Part shown: positions 1 to 64,000 of the stretch, one piece after another
Position numbering within the stretch: position 1 is the first letter of the stretch
Layout: each line of letters begins with the position of its first letter
Notes under the pieces: generated by a model
Seen by the model: the letters and a program-made list of their open reading frames with translations, nothing else
Database searches by the model: none
What the model was told of the DNA's origin: nothing
Origin: Actinoplanes sp. L3-i22
GTDB lineage: Bacteria > Actinomycetota > Actinomycetes > Mycobacteriales > Micromonosporaceae
Reading direction: 5' to 3'
DNA length: 64,000 nt
Assembly: GCF_019704555.1 (NCBI RefSeq)
Contig: NZ_AP024745.1
Span: 6,828,501-6,892,500 of the forward strand
Position numbers and translations under genes: made by a program

Positions 1-344
1 ACGACCTGCGCCGCCGCGATGATCTCCGCGCCCCGGCGGCGGGCGTCGGCGATCACTGCGGCCGCGTCGGCACGCGCCTGGTCGCGGGCCGTCCAGGGCA
101 GCTGCGCCCGTAGATAGTCGCAACGAGCCGACTGGCAGCCCGCCCCCGCGCCGGCCCCGCCACGAGGCTGGCCGCCGTGGATAGCGTCGAGATCGCGGCG
201 CATCATCTGTTCCATCCGAGCACTCATGCGTGGCTCGCCCAGGATGTTGCGGATCTCGCTGACCATCTTCTCGAACGACTCCGGTTCGCCGAACGGCTCA
301 GGAGTGTCGTCCGGATCGCTCGAGGTGCCCTCAGGCCTACTCAT
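1..344 (-). CDS. Hypothetical protein downstream of sigma factor, cut by window edge
   Basis: The open frame starts at the ATG at 344 and runs off the left edge, so only the first 114 codons are visible. The ATG lies inside the last codons of the sigma factor gene (stop at 337-339), which implies translational coupling. The N-terminus is acidic and proline-rich. It is followed by a charged helix with two Met pairs, a Gly/Ala stretch, a CQSARC pair and then an Arg/Ala-rich helix. No family is recognised. The position directly after an ECF-like sigma gene suggests a partner or regulator of that sigma factor, but no anti-sigma zinc motif is visible in the part present. Confidence 0.7.
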   Translation of the reverse strand, partial: MSRPEGTSSDPDDTPEPFGEPESFEKMVSEIRNILGEPRMSARMEQMMRRDLDAIHGGQPRGGAGAGAGCQSARCDYLRAQLPWTARDQARADAAAVIADARRRGAEIIAAAQV

Positions 345-945
345 CACTAGCCTCCTCCGCTGCGGTGACCATCGGCGGCGTCACCCGTCGCTGGTGTGGC
401 AGGCCGGCGCCTTCTGAGGCTGCGCGCGTGCGCAGCGCGGCGAGCGCCCGGGCGATCAGTTGCCGCACCGCGTCCGGGGACCTGCCCATCTCTGTGGCGA
501 TCTCGGTCATCGGGTAACCGTCCATCGCCAATTCCATCGCCCTGCGCTGTCCGGGCGTGAGCGCCTGCAGCAGCCATTGCCGCCGTTGCTCGCCGGCAAC
601 CAGCACCGCGCAATCCACACTCGACGCGTCGGTGGCCGGCAGATCCGCATACAACGTCGCCCGGCCCGCCTGCACCTTGTGATCGATCAAAATAAATGGG
701 GCTGCGGTGAATACCCAGGCGGCCGGGTCGTCCAGCTCATCCCAGCGGGCCAAGGCGCGCGAGACCGCCTCGGACGTGGCGTCCTCAGCCGCGGACTGAT
801 CCGCACCGCTGCGACATAACCGCGCAACGACGCGTGGAGCCAACTCCCGATACCACCGCTCTGTCTCGCGGCGATCCGGGCGAGCCCTCGCCTGGTCAGA
901 CCGCAACGACGACTCGTCGGGGTCGTCCGTCTCCACCACCGCCAT
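337..945 (-). CDS. RNA polymerase sigma-70 family (ECF-like) sigma factor
   Basis: This is a roughly 202-residue protein with a sigma region 2-like helix set (AAEDATSEAVSRALARW, then a WVFTAAP segment) and a region 4 HTH (LTPGQRRAMELAMDGY followed by MTEIATEMGRSPDAVRQ). Size and layout fit an ECF-type sigma factor that recruits RNA polymerase to a small set of promoters. The ATG at 945 is preferred because GAAGGGAG lies just before it and the sequence upstream (to 1131) reads like non-coding DNA. A GTG two codons further on would have better spacing from the same motif. The downstream gene overlaps by 8 bases. The target regulon is not visible. Location in a decaying island suggests it belongs to the island. 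Confidence 0.75.
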   Translation of the reverse strand: MAVVETDDPDESSLRSDQARARPDRRETERWYRELAPRVVARLCRSGADQSAAEDATSEAVSRALARWDELDDPAAWVFTAAPFILIDHKVQAGRATLYADLPATDASSVDCAVLVAGEQRRQWLLQALTPGQRRAMELAMDGYPMTEIATEMGRSPDAVRQLIARALAALRTRAASEGAGLPHQRRVTPPMVTAAEEASDE

Positions 946-1344
946 GGCTCCCTTCGTCATTGAATGCACACTCATAGGCGGGCCAGCACGCGCGTTTCGT
1001 GACGCGACAAGAACAAGATCTTTTAGTGCCGTTCCACGCCACGCCGATAAGCAGCAGAAATGAAGATCCCCATACGATTTTTGTGTAGCCAGAGCCGGCC
1101 GGATCTCGATCTTCGAGATGGCCGGACGCATTCGGGCATGCCCGGGCCGCCGCCGTCACGGCGCCTGCCAGCCGCTTGCGCAGTGTGCCCGGTCAAGGAC
1201 GGCCATGCCATAGAGGTGCGCGGGAACTGCAGGACGCCGCGGGCCGCCGACTTCCCGAGCGAGCTACGGCTCTGACTACCTGCTTACGCTCGACGAACTG
1301 CAGCAGATCGCCGCATCGCGCGCGCATCGGTCGAACCGACCGTA
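946..1344. other. Gene-poor stretch with coding-like debris
   Basis: No convincing gene is seen. On the plus strand around 1274-1345 a short run reads DYLLTLDELQQIAA, which looks like a helix of a real protein, but it is bounded by stops and lacks a start. It may be the 5' part of the gene whose tail is at 1345-1521, split by a frameshift. Confidence 0.4.
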
Positions 1345-1521
1345 ATGCACGCACGCGTGGCCAGAGGACCGCCCCAGAACCGCCCACACACGGCCCAACC
1401 AGGTACAAGATACGTATGGGCGGCTCCCGAGAATCAGGCCTCGAAGCTCGGCTGGCGCGATCTCGGTGACGACATCGGACAGCTACTCGGCATGGAACGT
1501 GACGAGATGCTCGGCGGCTGA
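1345..1521 (+). CDS. Short ORF, probable C-terminal remnant
   Basis: This is a 58-codon frame from ATG 1345 to TGA 1519-1521. The last third (KLGWRDLGDDIGQLLGMERD) has natural amino acid composition and helix periodicity, unlike the shadow frames around it. No ribosome binding site is visible. The coding-like run in another frame just upstream suggests that this is the surviving end of a broken gene. Its 3' end overlaps the 3' end of the recombinase pseudogene on the other strand by about 40 bases. No function can be assigned. Confidence 0.3.
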   Translation: MHARVARGPPQNRPHTAQPGTRYVWAAPENQASKLGWRDLGDDIGQLLGMERDEMLGG

Positions 1522-2514
1522 AGCGAGGCCTCGCTCCGTCCCGGGTCCGCCTACCCCGGTGGCCCGGGAGCGGCGCCGAGCGGCGCGGATCTCGATGTCA
1601 GCGACCTTGTCATAAAGCAGCGCGTAGATCTGGGTGGTCTCGGTGGAGGCGTGCCCGAGCCGACGGCGGGCCGTCTCGATGGAAACGCCAGCGTTGATCA
1701 GTTCGGTGGCGTGGGCGTGGCGCAATTGGTGGATGCCGATTTCGACGCTGGCCCGGGCACAATAACCAGCCCACCGGTGCTGGGCGGCGTCTTAGGACAA
1801 CGTGCCGCCGGTGCCGTTGATACTGGCCCGGAACAGCGGCCCGTGCTGGTAGCCGGCGCGCTGCAGGTAGAGCTTGAGCAGGGCGACGTAACCACGGTCG
1901 TCGAGCAGCACAGTGCGTACGGCGCCGCCCTTGCCGTGGATGCGCACGTGTTCGTCGTCTAGGCGCAGGTCGAGGTCATCAACGTCGAGCGCGCAGACCT
2001 CGCCGGCGCGGGCGCCGCAGACGTAGACGTAGACGTAGACGTAGACGTAGATCGTTTCGAACAGCACCCGGTCGCGGAGCCGGTCCAGCCGCAGGTCCCT
2101 GCGGGGCCGGCGGGGGCAGATCGCGTTCAGGACCTTCGCCACGGCGGCGGCCGGTGCGGGCCGGGGTAGCCGCTTGGGGACTTTGACGGTGTCGACGCGG
2201 TCCATCGGGTTCGCGTCGAGCAGCTCGTGCTGGACCGCCCAGCGGCAAAACGAGGAGACCGCGGCGCGCTTGCGCTTGCGGGTGGCCGGGGCCAGGTCGG
2301 TGGTCGCGGCCAGGAACGCGCGCACCGGGGCGACGGTCAGCTCGCCCGGGCCGGCGTCGTGGTGGGCGGCGAACTGCAGCAGGTCGCCGCGGTAGGCCCG
2401 GATCGTGTGCGCGGAGGCCGTGCCGTTGGCAAGGTCCGTGAGGAATGCGTCGATCGCCGCGGCCAAGGGGTGGTCGGCGCCGAGCTGCTCGCGGATCGCC
2501 TCGTCCATCGTCAT
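1483..2514 (-). pseudogene. Tyrosine recombinase (phage integrase family), interrupted by an in-frame stop
   Basis: Read from ATG 2514, the frame encodes a SAM-like N-terminal core-binding domain (AFLTDLANGTASAHTIRAYR) and then the catalytic domain with the first Arg in GARAGEVCALD. A TAA at 1792-1794 interrupts the frame. The same frame continues after it as HRWAGYCARASVEIGIHQLR, HATELINAGVSIETARRRLG and the Tyr motif TETTQIYALL. All catalytic elements (R, H-x-x-R, H, Y) are therefore present, but the last three lie beyond the stop. A single base change would restore a protein of about 343 residues. The segment before GARAGE is swollen by five YV dipeptides from a hexanucleotide repeat. GGAGAAC precedes the start. 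Unless readthrough occurs the product is inactive. Confidence 0.85.
2021..2050. repeat. Hexanucleotide tandem repeat, 5 x ACGTAG
   Basis: Five perfect copies of ACGTAG occur on the plus strand. On the coding (minus) strand of the recombinase pseudogene they give YVYVYVYVYV between FETI and CGARAGE. XerC-like proteins usually have one short strand there, so about four copies (eight residues) look like an expansion by slippage. The unit is a multiple of three, so the frame is preserved. Confidence 0.9.
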
Positions 2515-2596
2515 GTTCTCCAAGTTGCCTAACCGGAAATCGAGCGGTCGCCGTCGCTGGCGCGGTCCCGTGGTCACGAACACCTCTGGCACCGAT

Positions 2597-2626
2597 GTTG
2601 CCTGATAACCGAAGTTATCAGGCAAC
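2597..2626. repeat. Perfect 13-bp inverted repeat with 4-base spacer
   Basis: Arm GTTGCCTGATAAC at 2597-2609, spacer CGAA and the exact complement at 2614-2626. It lies 83 bases upstream of the recombinase start and in the divergent gap before the gene at 2720. It could be a recombinase core-binding site or an operator. It lacks a T-tract, so an intrinsic terminator is less likely. Confidence 0.75.
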
Positions 2627-2678
2627 TGATCGAAATCCGCACAGGCCGACAGTGGTTGCCGGGTTCCAAAACGGCTAC

Positions 2679-2696
2679 GCTGTAGAGAACTACAGC
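2679..2696. promoter_or_regulatory. Palindromic operator candidate GCTGTA-N6-TACAGC
   Basis: GCTGTAGAGAACTACAGC is a 7-bp inverted repeat with a 4-base centre, 23 bases before the ATG at 2720. The same half-site returns twice just downstream of that gene (4276-4282 and 4340-4359). This suggests a dimeric repressor acting on both ends, possibly the HTH-bearing product of the gene between them. Confidence 0.55.
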
Positions 2697-2719
2697 ACTT
2701 GAGATTGGACTTCTGCACT

Positions 2720-4096
2720 ATGGCGCTGCACTACAACTACCGGCCCGTCGCGAACGGGCTTCGCACCGACCACCCCATCGAGGGCCTGCCGTTCGTCGAC
2801 GACTCGCTGCTCGACCTCGACGATCCGGACGCGATTGAAGCGATCGGGCGCGGAACCGGTGAGGGCATGTGGGGCCGCACCGACCGCTGCCGCGAGGGCT
2901 GGGCCGCGTTCACCACCGACCCCCGGCGCACCGATCTGGCCTGGCTGGTGCGCTGGCACCCCGAGCACGGCCGCTCCGTGATCGTCTACCGCGACGAGGA
3001 CGCCGCTGGCGCCTACACCACCTACGAGGAGGAGGCGCTGCTGTTCCGCTCCGGCGGTTACTGGTTCGACGGCACCACCTGGTACCGGCCCTCGCAGGTG
3101 TTCGACGCCTCCCGCGAGACCTACGTCAACCGGCCGGTGCCGGGCTCAGTGACTGCCTCCGCCGCGGACCGGCTCAAGGCCGGCCGCACCGACCCCAGCC
3201 GGGGCGTGGTGCTCGACATCGTCAACGTCGACCCGGACTCTCCCCGACGGGGTACCCGCTGGAGTGACGACCTGGCCCTGTGGGCCCAGCAGCACATCGG
3301 CCGGCCCCTCGGCGAGTGCGTCGTCGGCCTGTCAGCGCCCGAGCTGAACCCCGAGCAGCTGCTCGGCGTCACCGAGCTGGCCGAGACCGCCGAGATCGCC
3401 GCCTCGACCCTGCGCGCCTACCAGGCCCGCGGCGAGGGCGACGTGCCGATCCCCCAGGCCGTCGTCGGCGGCCGCGACATGTGGTCGCGCCCGGTCGCCG
3501 AGGACTGGGCCGAGAGGCGCCGCCGCTCCCACGAGGGCATCGCCGAGGTCCTCGGCGATCAGGAGCACCCCAACCTCGATCGGGGTGTCGCCGAGCTGTG
3601 GCAGGAGTTCACCCGTCAGTTCACCAGCCGGCTCTGGGACAACATGACCTGGCGTAAACGGTTCGCGCTGCGCTGGCGCACGAAGACCGCTGTCGAGGAG
3701 ATCGCCACCGATCTCGCCTGGAACGTCGCCGGCGGCCTGCGCCGCATCGTCCCCATCAGCGAGCTCGGGGCTACCGTGCACGACTCCGTGCTCTACCAGT
3801 TCGCCGCCTGGCTGCGCCTCATCGAGAACGACCCCGGCTTCGACGATCTCAACGCGCCCGGCGCCTACCTACCCACCGGCCGGCAGGCCGGGCACATGCT
3901 CGACTGGCTAATCCGGCACCACCACAGCCAGGCCGCCCACGTTGTGGCCACCATCGTCGGTGACGCCGAAAGCGAACTGAAGATCCCGGCCGCGCTGGCC
4001 GGCTACTCACTCCGCAAGGCCATGAGCGAGCACGGCAAGCTCGACGCCGAGACGTACAACGCGTTCTTCGACCGCGCGCTACCCCCGGAAAGCTGA
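2720..4096 (+). CDS. Hypothetical protein with an internal MerR/excisionase-like HTH
   Basis: This is a protein of about 458 residues of unknown function. The N-terminal half is rich in Trp, Asp and Arg and looks like a compact globular domain (AWLVRWHPEHGRSVIVYRDE). In the middle, LLGVTELAETAEIAASTLRA followed by a short Gly-containing stretch and DMWSRPVAEDWAERRRR resembles a MerR or excisionase-type winged HTH. The C-terminal third is helical. ATG 2720 is chosen over the TTG at 2699, although no strong ribosome site is present and the transcript may be nearly leaderless. Palindromes at 2679-2696 and 4340-4359 flank the gene. It is divergent from a broken recombinase, which suggests an element-encoded regulator or replication-associated protein. 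The function is unproven. Confidence 0.75.
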   Translation: MALHYNYRPVANGLRTDHPIEGLPFVDDSLLDLDDPDAIEAIGRGTGEGMWGRTDRCREGWAAFTTDPRRTDLAWLVRWHPEHGRSVIVYRDEDAAGAYTTYEEEALLFRSGGYWFDGTTWYRPSQVFDASRETYVNRPVPGSVTASAADRLKAGRTDPSRGVVLDIVNVDPDSPRRGTRWSDDLALWAQQHIGRPLGECVVGLSAPELNPEQLLGVTELAETAEIAASTLRAYQARGEGDVPIPQAVVGGRDMWSRPVAEDWAERRRRSHEGIAEVLGDQEHPNLDRGVAELWQEFTRQFTSRLWDNMTWRKRFALRWRTKTAVEEIATDLAWNVAGGLRRIVPISELGATVHDSVLYQFAAWLRLIENDPGFDDLNAPGAYLPTGRQAGHMLDWLIRHHHSQAAHVVATIVGDAESELKIPAALAGYSLRKAMSEHGKLDAETYNAFFDRALPPES

Positions 4097-4402
4097 GGCA
4101 CCGGTGACCACGACGAGCTCGGCGCCGACAGCCCCCGTCGGCGCCGGCGTCTACCACCCGGCCCAGCCGGGACTGGCACGTTCACCCGCCGGGGTGATCT
4201 TTGCCAGCGATTCCGTCCGGGGGTGGCCGCCGGGCCTTCCGCCTACCGGTTTCGTCGTACCCAACCGAGATCATTTACAGCATGACCAACAGGAACAGCA
4301 TCTGGCTGATGCGCGACGAGTCCCTGCAGCAGCCCCACGTGCTGTAGTTATTTACAGCATACACGCTGAGGTTAGTGCAGCCATGCTGCTGAATGAATCG
4401 AC
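4097..4402. promoter_or_regulatory. Gap with two further TACAGCA operator copies
   Basis: The palindrome TGCTGTA-GTTATT-TACAGCA lies at 4340-4359 and a half-site TTTACAGCAT at 4274-4283. Between them a 21-codon frame (4282-4347, MTNRNSIWLM...) starts on one half-site and ends inside the palindrome. It has no ribosome site and I do not call it a gene. A GTG frame at 4104, eight bases after the preceding stop, reads on through the palindromes and looks non-coding after about 40 codons. Confidence 0.5.
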
Positions 4403-4438
4403 AAAAAGGGCAGCGCCCTCCTGTCGAGGACGCTGCCC
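4403..4438 (-). terminator. Intrinsic terminator for the minus-strand gene 4547-4774
   Basis: Outer stem GGGCAGCG (4408-4415) pairs with CGCTGCCC (4431-4438). Inside it TCCT and AGGA pair around GTCG. On the minus strand the stem is followed by five T (A5 at 4403-4407 on plus). It lies about 110 bases past the stop of the 75-residue gene. Confidence 0.8.
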
Positions 4439-4546
4439 GGGGTGCCTTTGCCGTCTGGCTGGAGTCAGTGCCCAGCCCAGCCCGCATCAGCTCACGACGA
4501 AAGCGCGGCGCCGCTCCGCAGGGCAAGCGGTGCCACCGCGCAGCGG

Positions 4547-4774
4547 CTATCGCCTCCGGCGGTTACGGCGACGGCTAGCCCGCCGGCTGGGACGGCACGG
4601 CGCCACGGGCGCGATGACCGCCTGCGGCAGCGGGTGCACGGAGTCCGGCTGCTGTGCGCCCCGGTCCTTGCAGGACTTGCGCAGCTGGCTGGTCGCACTG
4701 ACCAGGTCCGGCAGGAGCCTCAGGATGACGCGGCACACCTGGACTACGGTGTCGGGGTCGATCTCGTGGAACAT
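4547..4774 (-). CDS. Small basic protein, 75 residues
   Basis: ATG 4774 is preceded by GGAGGA ten bases upstream, a good actinobacterial ribosome site. The N-terminal half has natural amphipathic helix character (DPDTVVQVCRVILRLLPDLV). The C-terminus is Arg-rich and could bind nucleic acid. An intrinsic terminator with a U-tract follows at 4438-4403. A perfect 18-bp palindrome lies about 150 bases upstream. The protein is not recognised. It may be a separate transcription unit behind the kinase-like cluster at 4.95-6.5 kb or its last gene. Confidence 0.55.
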   Translation of the reverse strand: MFHEIDPDTVVQVCRVILRLLPDLVSATSQLRKSCKDRGAQQPDSVHPLPQAVIAPVAPCRPSRRASRRRNRRRR

Positions 4775-4924
4775 GGGCGTTGGTTCCTCCGCCGCTAGGG
4801 GCTGCGTGCCCACCCGGAGGTTTCCGGGTGGCGGAGTCATCGGTGCCTGGCCGGTCGAGCACGTCACTCGCCGGCGCCTCCCGGCCAAGGCCATAACTGC
4901 AGGTAAAAGCCACGACGCAGAAAG

Positions 4925-4942
4925 GTGTGACCGGGGTCACAC
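4925..4942. promoter_or_regulatory. Perfect 18-bp palindrome
   Basis: GTGTGACCGGGGTCACAC has two 8-bp arms around GG. It lies between the kinase-like cluster and the 75-residue gene and could be an operator for the latter or a terminator hairpin for the former. The tract after it on the minus strand (CTTTCT) is only weakly U-rich. Confidence 0.5.
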
Positions 4943-5038
4943 TTAATCTTCCGGTTCAGCGGCGCCGCTGCCGGACCGGCGGCCGCGGCTCGCGATCACG
5001 TCCCTCCCGCAGCCGCGACGAACCCGCATGAGTCAGGG

Positions 5039-5116
5039 TCAGATCGGCGTCGAGCCCGCAGCGGCCTTCTCGATCCAGCTCAGGCCCAAGCTGAGGTTCG
5101 GGCCGGGGTACGACAT
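5039..5116 (-). CDS. Micro-ORF, 25 residues, after the kinase-like gene
   Basis: ATG 5116 is preceded by GGGAGGA at seven bases, one of the best ribosome sites in the cluster. The site lies inside the last codons of the kinase-like gene and the ATG follows that gene's stop by one base. The predicted peptide starts MSYPGPNLSLGLSWIEKAAA and ends at TGA 5039-5041. No family is recognised. The strong ribosome site and tight spacing are the only support. Confidence 0.45.
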   Translation of the reverse strand: MSYPGPNLSLGLSWIEKAAAGSTPI

Positions 5117-5117
5117 G

Positions 5118-5690
5118 TCAGTTCCTCCCGGCGTGCTCGGCGTGGAGGCGGCGGATCGTCTGCGCACCGACGCGGGCCGGCCCGGTGCACTGGGCATCGC
5201 GGCGCACGCACTCGTCGACCGGCACCCCGGTGAGGTCTTCGACCTGCAGCCGGGCGCCGGCGTCGGCGGCGAGCCGGGCGAAGGCGGCGACCGCGTCGTC
5301 GGACAGGTTGGTGTCGGCGGCGACGACGACATCGACGCCGCCCTCGAGCAGCGCCCGGATGCTGGCGTGCTGGGCGGCGGTGACCATCGTTTCCTGTTCG
5401 GCGGTGCCGAGCCTGCGGCCGTGCATCATCGCCCGGATGTCGTCGCGGTTGAGCCGCGCCCGCCGCACCGGGGCTGCGGCGACCCACGTGCGGGCCCAGA
5501 CGGTCTTGCCGGGGCCCGGCAGCCCGCGGGTGATGGTCAGCAGCGGGCCGGCGTCGGCCTGCGGTGCCGGAGCGACGGGCCCGGCGGTCAGGGCGGCGAT
5601 CTGCCGCAGGGCGTGCAGCCGCAGGTCAGGGTCGGTGGCACCGAGGCCTGCGGCGGCCAGCCGGGCAACCGCCGCGGCGAGGGCGGTCAT
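5118..5690 (-). CDS. P-loop polynucleotide-kinase-like protein
   Basis: This is a 190-residue protein. Residues 51-63 read LTITRGLPGPGKT, a Walker A loop in the PNK/AAA-33 style. It is followed by LNRDDIRAMMHG (residues 80-91), VVVAADTNL and VPVDECVRRDAQ, in the order found in the kinase domain of T4 polynucleotide kinase and related 5'-hydroxyl kinases. The first 45 residues are an Ala-rich helix not typical of the family. No phosphatase or ligase domain is attached. The expected role is ATP-dependent phosphorylation of a nucleic acid 5' end or a small molecule; the substrate is unknown. Its start overlaps the stop of a 49-codon frame. In a mobile region, end repair of DNA or RNA (for example after a tRNA nuclease attack) is an inference. 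Confidence 0.75.
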   Translation of the reverse strand: MTALAAAVARLAAAGLGATDPDLRLHALRQIAALTAGPVAPAPQADAGPLLTITRGLPGPGKTVWARTWVAAAPVRRARLNRDDIRAMMHGRRLGTAEQETMVTAAQHASIRALLEGGVDVVVAADTNLSDDAVAAFARLAADAGARLQVEDLTGVPVDECVRRDAQCTGPARVGAQTIRRLHAEHAGRN

Positions 5691-5836
5691 CGCGGCCGCT
5701 CGCTCTCATCCGCGACGGTGCTCTGATCGCTGTCGCCCGGGGCGAGGTCGCCGCGCAGGCCGGGCACGTCGCCGGCGGTGCAACGCGGGCCGGATGCAGC
5801 CGTGGGTCGGGGTCTCCGATCGAGGTTAGGCCGCAC
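5687..5836 (-). CDS. Possible 49-residue ORF bridging two genes
   Basis: GTG 5836 lies within the last codons of the zinc-ribbon gene (stop 5826-5828), and the TGA at 5687-5689 overlaps the ATG of the kinase-like gene. The predicted product is polar and rich in Asp, Pro and Gly (GDVPGLRGDLAPGDSD). Overlap at both ends is typical of coupled translation, but no ribosome site is visible and one other frame is also open across most of the interval. Confidence 0.35.
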   Translation of the reverse strand: MRPNLDRRPRPTAASGPRCTAGDVPGLRGDLAPGDSDQSTVADESERPR

Positions 5837-6020
5837 GGGTCTGCGCGGCGACGGTCCGGAACGGGTAGGTGTACTCGGCGCCGCAGCCGGCGCACCAGGC
5901 GCGGAAGAGCGCGCTGGTCGGGGTGTCGGCCGCGGCCGGCTCGACCTCGTAGCGCACGCCCTCGATCACGACGTAGAGGCGCGGCCAGCGGATCAGGCAG
6001 ATGCACGCGGATCCGTTCAT
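5826..6020 (-). CDS. Small protein with a single C-x-x-C pair
   Basis: This 64-residue protein contains WCAGCGAEYTYPF near the C-terminus and an N-terminal MNGSACICLI. The two Cys pairs (CIC and CAGC) could chelate zinc in a mini zinc-ribbon. ATG 6020 overlaps the stop of the upstream HTH gene as ATGA, so the two are almost certainly co-translated. Such small actinobacterial proteins often accompany mobile-element regulators. No specific function can be assigned. Confidence 0.6.
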   Translation of the reverse strand: MNGSACICLIRWPRLYVVIEGVRYEVEPAAADTPTSALFRAWCAGCGAEYTYPFRTVAAQTRAA

Positions 6021-6466
6021 GCCTGCACCTCTCCGTCATCGCGGGCAGCCGCGGGGTCCTGGGCACGCCACTCGCGCGGCTTGGCACCGGTGGCCTCGGT
6101 GACCGCGTCGACGTCGCGGTGGCCGTAGGCGGTGCGTACCCCGGAGATGGACATGCCGGCGGCCTTGGCGAGGTCGCCGAGCGTGTAGGGGCGGGGCTGA
6201 ACGAACTCGCGACCGTACGCGAGCAGCTCGCGGATCAACTCCTCGGCCTGTTCCTTGGCCTGACGGGCGTCCGCGAGGGCGTAGATCAGCGGATCGACTT
6301 GGCCCTCCTCCCAGGAGAGCCGCAGCTGCTCGGCAGTCTCTTCCTGATCCCGGGCCGCCTGGTCGCGCATGTCGAAGAAGCCGTCGTGCTCGTCCTCGTC
6401 GGGTTCGGGCCGCGGGATCGGGTGCATGATCGCGGCCAGGTCGCTGAAGATGTCTCGTCTACTCAC
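6017..6466 (-). CDS. HTH-containing hypothetical protein, first gene of the kinase-like cluster
   Basis: From GTG 6466 the product is about 149 residues. An acidic N-terminus is followed by a long helix (ARQAKEQAEELIRELLAYG) and then a HTH (YTLGDLAKAAGMSISGVRTA) near the C-terminus. The frame is open to 6541. GTG 6466 (SRRDIFSDLAAI) and ATG 6475 are both possible and neither has a clear ribosome site. A TTGCGA box in a 15-bp palindrome lies about 25-35 bases upstream, so the mRNA may be nearly leaderless. It likely regulates its own operon. Confidence 0.65.
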   Translation of the reverse strand: MSRRDIFSDLAAIMHPIPRPEPDEDEHDGFFDMRDQAARDQEETAEQLRLSWEEGQVDPLIYALADARQAKEQAEELIRELLAYGREFVQPRPYTLGDLAKAAGMSISGVRTAYGHRDVDAVTEATGAKPREWRAQDPAAARDDGEVQA

Positions 6467-6488
6467 GACATACATTCTGCGCACTGAT

Positions 6489-6503
6489 TTGCGACTATCG
6501 CAA
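6489..6503 (-). promoter_or_regulatory. Palindrome overlapping a probable -35 box
   Basis: TTGCGA-CTA-TCGCAA is a perfect inverted repeat. On the minus strand TTGCGA can act as -35, with CAGAAT 18 bases downstream as a weak -10, placing the start near the first codons of the HTH gene. An autorepressor site is the simplest reading. Confidence 0.45.
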
Positions 6504-6645
6504 TACTTGGCGCACGACGTAGTTTTGAGCAGTTCTCGCATTCTTCGGATGGTTGCGCTCAGGCATCGACCAAGTACATTGAGTAGTCGTTGTGGCGGGG
6601 CGGTCTCCCCCGGCCCACGCTGCCGTCGACGATCGGGGAACGCGC

Positions 6646-7248
6646 ATGGGATTGACGGACAGCATCCGGATCATGCTCGGCAAGCTCACGCCCGCCGAGA
6701 TCGAGGAACGCGACGCCGCCGCTCGCGCACGCCGCGCGAAGATGCAGGCCGCGGAGAAGCAGGACGCCGATCGGCGCGCCGCTGAGGCTGCGGCGGCCCA
6801 GGCAGAAAACGCTGCGCGCCGCCGCGAAGCCGATCTCTTCAAGCAGCGGCTCTCCCGGGCGGCCGGCATCGCGATCCTCGAGCTCCACTGTCACCGGGAC
6901 ACCTGGCAATGGATCCAGGACTGGATGAGCGTCGGGCTCGGCGGTGGGCGCAGCTGGTGGTCATCGGCCTTCGACGACCGGATCACCCAACAGACCGACC
7001 ACATGCTGGTAGTCCAGCTCTCCGGACCGCAGACTGCGGAGATCCTCACCCGCGTCGCCCGGATCGGGCGGATACACGGCGCCTCGACCGGATTCGGCAG
7101 CACCGCCAACGACACTGACCGAGCCATCGGCAGACGCCTCTACCAAGCAATCGGCCGAATCCTCGACCAGATCGCCCCCGACACGACCAGCAAGCAGGCG
7201 GTTCCGCCCGTAGTTCTCGACGACCGCCCCGAACACCGCAACGACTAA
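6646..7248 (+). CDS. Hypothetical protein with N-terminal coiled coil
   Basis: The product is about 200 residues from ATG 6646, which has GGGGAA eight bases upstream. Residues 15-65 are a charged Ala/Glu/Arg helix (ERDAAARARRAKMQAAEKQD), probably a coiled coil. The rest is a globular part with Trp-rich segments (DTWQWIQDWMSVGLGGG) and a C-terminal helix (RLYQAIGRILDQIAP). Family unknown. It is divergent from the kinase-like cluster with about 180 bases between the starts. Confidence 0.7.
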   Translation: MGLTDSIRIMLGKLTPAEIEERDAAARARRAKMQAAEKQDADRRAAEAAAAQAENAARRREADLFKQRLSRAAGIAILELHCHRDTWQWIQDWMSVGLGGGRSWWSSAFDDRITQQTDHMLVVQLSGPQTAEILTRVARIGRIHGASTGFGSTANDTDRAIGRRLYQAIGRILDQIAPDTTSKQAVPPVVLDDRPEHRND

Positions 7249-7322
7249 AAAGCCGTGCCTACCGGGCGTCTCCAACCCGGGCCTGCGGGACTCATGGCCC
7301 GGGGTCTCGCTCATGGGGTCGG

Positions 7323-7592
7323 CTACAGCGGCCCAACCACGCGGATCCACGGCTCGGTGATCCCGTCGAACTGCTCCGTGGTCAGCAGGTGGCGGTAGCA
7401 GACCGCCGCGGCGACGTACCCGGCGAAATAGTTCGGGTTGCCCGGGATCTCCGGCAGGTCGGCGCGTTGTTCGAGGACGTACTGGGCGGCATGCCGGGCC
7501 AGGTACCAGGCGCGCTGCTCCCGGCTTTCCACCTGGTAGCGAGTCATCGCGACTTTCACGCTGGCGTCGGCGCCGGCCTGACACCGGTCCAT
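7323..7592 (-). CDS. Hypothetical protein, probably the 3' end of a frameshifted gene
   Basis: This 89-codon frame has natural composition (YLARHAAQYVLEQRADLPEI, FAGYVAAAVCYRHLLTTEQF). The same frame remains coding-like upstream of the nominal start (VRALKRAGHERRERLDFAAA). Further upstream, coding character jumps to a second frame (GRTEAEILTALTTADVAAA) and then a third (EDALLPAVDRQ), up to about 7830. The simplest reading is one gene of about 165 codons broken by two frameshifts. If the shortened form is expressed, ATG 7547 (TRYQVESREQ) could start it. Confidence 0.5.
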   Translation of the reverse strand: MDRCQAGADASVKVAMTRYQVESREQRAWYLARHAAQYVLEQRADLPEIPGNPNYFAGYVAAAVCYRHLLTTEQFDGITEPWIRVVGPL

Positions 7593-8007
7593 GTCGTCGT
7601 GGTCGACGGCCGCGGCAAAGTCCAGCCGCTCGCGGCGCTCGTGCCCGGCGCGTTTGAGCGCCCGTACGCCATCGCCGTTCCTGGGCGCCGGCTGCCGGGG
7701 CGGCCGCGACGTCTGCGGTCGTCAGCGCGGTGAGGATCTCCGCTTCGGTCCGGCCGCTGGCCAGCAGACCTGCCGGTCAACGGCCGGGAGCAGAGCATCC
7801 TCATGCCGGGCATGGACCTAGTGGTGGTTCGCGGTTTGTCGCGGATGCCCCGATGGCGAAGGTCAACAGCGTCTGATGGTGCTGGAACGACGCGGCAGGT
7901 TCCGCGATCCCGTTGCCGGAACGGCAGGCATGGCTGGGCACCAGCCCATCTCGTGGCCGTTCCGAGTCCGCCTGAAATACGCTCCGCACTGCCCGGGGTC
8001 CCAGTCG

Positions 8008-8796
8008 TCAGCCGTGACTGGGGAACGGCCCGATCTCGGTGGCCTCGATGCCTGCCAGCGCCACGATCATCCGTTCCAGACCCCAGCGCGGATCGAGGAG
8101 CGGCCGGGCAACCCACTGCGCGCCAACCCAGTCGAGGGCGCCGATCTCGGCGCGCAGCGCGTCGTGATCATCGGCGGGAGCAAGGATCGCCACCACCCGG
8201 CCCGGAAAGGACAGCGGGAAGTCGCCGGCGTGGCGCCACTCGCGCTCCCACCAGAACTCCTTGAGGATGTCCCTCGGCTTGCCCATCTGCTCGAAGAACG
8301 GCGTGAGCTTGAAGATGGGATTCTGGGCGAACGCCGCAGCGTCGAACACGCCCTCATCGGAGGTGGCCACCTCCCGGGCCTGCTCGATCAGGTCGTTCAC
8401 CGATTTGACCAGCCAATCGCGGCCGGTTCCCGGGGTCATGTCCGTGTACCAAACGGGGTTGCAGCCGGCCCTGCGGGCGGTGGTCTTGGTGATCACCAGG
8501 CCGTAGGCGTCGAGTTCTACCTGGCGGCGGGGGTTCTCCAGCTCTTCCAGGATCGTCCAGGTGTGCTCGAGCGGCGTCTCGGTGAAGCAGACCGCCTTCT
8601 GGCTGTCGGGGTCGAGGTTCCCCAGTCCCCCGGCAGGACCGAACTTCGAGCGCGCTTCGATGCGCAGGCTCTTCAGGATGGAGAGCAGGTTGGCGCGGGC
8701 GGTGCTGCCGCCGTAGGAGCGGGTCAGGTGCACCAGGAAGGTCGACAGGTCGGTGCGCCGGTGCAGCAGTTGCGTGATCGTGGGCACACGCTTCAC
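8008..8796 (-). CDS. AbiGi-like abortive infection family protein
   Basis: This is a protein of about 262 residues. The sequence LLHRRTDLSTFLVHLTRSYG, then KAVCFTETPLEHTW, YGLVITKTTARRAGCNPVWY and FWWEREWRHAGDF matches what I recall of proteins annotated as AbiGi-type abortive infection antitoxins. Assignment is from memory, without a profile search. Three starts are possible: ATG 8826, GTG 8796 and GTG 8787. GTG 8796 is used because the residues before it look unrelated to the family. No AbiGii-type nucleotidyltransferase toxin is adjacent, so it would be an orphan or act alone. The island location supports a defence role. Confidence 0.6.
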   Translation of the reverse strand: MKRVPTITQLLHRRTDLSTFLVHLTRSYGGSTARANLLSILKSLRIEARSKFGPAGGLGNLDPDSQKAVCFTETPLEHTWTILEELENPRRQVELDAYGLVITKTTARRAGCNPVWYTDMTPGTGRDWLVKSVNDLIEQAREVATSDEGVFDAAAFAQNPIFKLTPFFEQMGKPRDILKEFWWEREWRHAGDFPLSFPGRVVAILAPADDHDALRAEIGALDWVGAQWVARPLLDPRWGLERMIVALAGIEATEIGPFPSHG

Positions 8797-9014
8797 CCTG
8801 CCGCACCAGGGCGTCTGCCCGTGCAAGAACGAGCGCGGCCGGGCACGGGATGCGGGTCGTGGCGGACAGCCACGAACGATCCGGGTGGGCCGTTCGGCAC
8901 ACCATCATCGCGGATTTCGGCCGAAAGGTAGACCCGCGCGCCGGTCGATGTCCACCCGATCTGAGCTGCGTTTTCCCTGTTCACGACCGCGCGATGCGAA
9001 AATGCTGTGGCGTT

Positions 9015-9689
9015 TCACAAGTTGAAATCGGATTGTTCCCCCGGGCGGACAGAGACGCAGGCTGAGGACCTCAGCATGACCCCGGAAATCTTTACATGAA
9101 CTCCGATATCGTTAACGGGTTTGACGTCGGCCAACTCAAATCCAGATCCGTCGACCGCGACCCAAATACTTCCCGAAGAACCGTCAACCCCAGAAACAAT
9201 ACCGGCCTTAGTCTTCACAGTCGGTCGATAATGCGCATCTGAACAATAAATGCCCGCAGCAATATCCAATGCCGTCACAGCGTCAGGAGTGACCAGAGGG
9301 CTTCCAGTCAGTTCTTTAAAGGCCTTTGCTCGCTGACGGTCTCCGTAATCGTCGCCATCAGTCCAGTTGTCCACGATCTCCTGGCAGGCATCTTCGGCCC
9401 TACTGACTAGATCATCAGCAGGAACCGCAGCGAACGCGGAAATTTTGTGCATCCGCTCGACCAGTTCCTCCTTGCGGTCCTGATCGCTCGGCATCAGAAT
9501 AAAAATGGCAGCTAGCAGAGGTAGCGCAAGAATACCTGCCAACCCGCCTCCGGTTGATCCCCTAGAACTAGAACCCCCTTTTCGTCGCCAGGCTCCGCCC
9601 ATAGAAAGCAGGCCAAACCCGACTCCCGCACCACGATTACTGAAGCCAATTCGGAACGGCCCTAAACCGAATCCGAAACCGATTTTCAT
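9015..9689 (-). CDS. DUF4236-like N-terminus with membrane anchor, low GC
   Basis: This is a 224-residue protein. The first 35 residues (MKIGFGFGLGPFRIGFSNRG) resemble the Gly-rich DUF4236 domain. A hydrophobic segment (ILALPLLAAIFILM) follows at about 50-65. The C-terminal part has one long helix and a possible Cys pair (DACQE, GIYCSD). The gene and its flanks (9.05-9.78 kb) are visibly richer in A and T than everything around them, which suggests recent transfer. The 5' region has only a weak ribosome site (GGATGACCC before ATG). The function is unknown. Confidence 0.65.
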   Translation of the reverse strand: MKIGFGFGLGPFRIGFSNRGAGVGFGLLSMGGAWRRKGGSSSRGSTGGGLAGILALPLLAAIFILMPSDQDRKEELVERMHKISAFAAVPADDLVSRAEDACQEIVDNWTDGDDYGDRQRAKAFKELTGSPLVTPDAVTALDIAAGIYCSDAHYRPTVKTKAGIVSGVDGSSGSIWVAVDGSGFELADVKPVNDIGVHVKISGVMLRSSACVSVRPGEQSDFNL

Positions 9690-10030
9690 GGGTCATCCAA
9701 AATCTTGAGCGGATTAGAGCTACTGGCAGAAATGTGAATAATTGAAGACAAAGAAATTTCCTATATCGGCAGTAGCCTGGCAAATCTAAGAGGTTCCGAA
9801 GACCTGGGCTGCACCTCGTGCAAGATGTCCAGTGCAGGTAGCGTCGACGGCCTGGACGCCACGCACCGCGAGGTGCTGCGCGGCGGGCGGACCGTGCGCC
9901 GGGGGCCAGGGCTACAGCTTGCACGTCACACCCTGGCCGGTCAGACGATCCACCTGCCGCACCACTGCCTGGCAATCCCCGCCGACCAGCACGCCCGGTC
10001 CGCGCCGGTCGGCCCGGGCCCGGTGCGCGC
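9690..10030. other. No clear gene
   Basis: The first 90 bases keep the low GC of the preceding gene. From about 9825 high GC resumes and several frames are open on the plus strand, none with a start and domain that I can support. This is probably the decayed 5' part of the recombinase remnant that follows. Confidence 0.4.
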
Positions 10031-10174
10031 TACGTACGGCAGATGTACGAGGAGACCGGGCCCGACGGGCGCCTGCTGTACACCGTCGAACAGATCGCCG
10101 CGGAGTTCGGCGTCACCCGGCCCACCATCTACCGGCACCTCGCTGGGCTCGCCGCCCTGACGCCCACCCCGTAG
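10031..10174 (+). pseudogene. C-terminal HTH remnant of a serine recombinase/resolvase
   Basis: The frame ending at TAG 10172-10174 reads RYVRQMYEETGPDGRLLYTV followed by EQIAAEFGVTRPTIYRHLAG. That is the linker and C-terminal HTH typical of resolvase/invertase-type serine recombinases. No catalytic domain with its Ser is found upstream in any frame. The remnant is about 47 codons and cannot recombine DNA. Confidence 0.55.
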
Positions 10175-10243
10175 ATCGGACCATCGACGGCTCGGCGTCC
10201 CGCGCGCCATGCACCACGAGTTAAGGGTCAAACGACGGTAGTG

Positions 10244-10282
10244 CACACGACTTCGGAACGGATAGATGTCCGAAATCGTGTG
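10244..10282. repeat. 14-bp inverted repeat (one mismatch) plus a third partial copy
   Basis: CACACGACTTCGGA at 10244-10257 faces TCCGAAATCGTGTG at 10269-10282, and ACGACTTCGGA recurs at about 10315-10325 in direct orientation. The repeats lie just after the resolvase remnant and may be a former recombinase binding site. Confidence 0.5.
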
Positions 10283-10338
10283 CCCCGGGGCTTTCTACCA
10301 GGGGCGCCGTGCAGACGACTTCGGAAACTGACATCAGG

Positions 10339-10361
10339 GCCGCCTCCTACTCGGAGGCGGC
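10339..10361 (-). terminator. Hairpin covering the stop of gene 10347-11120
   Basis: GCCGCCTCC and GGAGGCGGC pair around TACTC. The stem includes the last sense codons and the TAG of the minus-strand gene. No U-tract follows. Confidence 0.5.
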
Positions 10362-11120
10362 TCCTCTTGGTTGTCGGCGCTCGGAGCGTCGAGTTGGTCG
10401 AATGGTCTTTGCCGTGTTGTAAATCTTGGACGTCTCGAGTTCACGCACCTGCCGCTTGTACACGCGGGCGCCCAGTGCTTCGCGGAGCCGCTGCAGCACC
10501 GTATGATAGGCGCTGCGCAGGAGCTGGTGGTACTTGGTCAAGTAGAGAAACTCTGCGAGCAGACGGAATAGGCCCTGATCGCTACGTCGGGAGCTGCGCC
10601 GACGCTCAGGGTCTCTGTCGATCACGCGTCTCCATCGGATACCGACGCTGTCGGTGAACGCGACCTCGGCGTCAGCGATCTTCCGCACCAGGCTGACGCG
10701 CGGATCCAGGTCCACAAATGGCCAGGGGAAAGGCTTGGCGAAGAGAACTTCGGTCGAGTCCGTGATATTGCCGGGGATCGGCGACATACTCACTTCGCTC
10801 GCGCCGAATCCCGTCTGTCTAATCAGAGCGACCTGCACATGGACGTCGAATATCGATGTCGGGCTGTTATTGCTCACCGAGACACGCAGGCCACGCCATT
10901 GCTCGTCGCGGGAACCGACGGCGCCGACGATGGAGACTAGGACCAGGCGTGCCTGCGCCGCCACGGAGTCGTCCTTGTCCTCGCGCCGGTGGTTTAGCTC
11001 GCGGCGAAGGACAAGAACTGCAACTAGGACTGCGGCAGCGGAGAGAATGGCACCGGCCAGGGTGGCCCAAGCTTCGAGCCAGTCGGCGGCGTTCGGACCG
11101 TCAGCAGCGTAGATAGACAT
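10347..11120 (-). CDS. Hypothetical membrane-anchored protein
   Basis: This is a 257-residue protein with one N-terminal transmembrane helix (ATLAGAILSAAAVLVAVLVL, about residues 19-38), followed by a basic KD/RR segment that should face the cytoplasm. A beta-rich domain (LRVSVSNNSPTSIFDVHVQV) and a basic helical C-terminus with FLYLTKYHQLLRSAYHTVLQ follow. It resembles anonymous membrane proteins common in actinobacterial islands. The function is unknown. The start is ATG 11120, with few alternatives. Confidence 0.7.
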   Translation of the reverse strand: MSIYAADGPNAADWLEAWATLAGAILSAAAVLVAVLVLRRELNHRREDKDDSVAAQARLVLVSIVGAVGSRDEQWRGLRVSVSNNSPTSIFDVHVQVALIRQTGFGASEVSMSPIPGNITDSTEVLFAKPFPWPFVDLDPRVSLVRKIADAEVAFTDSVGIRWRRVIDRDPERRRSSRRSDQGLFRLLAEFLYLTKYHQLLRSAYHTVLQRLREALGARVYKRQVRELETSKIYNTAKTIRPTRRSERRQPRGAASE

Positions 11121-11220
11121 AGTGACTCAGGGTACGAACCGACCGCTACCGGCTGATGGGTTGCGGTCCGGCGGTCGTCATCAGAAGGGGTTCGTCAGCG
11201 CCCGCCGGAGCCTGCCGTAG

Positions 11221-11712
11221 GTGCCGTTCCCCACGTCCTGTGGGCCCGCAGGGCTAGGCGTGTTTTGGCCGGTGGTGTATAGCCCAGACGGCACCCACCT
11301 GGCCAGCACCAGCACCGACGCGAAAATACGAATCTGGGACCTGGCCACCGGCAGCGTCCGCGTCCTGGTCGGCCACACCGCCCCGGTGATGGCGGTGGCA
11401 TTCAGCCCGGACCGCATCCACCTGGCCAGCGCCAGCGACGACGAGACGGTACGGGTCTGGGACCTGGCCACCGGCAGCGTCCGCGTCCTGGTCGGCCACA
11501 CCGAGGCGGTGTCCACGGTGGCATTCAGCCGGGACGGCACCCACCTGGCCAGCGCCGGCGTCGACAAGACCGTACGGGTGTGGGCGGGTGCCGGGATGGC
11601 TCCGTCAGAAGTGATCGAATTCATTTGTGACCGGCTGCGGCGCGACCTCACCCCTGACGAACGCGAGGCCTACCTGCCATCAGCAAGATCCAACCAGCGG
11701 GCATGCCCTTAG
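11221..11712 (+). pseudogene. WD40-repeat tail, truncated
   Basis: The frame encodes about two and a half WD40 blades (YSPDGTHLASTSTDAKIRIW, FSPDRIHLASASDDETVRVW, FSRDGTHLASAGVDKTVRVW) and a C-terminal helix (MAPSEVIEFICDRLRRDLTP) of the kind that closes the WD40 part of nSTAND-type actinobacterial proteins. The blade linkers are nearly identical at DNA level (copies near 11340 and 11463). No NTPase or protease domain is found upstream, so only the 3' end of a large gene survives. The nominal start is not a real start. Confidence 0.7.
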
Positions 11713-11770
11713 CGGCAAATTCGGTGACGCAGTCGGCATCGGGCTGGCGGGGCCCCTCGTCTTCGGCGGC

Positions 11771-12739
11771 TCACCGGTCGATAGGTAGGGAGTCGATCGC
11801 GGCCTGCTTGTCGTCGTCGGTGGGCAGGCTGTGGAGGCGGGTCGTCTCGATGCGGGCGTGGCCCATGAGTTCGGCGACCAGGACCAGGTCGTAGCCAGCG
11901 CGGACCAGGCGGGTGCCGAAGGTGTGCCTCAAGATGTGGCCGCCGTTGAAGACCTCGGCAATCGCGGCGTCGTCGGCGATCGCGAGCAGGACGTCGTGGG
12001 CGCCGCGAGGAGAGAGCCGGTTGCCGCGGTGGTTGAGCAGCAGCGCCTTGCTGTCGGCGGCGCCGGGCAGGGCGGGCCGGGTGTCGGTGAGCCAGGTGCT
12101 GAGCGGGCCGCGTAGCTGGGGGTGGATCGGGACTTCGCGGTAGCGGCCGCCCTTGCCGGCGCGGACGATGATCAGGCCTTTGCGGGCTGACATCTGGATG
12201 TCGTCGGTGTCGAGGGCGACGACTTCGCTGGTGCGCAGGCCGGCGTAGAGCGGCAGCAGGCCGATCACCTGGTCGCGGACCTTGGTGTGGCGTTCGACGG
12301 CGCGTAGCCAGCGTTTGGTGTCGCGCTCGTCGAGGGCGCGGGGCTGTTTTTTGGGCAGGTCGAGCCGGGCGGCCACCGGTTCGCCGAGTCCGAGTCGGGT
12401 GTAGAAGTCGGCGAGCGCGGCGAGGGTGGTGTTGATCGTGGCCGGGGCGTGTTTGATGACGGTCTGCTGGTGGGCTTTGTAGTCGCGGACTGCGCCGTCG
12501 CGGGCGGCCCGGTCGGTCAGTGGGTCGCCGTCGACGTCGGCGGCGGCGGCGAGCCAGGCCAGGTAGCCGCGCACTTGGGAGACGTAGGTGCGGTGGGTGT
12601 CGTCGTCGAGCACGGTCACCAGGGCGAGCTGGCTGGAGTAGACGGCCAGGACGGTCGCCAGCTGCGCGGGCAGGACCCTGGCGGACCGGCCACGCCGCGG
12701 CGCCGGCAGCGCCTCCTCGGTGTGCACCTCGACGGTCAT
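11771..12739 (-). CDS. Tyrosine recombinase with His in place of the catalytic Tyr
   Basis: This is a full-length integrase-type protein of 322 residues. The core-binding domain is at about 30-125 and the catalytic domain follows. Visible catalytic elements are R in LYAGLRTSEVVALD, K in AGKGGRYREVP, H-x-x-R in GGHILRHTFGTRL and the last H in AELMGHARIETTR. The next motif reads ETTRLHSLP, where relatives have R-x-Y-S-L-P, so codon CAC (His, residue about 303) replaces the nucleophilic Tyr. A single base change would explain it. Without Tyr, strand cleavage should not occur, although DNA binding may remain. It overlaps the upstream small gene as ATGA. Confidence 0.85.
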   Translation of the reverse strand: MTVEVHTEEALPAPRRGRSARVLPAQLATVLAVYSSQLALVTVLDDDTHRTYVSQVRGYLAWLAAAADVDGDPLTDRAARDGAVRDYKAHQQTVIKHAPATINTTLAALADFYTRLGLGEPVAARLDLPKKQPRALDERDTKRWLRAVERHTKVRDQVIGLLPLYAGLRTSEVVALDTDDIQMSARKGLIIVRAGKGGRYREVPIHPQLRGPLSTWLTDTRPALPGAADSKALLLNHRGNRLSPRGAHDVLLAIADDAAIAEVFNGGHILRHTFGTRLVRAGYDLVLVAELMGHARIETTRLHSLPTDDDKQAAIDSLPIDR

Positions 12740-12990
12740 GCCTGCGCCTCGCCCTTCTGCTCTTCTGCTGCGCGCTGGTGCTGTCGGGTTGACCAGTCGT
12801 GCATCCAGGTGTCCGGCTGATCGGCCCAGAGTTCGGCGGCCTGGGCGCGCAGCCGGACGGCGGCCGCGGCGAGTTCGTCGACGGCCGGGTCGGGGTGCGG
12901 CGGCGCCTGGGCCACGGTGATGCCGGGCGACGGTCTTCTCGGCGTGTTCCGCGAGGTTGCTTCACAGGTGGCATCTTCGGCGACCTGCAC
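12736..12990 (-). CDS. Small protein co-translated with the recombinase
   Basis: This frame of up to 84 codons has a stop that overlaps the recombinase ATG. The C-terminal half is a natural helix (VDELAAAAVRLRAQAAELWA followed by WMHDWSTRQHQR), typical of small partner proteins upstream of actinobacterial integrases. The start is uncertain; the first 30 residues look weak. It might help recombinase directionality or binding, but this rests on position only. Confidence 0.5.
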   Translation of the reverse strand: MQVAEDATCEATSRNTPRRPSPGITVAQAPPHPDPAVDELAAAAVRLRAQAAELWADQPDTWMHDWSTRQHQRAAEEQKGEAQA

Positions 12991-13180
12991 CGTGTCTGGA
13001 GCAATCGTCGTGCGATCAAACAGCCTTCGGGCGACTTGGGCGGTCCTCTTTCGAGGTCACTTTTCGTTCTTCGCAATTAGAATGAATCACTACTATATCC
13101 GGCATGCACGCGTGAGCAGATGGCGTCGACAGAACTGGATTTAATCAGGCCAAGGCGTCGCGCCATCTCCTGTGGACGGG

Positions 13181-13189
13181 TTATCCACA
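13181..13189 (+). promoter_or_regulatory. Isolated perfect DnaA box
   Basis: TTATCCACA, preceded by TGTGGACGGG so that TGTGGA and TCCACA face each other. It is single, lies in a non-coding gap of the island, and could be a remnant of an element replication origin or a DnaA titration site. Confidence 0.45.
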
Positions 13190-13308
13190 GACCAGGTCTA
13201 TGACGCCCACCAGAGACCGCCCTGCCGCTACCGTCCTCCTGACCAGCCCAAAGGCCCGCCCACCCGAGCAGGCCCAACATGGCCGGTTTCTGGGATGGAG
13301 GAGTCGAG

Positions 13309-13515
13309 ATGGGCAAAGATCGTGGTGTTGCCGAGGGCACCAAGGCAAGGGCAGTACTTGCAACCGGCGGCGGATTCACCACCGCAGTCGCCACCGTCCT
13401 GGGCATCTGCGGCCGCTATGAGCTGGGGGATCGTGCACTGCTCTACGGGCTCGGCGCGACATGCTTCATCACGGCCCTCACCATGCTGACGGCCGCAGCG
13501 ATCGACCGCGCTTAA
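13309..13515 (+). CDS. Small two-helix membrane protein, 68 residues
   Basis: ATG 13309 has GGAGGAG six bases upstream, which decides this start over the ATG at 13279. The sequence predicts two hydrophobic segments (AVATVLGICGRY and ALLYGLGATCFITALTMLTA). No family is recognised. It stands alone between a DnaA-box gap and a degenerate region. Confidence 0.6.
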   Translation: MGKDRGVAEGTKARAVLATGGGFTTAVATVLGICGRYELGDRALLYGLGATCFITALTMLTAAAIDRA

Positions 13516-14159
13516 CCTGCGGCTCGCGGCGCCCCTGGGCCGTCGTTAGCATTCAGCCCGACCGGACCTCTCTGGCCATCAGCCTCGATGGCCGAGGCCG
13601 GTACCTCGTACAGCCCATCGAGCAACTAGACGTTGCGCCAAGCCTTGACGAGTCGCTCTCCCGGTCCACAGCATATCGACCGACGCCCTGCTGGCGAACG
13701 CGCCGGGCCATGTCAGCGGAGTACACCCACGCACGTAAGTTGCTCCGACGGTTACCCCTCTCGGGATCTCGTGAGCCGCGGCTTCCCTCTCGAAGACCAC
13801 CCTGGCAACCTCGACCCGCTTCGCGCCAGCGTCGACCCGGCCACGCGCGCCGACCTGGGCCAGCCAGCCGTCGGCCTGAACCACCGTCACCCACCGGTCC
13901 GAACTGCCGACCGTAGAGGCCGATACACACTGGCCCGCCACCGGGAAGCTCCACCTGACCATGGACCTCGTCCTGCCCTTCGAGCAGGTTGAAGCGCACA
14001 GCGCAGTCGAGATGAGTCTGAAAGTCCTACTCGAGGTCAACCCGCATCGACGCAAGCTCACAGCGCCCGGCCCTGCGGACGTCGTGCCCGCCCACGGCAA
14101 CGGCCGACACGACGCGATGGTCGGCCGGCAGACGGTCGCGACGTCAGATGATGGTGGGC
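13516..14159 (-). pseudogene. Degenerate minus-strand coding remnant
   Basis: Between about 14070 and 13580 the minus strand has coding-like runs in two frames: DFQTHLDCAVRFNLLEGQDE with VHGQVELPGGGPVCIGLYG, then WVTVVQADGWLAQVGARG with VARVVFEREAAAHEIPRG. A TAG interrupts the first run upstream (after VDLE) and a frame change separates the two. It reads as one decayed gene of unknown family. Nothing else is seen here. Confidence 0.35.
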
Positions 14160-15734
14160 ATGACTCAACGCCGCCGCCCGACCGGCAAACGGGCCGAGCC
14201 CGGGAAACGGCACCTTCCGGCCGGTCGTCCCTCGCCAGCGGCCGGCGGCGCACCGGGCCGTGACGCGCACCAGGAAGATCCCGAGCGGGCGATCCACGCG
14301 CAGATGCGCTGGGACGGGTACGCGGACATGGTCGAACTGTGGGCCCAGCAGCTCGAACGCCAGCACGGCGACTTCACCCGCAGCGCGGAAAGATGGTCGA
14401 GCACCGAAGACGGCAGGGACCTCGGATCCCGGTGGGCGGCCAAGGCGCGCGAGACGGCGGCCGTACTTGAGGTGGTGAGCCGGGGCCTGGACCCCGCAGG
14501 GGACCGGCTCTTCCACGGACGGGTGTCCCTGACGATCCGCTGCCAGCACCTCGTAGCCGTCCAGCCGCAGCGCCCGGTCTTCGCGCATCATCTCCGCGTA
14601 CCGCTGCGGGCTGGCACGGTCGCCGTCGGCGTAGTGGTGCTTGCCGTCGATCTCGATGACTAGCCGGCGGCGCCCGCGCAGCAGCATGAGGTAGTCCATG
14701 CGCTGGCGGGGCAGCGGACCGGCCGCGCCGGACCGGCGGCCCTGAGTGTAAGGGTCGTAGTGCAGATAGACCTGCGGGATCAACGCCGGCAAGCCGAACC
14801 CGTGCTCGGCCAGCAGCGCCCGGTAGGCCCGGAACATCAGCCGCTCGGGGCCGGGCTCGGCGGCCCGCTCCCGGCCGGCGTCCAGCGAGCGGGCCAGGCG
14901 GCGGTAAAGATGAGTGGCGGCGTCGCGCTCACCGGTGCCGGGCTCGGCGTGCCGGTCGGTCCACCAGGCGACCAGTTCCGCCCAGCTGAGTCCGCTCTCG
15001 CTGAGCGGGCGGTCGTACACCAGGCAGAACTCTGCGTTCTTCACGATCTCGATGGTGTTGCTGACCGCGTCGGCGAGCACCAGTTCGGGCTTGGGTCCGT
15101 CAGCGGCGAAGATCAGGTTCCGGAACGGGGTACGCACACCGCCCTGGCGGGCGCCGACGATCTGCAGCAGTCCCCAAAGCTCCGGCAGATAGTGCTGCTC
15201 GACGACCCGGTTGCCGAGTTCGGCCAGCTGGTCCTCGGTATAGTCGCCGATCCGGCTGCGTACGTAACCGCGCTTACTGGCGTGCGCTTCGTCGCCGTCG
15301 CCGTCGGCGAGCCCGAACGCCCGGCACACCTGCGGCAAATCGTACGACCGCACCGGATGCAGGGCCTCGGCGATCGCCTCGCGCAACTGGATGACGGTGG
15401 TGCCCGCGCCGCCGAGGTCGGCCCGGGCGAACGGGTCGGCGAGCATCGGCTCCACGGTGACCCGATGGCCGCTGCTGGTGTCCCAGCTGCGCAGCTGGTT
15501 CATCTGTTCGGCGATGGCCTGCAGGTCGGCCGGCTGGAACAGATCGAGGAAGGCCGGCCGGACCCGCAGCACCACCGGGACCGGGTCCCACGGGTCGCCG
15601 TCACGCAGCTCGGCCGCTGGCACGAGCGAGAGCAGCCGGGCCGCACGCTGGTTACCGGCGCGCACCAGCAACTGCGACAACGTGCTCTGCTGCTGGCTCC
15701 AGAAGCCGGCGGCGGCCGGCCCGGCGATAGACAT
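14058..15734 (-). CDS. AbiJ-like protein with a C-terminal PD-(D/E)XK-type nuclease motif, 3' end altered
   Basis: From ATG 15734 (SIAGPAAAGFWSQQQSTLSQ) about 400 residues have natural composition. The middle (GYVRSRIGDYTEDQLAELGN, then PELVLADAVSNTIEIVKNAE) resembles the AbiJ-NTD3 type of domain. The end has RMDYLMLLRGRRRLVIEIDG followed by KHHYA, which fits a D...E-x-D/K nuclease core. After LDGYEVLAADRQG the sequence becomes the exact antisense of a plus-strand gene, and the frame runs on to 14058 without its own stop. The original C-terminus was therefore probably lost at a junction near 14.5 kb. It is likely an abortive-infection or restriction-type protein; the family call is from memory. 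Confidence 0.6.
   Translation of the reverse strand: MSIAGPAAAGFWSQQQSTLSQLLVRAGNQRAARLLSLVPAAELRDGDPWDPVPVVLRVRPAFLDLFQPADLQAIAEQMNQLRSWDTSSGHRVTVEPMLADPFARADLGGAGTTVIQLREAIAEALHPVRSYDLPQVCRAFGLADGDGDEAHASKRGYVRSRIGDYTEDQLAELGNRVVEQHYLPELWGLLQIVGARQGGVRTPFRNLIFAADGPKPELVLADAVSNTIEIVKNAEFCLVYDRPLSESGLSWAELVAWWTDRHAEPGTGERDAATHLYRRLARSLDAGRERAAEPGPERLMFRAYRALLAEHGFGLPALIPQVYLHYDPYTQGRRSGAAGPLPRQRMDYLMLLRGRRRLVIEIDGKHHYADGDRASPQRYAEMMREDRALRLDGYEVLAADRQGHPSVEEPVPCGVQAPAHHLKYGRRLARLGRPPGSEVPAVFGARPSFRAAGEVAVLAFELLGPQFDHVRVPVPAHLRVDRPLGIFLVRVTARCAAGRWRGTTGRKVPFPGLGPFAGRAAALSHAHHHLTSRPSAGRPSRRVGRCRGRARRPQGRAL
14160..14663 (+). CDS. Hypothetical protein fused to antisense sequence
   Basis: The first 105 residues look genuine: a basic Pro/Gly-rich N-terminus, then QMRWDGYADMVELWAQQLER and RWAAKARETAAVLEVVSRGL. 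From about 14500 the frame runs antisense to the nuclease part of the AbiJ-like gene and ends at 14663 by chance. The two genes meet tail to tail without stops of their own, so a deletion or inversion joined them. The original function is unknown. Confidence 0.5.
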   Translation: MTQRRRPTGKRAEPGKRHLPAGRPSPAAGGAPGRDAHQEDPERAIHAQMRWDGYADMVELWAQQLERQHGDFTRSAERWSSTEDGRDLGSRWAAKARETAAVLEVVSRGLDPAGDRLFHGRVSLTIRCQHLVAVQPQRPVFAHHLRVPLRAGTVAVGVVVLAVDLDD

Positions 15735-15846
15735 GGCCGTAACTCTATGAGGCCGGCCCGGTACAGTGGCCGCAGCGGGACCAGATTCGCCGAGGCCGGG
15801 TGTTCTCGCAGGGTCATAGATCACGGCTCGTGGGTACGGTGACACG

Positions 15847-16356
15847 GTGGATCGGCTGGAGCACGGGATCGTCCCGCTGTGGCCCGCTGTCCGCCACCAG
15901 GCCCGTTTCCTCGCGGCCCGGTGGCGGCTCAACGACGACGCCGTTGATCGTGAGGTCTTCGCCCGGCACTCGATCGACCGCAGCCCAGCCGGACCGCGCG
16001 AGATCACCCTGCTGACACGCCGGCTCCGCTCCCGGTGGGAACCCAGCCCTGACGAGGTGGCGCATCTGGACTACCGGATCTGTGACCTTTGCGAGCTGGG
16101 CACGATCCTCAAGATCCGCACCGTTGCGGAGTACAAGCGTCGTCGCTACGCCTCCTGGATGATCGACCGCTCCCGCCGGTTCGCGCCGAGCTACACCTGG
16201 GTGACCAGCCGGCAGCTCACCGGCTCCGAGCAGTTCTGGCGCCACGCCCAGACCCGGGCCCCTGGCCAGTATCGCCCGCACCGCTACTGCGAACACCTTC
16301 ACGCCAGCCTGCGCCACCCGGGCCGCAGGCACTGGCGAGCCGTCGGGGAGCCCTAG
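15847..16356 (+). CDS. Conserved-looking hypothetical protein
   Basis: This 169-residue protein starts from GTG 15847. It contains DREVFARHSIDRSP, a segment ICDLCELGTILKIRTVAEYK with two Cys, YTWVTSRQLTGSEQFWRHAQ and a His/Arg-rich tail. The composition is coherent throughout. No ribosome site stands out and no domain is recognised. It is divergent from the AbiJ-like gene (112 bases between starts), so the two could form a defence or regulatory pair; that is inference. Confidence 0.65.
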   Translation: MDRLEHGIVPLWPAVRHQARFLAARWRLNDDAVDREVFARHSIDRSPAGPREITLLTRRLRSRWEPSPDEVAHLDYRICDLCELGTILKIRTVAEYKRRRYASWMIDRSRRFAPSYTWVTSRQLTGSEQFWRHAQTRAPGQYRPHRYCEHLHASLRHPGRRHWRAVGEP

Positions 16357-16452
16357 ACCGTCCGCCCTCGGTCCGTGCCCGCACCCGGATGCAGGTTCTA
16401 TCAGGCCTCAAGCTTCGCCCCGGTGCGGGGCGGCCCCCGGGTCTCGTTGCGG

Positions 16453-16662
16453 TCAGCCCATGGCGATCGCGAGGATCTCCCCGACGACGGTGACCATCAG
16501 CGCGGCGATTCCGACGATGGCTCCCGCCTTGGTCCACCAGGTCTGCTTAGCGACCTCGGCGGTGCCGGTGGCAAGCCGCAGAGTGGGCAGGGACCGCAGC
16601 TTTGCCTGCGCGCCGGCCTGGACGGCGTCGAGCACGCCGCGGATGGCGTCGGGTGTGATCAC
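16453..16662 (-). CDS. Small membrane protein, 69 residues
   Basis: GTG 16662 immediately follows the TGA (16663-16665) of the decayed upstream reading frame, so the pair was co-translated. Residues 1-40 form an amphipathic helix (AIRGVLDAVQAGAQAKLRSL) and residues 45-68 one transmembrane helix (KAGAIVGIAALMVTVVGEIL). Family unknown. Confidence 0.6.
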   Translation of the reverse strand: MITPDAIRGVLDAVQAGAQAKLRSLPTLRLATGTAEVAKQTWWTKAGAIVGIAALMVTVVGEILAIAMG

Positions 16663-17300
16663 TCAGTACAGATTGAACAGGCTCAGGTCGTCGCGGTCTC
16701 GTGGCATCAGCCGGATCAGCTCGGCGCCGGGCGCAGCACCGGTCCGGGCTCAGCGCGTACTGCGGCTGGGGCAGCAAGACCCGCTCGAGGGCCGCGACGC
16801 CCTGGTGCATGCCGAGCCCCGCGGGGCGCCGGCTGATCTGATCGCGGTGCGCGGCGTGCCGCAGGTTCACTACCTCGGCTACGCCTCGGCACCGGCGTAG
16901 GCTCCCGTCGAGGTTCGCGGCAGATGGCCCTGCTCGTGCGCACCCCGATCAGCACGACCTGCTGTAGCCCAGTCCCGCAGTTAAGGCCGCTGACGCGCGG
17001 TGCGGAGGTCGATGATCCGGCGCTGACCCACCGAGCGATCTGCCCGAACAGCTTGCCCAGTTCCACTCCGGTGACCCGGACACCAGCCGCATCCGCTTGC
17101 TGGCAAAATTCGCGGGCGGCCGACCGCTTCTGTCCTTCGGGCTTGGTCACCATCTCGCCGAAGGTGGTCAAGGTCCACATGCCGTCGTGGCGGAGGTTGG
17201 CACCAAGCCGGGAGCCTGCGTGACGCCGAGCGCGAAGTTCGGGGCGATCAGCGCGACGTGGCCGTACAGGCGACCACCGGGCGGTGACGTCGATCCGGCT
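16663..17300 (-). pseudogene. Frameshifted gene upstream of the small membrane protein
   Basis: The minus strand reads VALIAPNFALGVTQAPG, then shifts frame at about 17215 to NLRHDGMWTLTTFGEMVTKP with AREFCQQADAAGVRVTGVEL and KLFGQIARWVSAGSST, then shifts again to GVAALERVLLPQPQYALS and finally APGAELIRLMPRDRDDLSLF, ending NLY at the TGA 16663-16665. At least three frame changes break one gene of about 200 codons. The family is not recognised. Coupling to the next gene marks it as a real former operon member. Confidence 0.55.
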
Positions 17301-18041
17301 CTACTGCACCGATGGACCGGGTGGGTGTGGCCTGATACCCGGTCCTCGCTGGTTCGCCAACGACCATGAGTCTGACCGGGCTTGCGGGCGACCGGGTGAC
17401 CGCGCTGTGCTTCGTCCCTCGCTTCGAGATGAAGGCGGTCGCCACGTGCAACGAGGTCGCCACCCCGGTCCGGCTCGGCGAGCTGAAGGCCGTTCTGCAT
17501 CATCGATACGTATTGCCTACTGAGTGCCGTTGCAGTGTTAGGACTCCCGTATAGCCCGGGTCGACCTGGCGACGACGCAAGTCCTGAACACGCCTCTCCC
17601 GGTTTCAAACACGCCCGTCAGCACCCAAAACATGCGGGTCTTCGTGACCCACGACACGCCGGTTCGGAAATGCCGTTGCCCCAGCGTTACCCCAAACCTC
17701 GAGGAGGGTACCTGGCTGGGCTCGTCTGCAGCAGCGGAATCACGGTGCCGAAGTACTGGCCGGCGGCCGCAAGGATCCTGGAAACGGGCAGTCGCCGCGG
17801 GCGCCTGGAGGCTCATCGCGGCCACGACGAAGCCATGCCAGTGGATACCCCGGCTTCCCCGAGGGCCGATGCGCTATCTCCATCAGCGGGTAGTCCCGAA
17901 TTTGGAGCGATTACCTATAAGTGCAGGTCACAATGAGGGTCGGTGGGCTCCCGTGGCACCTCCGGCGGGGCTGCTCGCTGCGGTGTAAGTTGGGTCTTAC
18001 ATTACCAAGTGAGAGACCTCTTACATGAAACTGGGGACAGC
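17301..18041. other. Island/backbone boundary, no clear gene
   Basis: Several frames are open but none has a credible start and domain. A coding-like run on minus (about 17300-17460) may continue the decayed gene. No tRNA or obvious direct-repeat attachment site is seen. An inverted repeat GTAAG-N6-CTTAC at 17985-18000 and a repeated CTTACAT at about 17996 and 18020 precede the oxidoreductase gene and may be its operator. Confidence 0.45.
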
Positions 18042-18983
18042 ATGACCATCCGGCTCGGCTACCAGATCCCGAACTTCACCTACCCCGGTGTGCCGAACGA
18101 GCAGCTGTTCGACACGGTGGCCGCGCAGGCCAAGGAGGCCGAGGCCGCGGGCTTCGACACCGTCCTGGTGATGGACCACTTCTATCAGCTGCCGGGCATC
18201 GGCACGCCGGACCAGAACATGCTCGAGGCGTACACGACGCTCGGCGCGCTCGCGTCCGTGACCTCGACGATCCAGCTGTCCACGCTGGTCACCGGCAACA
18301 CGTACCGGAATCCCGCGATGCTCGCCAAGACGGTGACGACGCTCGACGTGGTGTCGAAGGGGCGCGCGGTCCTCGGCATCGGCGCCGGGTGGTTCGAGCT
18401 CGAGCACAACGAGCTGGGCTTCGAGTTCGGCACGTTCGGGCAGCGCTTCGAGCGGCTCGAGGAAGCGCTGACGATCATCGCGCCGATGCTCAAGGGTGAG
18501 CTGGCGACGCACGAGGGCAAGTGGTACGTGGCGCGCAACCCGATGAACAACCCGCGGGTGCGGCCGAGCATCCCGATCATGCTGGGCGGGTCCGGGGAGC
18601 AGAAGACGTTCCGGCTCGCCGCGCGGTTCGCCGATCACATGAACATCATCTGCGACGTGGACGACCTCGGCCGCAAGGTCTCGGTGCTGCGTGAGCGGTG
18701 CGAGGAGATCGGGCGGGACCCGGCGACGCTCGCCACCAGCTACCTGGTGATGGGCATGATCGGGGAGAGCGAGCAGGAGGTGAAGGAGCTCGGCGCGTCG
18801 ATCCCGGAGGACCGGCGGAACCGGGCCTTCCTGGGTACGGCGGAGCAGGTCGCCGAGCAGCTGCACGAGAAGGTGATCGGGGCGGGCATCGACGGGATCA
18901 CCATCAACCTGGTCCGGAACGGTCACCGGGCGGGGCTGGTCACCGCGGTCGCCGAGGCGCTCAAGCCGATCGTCAAGGCCTGA
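18042..18983 (+). CDS. LLM-class F420-dependent oxidoreductase
   Basis: This 313-residue protein of the bacterial luciferase-like fold contains FDTVLVMDHFYQLPGIG, STIQLSTLVTGNTYRNPAML, RAVLGIGAGWFELEH and the late IPIMLGGSGEQKTFRLAARF, all typical of TIGR03560-like F420-dependent members. It should use reduced or oxidised F420 for hydride transfer on an unknown substrate in the cytoplasm. ATG 18042 is chosen because GGGGACAGC precedes it and the family starts near TIRLGYQIPNF. It is the first backbone gene after the island and a single-gene unit. Confidence 0.9.
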   Translation: MTIRLGYQIPNFTYPGVPNEQLFDTVAAQAKEAEAAGFDTVLVMDHFYQLPGIGTPDQNMLEAYTTLGALASVTSTIQLSTLVTGNTYRNPAMLAKTVTTLDVVSKGRAVLGIGAGWFELEHNELGFEFGTFGQRFERLEEALTIIAPMLKGELATHEGKWYVARNPMNNPRVRPSIPIMLGGSGEQKTFRLAARFADHMNIICDVDDLGRKVSVLRERCEEIGRDPATLATSYLVMGMIGESEQEVKELGASIPEDRRNRAFLGTAEQVAEQLHEKVIGAGIDGITINLVRNGHRAGLVTAVAEALKPIVKA

Positions 18984-19221
18984 GGGGTACGGCGGACGGC
19001 TCGGTCGCCGTTCGGCGCGGACATGCGGCCCGCTCGTCCGTGGACGGGCGGGCCGCCCACAACGGACCGGCACGCCGGCGGCAACGCGGGCCGGGCGACG
19101 GGGGTGGGGCGACGGGGGTGGGGCGCGTGCACAACGACGTACCCTCGCAAGATTGAAGATGGACCGGCGCGCCTGCCGTCAGCCGCGCATGGTTGCCGCC
19201 GTTGGCGGTAGCGTCGCGGGA

Positions 19222-19890
19222 ATGGACAACGCGCGGGTTCTTGTCGTGGGTGGGCACGGGAAGGTGGCGCTGCTACTGCTGCCGCTGCTGGTCGAATCCG
19301 GTCACCGGGTGACGGCGGTGTTCCGCGATCCGGCGCACACCGACGAGGTGGCGGAGACCGGCGCGGATCCGGTGGTCGCCGACGTCGCGCGGCTCGACGT
19401 GGAGGAACTCGCCAAGATCTTCCGCGGGCACGACGCGATCGTCTGGTCGGCCGGGGCCGGGGGCGGCGATCCGGCGCGGACCTACGCGGTGGATCGGGAT
19501 GCCGCGATCCGGTCGATGAGCGCGGCGTCGCTGGCCGGGGCCCGGCGCTACGTGATGGTCTCCTACTTCGGGTCGCAGATCGATCACGGCGTTCCGGAGG
19601 ACAGCGGCTTCTTTCCGTACGCGGAGGCGAAGGCCGCCGCCGACGCGCATCTCGCGACGACTGATCTGGAATGGACAGTGGTCGCGCCGAGCCGGCTCAC
19701 GTCCGAGCCGGCCGGCGGGCGGATCGAGATGGCGAACCAGGGCGCGACCTCCGGTTCGGTGAGCCGGGCGGACGTGGCCGCGGTCGTGGCGCACGTGCTG
19801 AGTGGGCCGGCGACGATCCACCGGACGATCCGGTTCAATTCCGGCGCCACGCCGATCGCCGACGCGCTGAGCGAAGGCGACCTCGCCTGA
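19222..19890 (+). CDS. NAD(P)-binding SDR/NmrA-like protein
   Basis: This is a protein of about 222 residues. The N-terminal ARVLVVGGHGKVALLLLPLL replaces the usual G-x-x-G-x-x-G with GGHGKV and is typical of atypical SDR a5 proteins. DAIVWSAGAGG, the YVMVSYFGS strand and the Y-A-E-A-K segment (FFPYAEAKAAADAHL) follow. It probably binds NAD(P)H and acts as a reductase or redox sensor. ATG 19222 is preferred to 19153 because the Rossmann strand starts there. Confidence 0.85.
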   Translation: MDNARVLVVGGHGKVALLLLPLLVESGHRVTAVFRDPAHTDEVAETGADPVVADVARLDVEELAKIFRGHDAIVWSAGAGGGDPARTYAVDRDAAIRSMSAASLAGARRYVMVSYFGSQIDHGVPEDSGFFPYAEAKAAADAHLATTDLEWTVVAPSRLTSEPAGGRIEMANQGATSGSVSRADVAAVVAHVLSGPATIHRTIRFNSGATPIADALSEGDLA

Positions 19891-20010
19891 GGCCTGAGGC
19901 CTGGGTCGAAGCCCGGCGCCAAGCCCAACCGCAGGCCGGGACCCACACCAGGCCAGGGGCCCGAGGCCTGAGGCCCGCAACCCGCGACCAGGCCGGGGCG
20001 CGGCATGCCG

Positions 20011-20080
20011 GGGCAGGGCGGGGCAGGGCAGGGCAGGGCAGGGCAGGGCAGGCCGGCGCGGGGCAGGGCGGGGTCGGCGC
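20011..20080. repeat. GGGCA/GGGCG short tandem tract
   Basis: Seven or more copies of a 5-base GGGCA unit (20021-20050) are flanked by variants. The strand is G-rich and could form a quadruplex. It lies in the gap between two plus-strand genes. Confidence 0.75.
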
Positions 20081-20170
20081 TCAAGGCCGCCTGTTTGGGC
20101 TCCCGCCGGGCGGGTAGATGGATCTTGAGCCGTGTTCCGGACCGGAACGCGCCTGGTGCGAGGGGGGATC

Positions 20171-20371
20171 ATGCCGATCCAACGACTGCAGTCCGACCCG
20201 GACCGCTATCCGCCGCTGGATCCCGGGGCCCCGATCCCCGACGACCCGGGTGAACTGGACCCCACCAACCCGGATCTGCCGCCGGCCCCGGCCGAGCCGC
20301 TGCCGCCGATCGACCCGGTGCCCGCCATCCCGGTGCCCAACGAGCCCCTGCCGGAGCCCGAACCCGCGTAG
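20171..20371 (+). CDS. Small proline-rich acidic protein, 66 residues
   Basis: ATG 20171 has GAGGGGGG right upstream at proper spacing. After MPIQRLQSDPDRYPPLDPG the product is almost entirely Pro, Asp, Glu and hydrophobic residues with a PVPNEPLPEPEPA end. It is intrinsically disordered and lacks a signal peptide. A strong hairpin follows the stop. The function is unknown. Confidence 0.6.
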   Translation: MPIQRLQSDPDRYPPLDPGAPIPDDPGELDPTNPDLPPAPAEPLPPIDPVPAIPVPNEPLPEPEPA

Positions 20372-20377
20372 CACCGC

Positions 20378-20408
20378 GATTGCCCGGGCCCCGAAAGCCC
20401 GGGCAATC
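20378..20408 (+). terminator. 12-bp stem hairpin after the proline-rich gene
   Basis: GATTGCCCGGGC and GCCCGGGCAATC pair perfectly around CCCGAAA. There is no U-tract, as usual in high-GC actinobacteria. It is followed by three copies of GGATCCC. Confidence 0.65.
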
Positions 20409-20477
20409 CCCAGATCCCCAGATCCCGGATCCCGGATCCCGGATCCCCAAGATCAGCGGATCCCCAAGATCAGCAGG

Positions 20478-20954
20478 TCAGCGCCAGAACCCGTGGTGCA
20501 CCTCGGTCGCCGACGGCAGCGCCACCGGCCCCTCGACCACGATCACCCGCCCACCCCGGGCGAACACCTCCCGCGACGACAGCCGCAGCGGCGGAATGTC
20601 CGAGGTATCGGGCACCATCGCGTTCAGGTCGTCCGAGGAGAGCGCGAACACCATCCGCCCCACCCCGGCCCAGTAGATCGCCCCCGCGCACATCGCGCAC
20701 GGCTCGGTGCTGGTGTAGAGCGTGCTCCCGGCGAGCTCCCCGAGCGACAGGCCGCCCGCGAGCCGGACCAGGTTGGTCTCCGCGTGCCCGGTCGGGTCCG
20801 CCCCGGTGACCATCGTGTTCATCGCCTCGATCACCGCGCCGTCCGCGGTGACCAGCAGCGCGCCGAACGGATGATCACCGCGCTCCCGGGCCGACCGGGC
20901 CAGCGCGATCGCCCGTTCGAGATATGTCGCGTCGGACGAGGAAACCAAGGTCAT
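20478..20954 (-). CDS. Nucleoside/nucleobase deaminase (CDA fold)
   Basis: This 158-residue protein carries the zinc-dependent deaminase motifs TGHAETN (His ligand and catalytic Glu) and STEPCAMCAGAIYWAG (two Cys ligands). The N-terminus with ERAIALARSARERGDHPFGA matches guanine deaminase/TadA-like enzymes. GHAETNL and a VGRMVFALSS segment favour a guanine or cytosine-type nucleobase substrate over tRNA. Cytoplasmic single gene. The substrate is not decided by sequence alone. Confidence 0.9.
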   Translation of the reverse strand: MTLVSSSDATYLERAIALARSARERGDHPFGALLVTADGAVIEAMNTMVTGADPTGHAETNLVRLAGGLSLGELAGSTLYTSTEPCAMCAGAIYWAGVGRMVFALSSDDLNAMVPDTSDIPPLRLSSREVFARGGRVIVVEGPVALPSATEVHHGFWR

Positions 20955-21040
20955 CTAATGTCCCTTTCACGCAGAACCGCAGCAGTCAAGCCGTGAAAGC
21001 AGCCTACGACGGACTGACTGTGCGACTTCGGGAACATCAA

Positions 21041-21079
21041 TTCCGCGGGTCGGGTAGCCGATAAACGCGGCCCGCGGAA
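21041..21079. promoter_or_regulatory. 9-bp inverted repeat in the deaminase/MFS divergent gap
   Basis: TTCCGCGGG (21041-21049) faces CCCGCGGAA (21071-21079) across 21 bases. The position between two divergent starts suggests an operator. Nothing else is seen in the 360-base gap. Confidence 0.45.
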
Positions 21080-21315
21080 GTTGACCTTCGGCGGTCTGAC
21101 CTGCGGTAAGCGTACCGGGCACCGGTGCGTCAGGGCATCGGTGAACGCAGATTCCGGCTATCTTGTAATCGACGGCCGACTACCTGCCGTGGCCATCGGC
21201 ATCTACGGTGCGAGGAAACCGCCTCGCCTTTTGCCGAAGGATGTTCGATGGCGCATTTGATCAATCGCGCGGTCCGTCCGCGCTCTACCGCCGGGCACGT
21301 GCCGGTGATCGCCGG

Positions 21316-22581
21316 GTGAGATGGCGTGGACTCTCCGGTGTTCTGAGCTCGCAGGCCTGCACGCTGTCCGCGAACCGGCTGCTCACCGTCGCGGTGCCGT
21401 GGCTGGTGCTGGATCGTACCGGCAGTGCCGCGCAGACCGGCCTGGTGGTGGCCTGCCAGGTGCTGCCGTACGCGTTCACGCAGTGGCTGGCCGGGCCGCT
21501 GCTGGACCGGATCGGCCCGCGGCGGATCAGTGTGGCCGGCGACGTGACGTCGGCGGCTGTCCTGATCGTCCCGGCGATCCTGGGCACCCCGCCGCTCTGG
21601 CTGCTCACCCTGATGCTGCTGATCGTCGGTTGCGCGGACGGTCCGGCCAGCGCCGCGAAGCGCCTGCTGGTGCCGTTCGCCGCCGCGGACGCCGGGCAGT
21701 CGACCGTGCGCGGCGTCGGCCTGGCGACCGCGGTGGAGCGGACGGCGACCGCGGTCGGCACGGCGATGGCCGGCTGGCTGGTCGCCACGCTCGGTGGCGA
21801 TCGAGCACTCTGGGTAGCCGCAACAATGCTCGGAGTAGCGACGGTCATCGTGACGATGACGGTGACCGACCCGGTGCGGGACCGCGGGCGGGACGACGAG
21901 ACGTACCTCGACCGGCTGCGGACCGGGACCACGTTCCTGCGCGGCAGTCCGCCGTTGCGCGCGCTGACCGCGATGTTCGTCGTCACCAACCTGCTCGATC
22001 AGGCGCTGATGGCGGTGCTGCTGCCGGTCTGGGCGCGATCCGGCGGCCACGACGCGACGGTGGTCGGGCTGGCGCTGAGCACGGTGGGCCTGGCGTCGAT
22101 CGCGTCGGCGCTGGCGTCGGCCGGCTTCGGGACCCGATTACCGCGCCGCGCCACGTACCTCATCGGGGTGCTGAGCAGCGGCCCGACCCGGATCCTGGTG
22201 CTCGCGCTGGGCCTGCCGCCGGAGGTGGTGATCGCCGTCTACGCCCTCGCCGGGATCGGGTCCGGGCTGTTCAACCCGCTGCTGGAGACACTCCAGGTGG
22301 AACGGATCCCGGCGGCGCTGCGCGGGCGCGTGCAGACGCTGATCAGCGCGTGGGCCTGGGCCGGCATCCCGATCGGCGGCCTGTTCGGGGCGGCGCTGCT
22401 GAACTTCGGCGGACTGACCACGGCACTGTGGATCTGCGGGCTCGCCTACCTCGCCGCCGTGCTGCGCCCGGCCTGGCGCGTCGACTGGTCGATTCCGGTC
22501 ACCGCCGAGCCGATCCGGGAGATCAAGATCAGGCTCGCTCCCCCCGAGGTCGCTGCCCGGGTCCCGGTCCGCCGACCATGA
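21316..22581 (+). CDS. MFS transporter
   Basis: About 421 residues with 12 predicted membrane segments. GPLLDRIGPRRISVAGD is the cytosolic loop 2-3 motif of MFS exporters. The frame is open from 21208, but GTG 21316 is preferred because the first helix begins right after (LSGVLSSQACTLSANRLLTV). The N-terminal half resembles actinobacterial EntS/MdfA-like exporters; the substrate cannot be told. It converges with the emfourin/protealysin pair across a strong bidirectional hairpin. Confidence 0.85.
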   Translation: MRWRGLSGVLSSQACTLSANRLLTVAVPWLVLDRTGSAAQTGLVVACQVLPYAFTQWLAGPLLDRIGPRRISVAGDVTSAAVLIVPAILGTPPLWLLTLMLLIVGCADGPASAAKRLLVPFAAADAGQSTVRGVGLATAVERTATAVGTAMAGWLVATLGGDRALWVAATMLGVATVIVTMTVTDPVRDRGRDDETYLDRLRTGTTFLRGSPPLRALTAMFVVTNLLDQALMAVLLPVWARSGGHDATVVGLALSTVGLASIASALASAGFGTRLPRRATYLIGVLSSGPTRILVLALGLPPEVVIAVYALAGIGSGLFNPLLETLQVERIPAALRGRVQTLISAWAWAGIPIGGLFGAALLNFGGLTTALWICGLAYLAAVLRPAWRVDWSIPVTAEPIREIKIRLAPPEVAARVPVRRP

Positions 22582-22587
22582 AAGACG

Positions 22588-22655
22588 ATTTTCCCGTACG
22601 GCGGGGAGCCGCCCCGACCGCACCGCGGGGCCGGGCTGCCGCCGTACGGGAAAAT
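22588..22655. terminator. Perfect 17-bp inverted repeat, bidirectional terminator
   Basis: ATTTTCCCGTACGGCGG at 22588-22604 and its exact complement at 22639-22655, with a 34-base GC-rich centre that can form smaller stems. The A/T ends give a short U-tract in both directions. It lies between convergent genes. Confidence 0.8.
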
Positions 22656-22675
22656 GGTGTTGATCGTCGGTCTTG

Positions 22676-22975
22676 TCAGCCGAGACGGGGCTGGAGCCAG
22701 CTGAGCAGGGTGGCGAAGGCCGCCGACATCGCGGTGTCCGAGCTGGTCAGCGTCGTCGAGTGCGGCCCGTCCTCGACCGTGACGGTGTAGGTCATGACAT
22801 CCCGGGCGGACCGGGCCGGGTGCACGCCGCCCGGGTCGGCGGCGGCCGCGGCCAGCAACCGGCGCAGCTCCCGGGCATCGTCGTCCGGGAGCCGGTCGGC
22901 GTCGAGCACGCGGGCCGGCAACCGCCGGACGATCGGAGCCGCCAGCCCGCCGTGCGTCGCCAGGGACACCCGCAT
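22676..22975 (-). CDS. Emfourin, protein inhibitor of protealysin-type proteases
   Basis: This 99-residue protein (MRVSLATHGGLAAPIVRRLP, a DARELRRLLAAA helix, YTVTVEDGPHSTTLTSSD) matches the emfourin family first described next to protealysin. It should bind and inhibit the M4 protease encoded directly upstream. The stop of the protease (TAG 22976-22978) touches the ATG at 22975, so the two are coupled and produced together. There is no signal peptide. Confidence 0.85.
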   Translation of the reverse strand: MRVSLATHGGLAAPIVRRLPARVLDADRLPDDDARELRRLLAAAAADPGGVHPARSARDVMTYTVTVEDGPHSTTLTSSDTAMSAAFATLLSWLQPRLG

Positions 22976-24061
22976 CTAGCCGCGCCCGAGCAGGGTCGGC
23001 GCCGTCGTGACCGGAATGCCCACCGTGCCCCACGCCCCCTCGACCGCCTGCTGCTGCTCGCTGTCCGCACCGTAGAGCTCGGCCGCCTTGCGGTACGTCG
23101 TGTCGGCGAAACCCTGGAAATCGGTGGTCGGGTTCGACGCCTTCAGCGACTCGTACCAGATGTGCCCGGGCGCGTCCCAGGAGAAACCCCCGAGGGTCGT
23201 GGCGACCAGGAAGAACGCCCGGTTCGGGATGCCCGAGTTGATGTGCACGCCGCCGTTGTCGCCCTCCTCGGTGTCCGGCAGCTCGACGTACCGGTCCATG
23301 TGGTCGGGCTGCGGGTCCTTGCCGAACAGCTTGTTGTCGAACGCGGTGCCCGGCGCCTTCAACGAGCGCAGCGCGTCCGCGTCGATGGCCGGGGTGAAGA
23401 CCTCGGCGCCGATCAGCCAGTCGGCCTGATCCGCGGTCTGCCGCAGCGACCACTGCTTGACCATCGAGCCGGCCACGTCGGACAGCGACTCGTTCAGCGC
23501 GCCGGACTGGTTGTGGTACTCCAGGTTCGCGGTGTGCTCGGTGACGCCGTGCCCCAGCTCGTGCGCGATCACGTCCAGCGAGCCGGTGAAGTCCGTGAAG
23601 ACCTCGCCGTCCCCGTCGCCGAAGACCATCTCCTGACCGTCCCAGAACGCGTTGTTGTACTTGTCGCCGCGGTGCACGTAGCCCTGCAGGCGCATGCCCC
23701 GGTCGTCGATCGAGTCGCGCTGGAACACGTCCCGGAAGAACGTGCGGGTGGCGCCGAACCCGTCGTGCGCCCGGTTCACCGCCGCGTCCGCGACCGGCTC
23801 GTCGTCCTCCGAGCGGACCAGCGTGGCGAACGGCAGGAACGTCGAGTGCGCGCAGTCGAAGATGCTGCGGCGGCCGTCCGCGGGCGCGGAGAGCGCCCCG
23901 GCGATCAGGCCCCGGACGGTCCGCTCGCCCCGCAGCTGGGACGTGGTGAGCAGGGTGGACAGCGCCGCCTGCCGGATCGCCACGTTGTCGCTGTCGAGCA
24001 GCCGGGTCAGGATGAACGGCGGAGTGATGCAGCTGAGAGGCCTGATGGACGTCATGGTCAA
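22976..24061 (-). CDS. Protealysin-like M4 metallopeptidase
   Basis: This 361-residue enzyme has HELGH at residues 167-171 and the third zinc ligand E191 in SGALNESLSD. NGGVHINSGIPN is the conserved S1'/His region of thermolysin-like enzymes. There is no signal peptide. Instead a short N-terminal propeptide with SCITPPFILTRLL matches the PPL-type propeptide of protealysins, which are made inside the cell. The inhibitor emfourin follows at once. ATG 24061 and ATG 24055 are both possible starts. Confidence 0.93.
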   Translation of the reverse strand: MTMTSIRPLSCITPPFILTRLLDSDNVAIRQAALSTLLTTSQLRGERTVRGLIAGALSAPADGRRSIFDCAHSTFLPFATLVRSEDDEPVADAAVNRAHDGFGATRTFFRDVFQRDSIDDRGMRLQGYVHRGDKYNNAFWDGQEMVFGDGDGEVFTDFTGSLDVIAHELGHGVTEHTANLEYHNQSGALNESLSDVAGSMVKQWSLRQTADQADWLIGAEVFTPAIDADALRSLKAPGTAFDNKLFGKDPQPDHMDRYVELPDTEEGDNGGVHINSGIPNRAFFLVATTLGGFSWDAPGHIWYESLKASNPTTDFQGFADTTYRKAAELYGADSEQQQAVEGAWGTVGIPVTTAPTLLGRG

Positions 24062-24341
24062 CCTCGAATCCGGTCGGTGCGCTTCTGGTGGGAGAGATGC
24101 GTCGAGGCTGGGGACAGATACATCTCAGGCGGGGGAATCCGACTTCGCCTACGGTGAGTCAGTCGGCACATGCTCGCAGTGATCAAATCCCGGGTCGAGA
24201 GGTCCGTCCCTGATCAGACAGTCCCCGTTCGGGTCGCGGCGCGCTTCGTTCCGGTCAGGCGGCCGGTGAAAGTGTCAGACGGCCTTGCTAGCGTCGCGGG
24301 ACTGTTGCGTGGGATGTGTGATCGACGGCCGAGGGAGTCCC

Positions 24342-25259
24342 GTGACCATCAACCATCATCTGACCGAATTCGCCGGTCTGCCGATCGTGACCCTGGAGGA
24401 CGAGCCCCCGGCGGATCCGGCCGCGGTGGCCTGGCGCATCGACATGGAGGACTTCGAGGCCGACCTGTCCGAGTTCGAGGCCGCGCTGGAGCAGGTCCTG
24501 GAGCGCTGCGGCCCGGCCGGCCCGACCGCCCTGGTGGTCGGCGAGTGGGGGTCGTCCTACGAGTCCGAGTTCCCGGTCGAGCTGATGGTCCGGCACGCCG
24601 CCCGGTTCAGCGGGCTGCGGGCGCTGTTCATCGGCGACATGACCTACGAACAGTGCGAGATCTCCTGGATCAACCACAACGACATCACGCCGCTGCTCGA
24701 GGCGTTCCCGGCGCTGGAGCGGCTGTGGGTGCGCGGCTCGCAGGGGCTCGAGCTGACCCCGGGGCGGTTCCCCGGGCTCCGCGAGCTGGTCCTGCAGTCC
24801 GGTGGCCTGCCGCTGCCGGTGATCCGCGCGGTCGCCGCGTCCGACCTGCCGAACCTGGAGCATCTGGAGCTGTGGCTCGGGGTGGCGACCTACGGCGGTG
24901 ACGCCCGGGCCGAGGATCTCGCGCCGATCCTCGGCGGGCGGTCGATGCCCGCGCTCACCCACCTCGGGCTGTGCAACTCGGAGATCGCCGACGAGGTGGC
25001 CGCGGCCGTGGCCGCCGCGCCGGTGGTGGCCCGGCTCACCCGGCTCGATCTGTCGCTGGGAATGCTCGGCGATCTCGGGGCCGAGGCGCTCCTGGCCGGG
25101 CAGCCCCTCACCCACCTCGATCGGCTGGATCTGCACCACCACTTCATGACGGCGGAGATGGCTCAGCGGGTCGTCGACGAGCTGCCGGGCGTCCAGGTGG
25201 ACGTGTCGGACCAGCAGAAAGAGGAGCAGTGGGGTCGCTACACGGTCTGCGCCGAGTAG
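24342..25259 (+). CDS. STM4015 family leucine-rich-repeat-like protein
   Basis: This 305-residue protein has repeated L-x-x-L-x-L units (FPGLRELVLQSGG, LPNLEHLELWLG, LTHLGLCNSEIADEV, LTRLDLSLGMLGDLGAEALL), the pattern of STM4015 proteins of the Salmonella STM4011-STM4015 cluster. GTG 24342 is chosen for GGGAG before it and for the family start HHLTEFAGLPI. The stop TAG directly abuts the STM4014 start. In full clusters STM4014 and STM4015 accompany two radical SAM proteins and a sulfatase-like protein, none of which is here. Confidence 0.85.
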   Translation: MTINHHLTEFAGLPIVTLEDEPPADPAAVAWRIDMEDFEADLSEFEAALEQVLERCGPAGPTALVVGEWGSSYESEFPVELMVRHAARFSGLRALFIGDMTYEQCEISWINHNDITPLLEAFPALERLWVRGSQGLELTPGRFPGLRELVLQSGGLPLPVIRAVAASDLPNLEHLELWLGVATYGGDARAEDLAPILGGRSMPALTHLGLCNSEIADEVAAAVAAAPVVARLTRLDLSLGMLGDLGAEALLAGQPLTHLDRLDLHHHFMTAEMAQRVVDELPGVQVDVSDQQKEEQWGRYTVCAE

Positions 25260-26549
25260 GTGCGGCTCGCCGTCGTCGGTAACCCGGAGAACCGGCGGGT
25301 CACCATGTTCAGCGCGGCCGCGGAGTCCGCTGGGCTGGCCGCGCCGGAGGTCTTTGCCTGGCGGGACGTTCTCCTGTCCGGGCGGGTTCCGGGGCCGGGG
25401 ACTCTCGTCCGGATCGACTCGCCGGGTGAGAACGCCGAGGTGGACGGGCTGCTGCGGGCGCTTGGCGGGGATCGGTCCGGGGTGGCGCCCGAGCATGGGG
25501 AGATCGCCGGTGGGGCGGCGGTCTTCGCCGGGCTGGGCCGGGCGTTGGAGCGCGTCGCCGCCGGGGGTGGGACGCTGCTGAACGATCCCGGGGACATCCT
25601 GGCGATGACGTCGAAGCCGCGGTGCCACGCGCTCCTGACCGCCGCCGCCATCCCCGTGCCGGCCGCACTAGGCCCGGTCGCACTCGGCCCAGCCACACTC
25701 GGCCCGGTCGCGCTCGGCCCGGTCTCGCACAGACCCACCGCGCTCGGCCCGGCCACGCTCAGACCCACCGCGTTCGGACCCACCGCGCCCGAGCCGGCCG
25801 CCCCCGAGCCGGCCGCCCCCGAGCCGGCCGCCCCCGAGCCGGCCGCGCCCGGGGCGGACACGGTCGGGGCGGACACGGTCGGGCTGGTGGACGGCTATGA
25901 GTCGCTGCGGGCGGCGATGACGGCGGCCGGGTGCGGCCGGGTCTTCGTCAAGGCCGCCTATGGATCATCGGCCTCCGGGGTGGTGGCGCTCGCGGTCGGC
26001 GGGCCGGGGCGGATCATGGCGGTCACCTCGGTCGAGCTGAGCGAGGGGAAGATCTTCAACAACCTTCGGGTACGCCGTTATGACGACGAACCCTCGATCG
26101 CGGCGATCGTCGACCGGCTGGCGCCGGACGGCCTGCACGTCGAGCGGTGGTACCCGAAGGCGGCCCTCGGCGGCCGGGTGCTGGACCTGCGGGTGGTCGT
26201 GATCGCCGGCCGGGCGCGGCACGTCGTGGTCCGCACCAGCCGCTCCCCGATGACGAATCTGCACCTCGGCAACGCCCGCGGGGACGTGTCCGCGGTCCGC
26301 GCCGCGGTCGGCGAGCGGGGCTGGGCCGCGGCGATGGAGACCTGCGTCCGGGCGGCCGGGTGCTTTCCGCGCAGCCTGCACGCGGGGGTCGACCTGATGT
26401 TCCGAACCGGCTGGCGTGGTCACGCGGTGGCCGAGGTGAACGCGTTCGGCGACCTCCTCCCGGGGATCCGCTCCGACGACGGCCTGGACACCTACGAGGC
26501 CGAGATCGCCGCCGTCATCGCCGGCTGGCAGCCCCCGCCAGCCCCCTGA
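25260..26549 (+). CDS. STM4014 family ATP-grasp-like protein with repeat insertion
   Basis: This 429-residue protein starts at the GTG adjoining the STM4015 stop. The N-terminal MRLAVVGNPENRRVTMF and the later GRVFVKAAYGSSASGVVALA (ATP-grasp glycine-rich strand) and EVNAFGDLLPGI (metal-binding end) fit the family. Between residues of about 132 and 205 lies a Pro/Ala/Gly low-complexity insert: several LGPV/LGPAT units, then four PEPAA units coded by 15-bp repeats, then two GADTV units. The insert falls between two ATP-grasp subdomains, so the fold may survive it. Substrate unknown. Confidence 0.85.
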   Translation: MRLAVVGNPENRRVTMFSAAAESAGLAAPEVFAWRDVLLSGRVPGPGTLVRIDSPGENAEVDGLLRALGGDRSGVAPEHGEIAGGAAVFAGLGRALERVAAGGGTLLNDPGDILAMTSKPRCHALLTAAAIPVPAALGPVALGPATLGPVALGPVSHRPTALGPATLRPTAFGPTAPEPAAPEPAAPEPAAPEPAAPGADTVGADTVGLVDGYESLRAAMTAAGCGRVFVKAAYGSSASGVVALAVGGPGRIMAVTSVELSEGKIFNNLRVRRYDDEPSIAAIVDRLAPDGLHVERWYPKAALGGRVLDLRVVVIAGRARHVVVRTSRSPMTNLHLGNARGDVSAVRAAVGERGWAAAMETCVRAAGCFPRSLHAGVDLMFRTGWRGHAVAEVNAFGDLLPGIRSDDGLDTYEAEIAAVIAGWQPPPAP

Positions 26550-26660
26550 CCGCCGGGCCGGCGAGCCGGTCTCCTTCGCCACGGCCAGGCGCGCCGGCTC
26601 CCTGACGACCGACGGATGCGCCAACAGCGCGGGCCGACGGCGGGAAAGCCGACAGCGCAG

Positions 26661-26740
26661 GCGCGAGGCAGCGCAGCGCGGCGCGAGGCAGCGCAGCGCG
26701 GCGCGAGGCAGCGCAGCGCGGCGCGAGGCAGCGCAGCGCG
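26661..26740. repeat. Four perfect 20-bp tandem repeats
   Basis: The unit GCGCGAGGCAGCGCAGCGCG occurs four times without a mismatch, in the gap between convergent genes. A shorter repeat (GGACCACGA) follows at about 26754-26775. There is no spacer, so it is not a CRISPR. Confidence 0.9.
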
Positions 26741-26806
26741 GAACTCAGCGTTGGACCACGAAGCGCTGGACCACGAGCCGACACCACCGGGTGCCCATCG
26801 CCGGGC

Positions 26807-28012
26807 TCAGGTCTGGATCATCGGCCGATACTCCTCCTCGGTCAGTCCGAAGGTCCAGGCCACGCCCGCCCGGGCAGTCCTGGTCTGCGGCGGCACGCGC
26901 AGCCAGTACACGCGGCTGGTCCCGTCCGGCTCCGGGGTCGCGTTGACCACCTCGACCATCACCAGCGGCTCGTCACCCGGCAGGTCGAGCCACCACAGCG
27001 TGCCGGCCTCGTCCGAGCCGCGCCGCTGGGCGCCGGCGTCCCGCAGGTACCGCTCGTACCCGAAATGCTCCAGCATGACCCGGCGGAGCTCGGCGTTCTC
27101 CTCCTGCTGGATGCGTTCCACGGTCAGCGCCGGCAGCTCGGCGGCCAGGCTCACCGGGATCGGCATGCCCCGCCACGCCCACAGGCCGTAGCCGTCGGCG
27201 AACTCCAGCGCGGCGCCCTCCCCGCGGTGCAGCCGGCCCACGTTGTCCCGGGCCAGCAGCCGGGGGCGCTCGGTCAGCACGGCGACCCGCTCGTTCGCCC
27301 ACCACCAGCCGGCGTGCCGGGCGACCTCGGCGAGCCCGGTCAGCCCGTCGGTCAGGCCGGCCTCGGGGCACAGCCGGTCGGCGGCCTCGAACGTGCTCAG
27401 CCAGGTGCCGTCGTGCTGCCCGTAGATCGCGTCGAGCACCGGCCGCCGCGCCGCCCGGCCGGCCTCGTGCGGCAGATCGGCGACCAGGTCGTCCCCGAGG
27501 CGGAGCCGGAGCCGGCCGGCCACCAGGTCCATCACCAGCGCCCAGGACCGCCGGCCGGCCGCCGCGCTGAGCTGGGCCCAACCGTCCGCGCCGAGCGCCG
27601 CCACGGCGGCCTTCCGGGCGGCCGCCCACGGCTCGGTCCGCACCCGCCGACGCACCGACGAGCCGGCCGTCTCCCCCGGCGCCCAGCCCTGGGCCCGCAG
27701 CTCACCGGCCACCGAGGCGAACCAGTCCGGCGTTCGATCGGCCGGACCGGGCGAAGGGTCCCCGGGCAGCAGGGCCACCGCCGCCGGCGCGGCCGACAGC
27801 TCACCGGAGAGCAGGGCCACCGCCACCGCCCCGGCCCGCGGCGACCCCAGCCAGTAGATCCGCGACGGGCCGGGCAGACCGGCCAGCCGATAGGCCTCCC
27901 GCACCCCCGCCTCGGCCGCCGCCCGATCCCCCGGCCCGGTCTCGACGGCCGCGGCCAGCCACTGGTCCTCGACGGCCGCGGCCATCGCCTCCTGCTCGTG
28001 GGTCAGTCGCAT
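26807..28012 (-). CDS. DUF6745 domain protein
   Basis: This 401-residue protein has the segments RPVLDAIYGQHDGTWLSTFE, HAGWWWANERVAVLTERP, LEFADGYGLWAWRGMPIP and GTLWWLDLPGDEPLVMVEVV, the recurring Trp-rich blocks of proteins labelled DUF6745 in actinobacteria. It begins 11 bases after the small upstream gene ends, so the two form an operon. No signal peptide is seen. The function is not known in the family. Confidence 0.8.
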   Translation of the reverse strand: MRLTHEQEAMAAAVEDQWLAAAVETGPGDRAAAEAGVREAYRLAGLPGPSRIYWLGSPRAGAVAVALLSGELSAAPAAVALLPGDPSPGPADRTPDWFASVAGELRAQGWAPGETAGSSVRRRVRTEPWAAARKAAVAALGADGWAQLSAAAGRRSWALVMDLVAGRLRLRLGDDLVADLPHEAGRAARRPVLDAIYGQHDGTWLSTFEAADRLCPEAGLTDGLTGLAEVARHAGWWWANERVAVLTERPRLLARDNVGRLHRGEGAALEFADGYGLWAWRGMPIPVSLAAELPALTVERIQQEENAELRRVMLEHFGYERYLRDAGAQRRGSDEAGTLWWLDLPGDEPLVMVEVVNATPEPDGTSRVYWLRVPPQTRTARAGVAWTFGLTEEEYRPMIQT

Positions 28013-28022
28013 GCCCGCCCCC

Positions 28023-28340
28023 TCAGTCCGCGACCGGACGGAACGAGCCCGGCACGTATTCCCGCTGGCGAACCACCCGGTAGTCGCCGGACGGCAGCGG
28101 GATCGGCCCGTGCTCCTCGTGCGAGACCCGGGCGTGCTGCGGCACCGCGAGGAACATCAGCTCCGGATCGTCGAGGTCGGCGAGCAACTGCACGCCCGGC
28201 CCGCCGACCACGTGCGCGTGCCCGGTGGCCTCGCCGCGCGCCAGGACCATCCGGCCGCGCCGGTCACGGGGAAGCGGCGCGCAGGCGGGCAGCTCGCCCC
28301 GCGCCACCGGAATGATCAGCACATCGCCCTGCCGGTACAT
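28023..28340 (-). CDS. Small conserved partner of DUF6745
   Basis: This 105-residue beta-rich protein starts MYRQGDVLIIPVARGE and contains GEATGHAHVVGGPG and HGPIPLPSGDYRVVRQREY. AGGAGGG stands at ideal distance before ATG 28340. This small protein commonly precedes DUF6745 genes, as here. The fold resembles a small cupin or beta barrel, but this is only an impression. It is probably the first gene of the two-gene unit. Confidence 0.75.
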   Translation of the reverse strand: MYRQGDVLIIPVARGELPACAPLPRDRRGRMVLARGEATGHAHVVGGPGVQLLADLDDPELMFLAVPQHARVSHEEHGPIPLPSGDYRVVRQREYVPGSFRPVAD

Positions 28341-28378
28341 CGGCCCTCCTGAGAAGCTCGGCTTCAGTCAGGAGGAAC

Positions 28379-30220
28379 CTATCCACCGGGTACGACATTT
28401 TCCCGGGCCGCCGACGCCCCGGGGCGGACATTTTCCGGGACCTCCGCCGGCAACCCGACCGTCGACAGCGCGTCCCGCCGCAGCACCTGCAGCAACTCCT
28501 CGTACGGCCCGATCAGATACGCCTGGTCCCCGGCCGCGAACCGGGTGTCCCGGCGCGGCGGGTGCTCGAACACCCCGAGCCCGCTGCCCCGCCGGATCGC
28601 CACCACCCGGGTCCGCGCCGACAGGTCCTGCATGGCCAGGCCGTCCAGCCCGCCGCCGGGCGCCACCGTCAACCGTCCCACCAGCATCAGCTGCGACCCG
28701 ACGTAGAAGGTGGCCAGCACGTCCAGGCCGAGCGCCGCCCCGACGAACCAGGGCGCGGCCAGCGCCGCCGTCGACCGGGTGACCCCCAGGCTCAGGGTGT
28801 GCTCGACGGTGTCCGCGAGCGTCCGGTCGAACAGGCGCAGCACCACCGGGACCGCGCCCCACCGCTCCCCCAGCCGGTCCTTCACCGCCAGCCCGGTCTC
28901 CAGGTTCACCAGGTCGTCGCTGGTCAGCACGGCGACCGCGCGGGCCGAGCCGATCTGCACCCGGTCCAGGGTCCGGGCCAGCGTCGCGTCCGCGATGATC
29001 ACCGGGACGCCGCTGTCGCGCACCTGGTCGACGTACCGGTTGTTCTCGTCCGACTCGATCACGACCACCTCGGTGCCGGCCGCGCGCAGCCGTTCCACGA
29101 CGCGCGCGCCGACCGAGCCGATCCCGATCACGATCACGTGGTCGGTGAGCCGGTCGAGGAGCCGGTTCCCGAGCGCCTCCTGGATCTTGATCGAGACGAG
29201 CACGTTGGTGAGCAGGGCGATGAACATCGCCGCGAAGCAGGCGCCGATCACCATCAGGCCGATGGCGAAGATCCGCAGCCAGGGCCGCTGATAGCGGAAG
29301 TTGTAGTCGCCGTAGCCGACCGTGGCGATCGACTCGACCGAGAAGTAGAGCGCGTCGAGCGGGGTCATCCGGGTGCCGTCCGGCTCCCGGTAGCCGAACT
29401 GCAGCACGGTGACCGAGATGTTGAGCAGCGTGACCAGCGCGATCAACGCGTACGCGATCCGTCTGTCCAGCGCGCGCACGACGGACCCGGCCATGTGCAC
29501 CCACCGTGCCCACCGCCCGGGCTCGGCGTCAGCCGGCCCCTCCCTGGTGTCGACCACGCGCGCCTCGGCCAGCTCCTCCGGGGTGCCCAGCAGCGTGACC
29601 TGGTCGCCGGCCCGCACCGGATGGTCGCGGCCGGGACAGATCACCACCTCGCCACCGTCGGCCGGGCTGACCGCGAGCGGTGCGAGCGACCCGTACCGCG
29701 CCCGCAGCGTCCCGGACTGATCGGCGGTGACCCGCGCCGCGACGAACGGCTGCCCGTCCAGGTCCAGCTCGTGCGTGCCGGTCCGCAGGCATGCCTCGAC
29801 GACCGACGGTGCGGAGAGGCCGGCGACGTCGAGCACGCTCACCTGGATCGCCGACAGTGCCCGGCCGACCGCCGGGTTCCGCAGCTGGACCACCACCCGG
29901 ACGTCGGCCCGCAGCTCCCGCATCAGCAGCGCGGCCTCGAGCGTGTGCAGGTCGTCGGCGAGCACGCAGATCACCGCGACCGCGCCGGGCAGGCCGGCCT
30001 CGTCCAGGGTCTCCTGCAGGCGCGGGCTGCCGACCACGACCGGCACGCCCCAGCCGCGGACCACCCGGACCAGGCGCGGGTCGGCGATGTCCTCGACCAC
30101 GACGACCCGGACGCCGGCGTGGTAGAGCTGCTCGACGGTCCGCAGGCCGACGTCGTCGAGTCCGCACACGATGATGTGCCCGCGCCAGTCCCGGGTGGGT
30201 GCGGCGTCGGCGGGGGCCAT
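28379..30220 (-). CDS. Potassium channel/TrkA-N protein with two NAD-binding domains
   Basis: This 613-residue protein has domains in the order TrkA-N Rossmann (HIIVCGLDDVGLRTVEQL), TrkA-C-like region, two membrane helices around the pore filter ATVGYGDYN, and a second TrkA-N (HVIVIGIGSVGARVVERL) with TrkA-C. RCK-like domains on both sides of a two-helix pore are typical of actinobacterial NAD-regulated K+ channels. ATG 30220 is preferred because the Rossmann domain begins close after it; the open frame up to 30616 is antisense to the GH92 gene end. It is a single gene with a strong hairpin upstream. Confidence 0.88.
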   Translation of the reverse strand: MAPADAAPTRDWRGHIIVCGLDDVGLRTVEQLYHAGVRVVVVEDIADPRLVRVVRGWGVPVVVGSPRLQETLDEAGLPGAVAVICVLADDLHTLEAALLMRELRADVRVVVQLRNPAVGRALSAIQVSVLDVAGLSAPSVVEACLRTGTHELDLDGQPFVAARVTADQSGTLRARYGSLAPLAVSPADGGEVVICPGRDHPVRAGDQVTLLGTPEELAEARVVDTREGPADAEPGRWARWVHMAGSVVRALDRRIAYALIALVTLLNISVTVLQFGYREPDGTRMTPLDALYFSVESIATVGYGDYNFRYQRPWLRIFAIGLMVIGACFAAMFIALLTNVLVSIKIQEALGNRLLDRLTDHVIVIGIGSVGARVVERLRAAGTEVVVIESDENNRYVDQVRDSGVPVIIADATLARTLDRVQIGSARAVAVLTSDDLVNLETGLAVKDRLGERWGAVPVVLRLFDRTLADTVEHTLSLGVTRSTAALAAPWFVGAALGLDVLATFYVGSQLMLVGRLTVAPGGGLDGLAMQDLSARTRVVAIRRGSGLGVFEHPPRRDTRFAAGDQAYLIGPYEELLQVLRRDALSTVGLPAEVPENVRPGASAARENVVPGG

Positions 30221-30254
30221 GGGTCTCACGTTAGCGGCGCGGCCGCGAACGCAG

Positions 30255-30282
30255 GCCGGACCGGGAAAACACCCGGTCCGGC
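30255..30282 (-). terminator. 11-bp stem terminator after the GH92 gene
   Basis: GCCGGACCGGG and CCCGGTCCGGC pair around AAAACA. It lies 25 bases past the GH92 stop and 35 bases before the channel start. Confidence 0.7.
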
Positions 30283-30306
30283 CAAAACCAAACAATCCGA
30301 AAAGAA

Positions 30307-33300
30307 TCAGCCGCGTACGTCGAATTCGTAGATCCGGGCCGCGGTGTTGCCGTCGTTCGCCGGAGTGACGATGTTCAGCCGGACGTAGCGCGCGTCCGCG
30401 TCGATCGTCGTCGTGGTGCTGTCGGCGGTGTTGCCACGCACCGTCGCCCGGGTCGTCCAGGTCGTGCCGTCGGTGGAGGTGAGCAGGTCGAAGTCCCGGG
30501 TGTTCCAGGACGGGTACTCCCCGCCCGCGCCGGCGTGCCGGATCACCACCGAGCCGACGTGCTTGGTGGCGCCGAGGTCGGTCTGCAGCCACTTGGTCGC
30601 GCCGCCCGAGCACCACTTGTCGTTCCAGCCGCCGAGCCAGCTGCCGTTGACCGCCTTGTCGGCGCTCTCGTTCGCGCCGCAGATCGAGTCGGCACTGGCC
30701 GGCTGACGCAGCGCCAGGTCGGCTGCCGCGCTGCTCGATCCGTACACCTCGAGCTCGTAGATTCTCGCGGCGGCGGAGCCGTCGTTGGTCGGCGTGGTGA
30801 CGTCCAGGCGGACGTAACGCGCGGTCCGGGCCGGGATCGGGGCGTAGGTACGGCTGGCCCGCGCCCCGCTCACCGTCACGGCGGTCGACCAGTTCGCGTT
30901 GTCGGTGCTGGTCGCGATCGTGAACGCGCCGGTGTTCCAGTTGGTCGGCTCACCGCCGAGGCCGGCGTGCTTGAGTACGAACGAGGACACGTTCTGCGCG
31001 GATCCCAGGTCCACGGTCAGGGTGCGCGGCGTCCCCGTCGTACACCATTTGCTGTTGTCTTTGAGAATGTTGTCGACGGCCTTGGCCGGCGCCTCCGCCG
31101 TGCCGCAGGCCGCGGCGCCGCCGGTGACGGCCTTGCCGAGCGCCAGGTTCGGCCCGAGGTCGGGCTCGGCCGGCGGCTGCTGCGCGCCGTCGCCGAAGCT
31201 CGGCGGCACGTCGCCGGCCGCGGTGCCCCAGGTGCCGCTGGGCGAGGAACCCATCGTGTACGCGATCGTCGCGCCCCCGCCGATCTGCGGGTAGCGGATC
31301 CAGCTGTGGCTGGTCGCCGTCCCGTTGACCGAAAGTGACTGCACGTACCGGTTGGTCGCGCTGCCCCCGGTGACGGTGATGTTCCCGCCCGGCCGCTGGA
31401 TCAGCGCCTGCGGGAAGAGGCCACCGTGCACGGCGAGGGTGTCGGCGCCGGGCGTGACCGGGTAGAGGCCGAGCGCCGACCAGACGTACCAGGCACTGGT
31501 CGCGCCGAGGTCGTCGTTGCCGGGCAGGCCGCCGGCGCCGGTGGTGAACGACTCGCTCATCACCCGGCGGACCGCGTCCGAGGCGCCGGCCGGCTTGCGG
31601 GCGAAGTTGTACGCCCACGGCACGCCGTGCTCGGGCTCGTTGCCGACGTAGAAGTACGGCCGGGACAGACCGCCGTTGAGCTCGGTGAAGTGGTGGTCGA
31701 GGCGCTGCACGGCGGTGGCCGGCCCGCCCATCAGGGTGACCAGCGCGCCCAGGTTGTGCGGCACCATCCAGGTGTACTGGGCGGCGTTGCCCTCGACGTA
31801 CGGGTTCTCGGTCGCCGGGTTCAGCGGCCAGGCGTAGGAGCCGTCGCTGTTGCGGGTGTGGATGTAGGACGACTCGCCGTTGAACAGGCTGCGCCAGTAC
31901 TGCGAGTGGGTCGCGTAGGTGTCGTAGGCCGCCGTGTCGCCGACCGCCTTGGCGAACTGGCTGATCGCGAAGTCACTGGACGCGTACTCCAGCGTCTCCG
32001 ACGGGTTGCCCGGGATGAAGTGACCGCTTTCGTACGTGGCACGGTTGCCGCGCAACACGTACCCCTGGGTGCTTCCGCCGGAGGCGCTCTTCTTCATCAG
32101 CGTCAGGGCCGCCGCCGTGTCGAAGTCGCGGACGCCGAACGCGTAGGCGCTGGCCACCACGATCGGCCCGGGGTCGCCGGGCATCACGAAGTCCTCGATG
32201 GTCTGGTGCGACCACTTCGGCAGCAGGCCGCCCTGCTGGCCGTCGAGCACCATCGACTTCACGATGTCGGTCATCACGTCCGGCGCGATCAGCGCGGTCA
32301 GCGACGCCCACGACCGGTAGATGTCCCAGCCCGAATAGTTCTGGTAGACCGGATGCGCCGCCGTGTGCACCGCGCCGTCGAAGCCCATGTACTGCCCGTT
32401 GGTGTCGCTGGAGATGTTCGGGTTCATCAGCACGTGATAGAGCGCGGTGTAGAACTTCTGCAGATCCGTGCTTCCACCCCCGGTCACCTGGATGCGGTTA
32501 AGAGCGGAATTCCAAGACCCAAGGGCATTTGCCCGTACGGTCGGAAAGGCGCCCGCCTCCGCGGTGGCGTTGTTCTGGGCGTTGGCCACGCTGACGAACG
32601 AGATCCCGATCGTCGCGTTGACCACCGCGTTCGACGTGGTGTCGAAGGTGACGTAGGCGCCGGCCTGGTTCCCGCTCACGCTGGTCCCGCCGGCGGTGAC
32701 GGTCCCGCCGTTGAACGTGCCGACGCCGGTGGGCGTGCGGTCGAACAGGATCGAGTAGTACATCTTGAACGTGCGGCCGCCGCAGAAGCCGCCCGCGGTG
32801 TGCTCGCCCCAGACCCGGTTGCCGCTGATGTTCACGTTGCCGGCCCGGTCGCCGGTGGCCGACCGGGAGGCGTTGATCAGCACGCGCGCGGTGGTCGACG
32901 CGGGGTAGGTGAGCCGCAGCGCGCCGGTGCGGGTGGTGGCGCTGAGCTCGGCGTCGACGCCGTACTTGTCGAGCCGGTTCTTGTAGTAGCCGGGCGCGGC
33001 CGTCTCGTTGGTCTTGGTGTAGCCGCTGGCGTAGGAGGTCCAGGCGCTGCCCGGCGACGAGCCGAGGTTCCCGGTGATCGGCAGGATCGGGATGTCCTCG
33101 TTGTTCGGACAGCCGGCGCCGTTGAAGTGGGTCAGGCTGAACGACTCGATGGTCCGGTCCCGGTCGCGGTAACCCGAGGGCGAGCCGGTCGGGGTGTCCG
33201 GGCTGAACTGCACCATCCCGAACGGCACGGTGGCGCCGGGGAAGGTGCTGCCGCCGGCGCCGCCGCCGACCGGGTTCGGGGAGTTGCTGTCGTCGGTGCC

Positions 33301-33411
33301 GACGAACGGGTTGACGTAGCCGGTGAGGTCGAGATCGGCGGCCTGGGCCGCCTGTGGGATCGAAAAGGCCGCGGCGGCGAGGAGGACCGCGGTGGCGAGG
33401 GCACGGAGCAT
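30307..33411 (-). CDS. Secreted GH92 alpha-mannosidase-like enzyme with two F5/8C domains
   Basis: This 1034-residue protein starts with a Sec signal peptide (MLRALATAVLLAAAAFSIPQ ending in AQA). The GH92 catalytic part (about 30-735) starts with YVNPFVGTD and includes DIYRSWASLTALIAPDVMTD and GNEPEHGVPWAYNFARKPAG, the motifs around the calcium and catalytic sites. Two similar discoidin/CBM32 domains follow (about 755-890 and 900-1034), both with VDLGSAQNVSSFVL-like strands. It should release mannose from alpha-mannans or N-glycans outside the cell. A LacI-type palindrome lies 31 bases before the start. Single gene. Confidence 0.93.
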   Translation of the reverse strand: MLRALATAVLLAAAAFSIPQAAQAADLDLTGYVNPFVGTDDSNSPNPVGGGAGGSTFPGATVPFGMVQFSPDTPTGSPSGYRDRDRTIESFSLTHFNGAGCPNNEDIPILPITGNLGSSPGSAWTSYASGYTKTNETAAPGYYKNRLDKYGVDAELSATTRTGALRLTYPASTTARVLINASRSATGDRAGNVNISGNRVWGEHTAGGFCGGRTFKMYYSILFDRTPTGVGTFNGGTVTAGGTSVSGNQAGAYVTFDTTSNAVVNATIGISFVSVANAQNNATAEAGAFPTVRANALGSWNSALNRIQVTGGGSTDLQKFYTALYHVLMNPNISSDTNGQYMGFDGAVHTAAHPVYQNYSGWDIYRSWASLTALIAPDVMTDIVKSMVLDGQQGGLLPKWSHQTIEDFVMPGDPGPIVVASAYAFGVRDFDTAAALTLMKKSASGGSTQGYVLRGNRATYESGHFIPGNPSETLEYASSDFAISQFAKAVGDTAAYDTYATHSQYWRSLFNGESSYIHTRNSDGSYAWPLNPATENPYVEGNAAQYTWMVPHNLGALVTLMGGPATAVQRLDHHFTELNGGLSRPYFYVGNEPEHGVPWAYNFARKPAGASDAVRRVMSESFTTGAGGLPGNDDLGATSAWYVWSALGLYPVTPGADTLAVHGGLFPQALIQRPGGNITVTGGSATNRYVQSLSVNGTATSHSWIRYPQIGGGATIAYTMGSSPSGTWGTAAGDVPPSFGDGAQQPPAEPDLGPNLALGKAVTGGAAACGTAEAPAKAVDNILKDNSKWCTTGTPRTLTVDLGSAQNVSSFVLKHAGLGGEPTNWNTGAFTIATSTDNANWSTAVTVSGARASRTYAPIPARTARYVRLDVTTPTNDGSAAARIYELEVYGSSSAAADLALRQPASADSICGANESADKAVNGSWLGGWNDKWCSGGATKWLQTDLGATKHVGSVVIRHAGAGGEYPSWNTRDFDLLTSTDGTTWTTRATVRGNTADSTTTTIDADARYVRLNIVTPANDGNTAARIYEFDVRG

Positions 33412-33441
33412 TGGTGCCGTCCCTTCGGACGTGACATGGGA

Positions 33442-33457
33442 ATGACAGCGTTGTCAT
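33442..33457 (-). promoter_or_regulatory. LacI-family operator before GH92
   Basis: ATGACAGCGTTGTCAT is a palindrome with the central CG typical of LacI/GalR sites. A TTGACA box lies at 33471-33476 on the minus strand. Sugar-dependent derepression is the expected logic; no lacI-type gene is in the window. Confidence 0.6.
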
Positions 33458-33540
33458 CGGCCACCATCGATGTCAATATCCAGCCACGGTTCCGGAACCA
33501 CCCAACAGCCTTCGCCCCCGACCACACGGACCACCCCGAC

Positions 33541-33985
33541 GCCCGCACAGACCCAGCCCAGCCGAGCTCACACCGCCCGGCCCAGCCCAGCCCAGCTCAC
33601 ACCGCGCAGCCCGGCCCGGCCCAGCTCACACCGCGCAGCCCGGCCCAGCCCAGCTCACACCGCGCAGCCCGGCCCAGCCCAGCTCACACCGCGCGGCCCA
33701 GCCCGGCGCAGCCCAGCCCGGCGCAGCCCAGCCCGGCGCAGCCCAGCCCGGCGCGGCGCGGCGCGAGCGGCCCGGCGCGGGGCGGCGCGGGGCGGGGCGG
33801 CGCGGGGCGGGGCGGGGCGGCGCGGGGCGGGGCGGCGCGGGGCGGGGCGGGGCGGGGCGGCGCGGGGCAGGGCGGGGCGGCGCGGCGCCAGCGGGCGGCG
33901 CGGCGCCAGCGCAGCGCGAGCGGCCCAGCCCAGCCCAGCCCGGCGCTGGGCAGCGCGAGCGGCGCGGGGCGGCGCTGCGCCGGGG
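33541..33985. repeat. Large low-complexity tract of 5-33 bp repeats
   Basis: First comes a block of about 30-base units containing CAGCCCAGCTCACACCGCGC (33575-33705), then CCCGGCGCAG repeats, then long runs of GGCGCGGGGCGGGGC (33770-33880) and GCGGCGCCAGCG copies. The stop codon of the response regulator lies at its right edge. No gene is seen. G-runs on one strand may fold into quadruplexes. Confidence 0.9.
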
Positions 33986-34645
33986 CTACGCGCGGAGGAA
34001 CGTCAGGACGGCGAGCACCCGGCGATGGGTCTCGTCGTCCGGCGGGAGTCCCAGCTTCTGCAGGATGTTGCGGATGTGCTTGGCCACCGAAGCCTCCGCG
34101 ACGGTCAAGGCCGCGGCGATGGCCGCGTTCGACCGGCCCTCCGCCACCAGCGCCAGCACCTCCCGCTCCCGGACGGTCAGCGCGTCGAGCGGATCCCGGC
34201 GCCGCCGCAGCATCTGCCGCACCACCTCGGGATCGATGACCGTCCCGCCGTCCACCACCCGGCGCAGCGCGTCGACGAACTCGGTCACGTGCCCGATCCG
34301 GTCCTTGAGCAGGTAGCCGACGTGGGTACCGTCACCGGCGTTCAACAGCTCCGTCGCATACCGGGTCTCGACGTACTGACTCAGCACGAGCACCGGCAAC
34401 CCAGGCCGCTCGCGGCGCAGGTCCAGCGCGGCCCGCAGTCCTTCGTCCCGGAAGCCCGGCGGCATCCGGACATCGGTGACCACCACGTCGGGCTCGTGCG
34501 CGGCGACCGCCGCCCGCAGGCCGTCCGGGTCGGACACCGCGGCCACCACCTCGTGACCGAATCGGGCCAGCAGCCCGACGAGCCCGTCACGGAGCAGGAC
34601 GCTGTCCTCGGCGAGGACTACGCGGAATCCGGGAGCGGCTGACAA
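33986..34645 (-). CDS. NarL/LuxR-type response regulator
   Basis: This 219-residue protein has a receiver domain with D residues in VVLAEDSVLLRDGL, the phospho-acceptor Asp in DVVVTDVRMPPG and Lys in GYLLKDRIG. The C-terminal LuxR HTH reads LTVREREVLALVAEGRSNAA. The start at ATG 34645 lies 28 bases inside the histidine kinase gene, so the pair is co-translated. It probably controls the divergent ABC exporter; paired GTTACC motifs in the shared promoter region would be candidate sites. Confidence 0.92.
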   Translation of the reverse strand: MSAAPGFRVVLAEDSVLLRDGLVGLLARFGHEVVAAVSDPDGLRAAVAAHEPDVVVTDVRMPPGFRDEGLRAALDLRRERPGLPVLVLSQYVETRYATELLNAGDGTHVGYLLKDRIGHVTEFVDALRRVVDGGTVIDPEVVRQMLRRRRDPLDALTVREREVLALVAEGRSNAAIAAALTVAEASVAKHIRNILQKLGLPPDDETHRRVLAVLTFLRA

Positions 34646-36189
34646 GGAATCTCCACGACAAGACGGGTGGGTCCACCGGCCGGACTGGACAGCGACAGTC
34701 TGCCACCGACAACCGAGACCCGATCGGCCAGTCCGATCAGGCCGGTGCCAGCGCCGGCGCCGGCCCCGACACCCGCGCCGCCCACGGCACCCACGCTCGC
34801 CCCGCCACCCACGCCTCTCTCATCGCCCACGCCGGCCACGGCACCCACGCTCGCCCAGACACCCACGCCTCCCTCATCGCCCGCGCCACCAGCGACGCCC
34901 ACGCCTCCCTCATCGCCCACGCCACCAACGACACCCGTGCCTCCCTCGTCGCCCACGCCAACCCCATTGCCCCTACCGGCCCTGATGCCCCCTTTCCTCG
35001 CGCCGCGTGCGACGCCTGCAATGGCCGTGTCGGCGCCGATGCCCGCGCCGCCACGGCCGTCGTCGGCGATCTCGATGGTCAGGACGCCGCCGGCGTGACC
35101 GCCACTGATCTCGCCCCGGTCGGCGCCGGAGTGCTTCGCCACGTTCGCCAGCGCCTCGGAGACCACGAAATACGCCGCGGACTCCACCGCCGGCGGGAAC
35201 CGCCCGGCGACCGCGAACGTGACGTCGATCCGGACCGCGGACCGGGCCGCCAGGTCGGTCACCGCCGCCTCCAGCCCGAAATCGGTCAGCAACGGCGGAT
35301 GGATGCCCCGGATCAGCTCGCGCAGCTGCACCAGCGCCGCCCCGGCCTCGTCCTGCGCCCGGGCCAGCTGATCGGCGAGCGGCCCGGCCGGCGCGTCCAG
35401 CCGGGCCAGCCCGAGCATCACCGTGAGCGCGACCAGCCGCTGCTGGGCGCCGTCGTGCAGGTCCCGCTCGATCCGGCCGCGCTCGGCCTCGAACGCGTCG
35501 ACCAGGCGCACCCGCGACCGGGCCAGCTCGACGACCTGATGATCCGGCTGCCCGCCGGCCGGGGTGAGGATCGCCCGGGCCAGCGCGCCGCGCACCCCGG
35601 CGAGCAGGCCGATCCCGTACGCACAGGCGACCAGGGCGAGCAGGCCGGCCGCGGACGCCGCGAAGGCCTGCGGCCAGGAGGTCACCGCAACCGTCTTCAG
35701 CACCCGCACCTGCTCGCCGTCGCCGAGCGTGCCGAACAGCACCGGCGTGGCGAGCAGCGCCACCGGCACGGTCCCGCCGAGGAGCACCGCGAGCAGGTCG
35801 ACCGGCCAGAGCAGGACCATCAGCAGCGTGACGAAGCCCAGCTCCCGCCAGGTGCCCGGCTCGGTGTACCGGGTGCGCAGCCAGGAGGCCAGGCCGGCCC
35901 GCGGCGGGACACGGTGCCCGGACGGGAGCGGCCGATCGTCGATCAGCCGCTGGAACCGGCGCTCCAGCCCGGCCGCCGGAACCCCGATCAGGACCAGGGC
36001 GGCCAGCAGCGGCACGCCGACCACCAGCACCGCGAGCAGCCCGCCGACCGCGAACAGCGGAACCGCGACGAGCAGCGCCAGCAGGCCGGCGACGCCGTTC
36101 GCCAGGAGATAGAGCGCGGCTCGCAGCGGCCACCAGGACGCGGCGAACCGCGGCCGGGACAGGGCCTGCCAGACGTTCCGCGAGTTCAT
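34618..36189 (-). CDS. Sensor histidine kinase with a ~98-residue insert in its ATPase domain
   Basis: This 523-residue protein has four or five hydrophobic segments (about 22-200, DUF1707/sensor type), then HisKA_3 with H245 in RIERDLHDGAQQRL, and an HATPase_c domain with N box SEALANVAKHSGA and IADDGRGGAG. The next box (GTGLIGLADRVSVVGGRL) usually follows within 10-15 residues, but here residues 383-480 intervene. They consist of Gly/Val/Ala repeats such as VGDEGGVGVAGGAGDEGG. The insert sits at the ATP lid, the tolerant part of the domain. ATG 36189 is chosen at the family start. Paired with the response regulator downstream. Confidence 0.9.
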   Translation of the reverse strand: MNSRNVWQALSRPRFAASWWPLRAALYLLANGVAGLLALLVAVPLFAVGGLLAVLVVGVPLLAALVLIGVPAAGLERRFQRLIDDRPLPSGHRVPPRAGLASWLRTRYTEPGTWRELGFVTLLMVLLWPVDLLAVLLGGTVPVALLATPVLFGTLGDGEQVRVLKTVAVTSWPQAFAASAAGLLALVACAYGIGLLAGVRGALARAILTPAGGQPDHQVVELARSRVRLVDAFEAERGRIERDLHDGAQQRLVALTVMLGLARLDAPAGPLADQLARAQDEAGAALVQLRELIRGIHPPLLTDFGLEAAVTDLAARSAVRIDVTFAVAGRFPPAVESAAYFVVSEALANVAKHSGADRGEISGGHAGGVLTIEIADDGRGGAGIGADTAIAGVARGARKGGIRAGRGNGVGVGDEGGTGVVGGVGDEGGVGVAGGAGDEGGVGVWASVGAVAGVGDERGVGGGASVGAVGGAGVGAGAGAGTGLIGLADRVSVVGGRLSLSSPAGGPTRLVVEIPCQPLPDSA

Positions 36190-36232
36190 CCGCACACCGT
36201 AGGGCCGCCGCCGGGCCGTTCTCCACCCCGCT

Positions 36233-36267
36233 GGGGTTACCCCGGAGGTAGTCCTGGCGTTACCAGG
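36233..36267. promoter_or_regulatory. Two GG(G/C)GTTACC motifs in the divergent promoter region
   Basis: GGGGTTACCCC at 36233-36243 and CCTGGCGTTACCAGG at 36253-36267 are each palindromic and share GTTACC, 23 bases apart. They lie between the kinase gene and the ABC exporter and fit sites for the response regulator. Confidence 0.45.
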
Positions 36268-36321
36268 AAGACTCCACCTGGCGGGGTCGTGGCCGGCGCC
36301 GCGGTCCGCCACGGTGGACCG

Positions 36322-37059
36322 ATGACCAGCGACGCCATCCGGCTGCGCCGCGTCGTCCGGACCTTCGGGACCGGCGACGCGGCGGTGACCGCCCTGCACG
36401 AGCTCTCCCTGTCCTTCACCGCGGGCAGCTTCACCGCTGTCATGGGGCCGTCCGGCTCCGGCAAGTCGACGCTGCTGCAGTGCGCCGCCGGGCTGGACCG
36501 GCCGACGTCCGGCTCGGTGCTGCTCGGCGACACCGAGCTGACCACGCTCGGGGAGAACCGGCTGACCCGGCTGCGGCGCGACCGGATCGGGTTCGTCTTC
36601 CAGTCCTACAACCTGCTCCCCGCGCTGACCGCCGAGCAGAACGTGGCCCTGCCGCTGCGGCTGGCCGGCCGCCGCCCGGCGCGGGCCGACGTGCACGACG
36701 CGCTGGCCCGGGTCGGGCTGACCGGCCGGGCCGGCCATCGCCCGAGCGAGCTCTCCGGCGGCCAGCAGCAGCGGGTCGCGATCGCCCGCGCGCTGATCAC
36801 CCGTCCGGAGGTGCTCTTCGCCGACGAGCCGACCGGCGCGCTCGACTCGGCGGCCGGCCGGGACGTGCTGCGGATGCTGCGCGGCCTGGCCGACGACGCC
36901 GGGCAGACCGTCGTCATGGTCACCCACGATCCGGTCGCCGCCGCCCGGGCCGACCGGGTGGTCTTCCTGGCCGACGGGCGCCTCGACGGCGCCCTGGACG
37001 CCCCGACCGCCGAGGCGGTCGCCGCCCGGATGACCCGGATGGAGGCGACGCCGTGCTGA
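36322..37059 (+). CDS. ABC transporter ATP-binding protein (MacB/LolD type)
   Basis: This 245-residue protein contains Walker A GPSGSGKS, Q-loop FVFQSYNLLPAL, signature LSGGQQQRVAIARAL, Walker B VLFADEPTGALD and H-loop VMVTHDP. The QSYNLLPALTAEQN segment is typical of ATPases that pair with FtsX-type permeases. The stop overlaps the GTG of the permease. It lies opposite a histidine kinase/regulator pair, an arrangement typical for exporters of antimicrobial peptides or lipids induced by that system. Confidence 0.95.
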   Translation: MTSDAIRLRRVVRTFGTGDAAVTALHELSLSFTAGSFTAVMGPSGSGKSTLLQCAAGLDRPTSGSVLLGDTELTTLGENRLTRLRRDRIGFVFQSYNLLPALTAEQNVALPLRLAGRRPARADVHDALARVGLTGRAGHRPSELSGGQQQRVAIARALITRPEVLFADEPTGALDSAAGRDVLRMLRGLADDAGQTVVMVTHDPVAAARADRVVFLADGRLDGALDAPTAEAVAARMTRMEATPC

Positions 37060-39611
37060 CCGTCACGCTCAGCGGCCTGCGGGCCCGGTGGGCGACCCTG
37101 GTCGGCGCCTTCGTCGCGCTCGGTCTCGGCGTCGCCCTGTGCGCCACGATGGGCCTGACCCTGGCCGCCACCCTGCACGCCCCGGGTCAGCGCCCCGAGC
37201 GGCTGGCCGGCGCGCCGGTCGTGGTCCGCGGCGCGGACGAGTTGCGGGTGCCGACCCGCCACGGCGAGCGCGTCCAGCCGCTCGCCCGGCCCGGCGCGGT
37301 GCCGCCCGGCCTCGTCGCCGAGCTGGCCCGGATCGGTCCGGTCATCGCCGACCGGTCGTTCCCGGTGACCACCGCCGACCCGGCCGGGCACCCCTCGCCG
37401 GTCACCGACGGCTCGTCCCCGGCCAAGGCCGCCGACCCGGCCGGGCACCCCTCGCCGGTCACCGACGGCTCGTCCCCGGCCAAGGCCGATGACCCGGTCG
37501 CCGGCAGTTCGTTCCCGGCGGACGCCGGCGACCTGGTCGGGCATTCCTGGTCGGTCGCCGCTCTCGGCGATCGTCGCCTCGTCGCCGGGCGGGCGCCGCG
37601 CGGGCCGGCCGAGATCGTGCTGGCCGCCGATCCCGCCCAGGTCGGCCGGGTTCTCCCGGTGCGCACTCCGGCCGGGCAGCGCGACTACACCGTGTCCGGG
37701 GTGCTGGCGCCGGTGGCGTACGAACGCGCCGTGTTCTTCGCCGACGACGCGGCCGCCGCGATCGCGCCGCGGATCGACAACCTCGCGGTGTGGGCCACGC
37801 CGGACGCCGTCCGCGCGGTGGCCGGCGGTTCCCCCGGCGTGCGGGTGCTGACCGGGGACGACCGGCGGCGGGCCGACCCGGAGCCGGATCGGGACCGGGA
37901 TGCGCTGGTCGCGATGAACGCGCTGGTCGGTACCGCGGGCGGGGTCGCCGTGTTCGTCTCGGTGTTCGTGGTCGCGTCCACGTTCGCGTTCGCCGTCGCG
38001 CAGCGGCGCCGCGAGATCGGCCTGCTGCGCACCGCGGGCGCGACGCCACGACAGGTCCGGGCGACGCTGCTCGCCGAGGCCGTCGTGGTCGGCGTGCTGG
38101 CCTCGGCGGCCGGGTGCACGCTGGGTGCCCGCGGCGCGCCGTGGCTGGCCCGGCTGCTGGTCGGCGAGGGGCTGGCGCCCGCCTGGTTCACCATCGGTGA
38201 CCAGCACTGGCCCTACCACGTGGCGTTCTGGACCGGCCTGGCGGTCGCGCTGGCCGGCGCTGTCGCCGCGACGGTCCGGGCCGGGCGGGTCCGGCCGGTC
38301 GAGGGGCTGCGCGAGGCGGCCGTCGACGCCACCGCGCGGACGCCCGGCCGATGGCTCCTCGGCGGCGGGCTGCTCGCGGGCGGCCTGGGCCTGCTCGCCT
38401 GGCGGCTGCTGACCGATCCCGGGGAGGCGCTGCACCGCAAGACCTACACCACCCAGCCGATGCTGCTGATCATCGCGGCCGCGCTGCTCGCGCCGATCGT
38501 GATCGGCCCGCTGACCCGCCTGGTCGCCGGCTGGCCCGGCGCCGTCGGCCTGCTCGTCCGGGCGAACGCGCGGGCGGGCTCCCGGCGGGCCGCGGCGGTC
38601 GCGGCACCGGTGCTGGTGACGGTCGCGCTCGGCGGTTCGCTGCTCGGCACGACGGCGACGATCCAGGCGGGCAAAGCGGCGGAGGCCCGCGCGCAGACCG
38701 TCGCGGACCTGATCGTGGACGGTTCCGGGATCGACGAGCGCACCACGGCCGCGATCCGGGACGTTCCCGGCGCCCAGGTGATGACCAGCTCGGCGACCGC
38801 GGTCTACACCGTCGAGGAGGGCGTCGCGCTGACCCGGTCACCGGCCGAGGCCGTCGATCCCGGGACGCTGGGCGCGGTCCGCCGGCTGCCGGTCACCGCG
38901 GGCCGCCTCGAGGACCTCGACGACGGCGGCATCGTGGTCACCGAGGAGTGGGCCGAGCACACGGTCGGCCGGACGGTCCGGGTGTGGCTGGGCGACGGCA
39001 CCCCGCGCTCGTTGCGGATCGTGGCCGTCCTGGCGACCGGCACCGGCAGCAACGGCGCGTATGTGACCAGGCACAACGCGGGTGGCTCCGTACCAAATGG
39101 TCTTTCGATCTCATGGCGGCCCGGAGCGGACCGCGTCGCCGGCGCGGCCGCGGTCCGGGCCCTGACGGAGCCCACCGGGGCGCGGGTCCGGACCCGGGAC
39201 CAGTGGCTGGCGGACCATGCGCCGACCGGCAGCCGGCAGACCCGGGCGGGCTACCTCGTGGTGCTCGGCATCGCGCTGACCTACACCGGGATCGCGGTGG
39301 CGAACACCATGCTGATGGCGATGTCGGACCGGTCGCGGGAGCTGGCCGTGCTGCGCCTGGCCGGGGCGACCCGGCGGCAGGTGGTGCTGCTGGTCGCGGC
39401 CGAGGCGACGACCCTCGTGCTGGCCGGGTCGATCCTGGGTGTGATCGTGGCCGGGACGAGTCTGCTCGGGATCTGGGGCGCGCTGACCGTCCTCTCGGTG
39501 CCCGCGACGATCATCCTGCCCTGGGCGACCCTCGGCCTGACGGTGGCCGCCTGCACCGCCGTGGCGGTGACGGCGGCGGTGCTGCCCACCCTCGGCCTGG
39601 TGCGGCGATGA
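37053..39611 (+). CDS. FtsX-like ABC permease with tandem duplication
   Basis: This 852-residue protein starts at GTG 37053, overlapping the ATPase stop. It has an N-terminal helix (about 10-35), a large extracytoplasmic domain, three FtsX helices (about 290-420), further helices, a second outside domain and a last FtsX block (VVLGIALTYTGIAVANTMLM). Both RRREIGLLRTAGATPRQVRA and RSRELAVLRLAGATRRQVVL contact loops are present, the pattern of MacB-like permeases. In the first outer domain the 19-residue unit ADPAGHPSPVTDGSSPAKA occurs twice in a row (37374-37487). Confidence 0.92.
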   Translation: MLTVTLSGLRARWATLVGAFVALGLGVALCATMGLTLAATLHAPGQRPERLAGAPVVVRGADELRVPTRHGERVQPLARPGAVPPGLVAELARIGPVIADRSFPVTTADPAGHPSPVTDGSSPAKAADPAGHPSPVTDGSSPAKADDPVAGSSFPADAGDLVGHSWSVAALGDRRLVAGRAPRGPAEIVLAADPAQVGRVLPVRTPAGQRDYTVSGVLAPVAYERAVFFADDAAAAIAPRIDNLAVWATPDAVRAVAGGSPGVRVLTGDDRRRADPEPDRDRDALVAMNALVGTAGGVAVFVSVFVVASTFAFAVAQRRREIGLLRTAGATPRQVRATLLAEAVVVGVLASAAGCTLGARGAPWLARLLVGEGLAPAWFTIGDQHWPYHVAFWTGLAVALAGAVAATVRAGRVRPVEGLREAAVDATARTPGRWLLGGGLLAGGLGLLAWRLLTDPGEALHRKTYTTQPMLLIIAAALLAPIVIGPLTRLVAGWPGAVGLLVRANARAGSRRAAAVAAPVLVTVALGGSLLGTTATIQAGKAAEARAQTVADLIVDGSGIDERTTAAIRDVPGAQVMTSSATAVYTVEEGVALTRSPAEAVDPGTLGAVRRLPVTAGRLEDLDDGGIVVTEEWAEHTVGRTVRVWLGDGTPRSLRIVAVLATGTGSNGAYVTRHNAGGSVPNGLSISWRPGADRVAGAAAVRALTEPTGARVRTRDQWLADHAPTGSRQTRAGYLVVLGIALTYTGIAVANTMLMAMSDRSRELAVLRLAGATRRQVVLLVAAEATTLVLAGSILGVIVAGTSLLGIWGALTVLSVPATIILPWATLGLTVAACTAVAVTAAVLPTLGLVRR

Positions 39612-40052
39612 GCCCCGCGATGCCCGTCCCGGTGATCACCGGCGAAAGCACCGGCTCCGGACCTCGGCGCTGTCAGACTGTTCGAAGGTGGTCCGGCACC
39701 GCTTCGCGCGCGAGTCGGGAAGTGATCCGGCGCCGCGAGTCGGTCGAGTCGCGTGAGCTGGGCGAGTCGGGCGAGCCGCGTCGGGCCGCGTCGGGCGAGC
39801 CGAAGGCACTCCGGGTCGCGCGAACCGGGCGAGTCGCGCGAATCGGGTCGCGCGAATCGGGCGGGTCGCGCGAATCGGGCGAGCCTGAGGTGGTCCGGCA
39901 CCGCGGGTCGCCCGCATCGGGCGAGCTGTGCGAGTCGGGCGAGCCGGCGGTGCTCCGGCGCCGGTTCGCCCGGGTGCGGCGGGTGCCACCAGCAGGTTTG
40001 CGGGCCACCACGGCGGGGCAATGGCCGTCTGATTTGTGTCGGGAGGGGTGCC
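39612..40052. repeat. Intergenic array of GCGCGAATCGGGC-like repeats
   Basis: From about 39716 to 39970 short units built on TCGGGCGAGCC, GCGCGAATCGGG and GGTGCTCCGGC/GGTGGTCCGGC recur many times, imperfectly. GTGGTCCGGCACCG appears twice (about 39689 and 39891). There is no coding signal despite an open plus-strand frame. The end of the gap holds a clear ribosome site (GGGAGGGG) for the sigma gene. Confidence 0.75.
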
Positions 40053-41315
40053 ATGCGGGAGACCGGGCAGCTCGAGCCGTTCGACGATCTGGATCTGCTC
40101 GCCGATCGGTACGCTCGGGCCCGGCTGTGCGCGGACGCGGCCGCCCGCCGGCGGCTGCGGGAGGCGTTCGTGCGGGACGCGCTGCCGTTCGCCGGCCGGC
40201 TGGCCCGCCGCTACCGGGGGCGGGGCGAGTCCGCCGACGACCTGGAGCAGGTGGCCCGGCTGGGGCTGGTGAAGACCGTCGACCGGTTCGATCCGGACCG
40301 CGGCTCGTTCACGGCGTACGCGATCCTCACCATCACCGGCGAGATCAAGCGGCACTTCCGGGACTACACCTGGGGTGTCCACGTCCCCCGCGGCCAGCAG
40401 GACCGGGTCCTCGACCTGGTGCAGGCCCGGGCCGTGCTGACCAGCGAACTGGCCCGCACCCCGACCGTCACCGAGCTGGCCGAGCGTCTCGACCTCGCGG
40501 AGTCGGAGGTGCTCGTCGCGCAGACCTCGGCGGCCGCGCACAGCACCGAGTCGCTGAACGCGCCGCTCGGCGACAGCCCGGCCGGCGGCGAGATCGGCGA
40601 CCTGTTCGGCGCCGACGACGGCGCGCTGACCCTGATCGACGACCGGACGACGGTGGAGAACCTGCTCTGCGAGCTGCCCGCCCGGGAGTGCCGGCTGCTG
40701 GCCCTGCGGTTCTGGGGCAACCTGAGCCAGGCGGAGATCGCCGAGCAGATGCAGATCTCCCAGATGCACGTGTCCCGGTTGCTCGGCCGTACCCTGACGT
40801 GGTTGCGCGAAGCGATGTTCTCGGACACCGCGCCGGTCTGGACGGCACCCGGCGGGCCGGAGCACCGGGTCCTGGTCACGACCGGGCCGCAGGGCGTCCG
40901 CGCGGCGCTGCACGGCGAGATCGACCGGGACAACGCGAACCCGATCCGCCGGGAGCTGCTGTCCGCGGCCGCGCTGTGCGGGGCCGGTCGGACGCTGGTG
41001 GTGGACTTGTCCCGGGTCCCGCTGATGAGTGCGGCCGGCGTCGCGATGCTGAACGCGGTGTACGAGGTCACCCGGGGGCGCGGCCTGACGTTCCGGTTGA
41101 CGGGGACACAGCCGTACGTCGCAAGGGTGTTGATCGTCTCGGGTCTGCGCAATCTGATCGACGGCCGGTCAGACTGCCAGGGTCGCCCAGACCACCTTGC
41201 CGTTCAGGGTCGGCATGGTCCCCCACCGCGTCGCGAAGCTCTCCACCAGCAGGAGGCCCCGACCGTGGTCCGGGCCGCCCGGCACCCGAACGGTGATCTC
41301 CGGCGCGCGCGGTGA
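40053..41315 (+). CDS. SigB/SigF-type sigma factor fused to a C-terminal STAS domain
   Basis: This 420-codon frame starts at ATG 40053 with GGGAGGGG 4 bases upstream. Residues 35-110 are region 2 (RYRGRGESADDLEQVARLGL, DRGSFTAYAILTITGEIKRH), 115-175 region 3 (RTPTVTELAERLDLAESEVL) and 200-255 region 4 (NLSQAEIAEQMQISQMHVSR). Residues 270-372 form a STAS domain (VVDLSRVPLMSAAGVAMLNA). Anti-sigma antagonists have D-S-S-G where this reads S-A-A-G, so the phospho-acceptor Ser is absent. The last 48 codons run antisense through the end of the convergent ATPase gene and look non-natural. A sigma factor carrying its own antagonist-like domain is unusual. Confidence 0.85.
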   Translation: MRETGQLEPFDDLDLLADRYARARLCADAAARRRLREAFVRDALPFAGRLARRYRGRGESADDLEQVARLGLVKTVDRFDPDRGSFTAYAILTITGEIKRHFRDYTWGVHVPRGQQDRVLDLVQARAVLTSELARTPTVTELAERLDLAESEVLVAQTSAAAHSTESLNAPLGDSPAGGEIGDLFGADDGALTLIDDRTTVENLLCELPARECRLLALRFWGNLSQAEIAEQMQISQMHVSRLLGRTLTWLREAMFSDTAPVWTAPGGPEHRVLVTTGPQGVRAALHGEIDRDNANPIRRELLSAAALCGAGRTLVVDLSRVPLMSAAGVAMLNAVYEVTRGRGLTFRLTGTQPYVARVLIVSGLRNLIDGRSDCQGRPDHLAVQGRHGPPPRREALHQQEAPTVVRAARHPNGDLRRAR

Positions 41316-41900
41316 CCCGTCCCGCACCACGACGTGCACGAACCGGGGCCGGCGGACCAACTGCAGAGTGATCATCGTGCCGGCGTGCTCGACGGCGTTG
41401 GCGACCAGCTCGTCGGCGACGATGGCGGCCGGGCCGGCCAGCTCCGGCAGCCCCCACCGCAGGCAGGCCTCGGTGGCCACGTGCCGGGCCCGCCGGGTGG
41501 CGCCGGTGGCGGGCAGCAGCCGGTCCGTGATCATCGGCGGGACGGCCGCGCCCAGGCTCACCTCCCGGATCGCGTCGTCCACGTCGTCGCGCACCAGCAG
41601 CGCCCCGAACCGCCGCCGGGCCAGCGGAGCGGCCACCTCCGGCCGCGGGCCGCAGAGCAGCACCGGGGTGCCCGGCCAGATCGCCGCCTGCCGGTTGATC
41701 GCGGTGAACACCGACAGCGCGACCACGTCGCCGAGCGACATCCCGGACAGGTCGACGAGCAGCGCGGACGGCTGCTCGGCCAGGGCCTTCTGGAGCCCGA
41801 TGAACAGGCGCGGGGTGGTCGCCAGGACGAGCCGGCCGTGCACCGCGACGATCGTGAACCCGGCCTGCTCGGTCGTGGTCCAGGTCAACGGCTCCGCCAT
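41169..41900 (-). CDS. STAS plus HATPase (anti-sigma-type) protein
   Basis: This is a 243-residue protein. Residues 5-105 are STAS-like (AEQPSALLVDLSGMSLGDVV, without a D-S-S-G site) and residues 130-243 a GHKL ATPase of the RsbW/SpoIIAB kind (IVADELVANAVEHAGTMITL, then GPDHGRGLLLVESFATRWG). The fused pair could be an anti-sigma kinase with a built-in antagonist-like module. AGAGAGG lies 8 bases before ATG 41900. The 3' end overlaps the convergent sigma-STAS frame by 147 bases. It lies downstream of cheB and cheR on the same strand, so it may be co-transcribed with them. Confidence 0.82.
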   Translation of the reverse strand: MAEPLTWTTTEQAGFTIVAVHGRLVLATTPRLFIGLQKALAEQPSALLVDLSGMSLGDVVALSVFTAINRQAAIWPGTPVLLCGPRPEVAAPLARRRFGALLVRDDVDDAIREVSLGAAVPPMITDRLLPATGATRRARHVATEACLRWGLPELAGPAAIVADELVANAVEHAGTMITLQLVRRPRFVHVVVRDGSPRAPEITVRVPGGPDHGRGLLLVESFATRWGTMPTLNGKVVWATLAV

Positions 41901-41960
41901 GCCCGCCACCTCTCTCTCGGGCCGGTGCACCCGCCGCATACCCCACGCGACCTCCCCAAA

Positions 41961-43808
41961 CTACCCTGCCGGGGCGACCGCCTCCATCACGACTATGCTT
42001 CCGGTGGGCGTGCCGCCGCCGTCCACCAGCGGGCTGCACCCGACCCGGACGGTGATCGCCCGGCCGCGGCGGTTGACCGCGTCGATCTGCACCTCGGCGG
42101 TGTCCCCGTCGCCGGCGATCGACTGGCGGATCAGCGGGCGGACCTGGTCGAAGGGCAGCCCGATGTCGAGGTTGAGCAGGTGCTGGCCGACCGCCTCGGC
42201 GCTGCGCAGCCCCCACAGCTCCTCGGCCTGCCGGTTCCACACCCGGACCCGCAGGTCCTGGTCGATCACCGCGACCCCGGCGCGCAGACCGGCGAGGATC
42301 GCGTCCAGGAACGACTTGGCGTCGTCCAGCTCGGTGGTGCTCGCCTGCAGCTGCTCGTTGATGCCCTGGAGCTCGTCGTTGGTCGACTGCAGCTCCTCGT
42401 TCATCGTCTCGAGCTCCTCGTTGGTGGACTGGAGTTCCTCGTTGGTGGTCTCCAGCTCCTCCACCGTCGACTGCAGCTCCTCGTTCGTGGTCTCCAGCTC
42501 CTCGTTGGTGGACTGGAGCTCCTCGTACGCCGCTTCCAGCTCCCGGTTGGTGTGCTCCAGCTCGCCCCGCAGCCGCTTGGCCGCGGTCACGTCGTGGAAG
42601 ACCAGGCTGACGCCGAGCAGCCCGGCGTTCGCGTCGACCAGCGGGGTGAGCTCGATGTCCAGGTACATCGGCGCCCCGCCGCGGTCGAGCTCGACGTCGG
42701 TGACCCGCAGCGTGCGGCGCTCCACCTGCGCCTGCTCGATGTATTTGCGCAGCTCCACCGGCCGGTACGAGACGTCCAGGTCGCGGAAGGGCCGGCCGAC
42801 GTCGCGCGGCGAGACCCCGAACAGGCTCTCCGCCTGCCGGTTGCCGAGCGCCGTCAGCCCGTCCACGGTCACCACGATCTGGGCGGCCGGGCCGGCCAGG
42901 AGCGCGGCGTTGCGCAGCTGATCGAGCGGGGCCGGGCGCCCGTGGGCCGGGCCGGCGGCGTGGTCGGCGCGGGCCGCGCCGGGCACCGGGGCGCTGCGGG
43001 ACGGCACCTTGCGGAAGATCCGCCGCTGCAGGTCGGACGGGAGGAACAGGTCGCCGTGGCTGAGCAGCATCTCGGCCTTGCCGAGGAAGAGCGTGCCGCC
43101 CTCGGCGAGCGCGAAGTGGAACCGGCCGAGGATCCGGCTCTGCGTGTCGGCGTTGAAGTACATCATCGTGTTGCGGCAGGTCAGCACGTCGATCCGGGAG
43201 ATCGGGGCGTCCTGCACCAGGTCGTTGCGCCCGAAGATGACCGCGCGGCGCAGGTCCTTGCGGAACACGTACCGGCCGCCGGTCTGCTCGAAGTAGCGTT
43301 CCAGCAGGTCGGACGGGACCCCGGTGACGTCCCCCGGGCTGTAACTGGCCTGCCGCGCCTCGCTCAGCTGCTCCTCGTCCACGTCGGTGGCGTAGATCTT
43401 GACCCGGCTGCGGAACTCCTCCGGGCCGAGGATCTCGCTGAGCAGGATGGCCAGCGTGTAGGCCTCCTGGCCGGCCGCGCAGCCGGCGGTCCAGACCCGG
43501 ATCGGGCTGCCCGCCGGCTTCGACTCGACCAGCGGGATCAGCACGCCGGTGCGCAGCTGCTCCCAGGCCTCCGGGTCGCGGAAGAACGCGGTCACGTTGA
43601 TCAGGATCGTGTTGAACAGCGCGGTGAACTCGTCCGGCTGCACCTGCAGATAGTCCAGGTACTCCAGGTAGCCGGTCACCGGGAGCTGCGACATCCGCCG
43701 GTCGACCCGCCGGATCAGGCTCGACCGTTTGTAGCCGGTGAAATCAAAACCACGAGATTCCTTGAGGTACGTGAGGAGGCCCTCGAACCCGTTGTCCACC
43801 TGATCCAT
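41961..43808 (-). CDS. CheR-type methyltransferase with PAS, long coiled coil and PAS
   Basis: This 615-residue protein has CheR N and SAM domains at about 1-275 (FNTILINVTAFFRDPEAWEQ, VWTAGCAAGQEAYTLAILLS, ATDVDEEQLSEARQ, CRNTMMYF). A PAS domain (about 305-420) follows, then a coiled coil (about 425-490) made of nearly identical 14-residue units EELQSTNEELETTN, and a last PAS (about 500-610). This matches the CheR part of CheB-CheR-PAS hybrids, here split from CheB. No histidine kinase domain follows the last PAS. It may sense a signal and alter a partner through methylation or scaffolding. The start is ATG 43808, or GTG 43799 by spacing from AGGA. Confidence 0.9.
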   Translation of the reverse strand: MDQVDNGFEGLLTYLKESRGFDFTGYKRSSLIRRVDRRMSQLPVTGYLEYLDYLQVQPDEFTALFNTILINVTAFFRDPEAWEQLRTGVLIPLVESKPAGSPIRVWTAGCAAGQEAYTLAILLSEILGPEEFRSRVKIYATDVDEEQLSEARQASYSPGDVTGVPSDLLERYFEQTGGRYVFRKDLRRAVIFGRNDLVQDAPISRIDVLTCRNTMMYFNADTQSRILGRFHFALAEGGTLFLGKAEMLLSHGDLFLPSDLQRRIFRKVPSRSAPVPGAARADHAAGPAHGRPAPLDQLRNAALLAGPAAQIVVTVDGLTALGNRQAESLFGVSPRDVGRPFRDLDVSYRPVELRKYIEQAQVERRTLRVTDVELDRGGAPMYLDIELTPLVDANAGLLGVSLVFHDVTAAKRLRGELEHTNRELEAAYEELQSTNEELETTNEELQSTVEELETTNEELQSTNEELETMNEELQSTNDELQGINEQLQASTTELDDAKSFLDAILAGLRAGVAVIDQDLRVRVWNRQAEELWGLRSAEAVGQHLLNLDIGLPFDQVRPLIRQSIAGDGDTAEVQIDAVNRRGRAITVRVGCSPLVDGGGTPTGSIVVMEAVAPAG

Positions 43809-43885
43809 TCCTCGCGTCTCCCGTCTCGCCCGGCGCGTCACGGTATCGCAGCGCCCCTGGCCCGGCCCCGTCCCGCACCGGCAGG

Positions 43886-44893
43886 TCACTCCAGATGGGT
43901 GGCGCTCGAATCGGCCAGCCGGGCGAGCAACGCCCGGATCAGCCCGGCGGCGACGTGCGCGTCGTCGGCCATCCCGCGGAAGCGCTCGCCGTAACTGCGC
44001 CCGGCCGCGCCCTCGGCCATCCGGGTGCTCAGCGCCGCCTTCTCCTCCAGGGCGCGCAGCGCCAGCCACAGCGCGCCCTCGGTGGCGACCGCCTGCTCGT
44101 CGAGCAGGCTCTCCGGGGACCAGGCGTGCCCGACCCGGCACCGGAAGTGCGGCAGCGGCTCCAGAGCCACGGACTCCGGGGTCAGGGTGAACAGCGCCCC
44201 GCCACAGGTCGGGCAGCCGAATCCGGCGGGCTCACCGGGGATCCGGTCGGTGGTCGGCCCGGCGTCCGCCCCGATGCTCACCTCCGCCGCCAGCAACGCG
44301 CCGACCGGCCGCTCGCCGTCGCCCGCCTCGGCCGCGCACAGCTCGCCCAGCAGCTTGCCGATCACGTCGGCGGACCGCACGTAGGCCGACGGCACCCGGG
44401 TCACCGCGGCCTCGGGCATCGACGCGAACACGGCGTCGGCCGGATCCTGCACCACGACCAGGCCACCCTGCGCGGCCACCACCTCGGCACCGGCCGCCCC
44501 GTCGTCCCGGGTGCCGGAGAGCACCACGGCGACGACCCGCCCGCCCCGGGCCCGCGCGGCCGACCGGAACAGCGGGTCGATCGCCGGTCGGTGCCCGTTC
44601 TCGGCCGGCCCGTGGCTGAGCCGGATCCGGCCGTCGATCAGCATCAGATGCCGGTCGGCGGGCGCCACGTAGATCCGGCCGGCGTGCACGACCTCGCCGT
44701 CGACCGCGGTCACCGCCGGCAGCGGGCCGGCCCGGGTGAGGATCCGCGGCAGCGCGCTCGGCGACGCCCGTGGCAGGTGCAGCACCACCAGGACCGCCGC
44801 CGGCAGATCGGCCGGCAGCCCGGCGACCATCGCGCGGAGCGCCTCGACCCCACCGGCCGAGGCGCCGGCGACGATCAGGTCCCGTCCGGTCAC
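43886..44893 (-). CDS. CheB-type methylesterase with C-terminal zinc-ribbon region
   Basis: This 335-residue protein lacks a receiver domain. The catalytic triad motifs are visible: Ser in VAGASAGGVEAL, His in VLHLPRASPS and Asp in VLSGTRDDGAAG. After about residue 215, FGCPTCGGALF and FRCRVGHAW form a zinc ribbon often seen in such proteins, followed by a helix. The start is GTG 44893. The gene precedes cheR by 77 bases. With no MCP or CheA gene nearby, the pair probably serves a signalling pathway other than flagellar chemotaxis. Confidence 0.9.
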   Translation of the reverse strand: MTGRDLIVAGASAGGVEALRAMVAGLPADLPAAVLVVLHLPRASPSALPRILTRAGPLPAVTAVDGEVVHAGRIYVAPADRHLMLIDGRIRLSHGPAENGHRPAIDPLFRSAARARGGRVVAVVLSGTRDDGAAGAEVVAAQGGLVVVQDPADAVFASMPEAAVTRVPSAYVRSADVIGKLLGELCAAEAGDGERPVGALLAAEVSIGADAGPTTDRIPGEPAGFGCPTCGGALFTLTPESVALEPLPHFRCRVGHAWSPESLLDEQAVATEGALWLALRALEEKAALSTRMAEGAAGRSYGERFRGMADDAHVAAGLIRALLARLADSSATHLE

Positions 44894-44955
44894 CGGGAGA
44901 CCCGCCCGGCGCGTGCCGCGGCCGGCCGGTCGTCACGAGCGGGCATGGAAGCCTC

Positions 44956-45081
44956 CTACGGCTGACGGATCTCGACGGGCTCGCGGACGATCACCGCGAT
45001 CGGCACCCCTGCCCGATCGGTGAAGATCCGGTCCGGGATCACCTGCTGGTTCTCCGCGGCCGGAACGTGCCGCCGTGCCAC
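44956..45081 (-). CDS. Possible 41-residue ORF before cheB
   Basis: Reading from GTG 45081 to TAG 44956-44958, the peptide contains AAENQQVIPDRIFTDRAG and VPIAVIVREPVEIRQP, a natural beta-strand-rich composition. It ends 62 bases before the CheB start on the same strand. A weak GGTGG precedes the GTG; TTG 45096 could also serve. The frame is blocked by a TGA further upstream. It is either a real small protein or the tail of a broken gene. Confidence 0.45.
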   Translation of the reverse strand: MARRHVPAAENQQVIPDRIFTDRAGVPIAVIVREPVEIRQP

Positions 45082-45528
45082 GGGCCCACCACCCAAGCAT
45101 CCCAGCCCGTGCCGGTGACGTCACCCTCGCCGAGCGGCCCGGTCTCGTGTCCGCCGCCCTCCCTCAGCGCGGACCCCCGGTCCGCGATCCGGTTGAGCAG
45201 CAGCACGTCCCCAGCGGGCCGGCCACGGTGCGCTCCTCCGGCGCCGGCGTGAGGCTCGGCATCTTCACCGAATTCCCCGTCACCATCAGCCGAAACGCCG
45301 ACCCCGTGCGGACCCGGCCCGCCACGGATAGGGTGACAAGTCCGCGCTGTTCACGGCGGGCGAGGCATCATGTGCCCGGGTCATCCGGTGCACGCTTCGT
45401 CAGGTTCACGGTTGGTCAGGTCCACAGTCGGTCAGGTTCACGGTCGGTCGGATTCACCGGCAGTCGGGTGCGCGATTTGTCAGGCGCACGGGTCATCAGG
45501 TGCGGGAACATCGTCGGCGGGGGTTGAG
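45082..45528. repeat. Gap with GTCAGGTTCACGGTC-type repeats
   Basis: From about 45384 to 45500 a 15-17 base unit like GTCAGGTTCACGGTCG recurs at least five times with drift, in direct orientation, ending shortly before the STAS gene. No ORF with credible composition is seen in the gap. The array may bind a regulator or merely be slippage. Confidence 0.6.
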
Positions 45529-45873
45529 ATGACGAGCTCGTTCGCGGTCAGTAAGCACGACGAGGGCGCTGGCGTCACCCGCCTCGCGGTCCGCGGTGAG
45601 ATCGACGACGAGGTCAGCGACGTCCTCGCCGAGATCATCGGCAACGCGGCCGCCCAGCCCGGCGTCACCGCCCTGGTCGTCGACCTGCAGCGGGTCCCGT
45701 TCCTGGCCGCCGCCGGAATCCGGGCGCTGCTCGAGGGCCGGGCCGCGGCGCTGCATCACCAGCGCTCGTACCAGGTGGTCAACGCCCGCGGCGTGGTGCA
45801 CGGCATCCTGGCCACCACCGGCCTGCTGAGCCTGTTCCACACCACCATCCGCCGCACCCCGGCCAGCCGCTAG
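45529..45873 (+). CDS. STAS domain protein (anti-sigma antagonist-like)
   Basis: This is a 114-residue single STAS domain (RLAVRGEIDDEVSDVLAEII, VVDLQRVPFLAAAGIRALLE). The phospho-acceptor site reads A-A-A-G instead of D-S-S-G, so regulation by Ser phosphorylation as in SpoIIAA is not expected. Surrounded by two STAS-ATPase proteins and a sigma-STAS fusion, it probably belongs to the same partner-switching network. The ATG follows a GGGGGTTGAG ribosome site. Confidence 0.85.
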   Translation: MTSSFAVSKHDEGAGVTRLAVRGEIDDEVSDVLAEIIGNAAAQPGVTALVVDLQRVPFLAAAGIRALLEGRAAALHHQRSYQVVNARGVVHGILATTGLLSLFHTTIRRTPASR

Positions 45874-45879
45874 CCCGGG

Positions 45880-45975
45880 CCACCAGCCTGCCGAGCACTC
45901 CGCCGGGCCCGCCACCAGCCTGCCGAGCACTCCGCCGGTCCAGCCACCAGCCTGCCGAGCACTCCGCCGGGCCCG
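45880..45975. repeat. Three 32-bp tandem repeats
   Basis: Units start at 45880, 45912 and 45944. The shared core is CCACCAGCCTGCCGAGCACT followed by CCGCCGG. The array fills the gap between convergent genes just after the STAS stop. There is no spacer, so it is not a CRISPR. Confidence 0.85.
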
Positions 45976-46033
45976 CGACCTTCCGGTCGGCCCCGGCTCC
46001 CGCCGCGCGCCCCGGCTGAGCACGCCCGCCTGC

Positions 46034-46756
46034 TCAGCGGCGCAGGTTGGCCCAGACCACCTTGCCGCCGTCGGCCGGGACCGTTCCCCAGCGCTTCGCG
46101 AACCGCTCCACCAGGAACAACCCGCGCGGCGCCGCCGGATCCAGCACCGACCCGTCCCGGGTCCGCGGCACCTCGTAGGACCCGTCCCGCACCGCGACCA
46201 GCAGATACCGCCGCCCGAGCGAGAACCGCAGGTCGATCATCGTCTGCGCGTGCACGACCGCGTTCGTCACGAGTTCCCCGGCGACGATCCGCGCCGGATC
46301 CGCCAGCTCGGGCAGGTTCCACCGCGCGCACGCCCGCGCCGCCAGCCGCCGCGCGTGCGCCGCCGCCCCCGACACCGGCAGCAGGCTGTCGGCCAGCCAC
46401 GGCATCTGCCGCCCGGGCATCAGGTCGAGCGCGGCGGCGGTGGTCGGCAGGATCGACACCTGCCCGGACCGCTCGGCCGCGAACCACCGCGCCACCTCGG
46501 CACTGGGCCCGCTGAGCAGCAGCGGCGTACCCGGCCACATCGCCGCCTGCCGCGCCACGGCCGCGAACACGGACAGCGCCACCGGTTCCCGCACCCGCAG
46601 CTCGGCCAGCTCGACGATCACCGCGTCCGGCCGGGCGACCAGGCATTTCAGCAGCGTGGCACGCAGTTGCGGAACCGCCGCGACGGACAGCTCACCATCG
46701 ATCCGCACCACGGTCCGGGTGCCGACCTGGTCGACCGTGCAGCAGATCCCCTGCAT
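46034..46756 (-). CDS. STAS plus HATPase protein, paralogue of 41169-41900
   Basis: This 240-residue protein has the same architecture as the protein at 41.2-41.9 kb. The STAS-like half contains VVRIDGELSVAAVPQLRATL and VIVELAELRVREPVALSVFA. The ATPase half contains IVAGELVTNAVVHAQTMIDL and PRGLFLVERFAKRWGTVPAD. Both end in a GKVVWA block. The N-box keeps E and N but the G1 region is loose, so ATP binding is likely and kinase activity uncertain. ATG 46756 is chosen near the first STAS strand. The duplication indicates an expanded family in this organism. Confidence 0.82.
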   Translation of the reverse strand: MQGICCTVDQVGTRTVVRIDGELSVAAVPQLRATLLKCLVARPDAVIVELAELRVREPVALSVFAAVARQAAMWPGTPLLLSGPSAEVARWFAAERSGQVSILPTTAAALDLMPGRQMPWLADSLLPVSGAAAHARRLAARACARWNLPELADPARIVAGELVTNAVVHAQTMIDLRFSLGRRYLLVAVRDGSYEVPRTRDGSVLDPAAPRGLFLVERFAKRWGTVPADGGKVVWANLRR

Positions 46757-46990
46757 CTCGTCAGTCTTGCCCTTCGAACCGGCAAACCCCACATAAGATC
46801 TGCCACCTATCGCTCTGCTACGCAGCCGGATGCCCGCTGGGTTCAAAACGAACCCCCGAACGCCGATGAACTCTCGCCGCAGCGTGCGGAACGTCCCTCC
46901 GGAGCGCTCGTGCGCCTGTCGTCCACGAGGGGGACACGAGGCGGGAGACGCCGCGGCGGCGTTCCGGCCCGGCGACTAGCATCGCGAAGC

Positions 46991-47458
46991 GTGACGATCG
47001 ACGAGGACACCGCACTCGCGCAGTTGCTCCACCAGCACGTGCTGGATGTGCTCGGCCGGCTTGCCGAAACCGGCGAACCGGACACCGATCCGGACGCCGT
47101 GGCCGCGTTCCGGGACGCCGTCCTCCCGCCGGCCCCGGTCACGCTGCCGGTCGCCGCCGGTCTCTTCGTCGACCTGAACTGGTGGCTCGACGCCTGCGAC
47201 GACGACGAGCTCGACCCGGACTACGCGGTGAAGCTCCTCGAGGAGAGCGCCACCCTGGTCCAGGGCCTGCCCGAGGCGCGGCTCGAGCGCCTCCTGGCGA
47301 CCGTCGCCACGCTCGCGGCCGGCGAGACGCACCCGGCCCGCCGCTACCAGTTCCGATTCGTCCCGTACGCCTTCGGCCTCCTCGACGACGAGCCCGACCT
47401 CGACGAACCGGATTCCCTCGCCTGGACGCCGCCGGCGGACCGCGCCCCGATCCGGTGA
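46991..47458 (+). CDS. Hypothetical acidic protein
   Basis: This 155-residue protein starts from GTG 46991. It is strongly acidic and helical (AQLLHQHVLDVLGRLAETGE, AVKLLEESATLVQGLPEARL, YQFRFVPYAFGLLDDEPDLD). There is no signal peptide or known motif. The gene stands alone, with about 230 bases upstream that hold no other feature. No family is recognised. Confidence 0.75.
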   Translation: MTIDEDTALAQLLHQHVLDVLGRLAETGEPDTDPDAVAAFRDAVLPPAPVTLPVAAGLFVDLNWWLDACDDDELDPDYAVKLLEESATLVQGLPEARLERLLATVATLAAGETHPARRYQFRFVPYAFGLLDDEPDLDEPDSLAWTPPADRAPIR

Positions 47459-47565
47459 TCGCGACCGGGGGGTGTCCGGAGGCCATCGGCCGGTATCCCC
47501 GCGAATTCCGGTGAACGTCCGTCGCCCGACAGTGCGAGCGACCCATCTGGGCCATCGTCATCGGC

Positions 47566-48591
47566 ATGGAATTGAGAACAAAATTCACTGAGGCGTACGG
47601 CCTGAGCACCCCGATCGCCCAGGCCGGAATGGCGTTCGTCGCGTCCACCCCGGAGCTGCCGGTCGCCGTCAGCAACGCCGGCGCCCTGGGCGCGCTGGGC
47701 GTCGGCCTGATGCCGGCGCCGGTGCTCACCCAGGTCATCGCCGGGATCCGGGCCGGCACCGAGCGGCCCTTCAACGTCAACTTCATCACCGGCTTCACCC
47801 AGCCGGACCAGATCGACGCGGTCTGCGCGGCGGCCGTCCCGGTCGTCTCGTTCCACTGGGGTCACCCGCCCCGGGCCTGGATCGATCGGCTGCACGCCGC
47901 CGGGGTGCGCGTCTTCGAGCAGGTCGGGTCGGTGGAGGCGGCGGAACGGGCGGCCGGCGACGGGATCGACGTGGTGGTCGCCCAGGGCCTCGAGGCGGGC
48001 GGGCACAACTACGCCACGCTGCCCACCTTCGCGCTCGTGCCACTCGTGGTGGACGCGGTCGCCCGGGCCGCCGGTGGCGCGGGCGCGCCGCCGCTGGTGC
48101 TCGCGGCCGGTGGGATCGCGGACGGGCGCGGGCTCGCGGCCGCCCTGATGCTGGGCGCGGACGGCGCCTGGATCGGGACGCGGCTGGTCGCGAGCGACGA
48201 GTCCGGCGCGCACGACGGATACAAGGAGCGCCTGGTCGCGGCCGGGCCGACGGCGACCGTGCGGACCTCGCTCTTCGGCCCGGAGACGCCGGACTTCAAC
48301 CCGATGCGGGTGCTGCGCAACCGGGTGGTCGACGAATTCCCCCAGCTGCCGCCGCCGGACGCCCCGCGCCCGGTGATCGGCCGGACCAGCCTGGGCGGCC
48401 CGGAGATCGACGTGCCACGTTTCGCCAACCTCGTCCCGATGCGCGGGGTGACCAGCGGCGACCTCGACGAGATGCCGCTGCTCGCCGGCCAGGGCGTCGG
48501 CCTGATCGACGCGGTCAAGGGCGCCGGCTCGCTGATCAGCGACATCACCGCGCAGGCAAAGGAGATCATTTCCCGGTACGCCGGAAGCTGA
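47566..48591 (+). CDS. Nitronate monooxygenase-like FMN oxidoreductase
   Basis: This 341-residue TIM-barrel enzyme contains STPIAQAGMAFVASTPELPV, AVSNAGALGALGVGLM, VVVAQGLEAGGHNYATLPTF (flavin and catalytic His region) and VLAAGGIADGRGLAAALMLG. The pattern fits the NPD/2-nitropropane dioxygenase family, which oxidises nitronates or reduces enones with FMN. It is a single gene between a hypothetical and a hemerythrin gene. Confidence 0.9.
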   Translation: MELRTKFTEAYGLSTPIAQAGMAFVASTPELPVAVSNAGALGALGVGLMPAPVLTQVIAGIRAGTERPFNVNFITGFTQPDQIDAVCAAAVPVVSFHWGHPPRAWIDRLHAAGVRVFEQVGSVEAAERAAGDGIDVVVAQGLEAGGHNYATLPTFALVPLVVDAVARAAGGAGAPPLVLAAGGIADGRGLAAALMLGADGAWIGTRLVASDESGAHDGYKERLVAAGPTATVRTSLFGPETPDFNPMRVLRNRVVDEFPQLPPPDAPRPVIGRTSLGGPEIDVPRFANLVPMRGVTSGDLDEMPLLAGQGVGLIDAVKGAGSLISDITAQAKEIISRYAGS

Positions 48592-48710
48592 CGCCCGCCG
48601 TCGCCGGCGCCCGCCGCGACGGGCCACGGCGGCCGCCTGCGTCGGAGGCCGGGATGCGAGGTTCGCTGTCATGCCCGGCACGGTACGCCGCGGGACCGAC
48701 AAGAAATGAG

Positions 48711-48747
48711 TTATCCACAGTGGCCCGGGGCGGACGGGTTATCCACA
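48711..48747 (+). promoter_or_regulatory. Pair of perfect DnaA boxes
   Basis: TTATCCACA at 48711-48719 and 48739-48747 in direct orientation, 28 bases apart. They lie 43 to 79 bases before the hemerythrin start. Candidates for DnaA control of that gene or for DnaA titration. No dnaA or dnaN gene is near. Confidence 0.6.
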
Positions 48748-48789
48748 GGGTCCCGGGCAGGCTCGCGCGCGCCGTCGTAGGGTGCGGGC

Positions 48790-49293
48790 ATGGACGAGAT
48801 CACGGCACTGATCATGGAGGACCACCACACGTTCCGGGTGGGGTTCGCCAGGCTGGACGATGCGCGGGGCGTGGAGCAGTTGCGGGCGATCTGGGAGCCG
48901 CTCGCCCTGCATCTGGACATTCACGCGGACGCGGAGGAGGAGATCCTCTATCCGCACCTGCTGACCGACAGCGGCGGCGACGACGCGGAGGAGGAGACCG
49001 ACGACGCGATCCGGGATCACAACAAGATCCGGGACGGGATCGTCGAGGCCGCGCGGCACGAGGTCGGGTCGGACGGCTGGTGGGCCGGGGTGTGGACGGC
49101 GCGCACCGAGAACAGCGAGCACCTGGCCGAGGAGGAGGACGAGGTGCTGCCCGACTTCCGCAAGCACGCGAGCATGGAGCTGCGGATCGAGCTGGGCGCG
49201 AAGTGGCTGCGGTTCTTCGCCGAGCACCCGCAGGGCAAGGGCCTCGACTTCAGCAACAAGGACCCGAAGAAGTACATCGCCGAGCACGAGTGA
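48790..49293 (+). CDS. Hemerythrin-like HHE domain protein
   Basis: This 167-residue protein carries the iron ligands in MEDHHTFRVGF, LDIHADAEEEILYPHL, IRDHNKIRDGI and ENSEHLAEEEDEVLPDF, in the order H, HxxxE, H, HxxxxE of cation-binding HHE proteins. The last 35 residues (KGLDFSNKDPKKYIAEHE) extend past the domain. It may sense oxygen or nitric oxide, or store iron. The pair of DnaA boxes lies in its promoter region. Single gene. Confidence 0.9.
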   Translation: MDEITALIMEDHHTFRVGFARLDDARGVEQLRAIWEPLALHLDIHADAEEEILYPHLLTDSGGDDAEEETDDAIRDHNKIRDGIVEAARHEVGSDGWWAGVWTARTENSEHLAEEEDEVLPDFRKHASMELRIELGAKWLRFFAEHPQGKGLDFSNKDPKKYIAEHE

Positions 49294-49494
49294 GCCGGCC
49301 CAGCCAAGCCGGCCCAGCCAAGCCAGCCCAAGCCAGCTAGTCGGCCCAAGTAAGCCGGGCCCCAGCCGGCCGATCATGAGCGAGTCGCGCCCGAGCAGGT
49401 AAGGAACGAGCGAGCCGGCGCGAGCGAGCCGGCCGGGCACGAGCCGGCCCGGATCGCCCCGCGGAGCAGAGCGGTCCGGGCCGGGCCGGGCCGG
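49294..49494. repeat. GCCGGCCCAGCCAA-type repeats between convergent genes
   Basis: Short direct repeats of AGCCGGCCCAGCCA and GAGCGAGCCGGC occupy the gap. No gene is seen. Confidence 0.6.
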
Positions 49495-50202
49495 TCAGTG
49501 CGTGGCGGCGTAGACGATCAGGGCGATCAGGGCGAACGGGATGACCAGGCCGAGCCAGGTCAGCGGCCGTTCGAGCAGGCGGGGCCCCGGGTCCGCCGGC
49601 GGGTGGCTGGTGCCGTAGGGGTTGGGCTGCGGCGCCGGGAGGTTGGCGATCTTGCCACGGCGGATCAGGTTCATCAGGACGGTGATCGGGGTGATGATGA
49701 ACGAGCCGTAGCCGTACCAGCCCTGCACCAGGGTGCGGGAGGTCATGTGGCGGAACACGCCCAGACCGCAGTCCCGGCAGAACGGGCCCTCGTTGCTGAG
49801 GAACCGCATGAAGACGAACATGCCCTGGTGGCCGCGGAACTTGACGTGCGCGGCCGGGATCGACCCGCAGAAGCGGCAGGGCAGAACCCCTTCCGGCGCG
49901 TAGACGGGCTGCCCCTGCGGATACCCCGCCTGACCGGGCTGCCCCGGGTAGGGCGCCTGACCGGGCTGCCCGGCGTAGGGCGCCGGGAACGCGCCGGGCT
50001 GCCCCGGAGCACCCGGGTACCCAGCAGGCTGGCCCGGAGCACCCGGGTAGGCGGCGGGCTGAGCCGGAGCGCCCGGGTAAGCGGCCTGCACCGGAGCACC
50101 GGGGTAGGCAGGCTGAGCCGGAGCACCCGGATAGGGGAAAGCGGCGGGCGCGGCAGGATCAGGGGTCGCGCCACCCCAGGGGGCGGGCTGCGGCTGGGAC
50201 AT
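49495..50202 (-). CDS. Zinc-ribbon membrane protein with Pro/Gly-rich repeats
   Basis: This is a 235-residue protein. Residues 20-100 consist of about 9 copies of a YPGAPAQPA-like unit, which is disordered. A zinc-ribbon-like pair follows (LPCRFCGS and GPFCRDCGLG), then a transmembrane region (GSFIITPITVLMNLI) and a C-terminal membrane helix (TWLGLVIPFALIALIVYAAT). ATG 50202 starts at MSQPQPAPWGG, the usual start of such actinobacterial proteins. The function is unknown. Confidence 0.8.
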   Translation of the reverse strand: MSQPQPAPWGGATPDPAAPAAFPYPGAPAQPAYPGAPVQAAYPGAPAQPAAYPGAPGQPAGYPGAPGQPGAFPAPYAGQPGQAPYPGQPGQAGYPQGQPVYAPEGVLPCRFCGSIPAAHVKFRGHQGMFVFMRFLSNEGPFCRDCGLGVFRHMTSRTLVQGWYGYGSFIITPITVLMNLIRRGKIANLPAPQPNPYGTSHPPADPGPRLLERPLTWLGLVIPFALIALIVYAATH

Positions 50203-50384
50203 GGTCACCTCGTGGCAGGGAAAAACTGTAAAGAACCTGTGAGCGCGCCAGGGTACTGGTTGATCAAGTCGGCCGCTGCCCCGTATCGGCGGGAACCCGC
50301 AACCGAACCGCACCCGGCGCCCGCCGCAGGTCCGGTGCTCAGCGGACCGATGGTCAGGGCGAAGCCGGCCCCGGGAGTTCGCGA

Positions 50385-52469
50385 ATGTCGCACCGCGCAT
50401 ACCGCACGTTCGGGTGGCTCGTGTCCGTGTTCGCCCTCGCCGCCATGCTGGTGTTCCCGGGTCAGACCGACCGGATCTACGCGATCCTGATGATCACGGC
50501 GACCTGCGGCGGCACCGTGCTGCACGCGGCGTACGCGCGCCGGCAACGGTTCTGGGCGCTGACCGCCACGGCCCTGGCCTGCTGGGCGTACGCGGAGCTG
50601 TCGGTCGGCATCGGGGCCGTCACCACCGGTGTCGCGCCGGGCCGCGGCGTGGTCGCGAACCTGGTCAACCTCGGCGCCCTGGTCCTCGCCGTCGCCGCGA
50701 TGCTCGCCCTGCCCACCGCACCACGCACCCGCGCCGGCCGGCTGCGGATGATCCTGGACGGCACGGTCGCCGCGTCCGCCCTGTTCGGCGTGGTGTGGGA
50801 TCTGGTCCTGGTGCCGATGACGCGGCTCGAAGGCGTACGCTCAGCTCTTTTTGATCTTGCTTATCCGGTGTTGGCGGTGGCGGTCCTGGCGCTCGCCCTG
50901 ATCATCATGTCCGGCACCGGGGGCGCGGGCGCGCTGCGCGTGATCACCGGCGGCGTCCTGGTCGTCTCGCTCACCCTGCTGACCGAGGTCCTCGGGCAGG
51001 TCGCCGGCGCCGCGTGGATGCGCCCGTTCGTGCTGACCGGCTACGTCACCGGGGCCGGCCTGCTCGCGATCGCCCCGCTGTTCCGGCTGCCCGGCCGCGC
51101 CGAGCGGGAGTGGCGACCCGCGGGCCTGGTCGCCGATCTGCTCCCCTACCTGCCGGTGCTCGCGCTCGGCGTGGTGTGCGTGGCGCCGACCCTGGCCGGG
51201 CACCGGCTGGAGTCGCCGCTGCTCTGGATCGGCTCGGTGACCGTCGCCGCCCTGCTGGCCCGCCAGTTCGCGGCGCTGCGCGGCAACGCGGCGCTGACCC
51301 GCGAGCTGGCCACCGAGGCGGTCCACGACTCGCTGACCGGCCTGCCGAACCGCGCGCTGCTGCACGCCTCGCTGGCCGGCGCGGACCTGCTGCTGATGCT
51401 CGACCTGGACGGCTTCAAGCAGGTCAACGACACGTACGGGCACGCGGCCGGCGACCAGCTGCTGATCACCATCGGTCAGCGGCTGCGGGTCGCCGACGGT
51501 CTGGTGGCCCGTCTCGGCGGCGACGAGTTCGCGATCCTGCTGCGCGGAACGTCGATGGCCGACGCCGAGGAGCTGGCCCGGACCCTGGTGCGGGCCTGCG
51601 CCGAGCCGGTCGTCCTGGGCGATCGCACCGCCCGGGTCGCGGCCAGCATCGGCATCGCCGCCCGCGACCCGCACCGCCCCGCCGAGCACCTGCTGCACGA
51701 CGCCGACCTGGCCCTCTACCAGGCGAAGAACCAGGGCAAGGGCCGATTCCGCCGGTTCGGCGACGAGCTCGCCGCGGTCGAGCGGGACCGCGAGCGGCTC
51801 ACCGCCGACCTGGTCGCCGCGCACGCCGCCGGCGCGTTCCGGCTGGTCCACCGCCCGGAGGTGGACCTGGTCACCGGCGCGGTCACCGACGTGGAGGCCC
51901 GGCTGCACTGGCGGGACCGGGACCTGACCGATTTCGAGCAGCAGATCACCGAGGCCGGCCTGCTCCCGTCGATCGAGCGCGCGCTGCTGGAGCGGGCCCT
52001 CGGCCAGCACCGGTCCGGGCTGCTCAGCGTCGGACTGTCCGCCGCCTACCTGGCCTCGGCCACCGCCGTCGACGACATCCGGGACGCGCTGACCGGCGCC
52101 GACGTCGCCGCGGACGCGCTGACCATCCGGATCACCGAGGTGGGCGACGCGGCGCCGGCGCTGCGGGCGCTGCGCGGCTTCGGTGTCCGGATCTGCCTGG
52201 ACCGGTTCGGCACCCGTCCGCTGCCGCTGGCCGACCTGCGGGAGCTGCCGCTGGACGCGGTCCGCCTCGATCCGCGCTTCCTTGCCGATCCGCCGCTGCT
52301 GGCCGCCCTGTTGTCACTGGTCCAGAGCCTGGGCCTGACCGCCGGCGCGGACGGGGTGACGACCGGGGCCGAGGCCGACGAGCTGCGCGCGCTCGGCTGT
52401 GCCCGGGCCGCCGGCCCCCTGTTCCGCACCGCCCCGCTGATCACGACCGGTCAGCCAGCCAGGAGCTGA
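50385..52469 (+). CDS. Membrane GGDEF protein with degenerate EAL domain
   Basis: This is a 694-residue protein. Residues 1-305 contain about 9 membrane helices. The GGDEF domain (about 310-465) has an intact active site RLGGDEFAILLRG, so diguanylate cyclase activity is expected. No RxxD inhibition site is clear. The rest aligns with EAL domains, but key residues are changed: E-A-L reads VEARLHW, DDFGTG reads LDRFGTR and the late E-x-V-E motif reads ADGVTT. Phosphodiesterase activity should be lost; the domain may sense or bind. GGGAG precedes ATG 50385. The 3' end overlaps the convergent esterase by 29 bases. Confidence 0.9.
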   Translation: MSHRAYRTFGWLVSVFALAAMLVFPGQTDRIYAILMITATCGGTVLHAAYARRQRFWALTATALACWAYAELSVGIGAVTTGVAPGRGVVANLVNLGALVLAVAAMLALPTAPRTRAGRLRMILDGTVAASALFGVVWDLVLVPMTRLEGVRSALFDLAYPVLAVAVLALALIIMSGTGGAGALRVITGGVLVVSLTLLTEVLGQVAGAAWMRPFVLTGYVTGAGLLAIAPLFRLPGRAEREWRPAGLVADLLPYLPVLALGVVCVAPTLAGHRLESPLLWIGSVTVAALLARQFAALRGNAALTRELATEAVHDSLTGLPNRALLHASLAGADLLLMLDLDGFKQVNDTYGHAAGDQLLITIGQRLRVADGLVARLGGDEFAILLRGTSMADAEELARTLVRACAEPVVLGDRTARVAASIGIAARDPHRPAEHLLHDADLALYQAKNQGKGRFRRFGDELAAVERDRERLTADLVAAHAAGAFRLVHRPEVDLVTGAVTDVEARLHWRDRDLTDFEQQITEAGLLPSIERALLERALGQHRSGLLSVGLSAAYLASATAVDDIRDALTGADVAADALTIRITEVGDAAPALRALRGFGVRICLDRFGTRPLPLADLRELPLDAVRLDPRFLADPPLLAALLSLVQSLGLTAGADGVTTGAEADELRALGCARAAGPLFRTAPLITTGQPARS

Positions 52470-53478
52470 GCAGGTCGACGGTGCGCTCGCCGGCCTCGGT
52501 GAACGGATCGTTGAGCGTGCCGTGCGCGGCCCCCGGCAGCAGGTGCACGCTCGTCTCCACGGCGGCCGCGCGGAGCTGCTCCGCGTACAGCTCCCCCGAG
52601 CTGCGCAACGTGTCCGACTCGCAGTTCACGATCAGGGTGGGCGCGATGCCCACCACGTCACCCACCCCCGGGAAGGCGTACGGATCGGCCAGCCCGGCCG
52701 CCCCCGCGTAGTGCACGCTCAGGTCGTGGATCCACCCCGGCGAGAAGTACACCGCGTCCCGGTCGTCCCGGATCGCCGCCAGCTCCGCCTCGTCCCAGCC
52801 GGTCAGCTCCGGATGCACGGCCGGATAGGCGAGCACGACCGACGCCGGTGCCCGCCCCTCCCCGTCCCGCAGGCGTTTGGCGACCCCGGCCGCCAGGCTC
52901 CCGCCCGCGCTCGCCCCGCCCAGGTGCATCCGCGCGGCGGGCACGCCCAGCTCCTCGGGGTGGTTGACCGCCCACGCCCACCCGGTCAGCACGTCGTCGG
53001 ACCCGGCCGGGAACGTCACCCCGTGCAGCGCCTTGCGGTAGTCCAGGGCCAGCACCGGGATCCCCCGCGCGGCGAGCATCAGCCCGGTCCAGTGCGACTC
53101 GGCCATCGCCAGGTCGCCCCAGACGAACGCGCCGCCGTGCACCCAGACCAGCGCGGCGGACGCGTCGCGCCCGGGCACCCGGTAGAGCCGGGCCGGCACC
53201 CCCTCGATCCCCGGGTCGCTGACCTCGACGTCCGCGAGCTCCGGGTAGTGGGCGAGCAGTTCGGCGTGCGTCGGGCCGTGATTCGGCATGTCACCGGCGA
53301 TCTCCAGCATCCGCACGAAGTCGGCGACCGGGGGCAGCTCGCCCGCGGACGCGCCGCCGAGAACCGCCCGGCGGACCGGGCGCGGCAGCGTGCGCAGGGC
53401 TTTCATCGCGTACCCCAGGACGGTCGCCCGGGCCCGCGCCTGACGCGGCACCGGGCCGCTGAGCTGGGTGTCAGTCAT
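52441..53478 (-). CDS. Alpha/beta hydrolase, HSL family
   Basis: This 345-residue enzyme has HGGAFVWGDL (oxyanion hole), nucleophile Ser in HLGGASAGGSLAAG, Asp region in IVNCESDTLRSSGEL and His in LPGAAHGTLND. It is typical of hormone-sensitive-lipase-like esterases acting on short acyl esters. ATG 53478 ([10 protein letters not shown]) overlaps the stop of the upstream DUF2568 gene; ATG 53487 is also possible. No signal peptide, so cytoplasmic. The 3' end overlaps that of the GGDEF gene. Confidence 0.9.
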   Translation of the reverse strand: MTDTQLSGPVPRQARARATVLGYAMKALRTLPRPVRRAVLGGASAGELPPVADFVRMLEIAGDMPNHGPTHAELLAHYPELADVEVSDPGIEGVPARLYRVPGRDASAALVWVHGGAFVWGDLAMAESHWTGLMLAARGIPVLALDYRKALHGVTFPAGSDDVLTGWAWAVNHPEELGVPAARMHLGGASAGGSLAAGVAKRLRDGEGRAPASVVLAYPAVHPELTGWDEAELAAIRDDRDAVYFSPGWIHDLSVHYAGAAGLADPYAFPGVGDVVGIAPTLIVNCESDTLRSSGELYAEQLRAAAVETSVHLLPGAAHGTLNDPFTEAGERTVDLLSSWLADRS

Positions 53479-53839
53479 GGCCCCCATCTTCCACCGGCTC
53501 GCCGCCGGTGGTCACCTCCAACACCCGCAACGCCCAGCGGTTCACCGCCGCGAGGACCGCGAGCAGCCCGCCGAGCACCGGATGCCCGGTGACGATCAGG
53601 GCCACGGTCGCACCGCCGAAGACCACCCACTCCGGGATCAGCCGCTGCGGGTCCGGCAGCGGGTGGCTCGCCTTCGGCGCCACCCAGCGACCCCAGATCA
53701 GCGCGGCCACGGCGACGAGCACGACTGCGGCCGCGACACGGGCCGCGATCGGCCCGGGCAGATTCCAGCCGCCGTACGCCAGCGCCGCCAGCGCACACAG
53801 CTCGAGCAGAAATCGGAGTGTGAGATTGGCCGCGCGCAT
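53471..53839 (-). CDS. YrdB/DUF2568 family membrane protein
   Basis: This is a 122-residue protein with four hydrophobic helices ([76 protein letters not shown]). The pattern with an early ELC and W-G-R is that of DUF2568. ATG 53839 fits the family start; the open frame extends to 53908. It overlaps the esterase start and is divergent from selO by 41 bases. Role unknown. Confidence 0.8.
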
Positions 53840-53880
53840 GCCGGCAGGGTAGTCCGGATCAGGCGGGATACCGTCGATGG

Positions 53881-55293
53881 GTGGACGTTCAGACACCCGC
53901 CTTGACACTGGGCCATCAGTTCGCCGACGAGCTGCCCGAGATGGCGGTGCCGTGGCAGGCGGAGGCGGCCCCCGAGCCGCGCGTCCTGGTCCTCGACACG
54001 GACCTCGCCGCCGAGCTCGGGCTCGATCCGGCGCAGCTGACCGCGGGCCTGCTCACCGGCACCGAGCTGCCGGCCGGCGCGAAGCCGGTGGCCCAGGCCT
54101 ACGCCGGGCACCAGTTCGGTGGCTACTCGCCGCGCCTGGGCGACGGGCGCGCGCTGCTGCTGGGCGAGATCGACGGCCGCGACCTGCACCTCAAGGGCTC
54201 CGGCCGCACCCCGTTCGCCCGCGGCGGCGACGGCCTCGCCGGGATCGGCCCGATGCTGCGGGAGTACATCGTCAGCCGCGCCATGCACGCGCTCGGTATC
54301 CCGACCACCCGGTCCCTGGCCGTGGTCGGCACCGGCCGCACCGTCCGGCGTGAGCAGCCGCAGCCCGGCGCGGTCCTGGCCCGGGTCGCCGCGAGTCACC
54401 TGCGGGTCGGCAGCTTCCAGTTCGCCCGGGCCACCGATGACACCGAACTGCTGCGCCGGCTCGCCGACCACGCGATCGCCCGGCACTACCCCGAGCTGGC
54501 CGGGGACTACCTGGGCTTCTACGACGCGGTGGTGGCCGCGCAGGCGTCGCTGGTCGCGCGGTGGATGCTGGTCGGGTTCGTGCACGGCGTGATGAACACC
54601 GACAACATGACCATCTCCGGCGAGACCATCGACTACGGTCCGTGCGCGTTCATGGAGGCGGTCGACCCGGCCACGGTGTTCAGCTCGATCGACACCGGCG
54701 GGCGGTATGCGTACGGGAATCAGCCCGGCATCGCCCAGTGGAACCTGGCCCGGCTCGCCGAGGCGCTGCTCCCGCTCTTCCACGACGAGCAGGAGCAGGC
54801 GGTGCCGCTGGCGGTGGCGTCGCTGGAGCGGTTCGCGCCCGCGTTCACCACCGCGTGGACCAGGGGCATGCGCGACAAGCTGGGTCTGGCCGAGGACCCG
54901 TCCGCCGAGCTGACGACCGACCTCGCGGACCTGCTGCGGGCCGGCCGGGTGGACTACACGACCTTCTTCCGTACGCTGTCCGAAGCGGCCCGGGGCCGAG
55001 CGGACCTGACGCGGGCCCTCTTCGACGACCCGGCCGTGTTTGATTCCTGGCTCCCGCGCTGGCAGGCGCTCTCGCCGGACGCCGAGCCGATGGACCGGGT
55101 GAACCCGGTCTACATCCCGCGCAACCACCTGGTCGAGGAGGCCCTGGCCGCGGCCGTCGCCGGCGACCTGGACCCGCTGCACCGCCTGGACCAGGCGGTG
55201 TCCGATCCGTTCAACGAGCGCCGGGGCCTGGCCCGATACGCCGAGCCGGCCCCGGGCGACTTCGGCCCCTACCAGACGTTCTGCGGAACCTGA
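53881..55293 (+). CDS. selO: SelO, protein AMP-transferase (pseudokinase fold)
   Basis: This is a 470-residue protein. Motifs of the SelO/YdiU family are visible: [37 protein letters not shown] (Lys and Arg of the nucleotide site), VNTDNM-like [20 protein letters not shown] and [13 protein letters not shown]. It transfers AMP from ATP to Ser, Thr or Tyr of target proteins, linked to redox stress in bacteria. Start GTG 53881. The C-terminal Cys (FCGT at the end) is at the place of the Cys or selenocysteine of homologues. Confidence 0.93.
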
Positions 55294-55317
55294 CCGCTCC
55301 GACCTGACCGGGAACGA

Positions 55318-56820
55318 TCAGCCCACGGTGACCGAGATCGTGTGCCATCCGGTCGCGCCGTCCGGGAACGGCGTCACCCGGGTCTCCGGCTGCACGGCGC
55401 CGCTCCGGTCGGTGGCCCGCACCGCCAGCGAGTGCGGCCCGGCGCTCGCCTTCCAGCTGTACCGCCACTGCGTCCACGTGTCGATCGAGGCCGTGGGCAG
55501 CAGTTCGGCCCGCGTCCAGGGGCCGCCGTCCACGCTGATCTCGACCGCGCCGATGCCGCGCCGCTGGGCCCAGGCCACGCCGGCCACCGTCACCGTGCCG
55601 GCCGCCATCCGGGCGAACGGCTTCGGCTTGTCGATCCGCGACGCGGTCTTCACCGTCCCCGCCGGGCCCCAGCCGCGCTCGACCCAGTAGGCGTCGAACC
55701 GATCAAAAGTGGTCAGCTCCAGCTCGGTGACCCACTTGCAAGCACCCGCGTAGCCGTACAGTCCGGGGGTCAGCATCCGGACCGGGAAGCCGTGCTCGAG
55801 CGGCAGCGGCTCGCCGTTCATGCCGACCGCCAGCATCGTGTCGCGTCCGTCCAGGGCGGTCGCGACCGGCGTGCCGATCGTCATCCCCTCGACCGACCGG
55901 GCGACGATCTGGTCGGCGCCGGCCTGCACCCCGGCCTCCCGCAGCAGTGCCCCGAGCGGCACGCCCAGCCACCGGGCGGTACCGATGTAGGGGCCGCCGA
56001 CCTCGTTGGACACGCAGTTGAGGGTGATGTCGCGTTCGACCAGCGGCCGCCGGAGCAGATCGGCCAGGCTCAGTTCCAGCTCCCGGTCGACCATCCCGTG
56101 GATCTTCAGGGTCCAGGTGGACGGATCGATCCGGGGCACCGTCAGCGCCGTGTCGACGCGGTAGAAAGTTCCGGCCGGTGTGGTGAATCCGGCTGCCGTC
56201 CCGGCCGGCAACGGCGGGGCCGGATCGGCCGGAGCCGGCAGTTCGATCGCTTCCCGGGCGTTCCCGGCGGCGTTCTGCCGCTGACCTGAAACGGTCAGGG
56301 CCGCGGCCTCCGCCGCCCCGGCGCCGAGCGCCAGCAGGGTCAGGCGAAGAACCAACCGACGATCAACCCCGGTTTCCGGTACGGCGTCGGCCACCGCCCG
56401 GGGCTCCCGGGTCAGCCACCACAACGCCAGCCCGGCCACCAGCGCCCCGGCCGCGGACGGGATGGCGTCCAGAGCCGTCGCGGCCGGCCGGGACAGCGCG
56501 GCGGTCACCCCGACCGCGCCGAGCACGGCCGTGCCCACCGGGATCGCAACCCGCCACCTCGTCGCCGCGATCCCGGTGACCACCGCCAGCTGGACCAGGA
56601 CCAGAGCGATCACGGCCAGCAGTACGGGTTTGTCGTTGGTGCCCAGCTCCCGGACGGCGAACTCCTTGACCGGGGTCGGCGTGGCGTCGATCACCGCACC
56701 GCCGACCGCGATGAGGGGGCCCGCCCCGGGCCGGGCCGCGGCCGCGAGCAGTTCCGCGACCGCGATCCCGGCGCCCGCCGCGACGATCCCGCGGATCGCC
56801 CCGCGCAGACGGTGTCTCAT
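55318..56820 (-). CDS. Membrane-bound molybdopterin-dependent oxidoreductase (SUOX-like)
   Basis: This is a 500-residue protein. Four N-terminal membrane helices (about 10-150) precede a sulfite-oxidase-type domain with the Mo-coordinating Cys in ITLNCVSNEVGGPYIGTARW, followed by PVRMLTPGLYGYAGACKWVT and a dimerisation domain (VTVAGVAWAQRRGIGAVEIS). It should reduce or oxidise an unknown substrate at the outer face of the membrane. Its ATG overlaps the stop of the fasciclin gene by one base, so both are under the same SigK-type promoter. Confidence 0.92.
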   Translation of the reverse strand: MRHRLRGAIRGIVAAGAGIAVAELLAAAARPGAGPLIAVGGAVIDATPTPVKEFAVRELGTNDKPVLLAVIALVLVQLAVVTGIAATRWRVAIPVGTAVLGAVGVTAALSRPAATALDAIPSAAGALVAGLALWWLTREPRAVADAVPETGVDRRLVLRLTLLALGAGAAEAAALTVSGQRQNAAGNAREAIELPAPADPAPPLPAGTAAGFTTPAGTFYRVDTALTVPRIDPSTWTLKIHGMVDRELELSLADLLRRPLVERDITLNCVSNEVGGPYIGTARWLGVPLGALLREAGVQAGADQIVARSVEGMTIGTPVATALDGRDTMLAVGMNGEPLPLEHGFPVRMLTPGLYGYAGACKWVTELELTTFDRFDAYWVERGWGPAGTVKTASRIDKPKPFARMAAGTVTVAGVAWAQRRGIGAVEISVDGGPWTRAELLPTASIDTWTQWRYSWKASAGPHSLAVRATDRSGAVQPETRVTPFPDGATGWHTISVTVG

Positions 56821-57461
56821 CAGCTCTTCGGCATCAGGACGGAGTCGATGATGTAGACGTTGGCGTTCGCGGTCTGCACGTTGCCGCAGATCACCGACGC
56901 GCTGTCACCGACCATGAAGTTCTCGCCGCTGCCGGTGACCGTCAGGTCGTGGCCCTGCAGCGTCTTGTGGGTGCCGGCCAGGTCCGCCGGGGTCAGCTTG
57001 CCGGGCACCACGTGGTAGGTGAGGATGCTGGTCAGGGTCTTCTTGTCGGCGAGCACCTTGTCCAGGGTGGCCTTCGGGATCTTGGCGAACGCGTCGTTGG
57101 TCGGCGCGAAGACGGTGACCCCGTCGGCGGAGTTGAGCGAGTCCACCAGGCCGGCCTTCTTGACCGCGGTGACCAGGGTGGACAGCAGCGGGTTGCCGCT
57201 GGCCGCGGTGGCCACCGGGACCTGCGCCATGGCCTGGAAGCTGCCGGCGTTCGCCGGGTCGGCGGGCACCGCGGCGCAACCGGCGCCGAAGTTGACCATC
57301 GAGTCCATCGGCGCGGCCGAGCTGGCCATCGGCGCCGCGGAGGTCATGGTCGGCTCGGCGGCCGTCCCGGACCCGGTGTCCTTCGAGTCACTTCCACAGG
57401 CGGCCAGGGAGATCGCGAACAGGGTCGCGGCGGCCAGGGCGGTGATCTTCGTTGCACGCAT
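56820..57461 (-). CDS. Fasciclin domain lipoprotein (MPT83/MPT70-like)
   Basis: This 213-residue protein has a lipobox in the signal peptide (TLFAISLAACGSD) and a Ser/Ala/Met-rich linker, then one FAS1 domain with TVFAPTNDAFAKIPKATLD, LTYHVVPGKL and GNVQTANANVYIIDSVLMP. It resembles mycobacterial MPT83 and MPT70, members of the SigK regulon. GGAGGT seven bases before ATG 57461 fixes the start. A CAATCC-N15-CCGAAT motif lies upstream, as before sigK. Confidence 0.92.
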   Translation of the reverse strand: MRATKITALAAATLFAISLAACGSDSKDTGSGTAAEPTMTSAAPMASSAAPMDSMVNFGAGCAAVPADPANAGSFQAMAQVPVATAASGNPLLSTLVTAVKKAGLVDSLNSADGVTVFAPTNDAFAKIPKATLDKVLADKKTLTSILTYHVVPGKLTPADLAGTHKTLQGHDLTVTGSGENFMVGDSASVICGNVQTANANVYIIDSVLMPKS

Positions 57462-57496
57462 GGTTCGTACCTCCATTATCGGGACTTACACGAATG

Positions 57497-57524
57497 ATTC
57501 GGAGCGAACCGTTCGGCGGATTGG
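57497..57524 (-). promoter_or_regulatory. SigK-type promoter before the fasciclin gene
   Basis: On the minus strand CCAATCC (57518-57524) is followed after 15 bases by CCGAAT (57497-57502), 36 bases before the ATG. It is almost identical in sequence and spacing to the motif before sigK. The mycobacterial SigK consensus I recall is CCATCC...CCGAAT. Confidence 0.75.
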
Positions 57525-57527
57525 TGC

Positions 57528-57549
57528 GATCTCAAAGAATTTTGAGATC
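57528..57549 (-). terminator. Perfect hairpin over the rskA stop
   Basis: GATCTCAAA and TTTGAGATC pair around GAAT. The stem includes the last codons and stop of the anti-sigma gene and lies just before the fasciclin promoter, so it may insulate the two units. Confidence 0.55.
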
Positions 57550-58269
57550 GGCGGCCATCGGGAGCGTGGGCGTGCGGGATCCCCCGGCCGGCTCGACGGT
57601 GACGCCCACATCGGACGCCGACGACAGGCCGTCGACGACCTTCACGACCGAGGTCTGGCCGACCGCGAGGACGCCCTCGTCGACCGGCGTCGCCGAACGG
57701 ACCGTCCACAGCTGGAAGGCCCGGCCGCCGGTGGGCGCCGCGTCGGCGGCCATCATGACCACGCCGGAGTCCCGCAGGCGGGAGTACGCGACGGTGACCC
57801 GTCCGCCGCCGGCCAGCTCCTGGGTGCGCACCACGATGTCCGGCGCGGCGAGGATGCCGTTGACCCGCTCCTGCTCGACCCGGGCCGCGGCGGCGATGCC
57901 CTGCAGATCCCGTACCCGCTGATCCTGGATCCGATAGGCGGCCGAGCCCGCGCCCGCCGCGGCGACCAGCACGGCGGCCGCGACGGCCAGCAGACGACGG
58001 CCCCGGCCGGCCGGCGGCGCGGCGATCGCCGGGGCGCGTGGCGGCAGCTGGCGGGTCTTCTTGATCTCGGTGAGCACGGTGGCGCGCAGCCGGGGCGGCG
58101 GCACCGACCAGGCGGCGCCGGCCAGCCGGACGGTGGCCTCGTGCAGCTCGGACACCTCGTCGCGGCAGGAGTCGCACTCGCTCAGGTGCCGGTCGAAGGC
58201 GACCCGTTCCAGGTCGTCCACGGCGTCCAGCACATACGCGCCGGCCAGTGTGTGAATGTCCGCGATCAT
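57532..58269 (-). CDS. rskA: Anti-sigma-K factor RskA
   Basis: This 245-residue protein has an N-terminal zinc-binding anti-sigma domain (AGAYVLDAVDDLERVAFDRH then LSECDSCRDEVSEL), one membrane helix (LLAVAAAVLVAAAGAGSAAY, about 103-122) and an extracytoplasmic RskA domain (AFQLWTVRSATPVDEGVLAV). It should hold SigK inactive until cleaved by regulated proteolysis. The start ATG 58269 overlaps the sigK stop as ATGA. Confidence 0.93.
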   Translation of the reverse strand: MIADIHTLAGAYVLDAVDDLERVAFDRHLSECDSCRDEVSELHEATVRLAGAAWSVPPPRLRATVLTEIKKTRQLPPRAPAIAAPPAGRGRRLLAVAAAVLVAAAGAGSAAYRIQDQRVRDLQGIAAAARVEQERVNGILAAPDIVVRTQELAGGGRVTVAYSRLRDSGVVMMAADAAPTGGRAFQLWTVRSATPVDEGVLAVGQTSVVKVVDGLSSASDVGVTVEPAGGSRTPTLPMAADLKIL

Positions 58270-58889
58270 GCCGTTACCCCCGCTCCCAGGCAGTCCCGTA
58301 ACCGGATCAGCCCGTCTCGCATCCGCGTCTTGACCGTTCCGACCGGGGCCTTGAGCAACTCGGCGACCTGCGGATACGAATAGCCCTGGTAGTAGGCGAG
58401 GGTGACGGCCTGCCGCTGCAGCTCGGTGAGGTCGTCCAGGCAGTGCCGGACCTGCTGGCGCTCCAGCCGGCCGGACACCTCGTCGGCGACCGAGTCGTAC
58501 GGCGTGTCGATCGCCGCCACGCCGGCCCGCATCGTGCGGTCGGCGGCGGTCTGCTCGGCGCGCACCCGGTCGACGGCCCGCCGATGCGCGATCGTGAACA
58601 CCCACGCGGTCGCCGAGCCGCACGCCGGATCGAAGCGGGCCGCGGTCCGCCAGACCTCGACGAGGACCTCCTGGGCGACCTCCTCGGCCAGCGCCGGGTC
58701 CCGCAGCATCCGCCGGATCAGGCCGTAGACACGCGGCGCGACCAGGTCGTAGAGCCGGGCGAACGCCTGCTCGTCGCCGCGCGCGGTGGCCCGCAGCAGC
58801 TCACCGGGGTCCGGCGGCGCCGTCTGCGGGGTGTCGTCCGGGACCGGTGTCAGATGGTCCGGCCGGCGCCCCGTTGCACGTTCCGCCAT
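58266..58889 (-). CDS. sigK: ECF sigma factor SigK
   Basis: This 207-residue protein has region 2 ARLYDLVAPRVYGLIRRMLR with VAQEVLVEVWRTAARFDP and TAWVFTIAHRRAVDRVR, and region 4 LTELQRQAVTLAYYQGYSYP with VAELLKAPVGTVKTRMRDGL. Together with the downstream rskA, the fasciclin lipoprotein and the Mo oxidoreductase it matches the SigK module of mycobacteria. A promoter motif of its own type lies upstream, which suggests autoactivation. Confidence 0.92.
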   Translation of the reverse strand: MAERATGRRPDHLTPVPDDTPQTAPPDPGELLRATARGDEQAFARLYDLVAPRVYGLIRRMLRDPALAEEVAQEVLVEVWRTAARFDPACGSATAWVFTIAHRRAVDRVRAEQTAADRTMRAGVAAIDTPYDSVADEVSGRLERQQVRHCLDDLTELQRQAVTLAYYQGYSYPQVAELLKAPVGTVKTRMRDGLIRLRDCLGAGVTA

Positions 58890-58929
58890 GAAATGTCCGC
58901 CCCTCGCTCCGCCTGATCGTCAACTCGGG

Positions 58930-58956
58930 ATTCGGAGCCGAGCGGCGAGCGGATGG
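58930..58956 (-). promoter_or_regulatory. SigK-type promoter before sigK
   Basis: CCATCC (58951-58956 on minus) and CCGAAT (58930-58935) are separated by 15 bases, 41 bases before the sigK ATG. Both hexamers match the mycobacterial SigK consensus as I recall it. Confidence 0.75.
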
Positions 58957-59004
58957 GTGAGAGCAGCGGAAAGTTTCCTCCGGCGGCCCGGTACCCTGCC
59001 GGGC

Positions 59005-59367
59005 ATGATCTTTGTGGGAAACATTCTGGCCGGGATCGTCGCGCTGATCCACGTCTACATCCTGGTGCTGGAGATGTTCCTGTGGACCAAGCCGCGCGGG
59101 TACAAGGCGTTCGGGCTCACCCCGGAGTTCGCCGAGCAGACCAAGACGCTCGGGCTCAACCAGGGTCTCTACAACGGGTTCCTGGCGGCCGGCCTGATCG
59201 CGGGCCTGATCGCCGGCGGTGACACCGGCTTCGCGGCGAAGGTTTTCTTCCTGTGCTGCGTGGCGGTGGCCGGGGTGGTCGGCGCGCTCACCGCCAGCAA
59301 GCGGATCCTGTACGTGCAGACCGTCCCCGCCGTCCTCGCCCTGATCTTCGTGATCCTCGGCCACTGA
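59005..59367 (+). CDS. DUF1304 membrane protein
   Basis: This 120-residue protein has four helices: GNILAGIVALIHVYILVLEM, then LGLNQGLYNGFLAAGLIAGL, FFLCCVAVAGVVGALTAS and VQTVPAVLALIFVILG. The NQGLYNGFLA block is diagnostic of DUF1304. It is divergent from sigK with 115 bases between the starts. No function is established for the family. Confidence 0.9.
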   Translation: MIFVGNILAGIVALIHVYILVLEMFLWTKPRGYKAFGLTPEFAEQTKTLGLNQGLYNGFLAAGLIAGLIAGGDTGFAAKVFFLCCVAVAGVVGALTASKRILYVQTVPAVLALIFVILGH

Positions 59368-59400
59368 GCCGGGCCGTGCGGCGGCGGTGCGGGCCTGGCA

Positions 59401-59913
59401 CTAGGCGCAGGCCTTGGTGAACTCGCGCGCCCACGGATGCCCGTCGAGCAGCGCGTCGACGTTCCGGACGGCGGCGTCGCGCGGCTCGACCCGGACCGTG
59501 ACCCGCATCGCGAACAGATCGGTCCCGGCGCACGGCAGCTCGATGTCGAACCCCTGGTAGCTGACCCCGGCCGGGTCGACCCAGCGATCCGGCACGGTGA
59601 TCGTGTTCACCGTGATCCCGCTGAGCCCGCGGACCCGGAACGCGGCCGGCCCGGCATTGACGATCGCCACGTGGCCGTAGATCCGGGCGGTCCCCTGGCT
59701 CCCCGCCTCCACCCGGTCGCCGACCCAGTCACTCGCGTCGGCCAGCACCAGGACGCCGACCGTGTCGCGTCCCCGCTGCTCGTCCCATCGATGCACGGCG
59801 AGCCCGCTGACCAGGCCACTCAGCAGGACCGCGGCCGCCACCGCGGGCCAGACCCGCCGGCGGTGCTCGGCGGCCGGCGCCCCCGGCCCGTGGTCCAGAT
59901 CGATCATCGCCAT
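59401..59913 (-). CDS. Hypothetical membrane-anchored protein
   Basis: This is a 170-residue protein. A short cytoplasmic N-terminus is followed by one helix (VWPAVAAAVLLSGLVSGLAV) and an outside beta-rich domain (ARIYGHVAIVNAGPAAFRVR, TVPDRWVDPAGVSYQGFDIE) with Cys in ELPCAGTD and KACA at the end that could pair. Family not recognised. It converges with the DUF1304 gene. Confidence 0.75.
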   Translation of the reverse strand: MAMIDLDHGPGAPAAEHRRRVWPAVAAAVLLSGLVSGLAVHRWDEQRGRDTVGVLVLADASDWVGDRVEAGSQGTARIYGHVAIVNAGPAAFRVRGLSGITVNTITVPDRWVDPAGVSYQGFDIELPCAGTDLFAMRVTVRVEPRDAAVRNVDALLDGHPWAREFTKACA

Positions 59914-60085
59914 GCTCTCCCCCGTCGCCGCGGATCAGTATGCCGGTCCCGGGCAACGCCGGAATTGATCGTTTGGACCGCTTCCGGCGCGGTCCGGACG
60001 ACCGCGCGCCGCGCACCGGATATTCCGCCTGCCGGTCCTCCACACCCGCACCGACGAGGAGGTCCGGCGGCCTCCACGGCTCCCG

Positions 60086-60174
60086 TCAGCGGGCCAGCAG
60101 GTTCCGCGGCTCCTTCAGCGGGCCGGCAGGTTCCGCGGCTCCCTTCAGCGGGCCAGCAGGTTCCGCAGCTCCTG
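60086..60174. repeat. Copies of the ATPase gene's 3' end, downstream of its stop
   Basis: Three units of 29-30 bases (TCAGCGGGCCAGCAGGTTCC then GCGGCTCC) start at 60086, 60115 and 60145. The unit at 60145 is the last coding part (RNLLAR and stop) of the ATPase gene. The other two repeat it outside the gene. Confidence 0.85.
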
Positions 60175-61422
60175 GAAGCGGCGCACCTCGCGCTCGTCGG
60201 CCCGGTCGGTGAACACCCGCGCCTCCAGCTCGGTGAACTCCCGGCGCAGCCGGACCACCTGCTCCGAGTACGGCGTGTCCAGCCCGAACAACTCGGAGAT
60301 CACCGCGTCGTCGCCGGTGCCGTGCACGATCCGCTGATGACGCGCCCGGTCCAGGATCCGGGGCGGCTCGTCCTCGCCCGGGCCGGGCAGGTGGATCAGG
60401 CCGTGCTCGTCGGCGGCCTGGCAGATGTACGGACTGTGCGTGGTCACGATGAACTGGATCCGCGGGAAGTGCTGCTTGAGCCAGCCGCCGATCCGCTGCT
60501 GCCACGACACGTGCAGGTGCGCGTCGACCTCGTCGATGATCACCACGCCCGGCGCGGTCACCACGGTCGAGGTGAGCGAGTCGACGGGCAGTTCGCCGTA
60601 CGCCTCGGAAAGTTGTTTCAGGATGTCGACCACGAGCGCGGCGACCGCACGGTAGCCGTCACTCATCTCCCGCAGCGGGAACCGTTCGCCGTCCCGCTCG
60701 ACCCACAGGCCCTCCGAGTCGACGTCCTGGAGCAGGTAACCGTCCGGCAGCAGCCCGTCGCCGAGCACCGCGAGCGCGAGCTTCTTCAGCCGGGCGGCGC
60801 CGGCCCGCCGCTCCAGCGACCGCAGGTGCTGCTCGATCAGCCAGCTCACGCCCTCGGCGAGCGAGGCGTCCTCGTGGAACAGGGTGGCCATCCGCGCGGC
60901 CGGGCCACGCCGCAGCGCGAGCCGCTGACCCTCGCCCGAACCGCCCGCGAGCCGGCGGAACGGGCCGTACGCGGCGAAGAACCAGCCGATCGGATCGTCC
61001 AGCCACAGGTCCCGCCGGGCCGCGTCGAAGCGGGGGCTGCCCGGGGACTCGTAGAGCGCGGGCTGCCGCCCGGTGTCGCCGGGGACGCGCCACCACAGGC
61101 CGGCGGAGAACGGCTCGTCGGTGACGCCGAGGCCGGGGTCCGAGTCGTACTCCGGGTCCGGGACCAGCCGGACCTCGACCGCGGCGTCCGGCTTGCCCTT
61201 CGAGACCCAGTCGGTGAAGTCCGGCACCAGGACCCGGGCCAGGAACGGGCCACCGATCGCCAGGGCGACCGCGCGCAGCAGCGACGTCTTGCCGGAGCCG
61301 TTGCGGCCGGCCAGGACGGTCCACCCGGCGAGTGAACCGTCCGGCCTGGTCAGATCGAGGGTGACGGTGCGGCCGTCGTGGAAGCCGCGCACGTTCTCCA
61401 GCCGGATCTCCTGGATGTACAC
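60145..61422 (-). CDS. OLD/RecF-like AAA ATPase
   Basis: This 425-residue protein has Walker A in VLAGRNGSGKTSLLRAVALA (about 37-56), a signature-like EMSDGYRAVAALVVDI, Walker B VVIIDEVDAHLHVSWQQRI and H-loop QFIVTTHSPYICQAAD. The layout fits AAA_15/AAA_21 ATPases of the RecF/OLD type. No TOPRIM nuclease domain follows; the C-terminal 60 residues are helical. It may act in DNA repair or phage defence. Neighbours give no hint. Confidence 0.85.
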   Translation of the reverse strand: MYIQEIRLENVRGFHDGRTVTLDLTRPDGSLAGWTVLAGRNGSGKTSLLRAVALAIGGPFLARVLVPDFTDWVSKGKPDAAVEVRLVPDPEYDSDPGLGVTDEPFSAGLWWRVPGDTGRQPALYESPGSPRFDAARRDLWLDDPIGWFFAAYGPFRRLAGGSGEGQRLALRRGPAARMATLFHEDASLAEGVSWLIEQHLRSLERRAGAARLKKLALAVLGDGLLPDGYLLQDVDSEGLWVERDGERFPLREMSDGYRAVAALVVDILKQLSEAYGELPVDSLTSTVVTAPGVVIIDEVDAHLHVSWQQRIGGWLKQHFPRIQFIVTTHSPYICQAADEHGLIHLPGPGEDEPPRILDRARHQRIVHGTGDDAVISELFGLDTPYSEQVVRLRREFTELEARVFTDRADEREVRRFQELRNLLAR

Positions 61423-61469
61423 GCGGCCACTCTATCGACACTCACCGTTGGCACGGGCTGGCCGGCTCG

Positions 61470-62465
61470 TCAGAACGGGTTGACCGGCGACTCGGCGGGC
61501 GCGGCGAGGAGCTGCTCGATCTCGTCGTCCAGGCGGACCAGGGTCAGCGAGGCGCCGGCCATGTCGAGCGACGTGCAGTACTCGTTGACGTACGACCGGG
61601 CGATCGTGATGCCCAGGTCGGCCAGCCGGTGATGGGCGCGCCGGTAGGCGATGTACAGCTCGCTGATCGGGGTGCCGCCCAGCCCGTTGATCATCAGGGC
61701 CACGCTGTCTCCCGAGCGGTAGGGCAGATCCGGCACCACCGCGTCCACCAGGGCGTCCACGATCGCGTCGGCGTCGGTGAGCTTGCGGCGCTCGCGGCCC
61801 GGCTCGCCGTGGATGCCCACGCCGAACTCCATCTCGTCGGCGCCCAGCTCGAACAGCGGCGACCCCTTCGCCGGCGGCGTGCAGGCGGTCAGGCCGACCC
61901 CCATGGTCCGGGTCACGTCGTTGACCCGGCGGCCGATCCGGACCAGCTCGTCGAGCTCGGCGCCCCGCTCGGCGGCGGCGCCGACGGCCTTGATGACGAA
62001 GAAATTTCCCGCCACGCCGCGCCGGCCCACGGTGTAGAGCGAGTCGGTCACCGCGACGTCGTCGTTGATGGTGAGAATTTCCGTCCGGACGCCGTCCGCG
62101 TCGGCCATCTCCTTGCCCATGTCGAACGCCATCCGGTCGCCCGTGTAGTTGTTGACCAGCAGCAGCACGCCCTTCGGTGAGGCCAGCAGCTTGGCCGTCT
62201 CGTACACGTAGTCCATCGGCGGCGCCGCGAACACGTCGCCCGGGCAGGCCGCGTCGAGCAGCCCCTTCCCGACCACCATCACGTGCGCCGGCTCGTGCCC
62301 GGACCCGGAGCCCTGCACGATCGAGACCTTGTCCTGGCGCGGCGCGTCGGCCCGCATGATCAGGTTGTAGGCGGGGACGTACCGGAGGGTGTCCGGGTTG
62401 GCGAGCGCCAGGCCCTCCAGCATCTCCGGCACGAAGTTCTTCGGGTCGTTGACAAATTTCTTCAT
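61470..62465 (-). CDS. dhaK: DhaK, dihydroxyacetone-kinase-type subunit
   Basis: This 331-residue protein has DhaK motifs: IVQGSGSGHEPAH near residue 50, FAAPPMDYVYETAK, LLLVNNYTGDRMAFDMG and FGVGIHGEPG, whose His binds the keto substrate covalently. SVALMINGLGGTPISELYIA is also conserved. It phosphorylates dihydroxyacetone or a related ketose such as erythrulose with DhaL. The ATG overlaps the dhaL stop. No DhaM or PTS gene is in the window, so the phosphate donor (PEP via DhaM, or ATP) is open. Confidence 0.93.
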   Translation of the reverse strand: MKKFVNDPKNFVPEMLEGLALANPDTLRYVPAYNLIMRADAPRQDKVSIVQGSGSGHEPAHVMVVGKGLLDAACPGDVFAAPPMDYVYETAKLLASPKGVLLLVNNYTGDRMAFDMGKEMADADGVRTEILTINDDVAVTDSLYTVGRRGVAGNFFVIKAVGAAAERGAELDELVRIGRRVNDVTRTMGVGLTACTPPAKGSPLFELGADEMEFGVGIHGEPGRERRKLTDADAIVDALVDAVVPDLPYRSGDSVALMINGLGGTPISELYIAYRRAHHRLADLGITIARSYVNEYCTSLDMAGASLTLVRLDDEIEQLLAAPAESPVNPF

Positions 62466-63067
62466 GATGCGGCTCCCTGGGCATTCCACACTTCGCTGAT
62501 GCGTTCGGCGATGACCGCCACCGCCATGGCCCCCGCGTCCACCGATCCCCGGCTGCGCTCCCCGGTGTAGGCCGCCCGGCCCCGCTTCGCCACCATCGAC
62601 ACGGTCGCGTCCGCGGCGTCCCGGGCGGCCCGCGCCGCCTCGCCGACGTCGCCGGTCTTCTCCAGCGCGTCGATGAACGGGACCAGCGCGTCCAGCAGGG
62701 TCTTGTCGCCGACGTCCGACTGGCCGCGGGCCTTGATCCCCTCGACGGACGCGCGCAACATGGCCACGACCCGCGCCCGGTCGAGGGGCTCGGCGGCCGC
62801 CGCCCCGGCCCGCAGGAACGCCGTCCCCCAGATCGGGCCGGAGGTGCCGCCGATCCGCGAGGCGATCGTCATTCCGCAGCGTTTCAAGAAAATCCCGGCA
62901 TCGGTACGGTCGATCTCCGCCCACCCGTCGAGCAGCTTCTCGAACCCGCGCGCCAGCGAATACCCGAAGTCACCGTCCCCCACGACGGAGTCGAGGTCCC
63001 CGAAGTACCGCTCGTTGGCAATCGCCGTCTCCGCAATGGTCCGGACCACAAGCTCGGTCCCGTTCAC
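62462..63067 (-). CDS. dhaL: DhaL, nucleotide-binding kinase subunit
   Basis: This 201-residue protein starts from GTG 63067, overlapping the HAD stop as GTGA. The Mg-ADP site motif is seen in SVVGDGDFGYSLARGFEKLL (Asp-x-Asp). MTIASRIGGTSGPIWGTAFL and the C-terminal GRAAYTGERSRGSVDAGAMA are typical of DhaL. It pairs with DhaK directly downstream. The last codons overlap the dhaK start. Confidence 0.93.
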   Translation of the reverse strand: MNGTELVVRTIAETAIANERYFGDLDSVVGDGDFGYSLARGFEKLLDGWAEIDRTDAGIFLKRCGMTIASRIGGTSGPIWGTAFLRAGAAAAEPLDRARVVAMLRASVEGIKARGQSDVGDKTLLDALVPFIDALEKTGDVGEAARAARDAADATVSMVAKRGRAAYTGERSRGSVDAGAMAVAVIAERISEVWNAQGAAS

Positions 63068-63963
63068 GAAAAGCCCCTTTCCGGCAGGCAGGCCCGCAGG
63101 TCGTCGAGGGTGAGGAAGTCGCCGGGCTTGGCCGCGCCGCGGTTGGCGAGGATGTCGATCGGCGGCCGGTCCGGATCGCCCAGCTCGGACACGACCAGCG
63201 CCGCCTCGCCGAAGTCCTCGTCGCGGGTGTAGTCGTTGACCGTGACCACGCAGGTCAGCCCGGCTCCGATGGCTGCGAGCAGCCCGTTGCGCGAGTCCTC
63301 GATCACCAGGGTGGCGGCCGGGTCGAGCGCCAGGCTCCGCACGGTCAGCCGGTAGATCGCCGGATCCGGCTTCTTCGCCGGCACCACGTCCCCGGCGAAC
63401 ACCGGAATCCGCCCGGCGAGTTCCGCACCGACCGCATGCGCGAGCACCGCCCGAACCGAAACCTCCGCCGAGGTAGACGCCACCGCGACCGTCCATCCGG
63501 CCCCCACCGCTTCCCCGATGATCCGGGCGATGCCAGGGCGAGCCGGAATCCGCCCCGCCGACACCAGCTCCCGGAAGATCTCCGTCTTGGTCCGGTGCCA
63601 GGCCGCAATCGCCGCGGCACGAGCCCCCTCCATCCCGGCCGGCGCCACATTTCCACGCGGACCGCCCCCACCCATCGCCCGCGAAGGCCCACCAACCGTG
63701 TCGGCTTCGGGCTGTTCGAGTGTTCCGTCGGCCCGGATCGGCCCGAGCGTTCCGTCGGCCCGGATCGGCCCGAGCGTTCCGTCGGTGAAGAGGCTGGCCA
63801 GGCGTTCCTTGCCGCCGCCGATCCGCAGCCGGCGGCCGTACTCGGCCTCGGACCAGCGCACCGGCAATCCGTAGCGTTCGAAGGTCGCGTTGAACGCGGG
63901 CAGGTGTCCATCGCGCTCGGTGTCGGCGAGTACCCCGTCGCAGTCGAAGATCAGCGCGGTCAC
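63064..63963 (-). CDS. HAD-IA phosphatase (CbbY-like) with repeat insert
   Basis: This 299-residue protein has the nucleophile motif LIFDCDGVLADTERDGH, the motif II strand VAVASTSAEVS, Lys and Asp in VPAKKPDPAIY and VIEDSRNGLLAA. The cap domain carries an unusual insert at about 60-105: three DGTLGPIRA-like units coded by 27-bp repeats (63722-63790), followed by Gly-rich sequence. It probably dephosphorylates a sugar phosphate of the DhaKL pathway. It is first in the three-gene operon. Confidence 0.9.
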   Translation of the reverse strand: MTALIFDCDGVLADTERDGHLPAFNATFERYGLPVRWSEAEYGRRLRIGGGKERLASLFTDGTLGPIRADGTLGPIRADGTLEQPEADTVGGPSRAMGGGGPRGNVAPAGMEGARAAAIAAWHRTKTEIFRELVSAGRIPARPGIARIIGEAVGAGWTVAVASTSAEVSVRAVLAHAVGAELAGRIPVFAGDVVPAKKPDPAIYRLTVRSLALDPAATLVIEDSRNGLLAAIGAGLTCVVTVNDYTRDEDFGEAALVVSELGDPDRPPIDILANRGAAKPGDFLTLDDLRACLPERGFS

Positions 63964-64000
63964 CAGGCCCGCCCCGAACTCCGGAAGAGCCGGATGTGCC

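Follow-up and report, generated by a model that had tools for sequence, protein, structure and literature searches.

The window analysed here, a stretch of 64,000 nucleotides from Actinoplanes sp. L3-i22, carries at 40053..41315 on the plus strand a gene of the σSsdA family in which a sigma factor is fused to a STAS domain. The gene is a single uninterrupted frame of 420 codons (420 aa) with an ATG start, immediately preceded by the stretch GGGAGGGG. The region 5' of the gene is filled at 39686-39981 by imperfect direct repeats, with units of 28-60 bases around CGAGTCGGGCGAGCCG.

Sigma-70 regions 2, 3 and 4 were identified with Pfam and NCBIfam at residues 40-253 (40170..40811, plus strand), followed by the STAS domain at residues 272-370 (40866..41162, plus strand), the limits of which combine the Pfam match with the strand and helix order of a structural model. 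All Pfam matches exceeded the curated cut-offs (Sigma70_r2, 40-107; Sigma70_r3, 122-174; Sigma70_r4, 205-253; STAS, 286-369). Among the NCBIfam models, the cut-off of the general sigma-70 model was exceeded, and that of the SigB/SigF/SigG model TIGR02980 was narrowly missed (221.9 bits, cut-off 234.35, E = 8.3e-66); therefore, the protein is called SigB/F/G-type here and not a filed member of that group. In the source genome, only 40053-41315 matched over both the sigma part and the STAS domain, and five further SigB-like sigma factors matched with the sigma part alone.

An AlphaFold model based on a 45-row alignment gave a confident sigma fold and a confident STAS fold, with an overall pTM of 0.44, so the mutual placement of the two domains is not fixed by the model. 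When the whole model was used in a fold search, the best 50 of 872 matches were all RNA polymerase or sigma entries by title; the two highest-ranked were a model with the title RPSB-RPOC and S. aureus σB, and the global superposition was poor.

The protein ends in a tail of 49 residues (372-420; 41166..41312, plus strand) that is antisense to the neighbouring sipA gene, producing an overlap of 147 bases with it. The other 65 STAS-bearing members examined end at most 12 residues past the column of residue 371 of the window protein, which alone continues for 49, and its eight nearest relatives have total lengths of 367-380 residues. The absence of the tail from all 65 could point to an error of frame or assembly that joined two genes; however, the oddity is confined to the tail, and the sigma–STAS junction is likewise contained in a single frame at 48 additional loci, or 44 excluding second copies. 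A frame error or a chance fusion is thus ruled out and the chance of an artefact at the junction is negligible, so the single frame holding both domains, as proposed in the original prediction, stands. The tail itself, which was modelled with low confidence (block means 44-57), is attributed to the loss of a stop codon or to an error in the sequence, and nothing suggestive of a function was found in it.

Genes adjoining the fusion gene

The convergent gene at 41169..41900 (minus strand) encodes the SipA counterpart, a protein with a STAS and an RsbW-like HATPase domain according to Pfam and alignment. Its open frame begins at 41939; with the ATG at 41900 taken as the start, the protein has 243 aa. 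Directly upstream of sipA lies a gene for a CheR methyltransferase with a PAS domain (CheR-PAS; 41961..44141, minus strand, given as the longest frame, with the true start probably further in) and then one for a CheB methylesterase-like protein (43886..44893, minus strand; Pfam), the order on the minus strand being CheB, CheR-PAS, sipA. A signal input could come from these two genes (41961-44893).

A free STAS protein, in which the phospho-site reads A-A-A-G, is encoded at 45529..45873 (plus strand) by a gene convergent with a second SipA-like gene, the latter also coding for a STAS and an HATPase domain (46034..46846, minus strand; Pfam). Short imperfect direct repeats are found ahead of the free STAS gene (45355-45503). 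The ATPase genes at 41.2 and 46.0 kb had been singled out beforehand as relevant to the fusion, and each indeed encodes an N-terminal STAS followed by a C-terminal HATPase domain. On comparison of the free STAS with the other three STAS domains of the window, the only match was to the fused STAS, with 35% identity.

The pairing of the fusion with a SipA-like gene is conserved. A SipA-like match on the opposite strand, between -150 and +80 bases from the fusion stop and not always of full length, was observed in 26 of 46 loci; in ten others such a match was located elsewhere within 3.5 kb, and in nine there was none within that distance. CheR-PAS was directly upstream of the SipA match in 21 of the 26 abutting loci, as counted by a script that filed L084 as "near" through its 80-base cut-off and missed the overlapping CheR of L052 and L054. 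Among the eight nearest relatives, a SipA-like match is lacking within 3.5 kb in L047 and L050, and L049 has only a SipA of the second type. In L049, the pair of free STAS and second SipA-like gene is placed directly behind the fusion gene, with no SipA of the first type seen there. An orthologue of the free STAS was detected in the fetched flanks of seven of these eight relatives (L040 and L049 belong to one genome), with A-A-A-G each time.

Relationship to σSsdA/SipA and distribution

The original prediction was made without knowledge of a described system of this type; the same architecture was published in 2023 as σSsdA/SipA of Actinoplanes missouriensis (Tezuka, Mitsuyama, Date and Ohnishi, Nat Commun 2023; PMC10733313). 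In σSsdA (AMIS_54240) of that species, a STAS domain is attached to the C-terminus of the sigma factor; in SipA (AMIS_54230), the STAS domain is N-terminal and is followed by an RsbW-like domain. The published evidence comprises two-hybrid assays, RNA-seq, in vitro transcription and mutants, and repression was shown genetically. In the two-hybrid assays, the RsbW-like (ATPase) domain of SipA bound the STAS domain of σSsdA, and no interaction of SipA with the sigma domain could be seen; the phenotype of the sipA deletion requires ssdA (PMC10733313). The L372P exchange, which places a proline in the STAS domain, abolished sigma function and is an unsolved point of the published model. The authors presented σSsdA as the first case of a sigma factor bearing a domain of this kind, left the mechanism of inhibition open, and reported orthologues from Actinoplanes, Pseudosporangium, Couchioplanes, Micromonospora and one Nonomuraea (PMC10733313). 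A search of the literature on sigma–STAS fusions, including papers listed as citing this article, yielded no second description.

One of the genomes compared, G143, encodes a fusion of 379 aa with D68, F91, S100 and L372, and a convergent neighbour of 243 aa with S229. As the lengths and the five residues equal the values published for σSsdA/SipA (PMC10733313), G143 was taken as A. missouriensis. The window fusion is 55% identical to that of G143 over 369 aligned positions, and the 243-aa SipA of the window is 48% identical to its counterpart. In a sigma tree that included five paralogues, the window and A. missouriensis proteins fell in one supported group (SH-aLRT 100), and the window protein was inside a supported set of nine proteins that forms its own clade within the σSsdA family; the tree was made with a quick method, with most inner branches weak and a long-branch warning for one paralogue. 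The window gene is therefore a new member of the σSsdA family, of a fusion type already described in 2023. What the present analysis adds to the known system is a census of the phospho-site, natural deletions of the STAS domain with SipA kept, the link to CheB/CheR-PAS and the second STAS/SipA pair.

Both systems share the domain order of the two proteins, the adjacency of the genes and a SipA of 243 aa (with the start at 41900 in the window). In the genome taken as A. missouriensis, the SipA-like match lies 82-88 bases behind the fusion stop and CheR-PAS is also directly upstream of it, adjoining sipA; the main text of PMC10733313 makes no mention of CheB or CheR. In contrast, the window protein has S-A-A-G at the phospho-site in place of the commoner D-A-A-G or D-A-G-G and a 49-residue tail running over sipA, and a second pair of STAS and SipA-like genes is found about 4 kb away.

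An exact scan of the window for the promoter motif published for σSsdA, GnTT-n14-CGGGTA (PMC10733313), produced one match at 20093-20116. At least one match was obtained in 9 of 100 shuffles, so this is near chance level, and there is no convincing gene behind it.

Sigma and STAS were found in one frame in 49 loci including the window, with 364-391 codons (420 in the window). These correspond to 45 loci without second copies in 44 genomes, one of which has two; without the window, the numbers are 48 loci, 44 without second copies and 43 genomes. The second copies (L027, L029, L038 and L040) were left out of alignment A1, the sigma tree, the phospho-site count and the neighbourhood count. In the family search, 222 of 300 Micromonosporaceae genomes matched at E <= 1e-60, a count that includes sigma-only matches. 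All places among the matches listed reach at least residue 366 and many contain a stop, with stop positions checked only for the 49 loci. Profile searches revealed further genomes of the family with a stop-free match to at least profile position 366.

Outside the Micromonosporaceae, no fusion stop-free through the STAS domain was present among the matches listed for the order (397 genomes) and the class (394 genomes), where fusions would rank first. About 317 genomes of the order sample (G300-G616) lie outside the family, and so, as read, do all but three of the class sample, which partly repeats the same genomes; the Nonomuraea case of PMC10733313 was not in the sample as seen. Therefore, within the genomes sampled, the fusion is restricted to the Micromonosporaceae and is common there. 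The possibility, allowed for in the original prediction, that it might be absent from all relatives was thus dismissed.

Loss of the phospho-site and release of the sigma factor

At the place of the D-S-S/T-G phospho-site, the fused STAS has S-A-A-G at residues 326-329 (41028..41039, plus strand), as judged by alignment and census. In TM1442, RsbV and SpoIIAA, a serine occupies the position aligned with residue A327, so the phosphorylatable serine that is the hallmark of the RsbV/SpoIIAA antagonists is absent from the fusion, just as had been noticed from its sequence at the start. This loss is family-wide: in 66 STAS-bearing members from 65 genomes (the 19 STAS-less genes described below were left out of the count), the position is occupied by Ala in 64, His in one and Met in one, and by Ser or Thr in none. 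The position after the phospho-serine is also Ser or Thr in many antagonists; in the same 66 members it is Ser in one and Thr in one. The loss is no general trait of the source genome: of its other STAS domains, 26 of 29 (the best 30 of 40 matches minus the fusion) keep Ser or Thr, and the three exceptions include the free STAS at 45529-45873. Nor is the serine present in the N-terminal STAS domain of either SipA-like protein encoded in the window.

As none of the 66 members has the serine, docking on the fused STAS cannot be released through RsbW-type phosphorylation of the phospho-position. On sequence grounds this route is excluded, and other residues could be modified. None of the passages on phosphorylation in PMC10733313 concerns the STAS domain of σSsdA. 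The census removes the textbook answer to how SipA would let go, and the way in which SipA acts on σSsdA is an open question in that article.

The window gene is, with good probability, the σSsdA of this organism, with SipA encoded convergently, the STAS domain as the docking site and release brought about via SipA. By analogy with the A. missouriensis pair, RNA polymerase would be guided by the sigma domain to promoters of the σSsdA type, and the product of 41169-41900 would be the SipA that docks on the fused STAS. With Ala at the place of the phospho-serine, SipA could not free itself as RsbW does from RsbV, and because no phosphorylatable serine is available, release would have to come through SipA. 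Competition, the nucleotide state of SipA or the CheB/CheR-PAS genes directly upstream of sipA could each mediate this release.

A different role had been considered in the original prediction, namely that anti-sigma factors are kept away from the sigma domain by the fused STAS, which would either occupy them or cover their binding site. From the textbook behaviour of RsbV and SpoIIAA, a STAS without the serine would in principle be a permanent antagonist. However, the STAS domain is the binding site of the anti-sigma factor in A. missouriensis, where SipA binds via STAS and the sipA-deletion phenotype needs ssdA (PMC10733313); therefore, STAS does not protect sigma from SipA in that species. 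Also against it, STAS is not packed confidently on the sigma domain in the model (pTM 0.44), and a shielding role is highly improbable.

As a docking site, the fused STAS differs from the parts of the Bacillus switches. RsbV/RsbW/σB and SpoIIAA/SpoIIAB/σF employ the same kinds of players, a sigma factor of the B/F/G type, an RsbW-like ATPase and STAS domains, but the STAS of the fusion is covalently joined to sigma and has no phospho-serine, and in A. missouriensis it is the target of the inhibitor rather than its antagonist. Proteins of the Rv1364c type fuse phosphatase, RsbW-like and STAS domains. They also join partner-switch domains in one protein, but without a sigma factor.

STAS-less relatives in group g4, taken to be Micromonospora

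Two genome groups, g1 and g4, are taken to be Actinoplanes and Micromonospora, respectively; the ctaD spacing given in PMC10733313 fits g4. In 19 g4 genomes (L115-L133), picked for their weaker family-search score from 104 g4 genomes with a match (hand count), a close sigma match belongs to a gene that stops at 283-295 codons and has no STAS domain. No STAS remnants, beyond linker residues, were found within 1.5 kb behind these short genes. For comparison, 20 STAS-bearing g4 genomes were chosen from the order-level profile search.

The sigma part had a median dN/dS of 0.032 in the 19 short genes vs 0.038 in the 20 full ones, and the last 100 codons of the STAS domain had 0.15. For SipA, dN/dS was 0.39 vs 0.35, and for its ATPase half 0.27 vs 0.30; all these values come from simple counting over all pairs, which are not mutually independent. 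SipA was intact, meaning a single stop-free match spanning 225 residues or more and not a proven gene, in 15 of 19 STAS-less and 16 of 20 STAS-bearing genomes. A cruder screen of open frames gave 15/19 vs 13/20. The fetched stretch showed no SipA match in L123 and L129 and only a partial one in L116 and L128. The loss of SipA after that of STAS, expected if SipA acted on STAS only, was therefore not seen in these counts (15/19 vs 16/20), for which a paired sign test is powerless.

A DNA tree of 48 rows requires a minimum of five changes between presence and absence of STAS, two of which are forced by well-supported branches. Twelve short genes form one supported clade, with SipA intact in 11. 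A single loss was weakly rejected (short genes as one clade, AU p 0.04). The other genera have the STAS domain, which makes loss simpler to assume than gain, and the domain was probably lost several times in g4. Outside g4, all 18 rechecked genomes of the family with weaker scores keep the whole fusion, stop-free to the end of STAS; one of them, G188, shows an additional match that stops short at profile position 311.

With SipA intact in 15 of the 19 STAS-less genomes, docking on STAS cannot be its only job there. One explanation is that SipA, or another RsbW-like protein, also acts on the sigma domain itself, the STAS handle being a secondary and dispensable device that raises the local concentration. 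The nearly unchanged constraint on the sigma part after the loss of STAS (0.032 vs 0.038), the similar maintenance of SipA and of its ATPase half, and the repeated changes of state on the tree favour such direct action. Conversely, SipA did not bind the sigma domain in the two-hybrid assays of A. missouriensis (PMC10733313), the whole fusion is kept in 18 of 18 rechecked genomes outside g4, and in g4 sipA is not adjacent to the sigma gene and may serve another partner than the sigma protein. Direct action on sigma is therefore rather unlikely.

Returning to STAS as the docking site, a tentative and rather unlikely extension is a partner switch that works without phosphorylation of the sigma factor's STAS. 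The STAS domain would be a fixed handle, from which SipA could be displaced by a competing protein equally devoid of the serine, such as the free A-A-A-G STAS (45529-45873). Alternatively, SipA could be reset through the CheB/CheR-PAS operon, to which sipA belongs. The second, sigma-less STAS/SipA pair of the window could thus be the missing competitor. In Micromonospora, the handle would have been dropped several times with SipA kept, pointing to a second route to σSsdA or to a second partner. The 19 natural deletions of STAS, in which the sigma part is nearly unchanged, are ready material on the separate roles of STAS and SipA. Their C-terminal ends (L115-L133) are variable.
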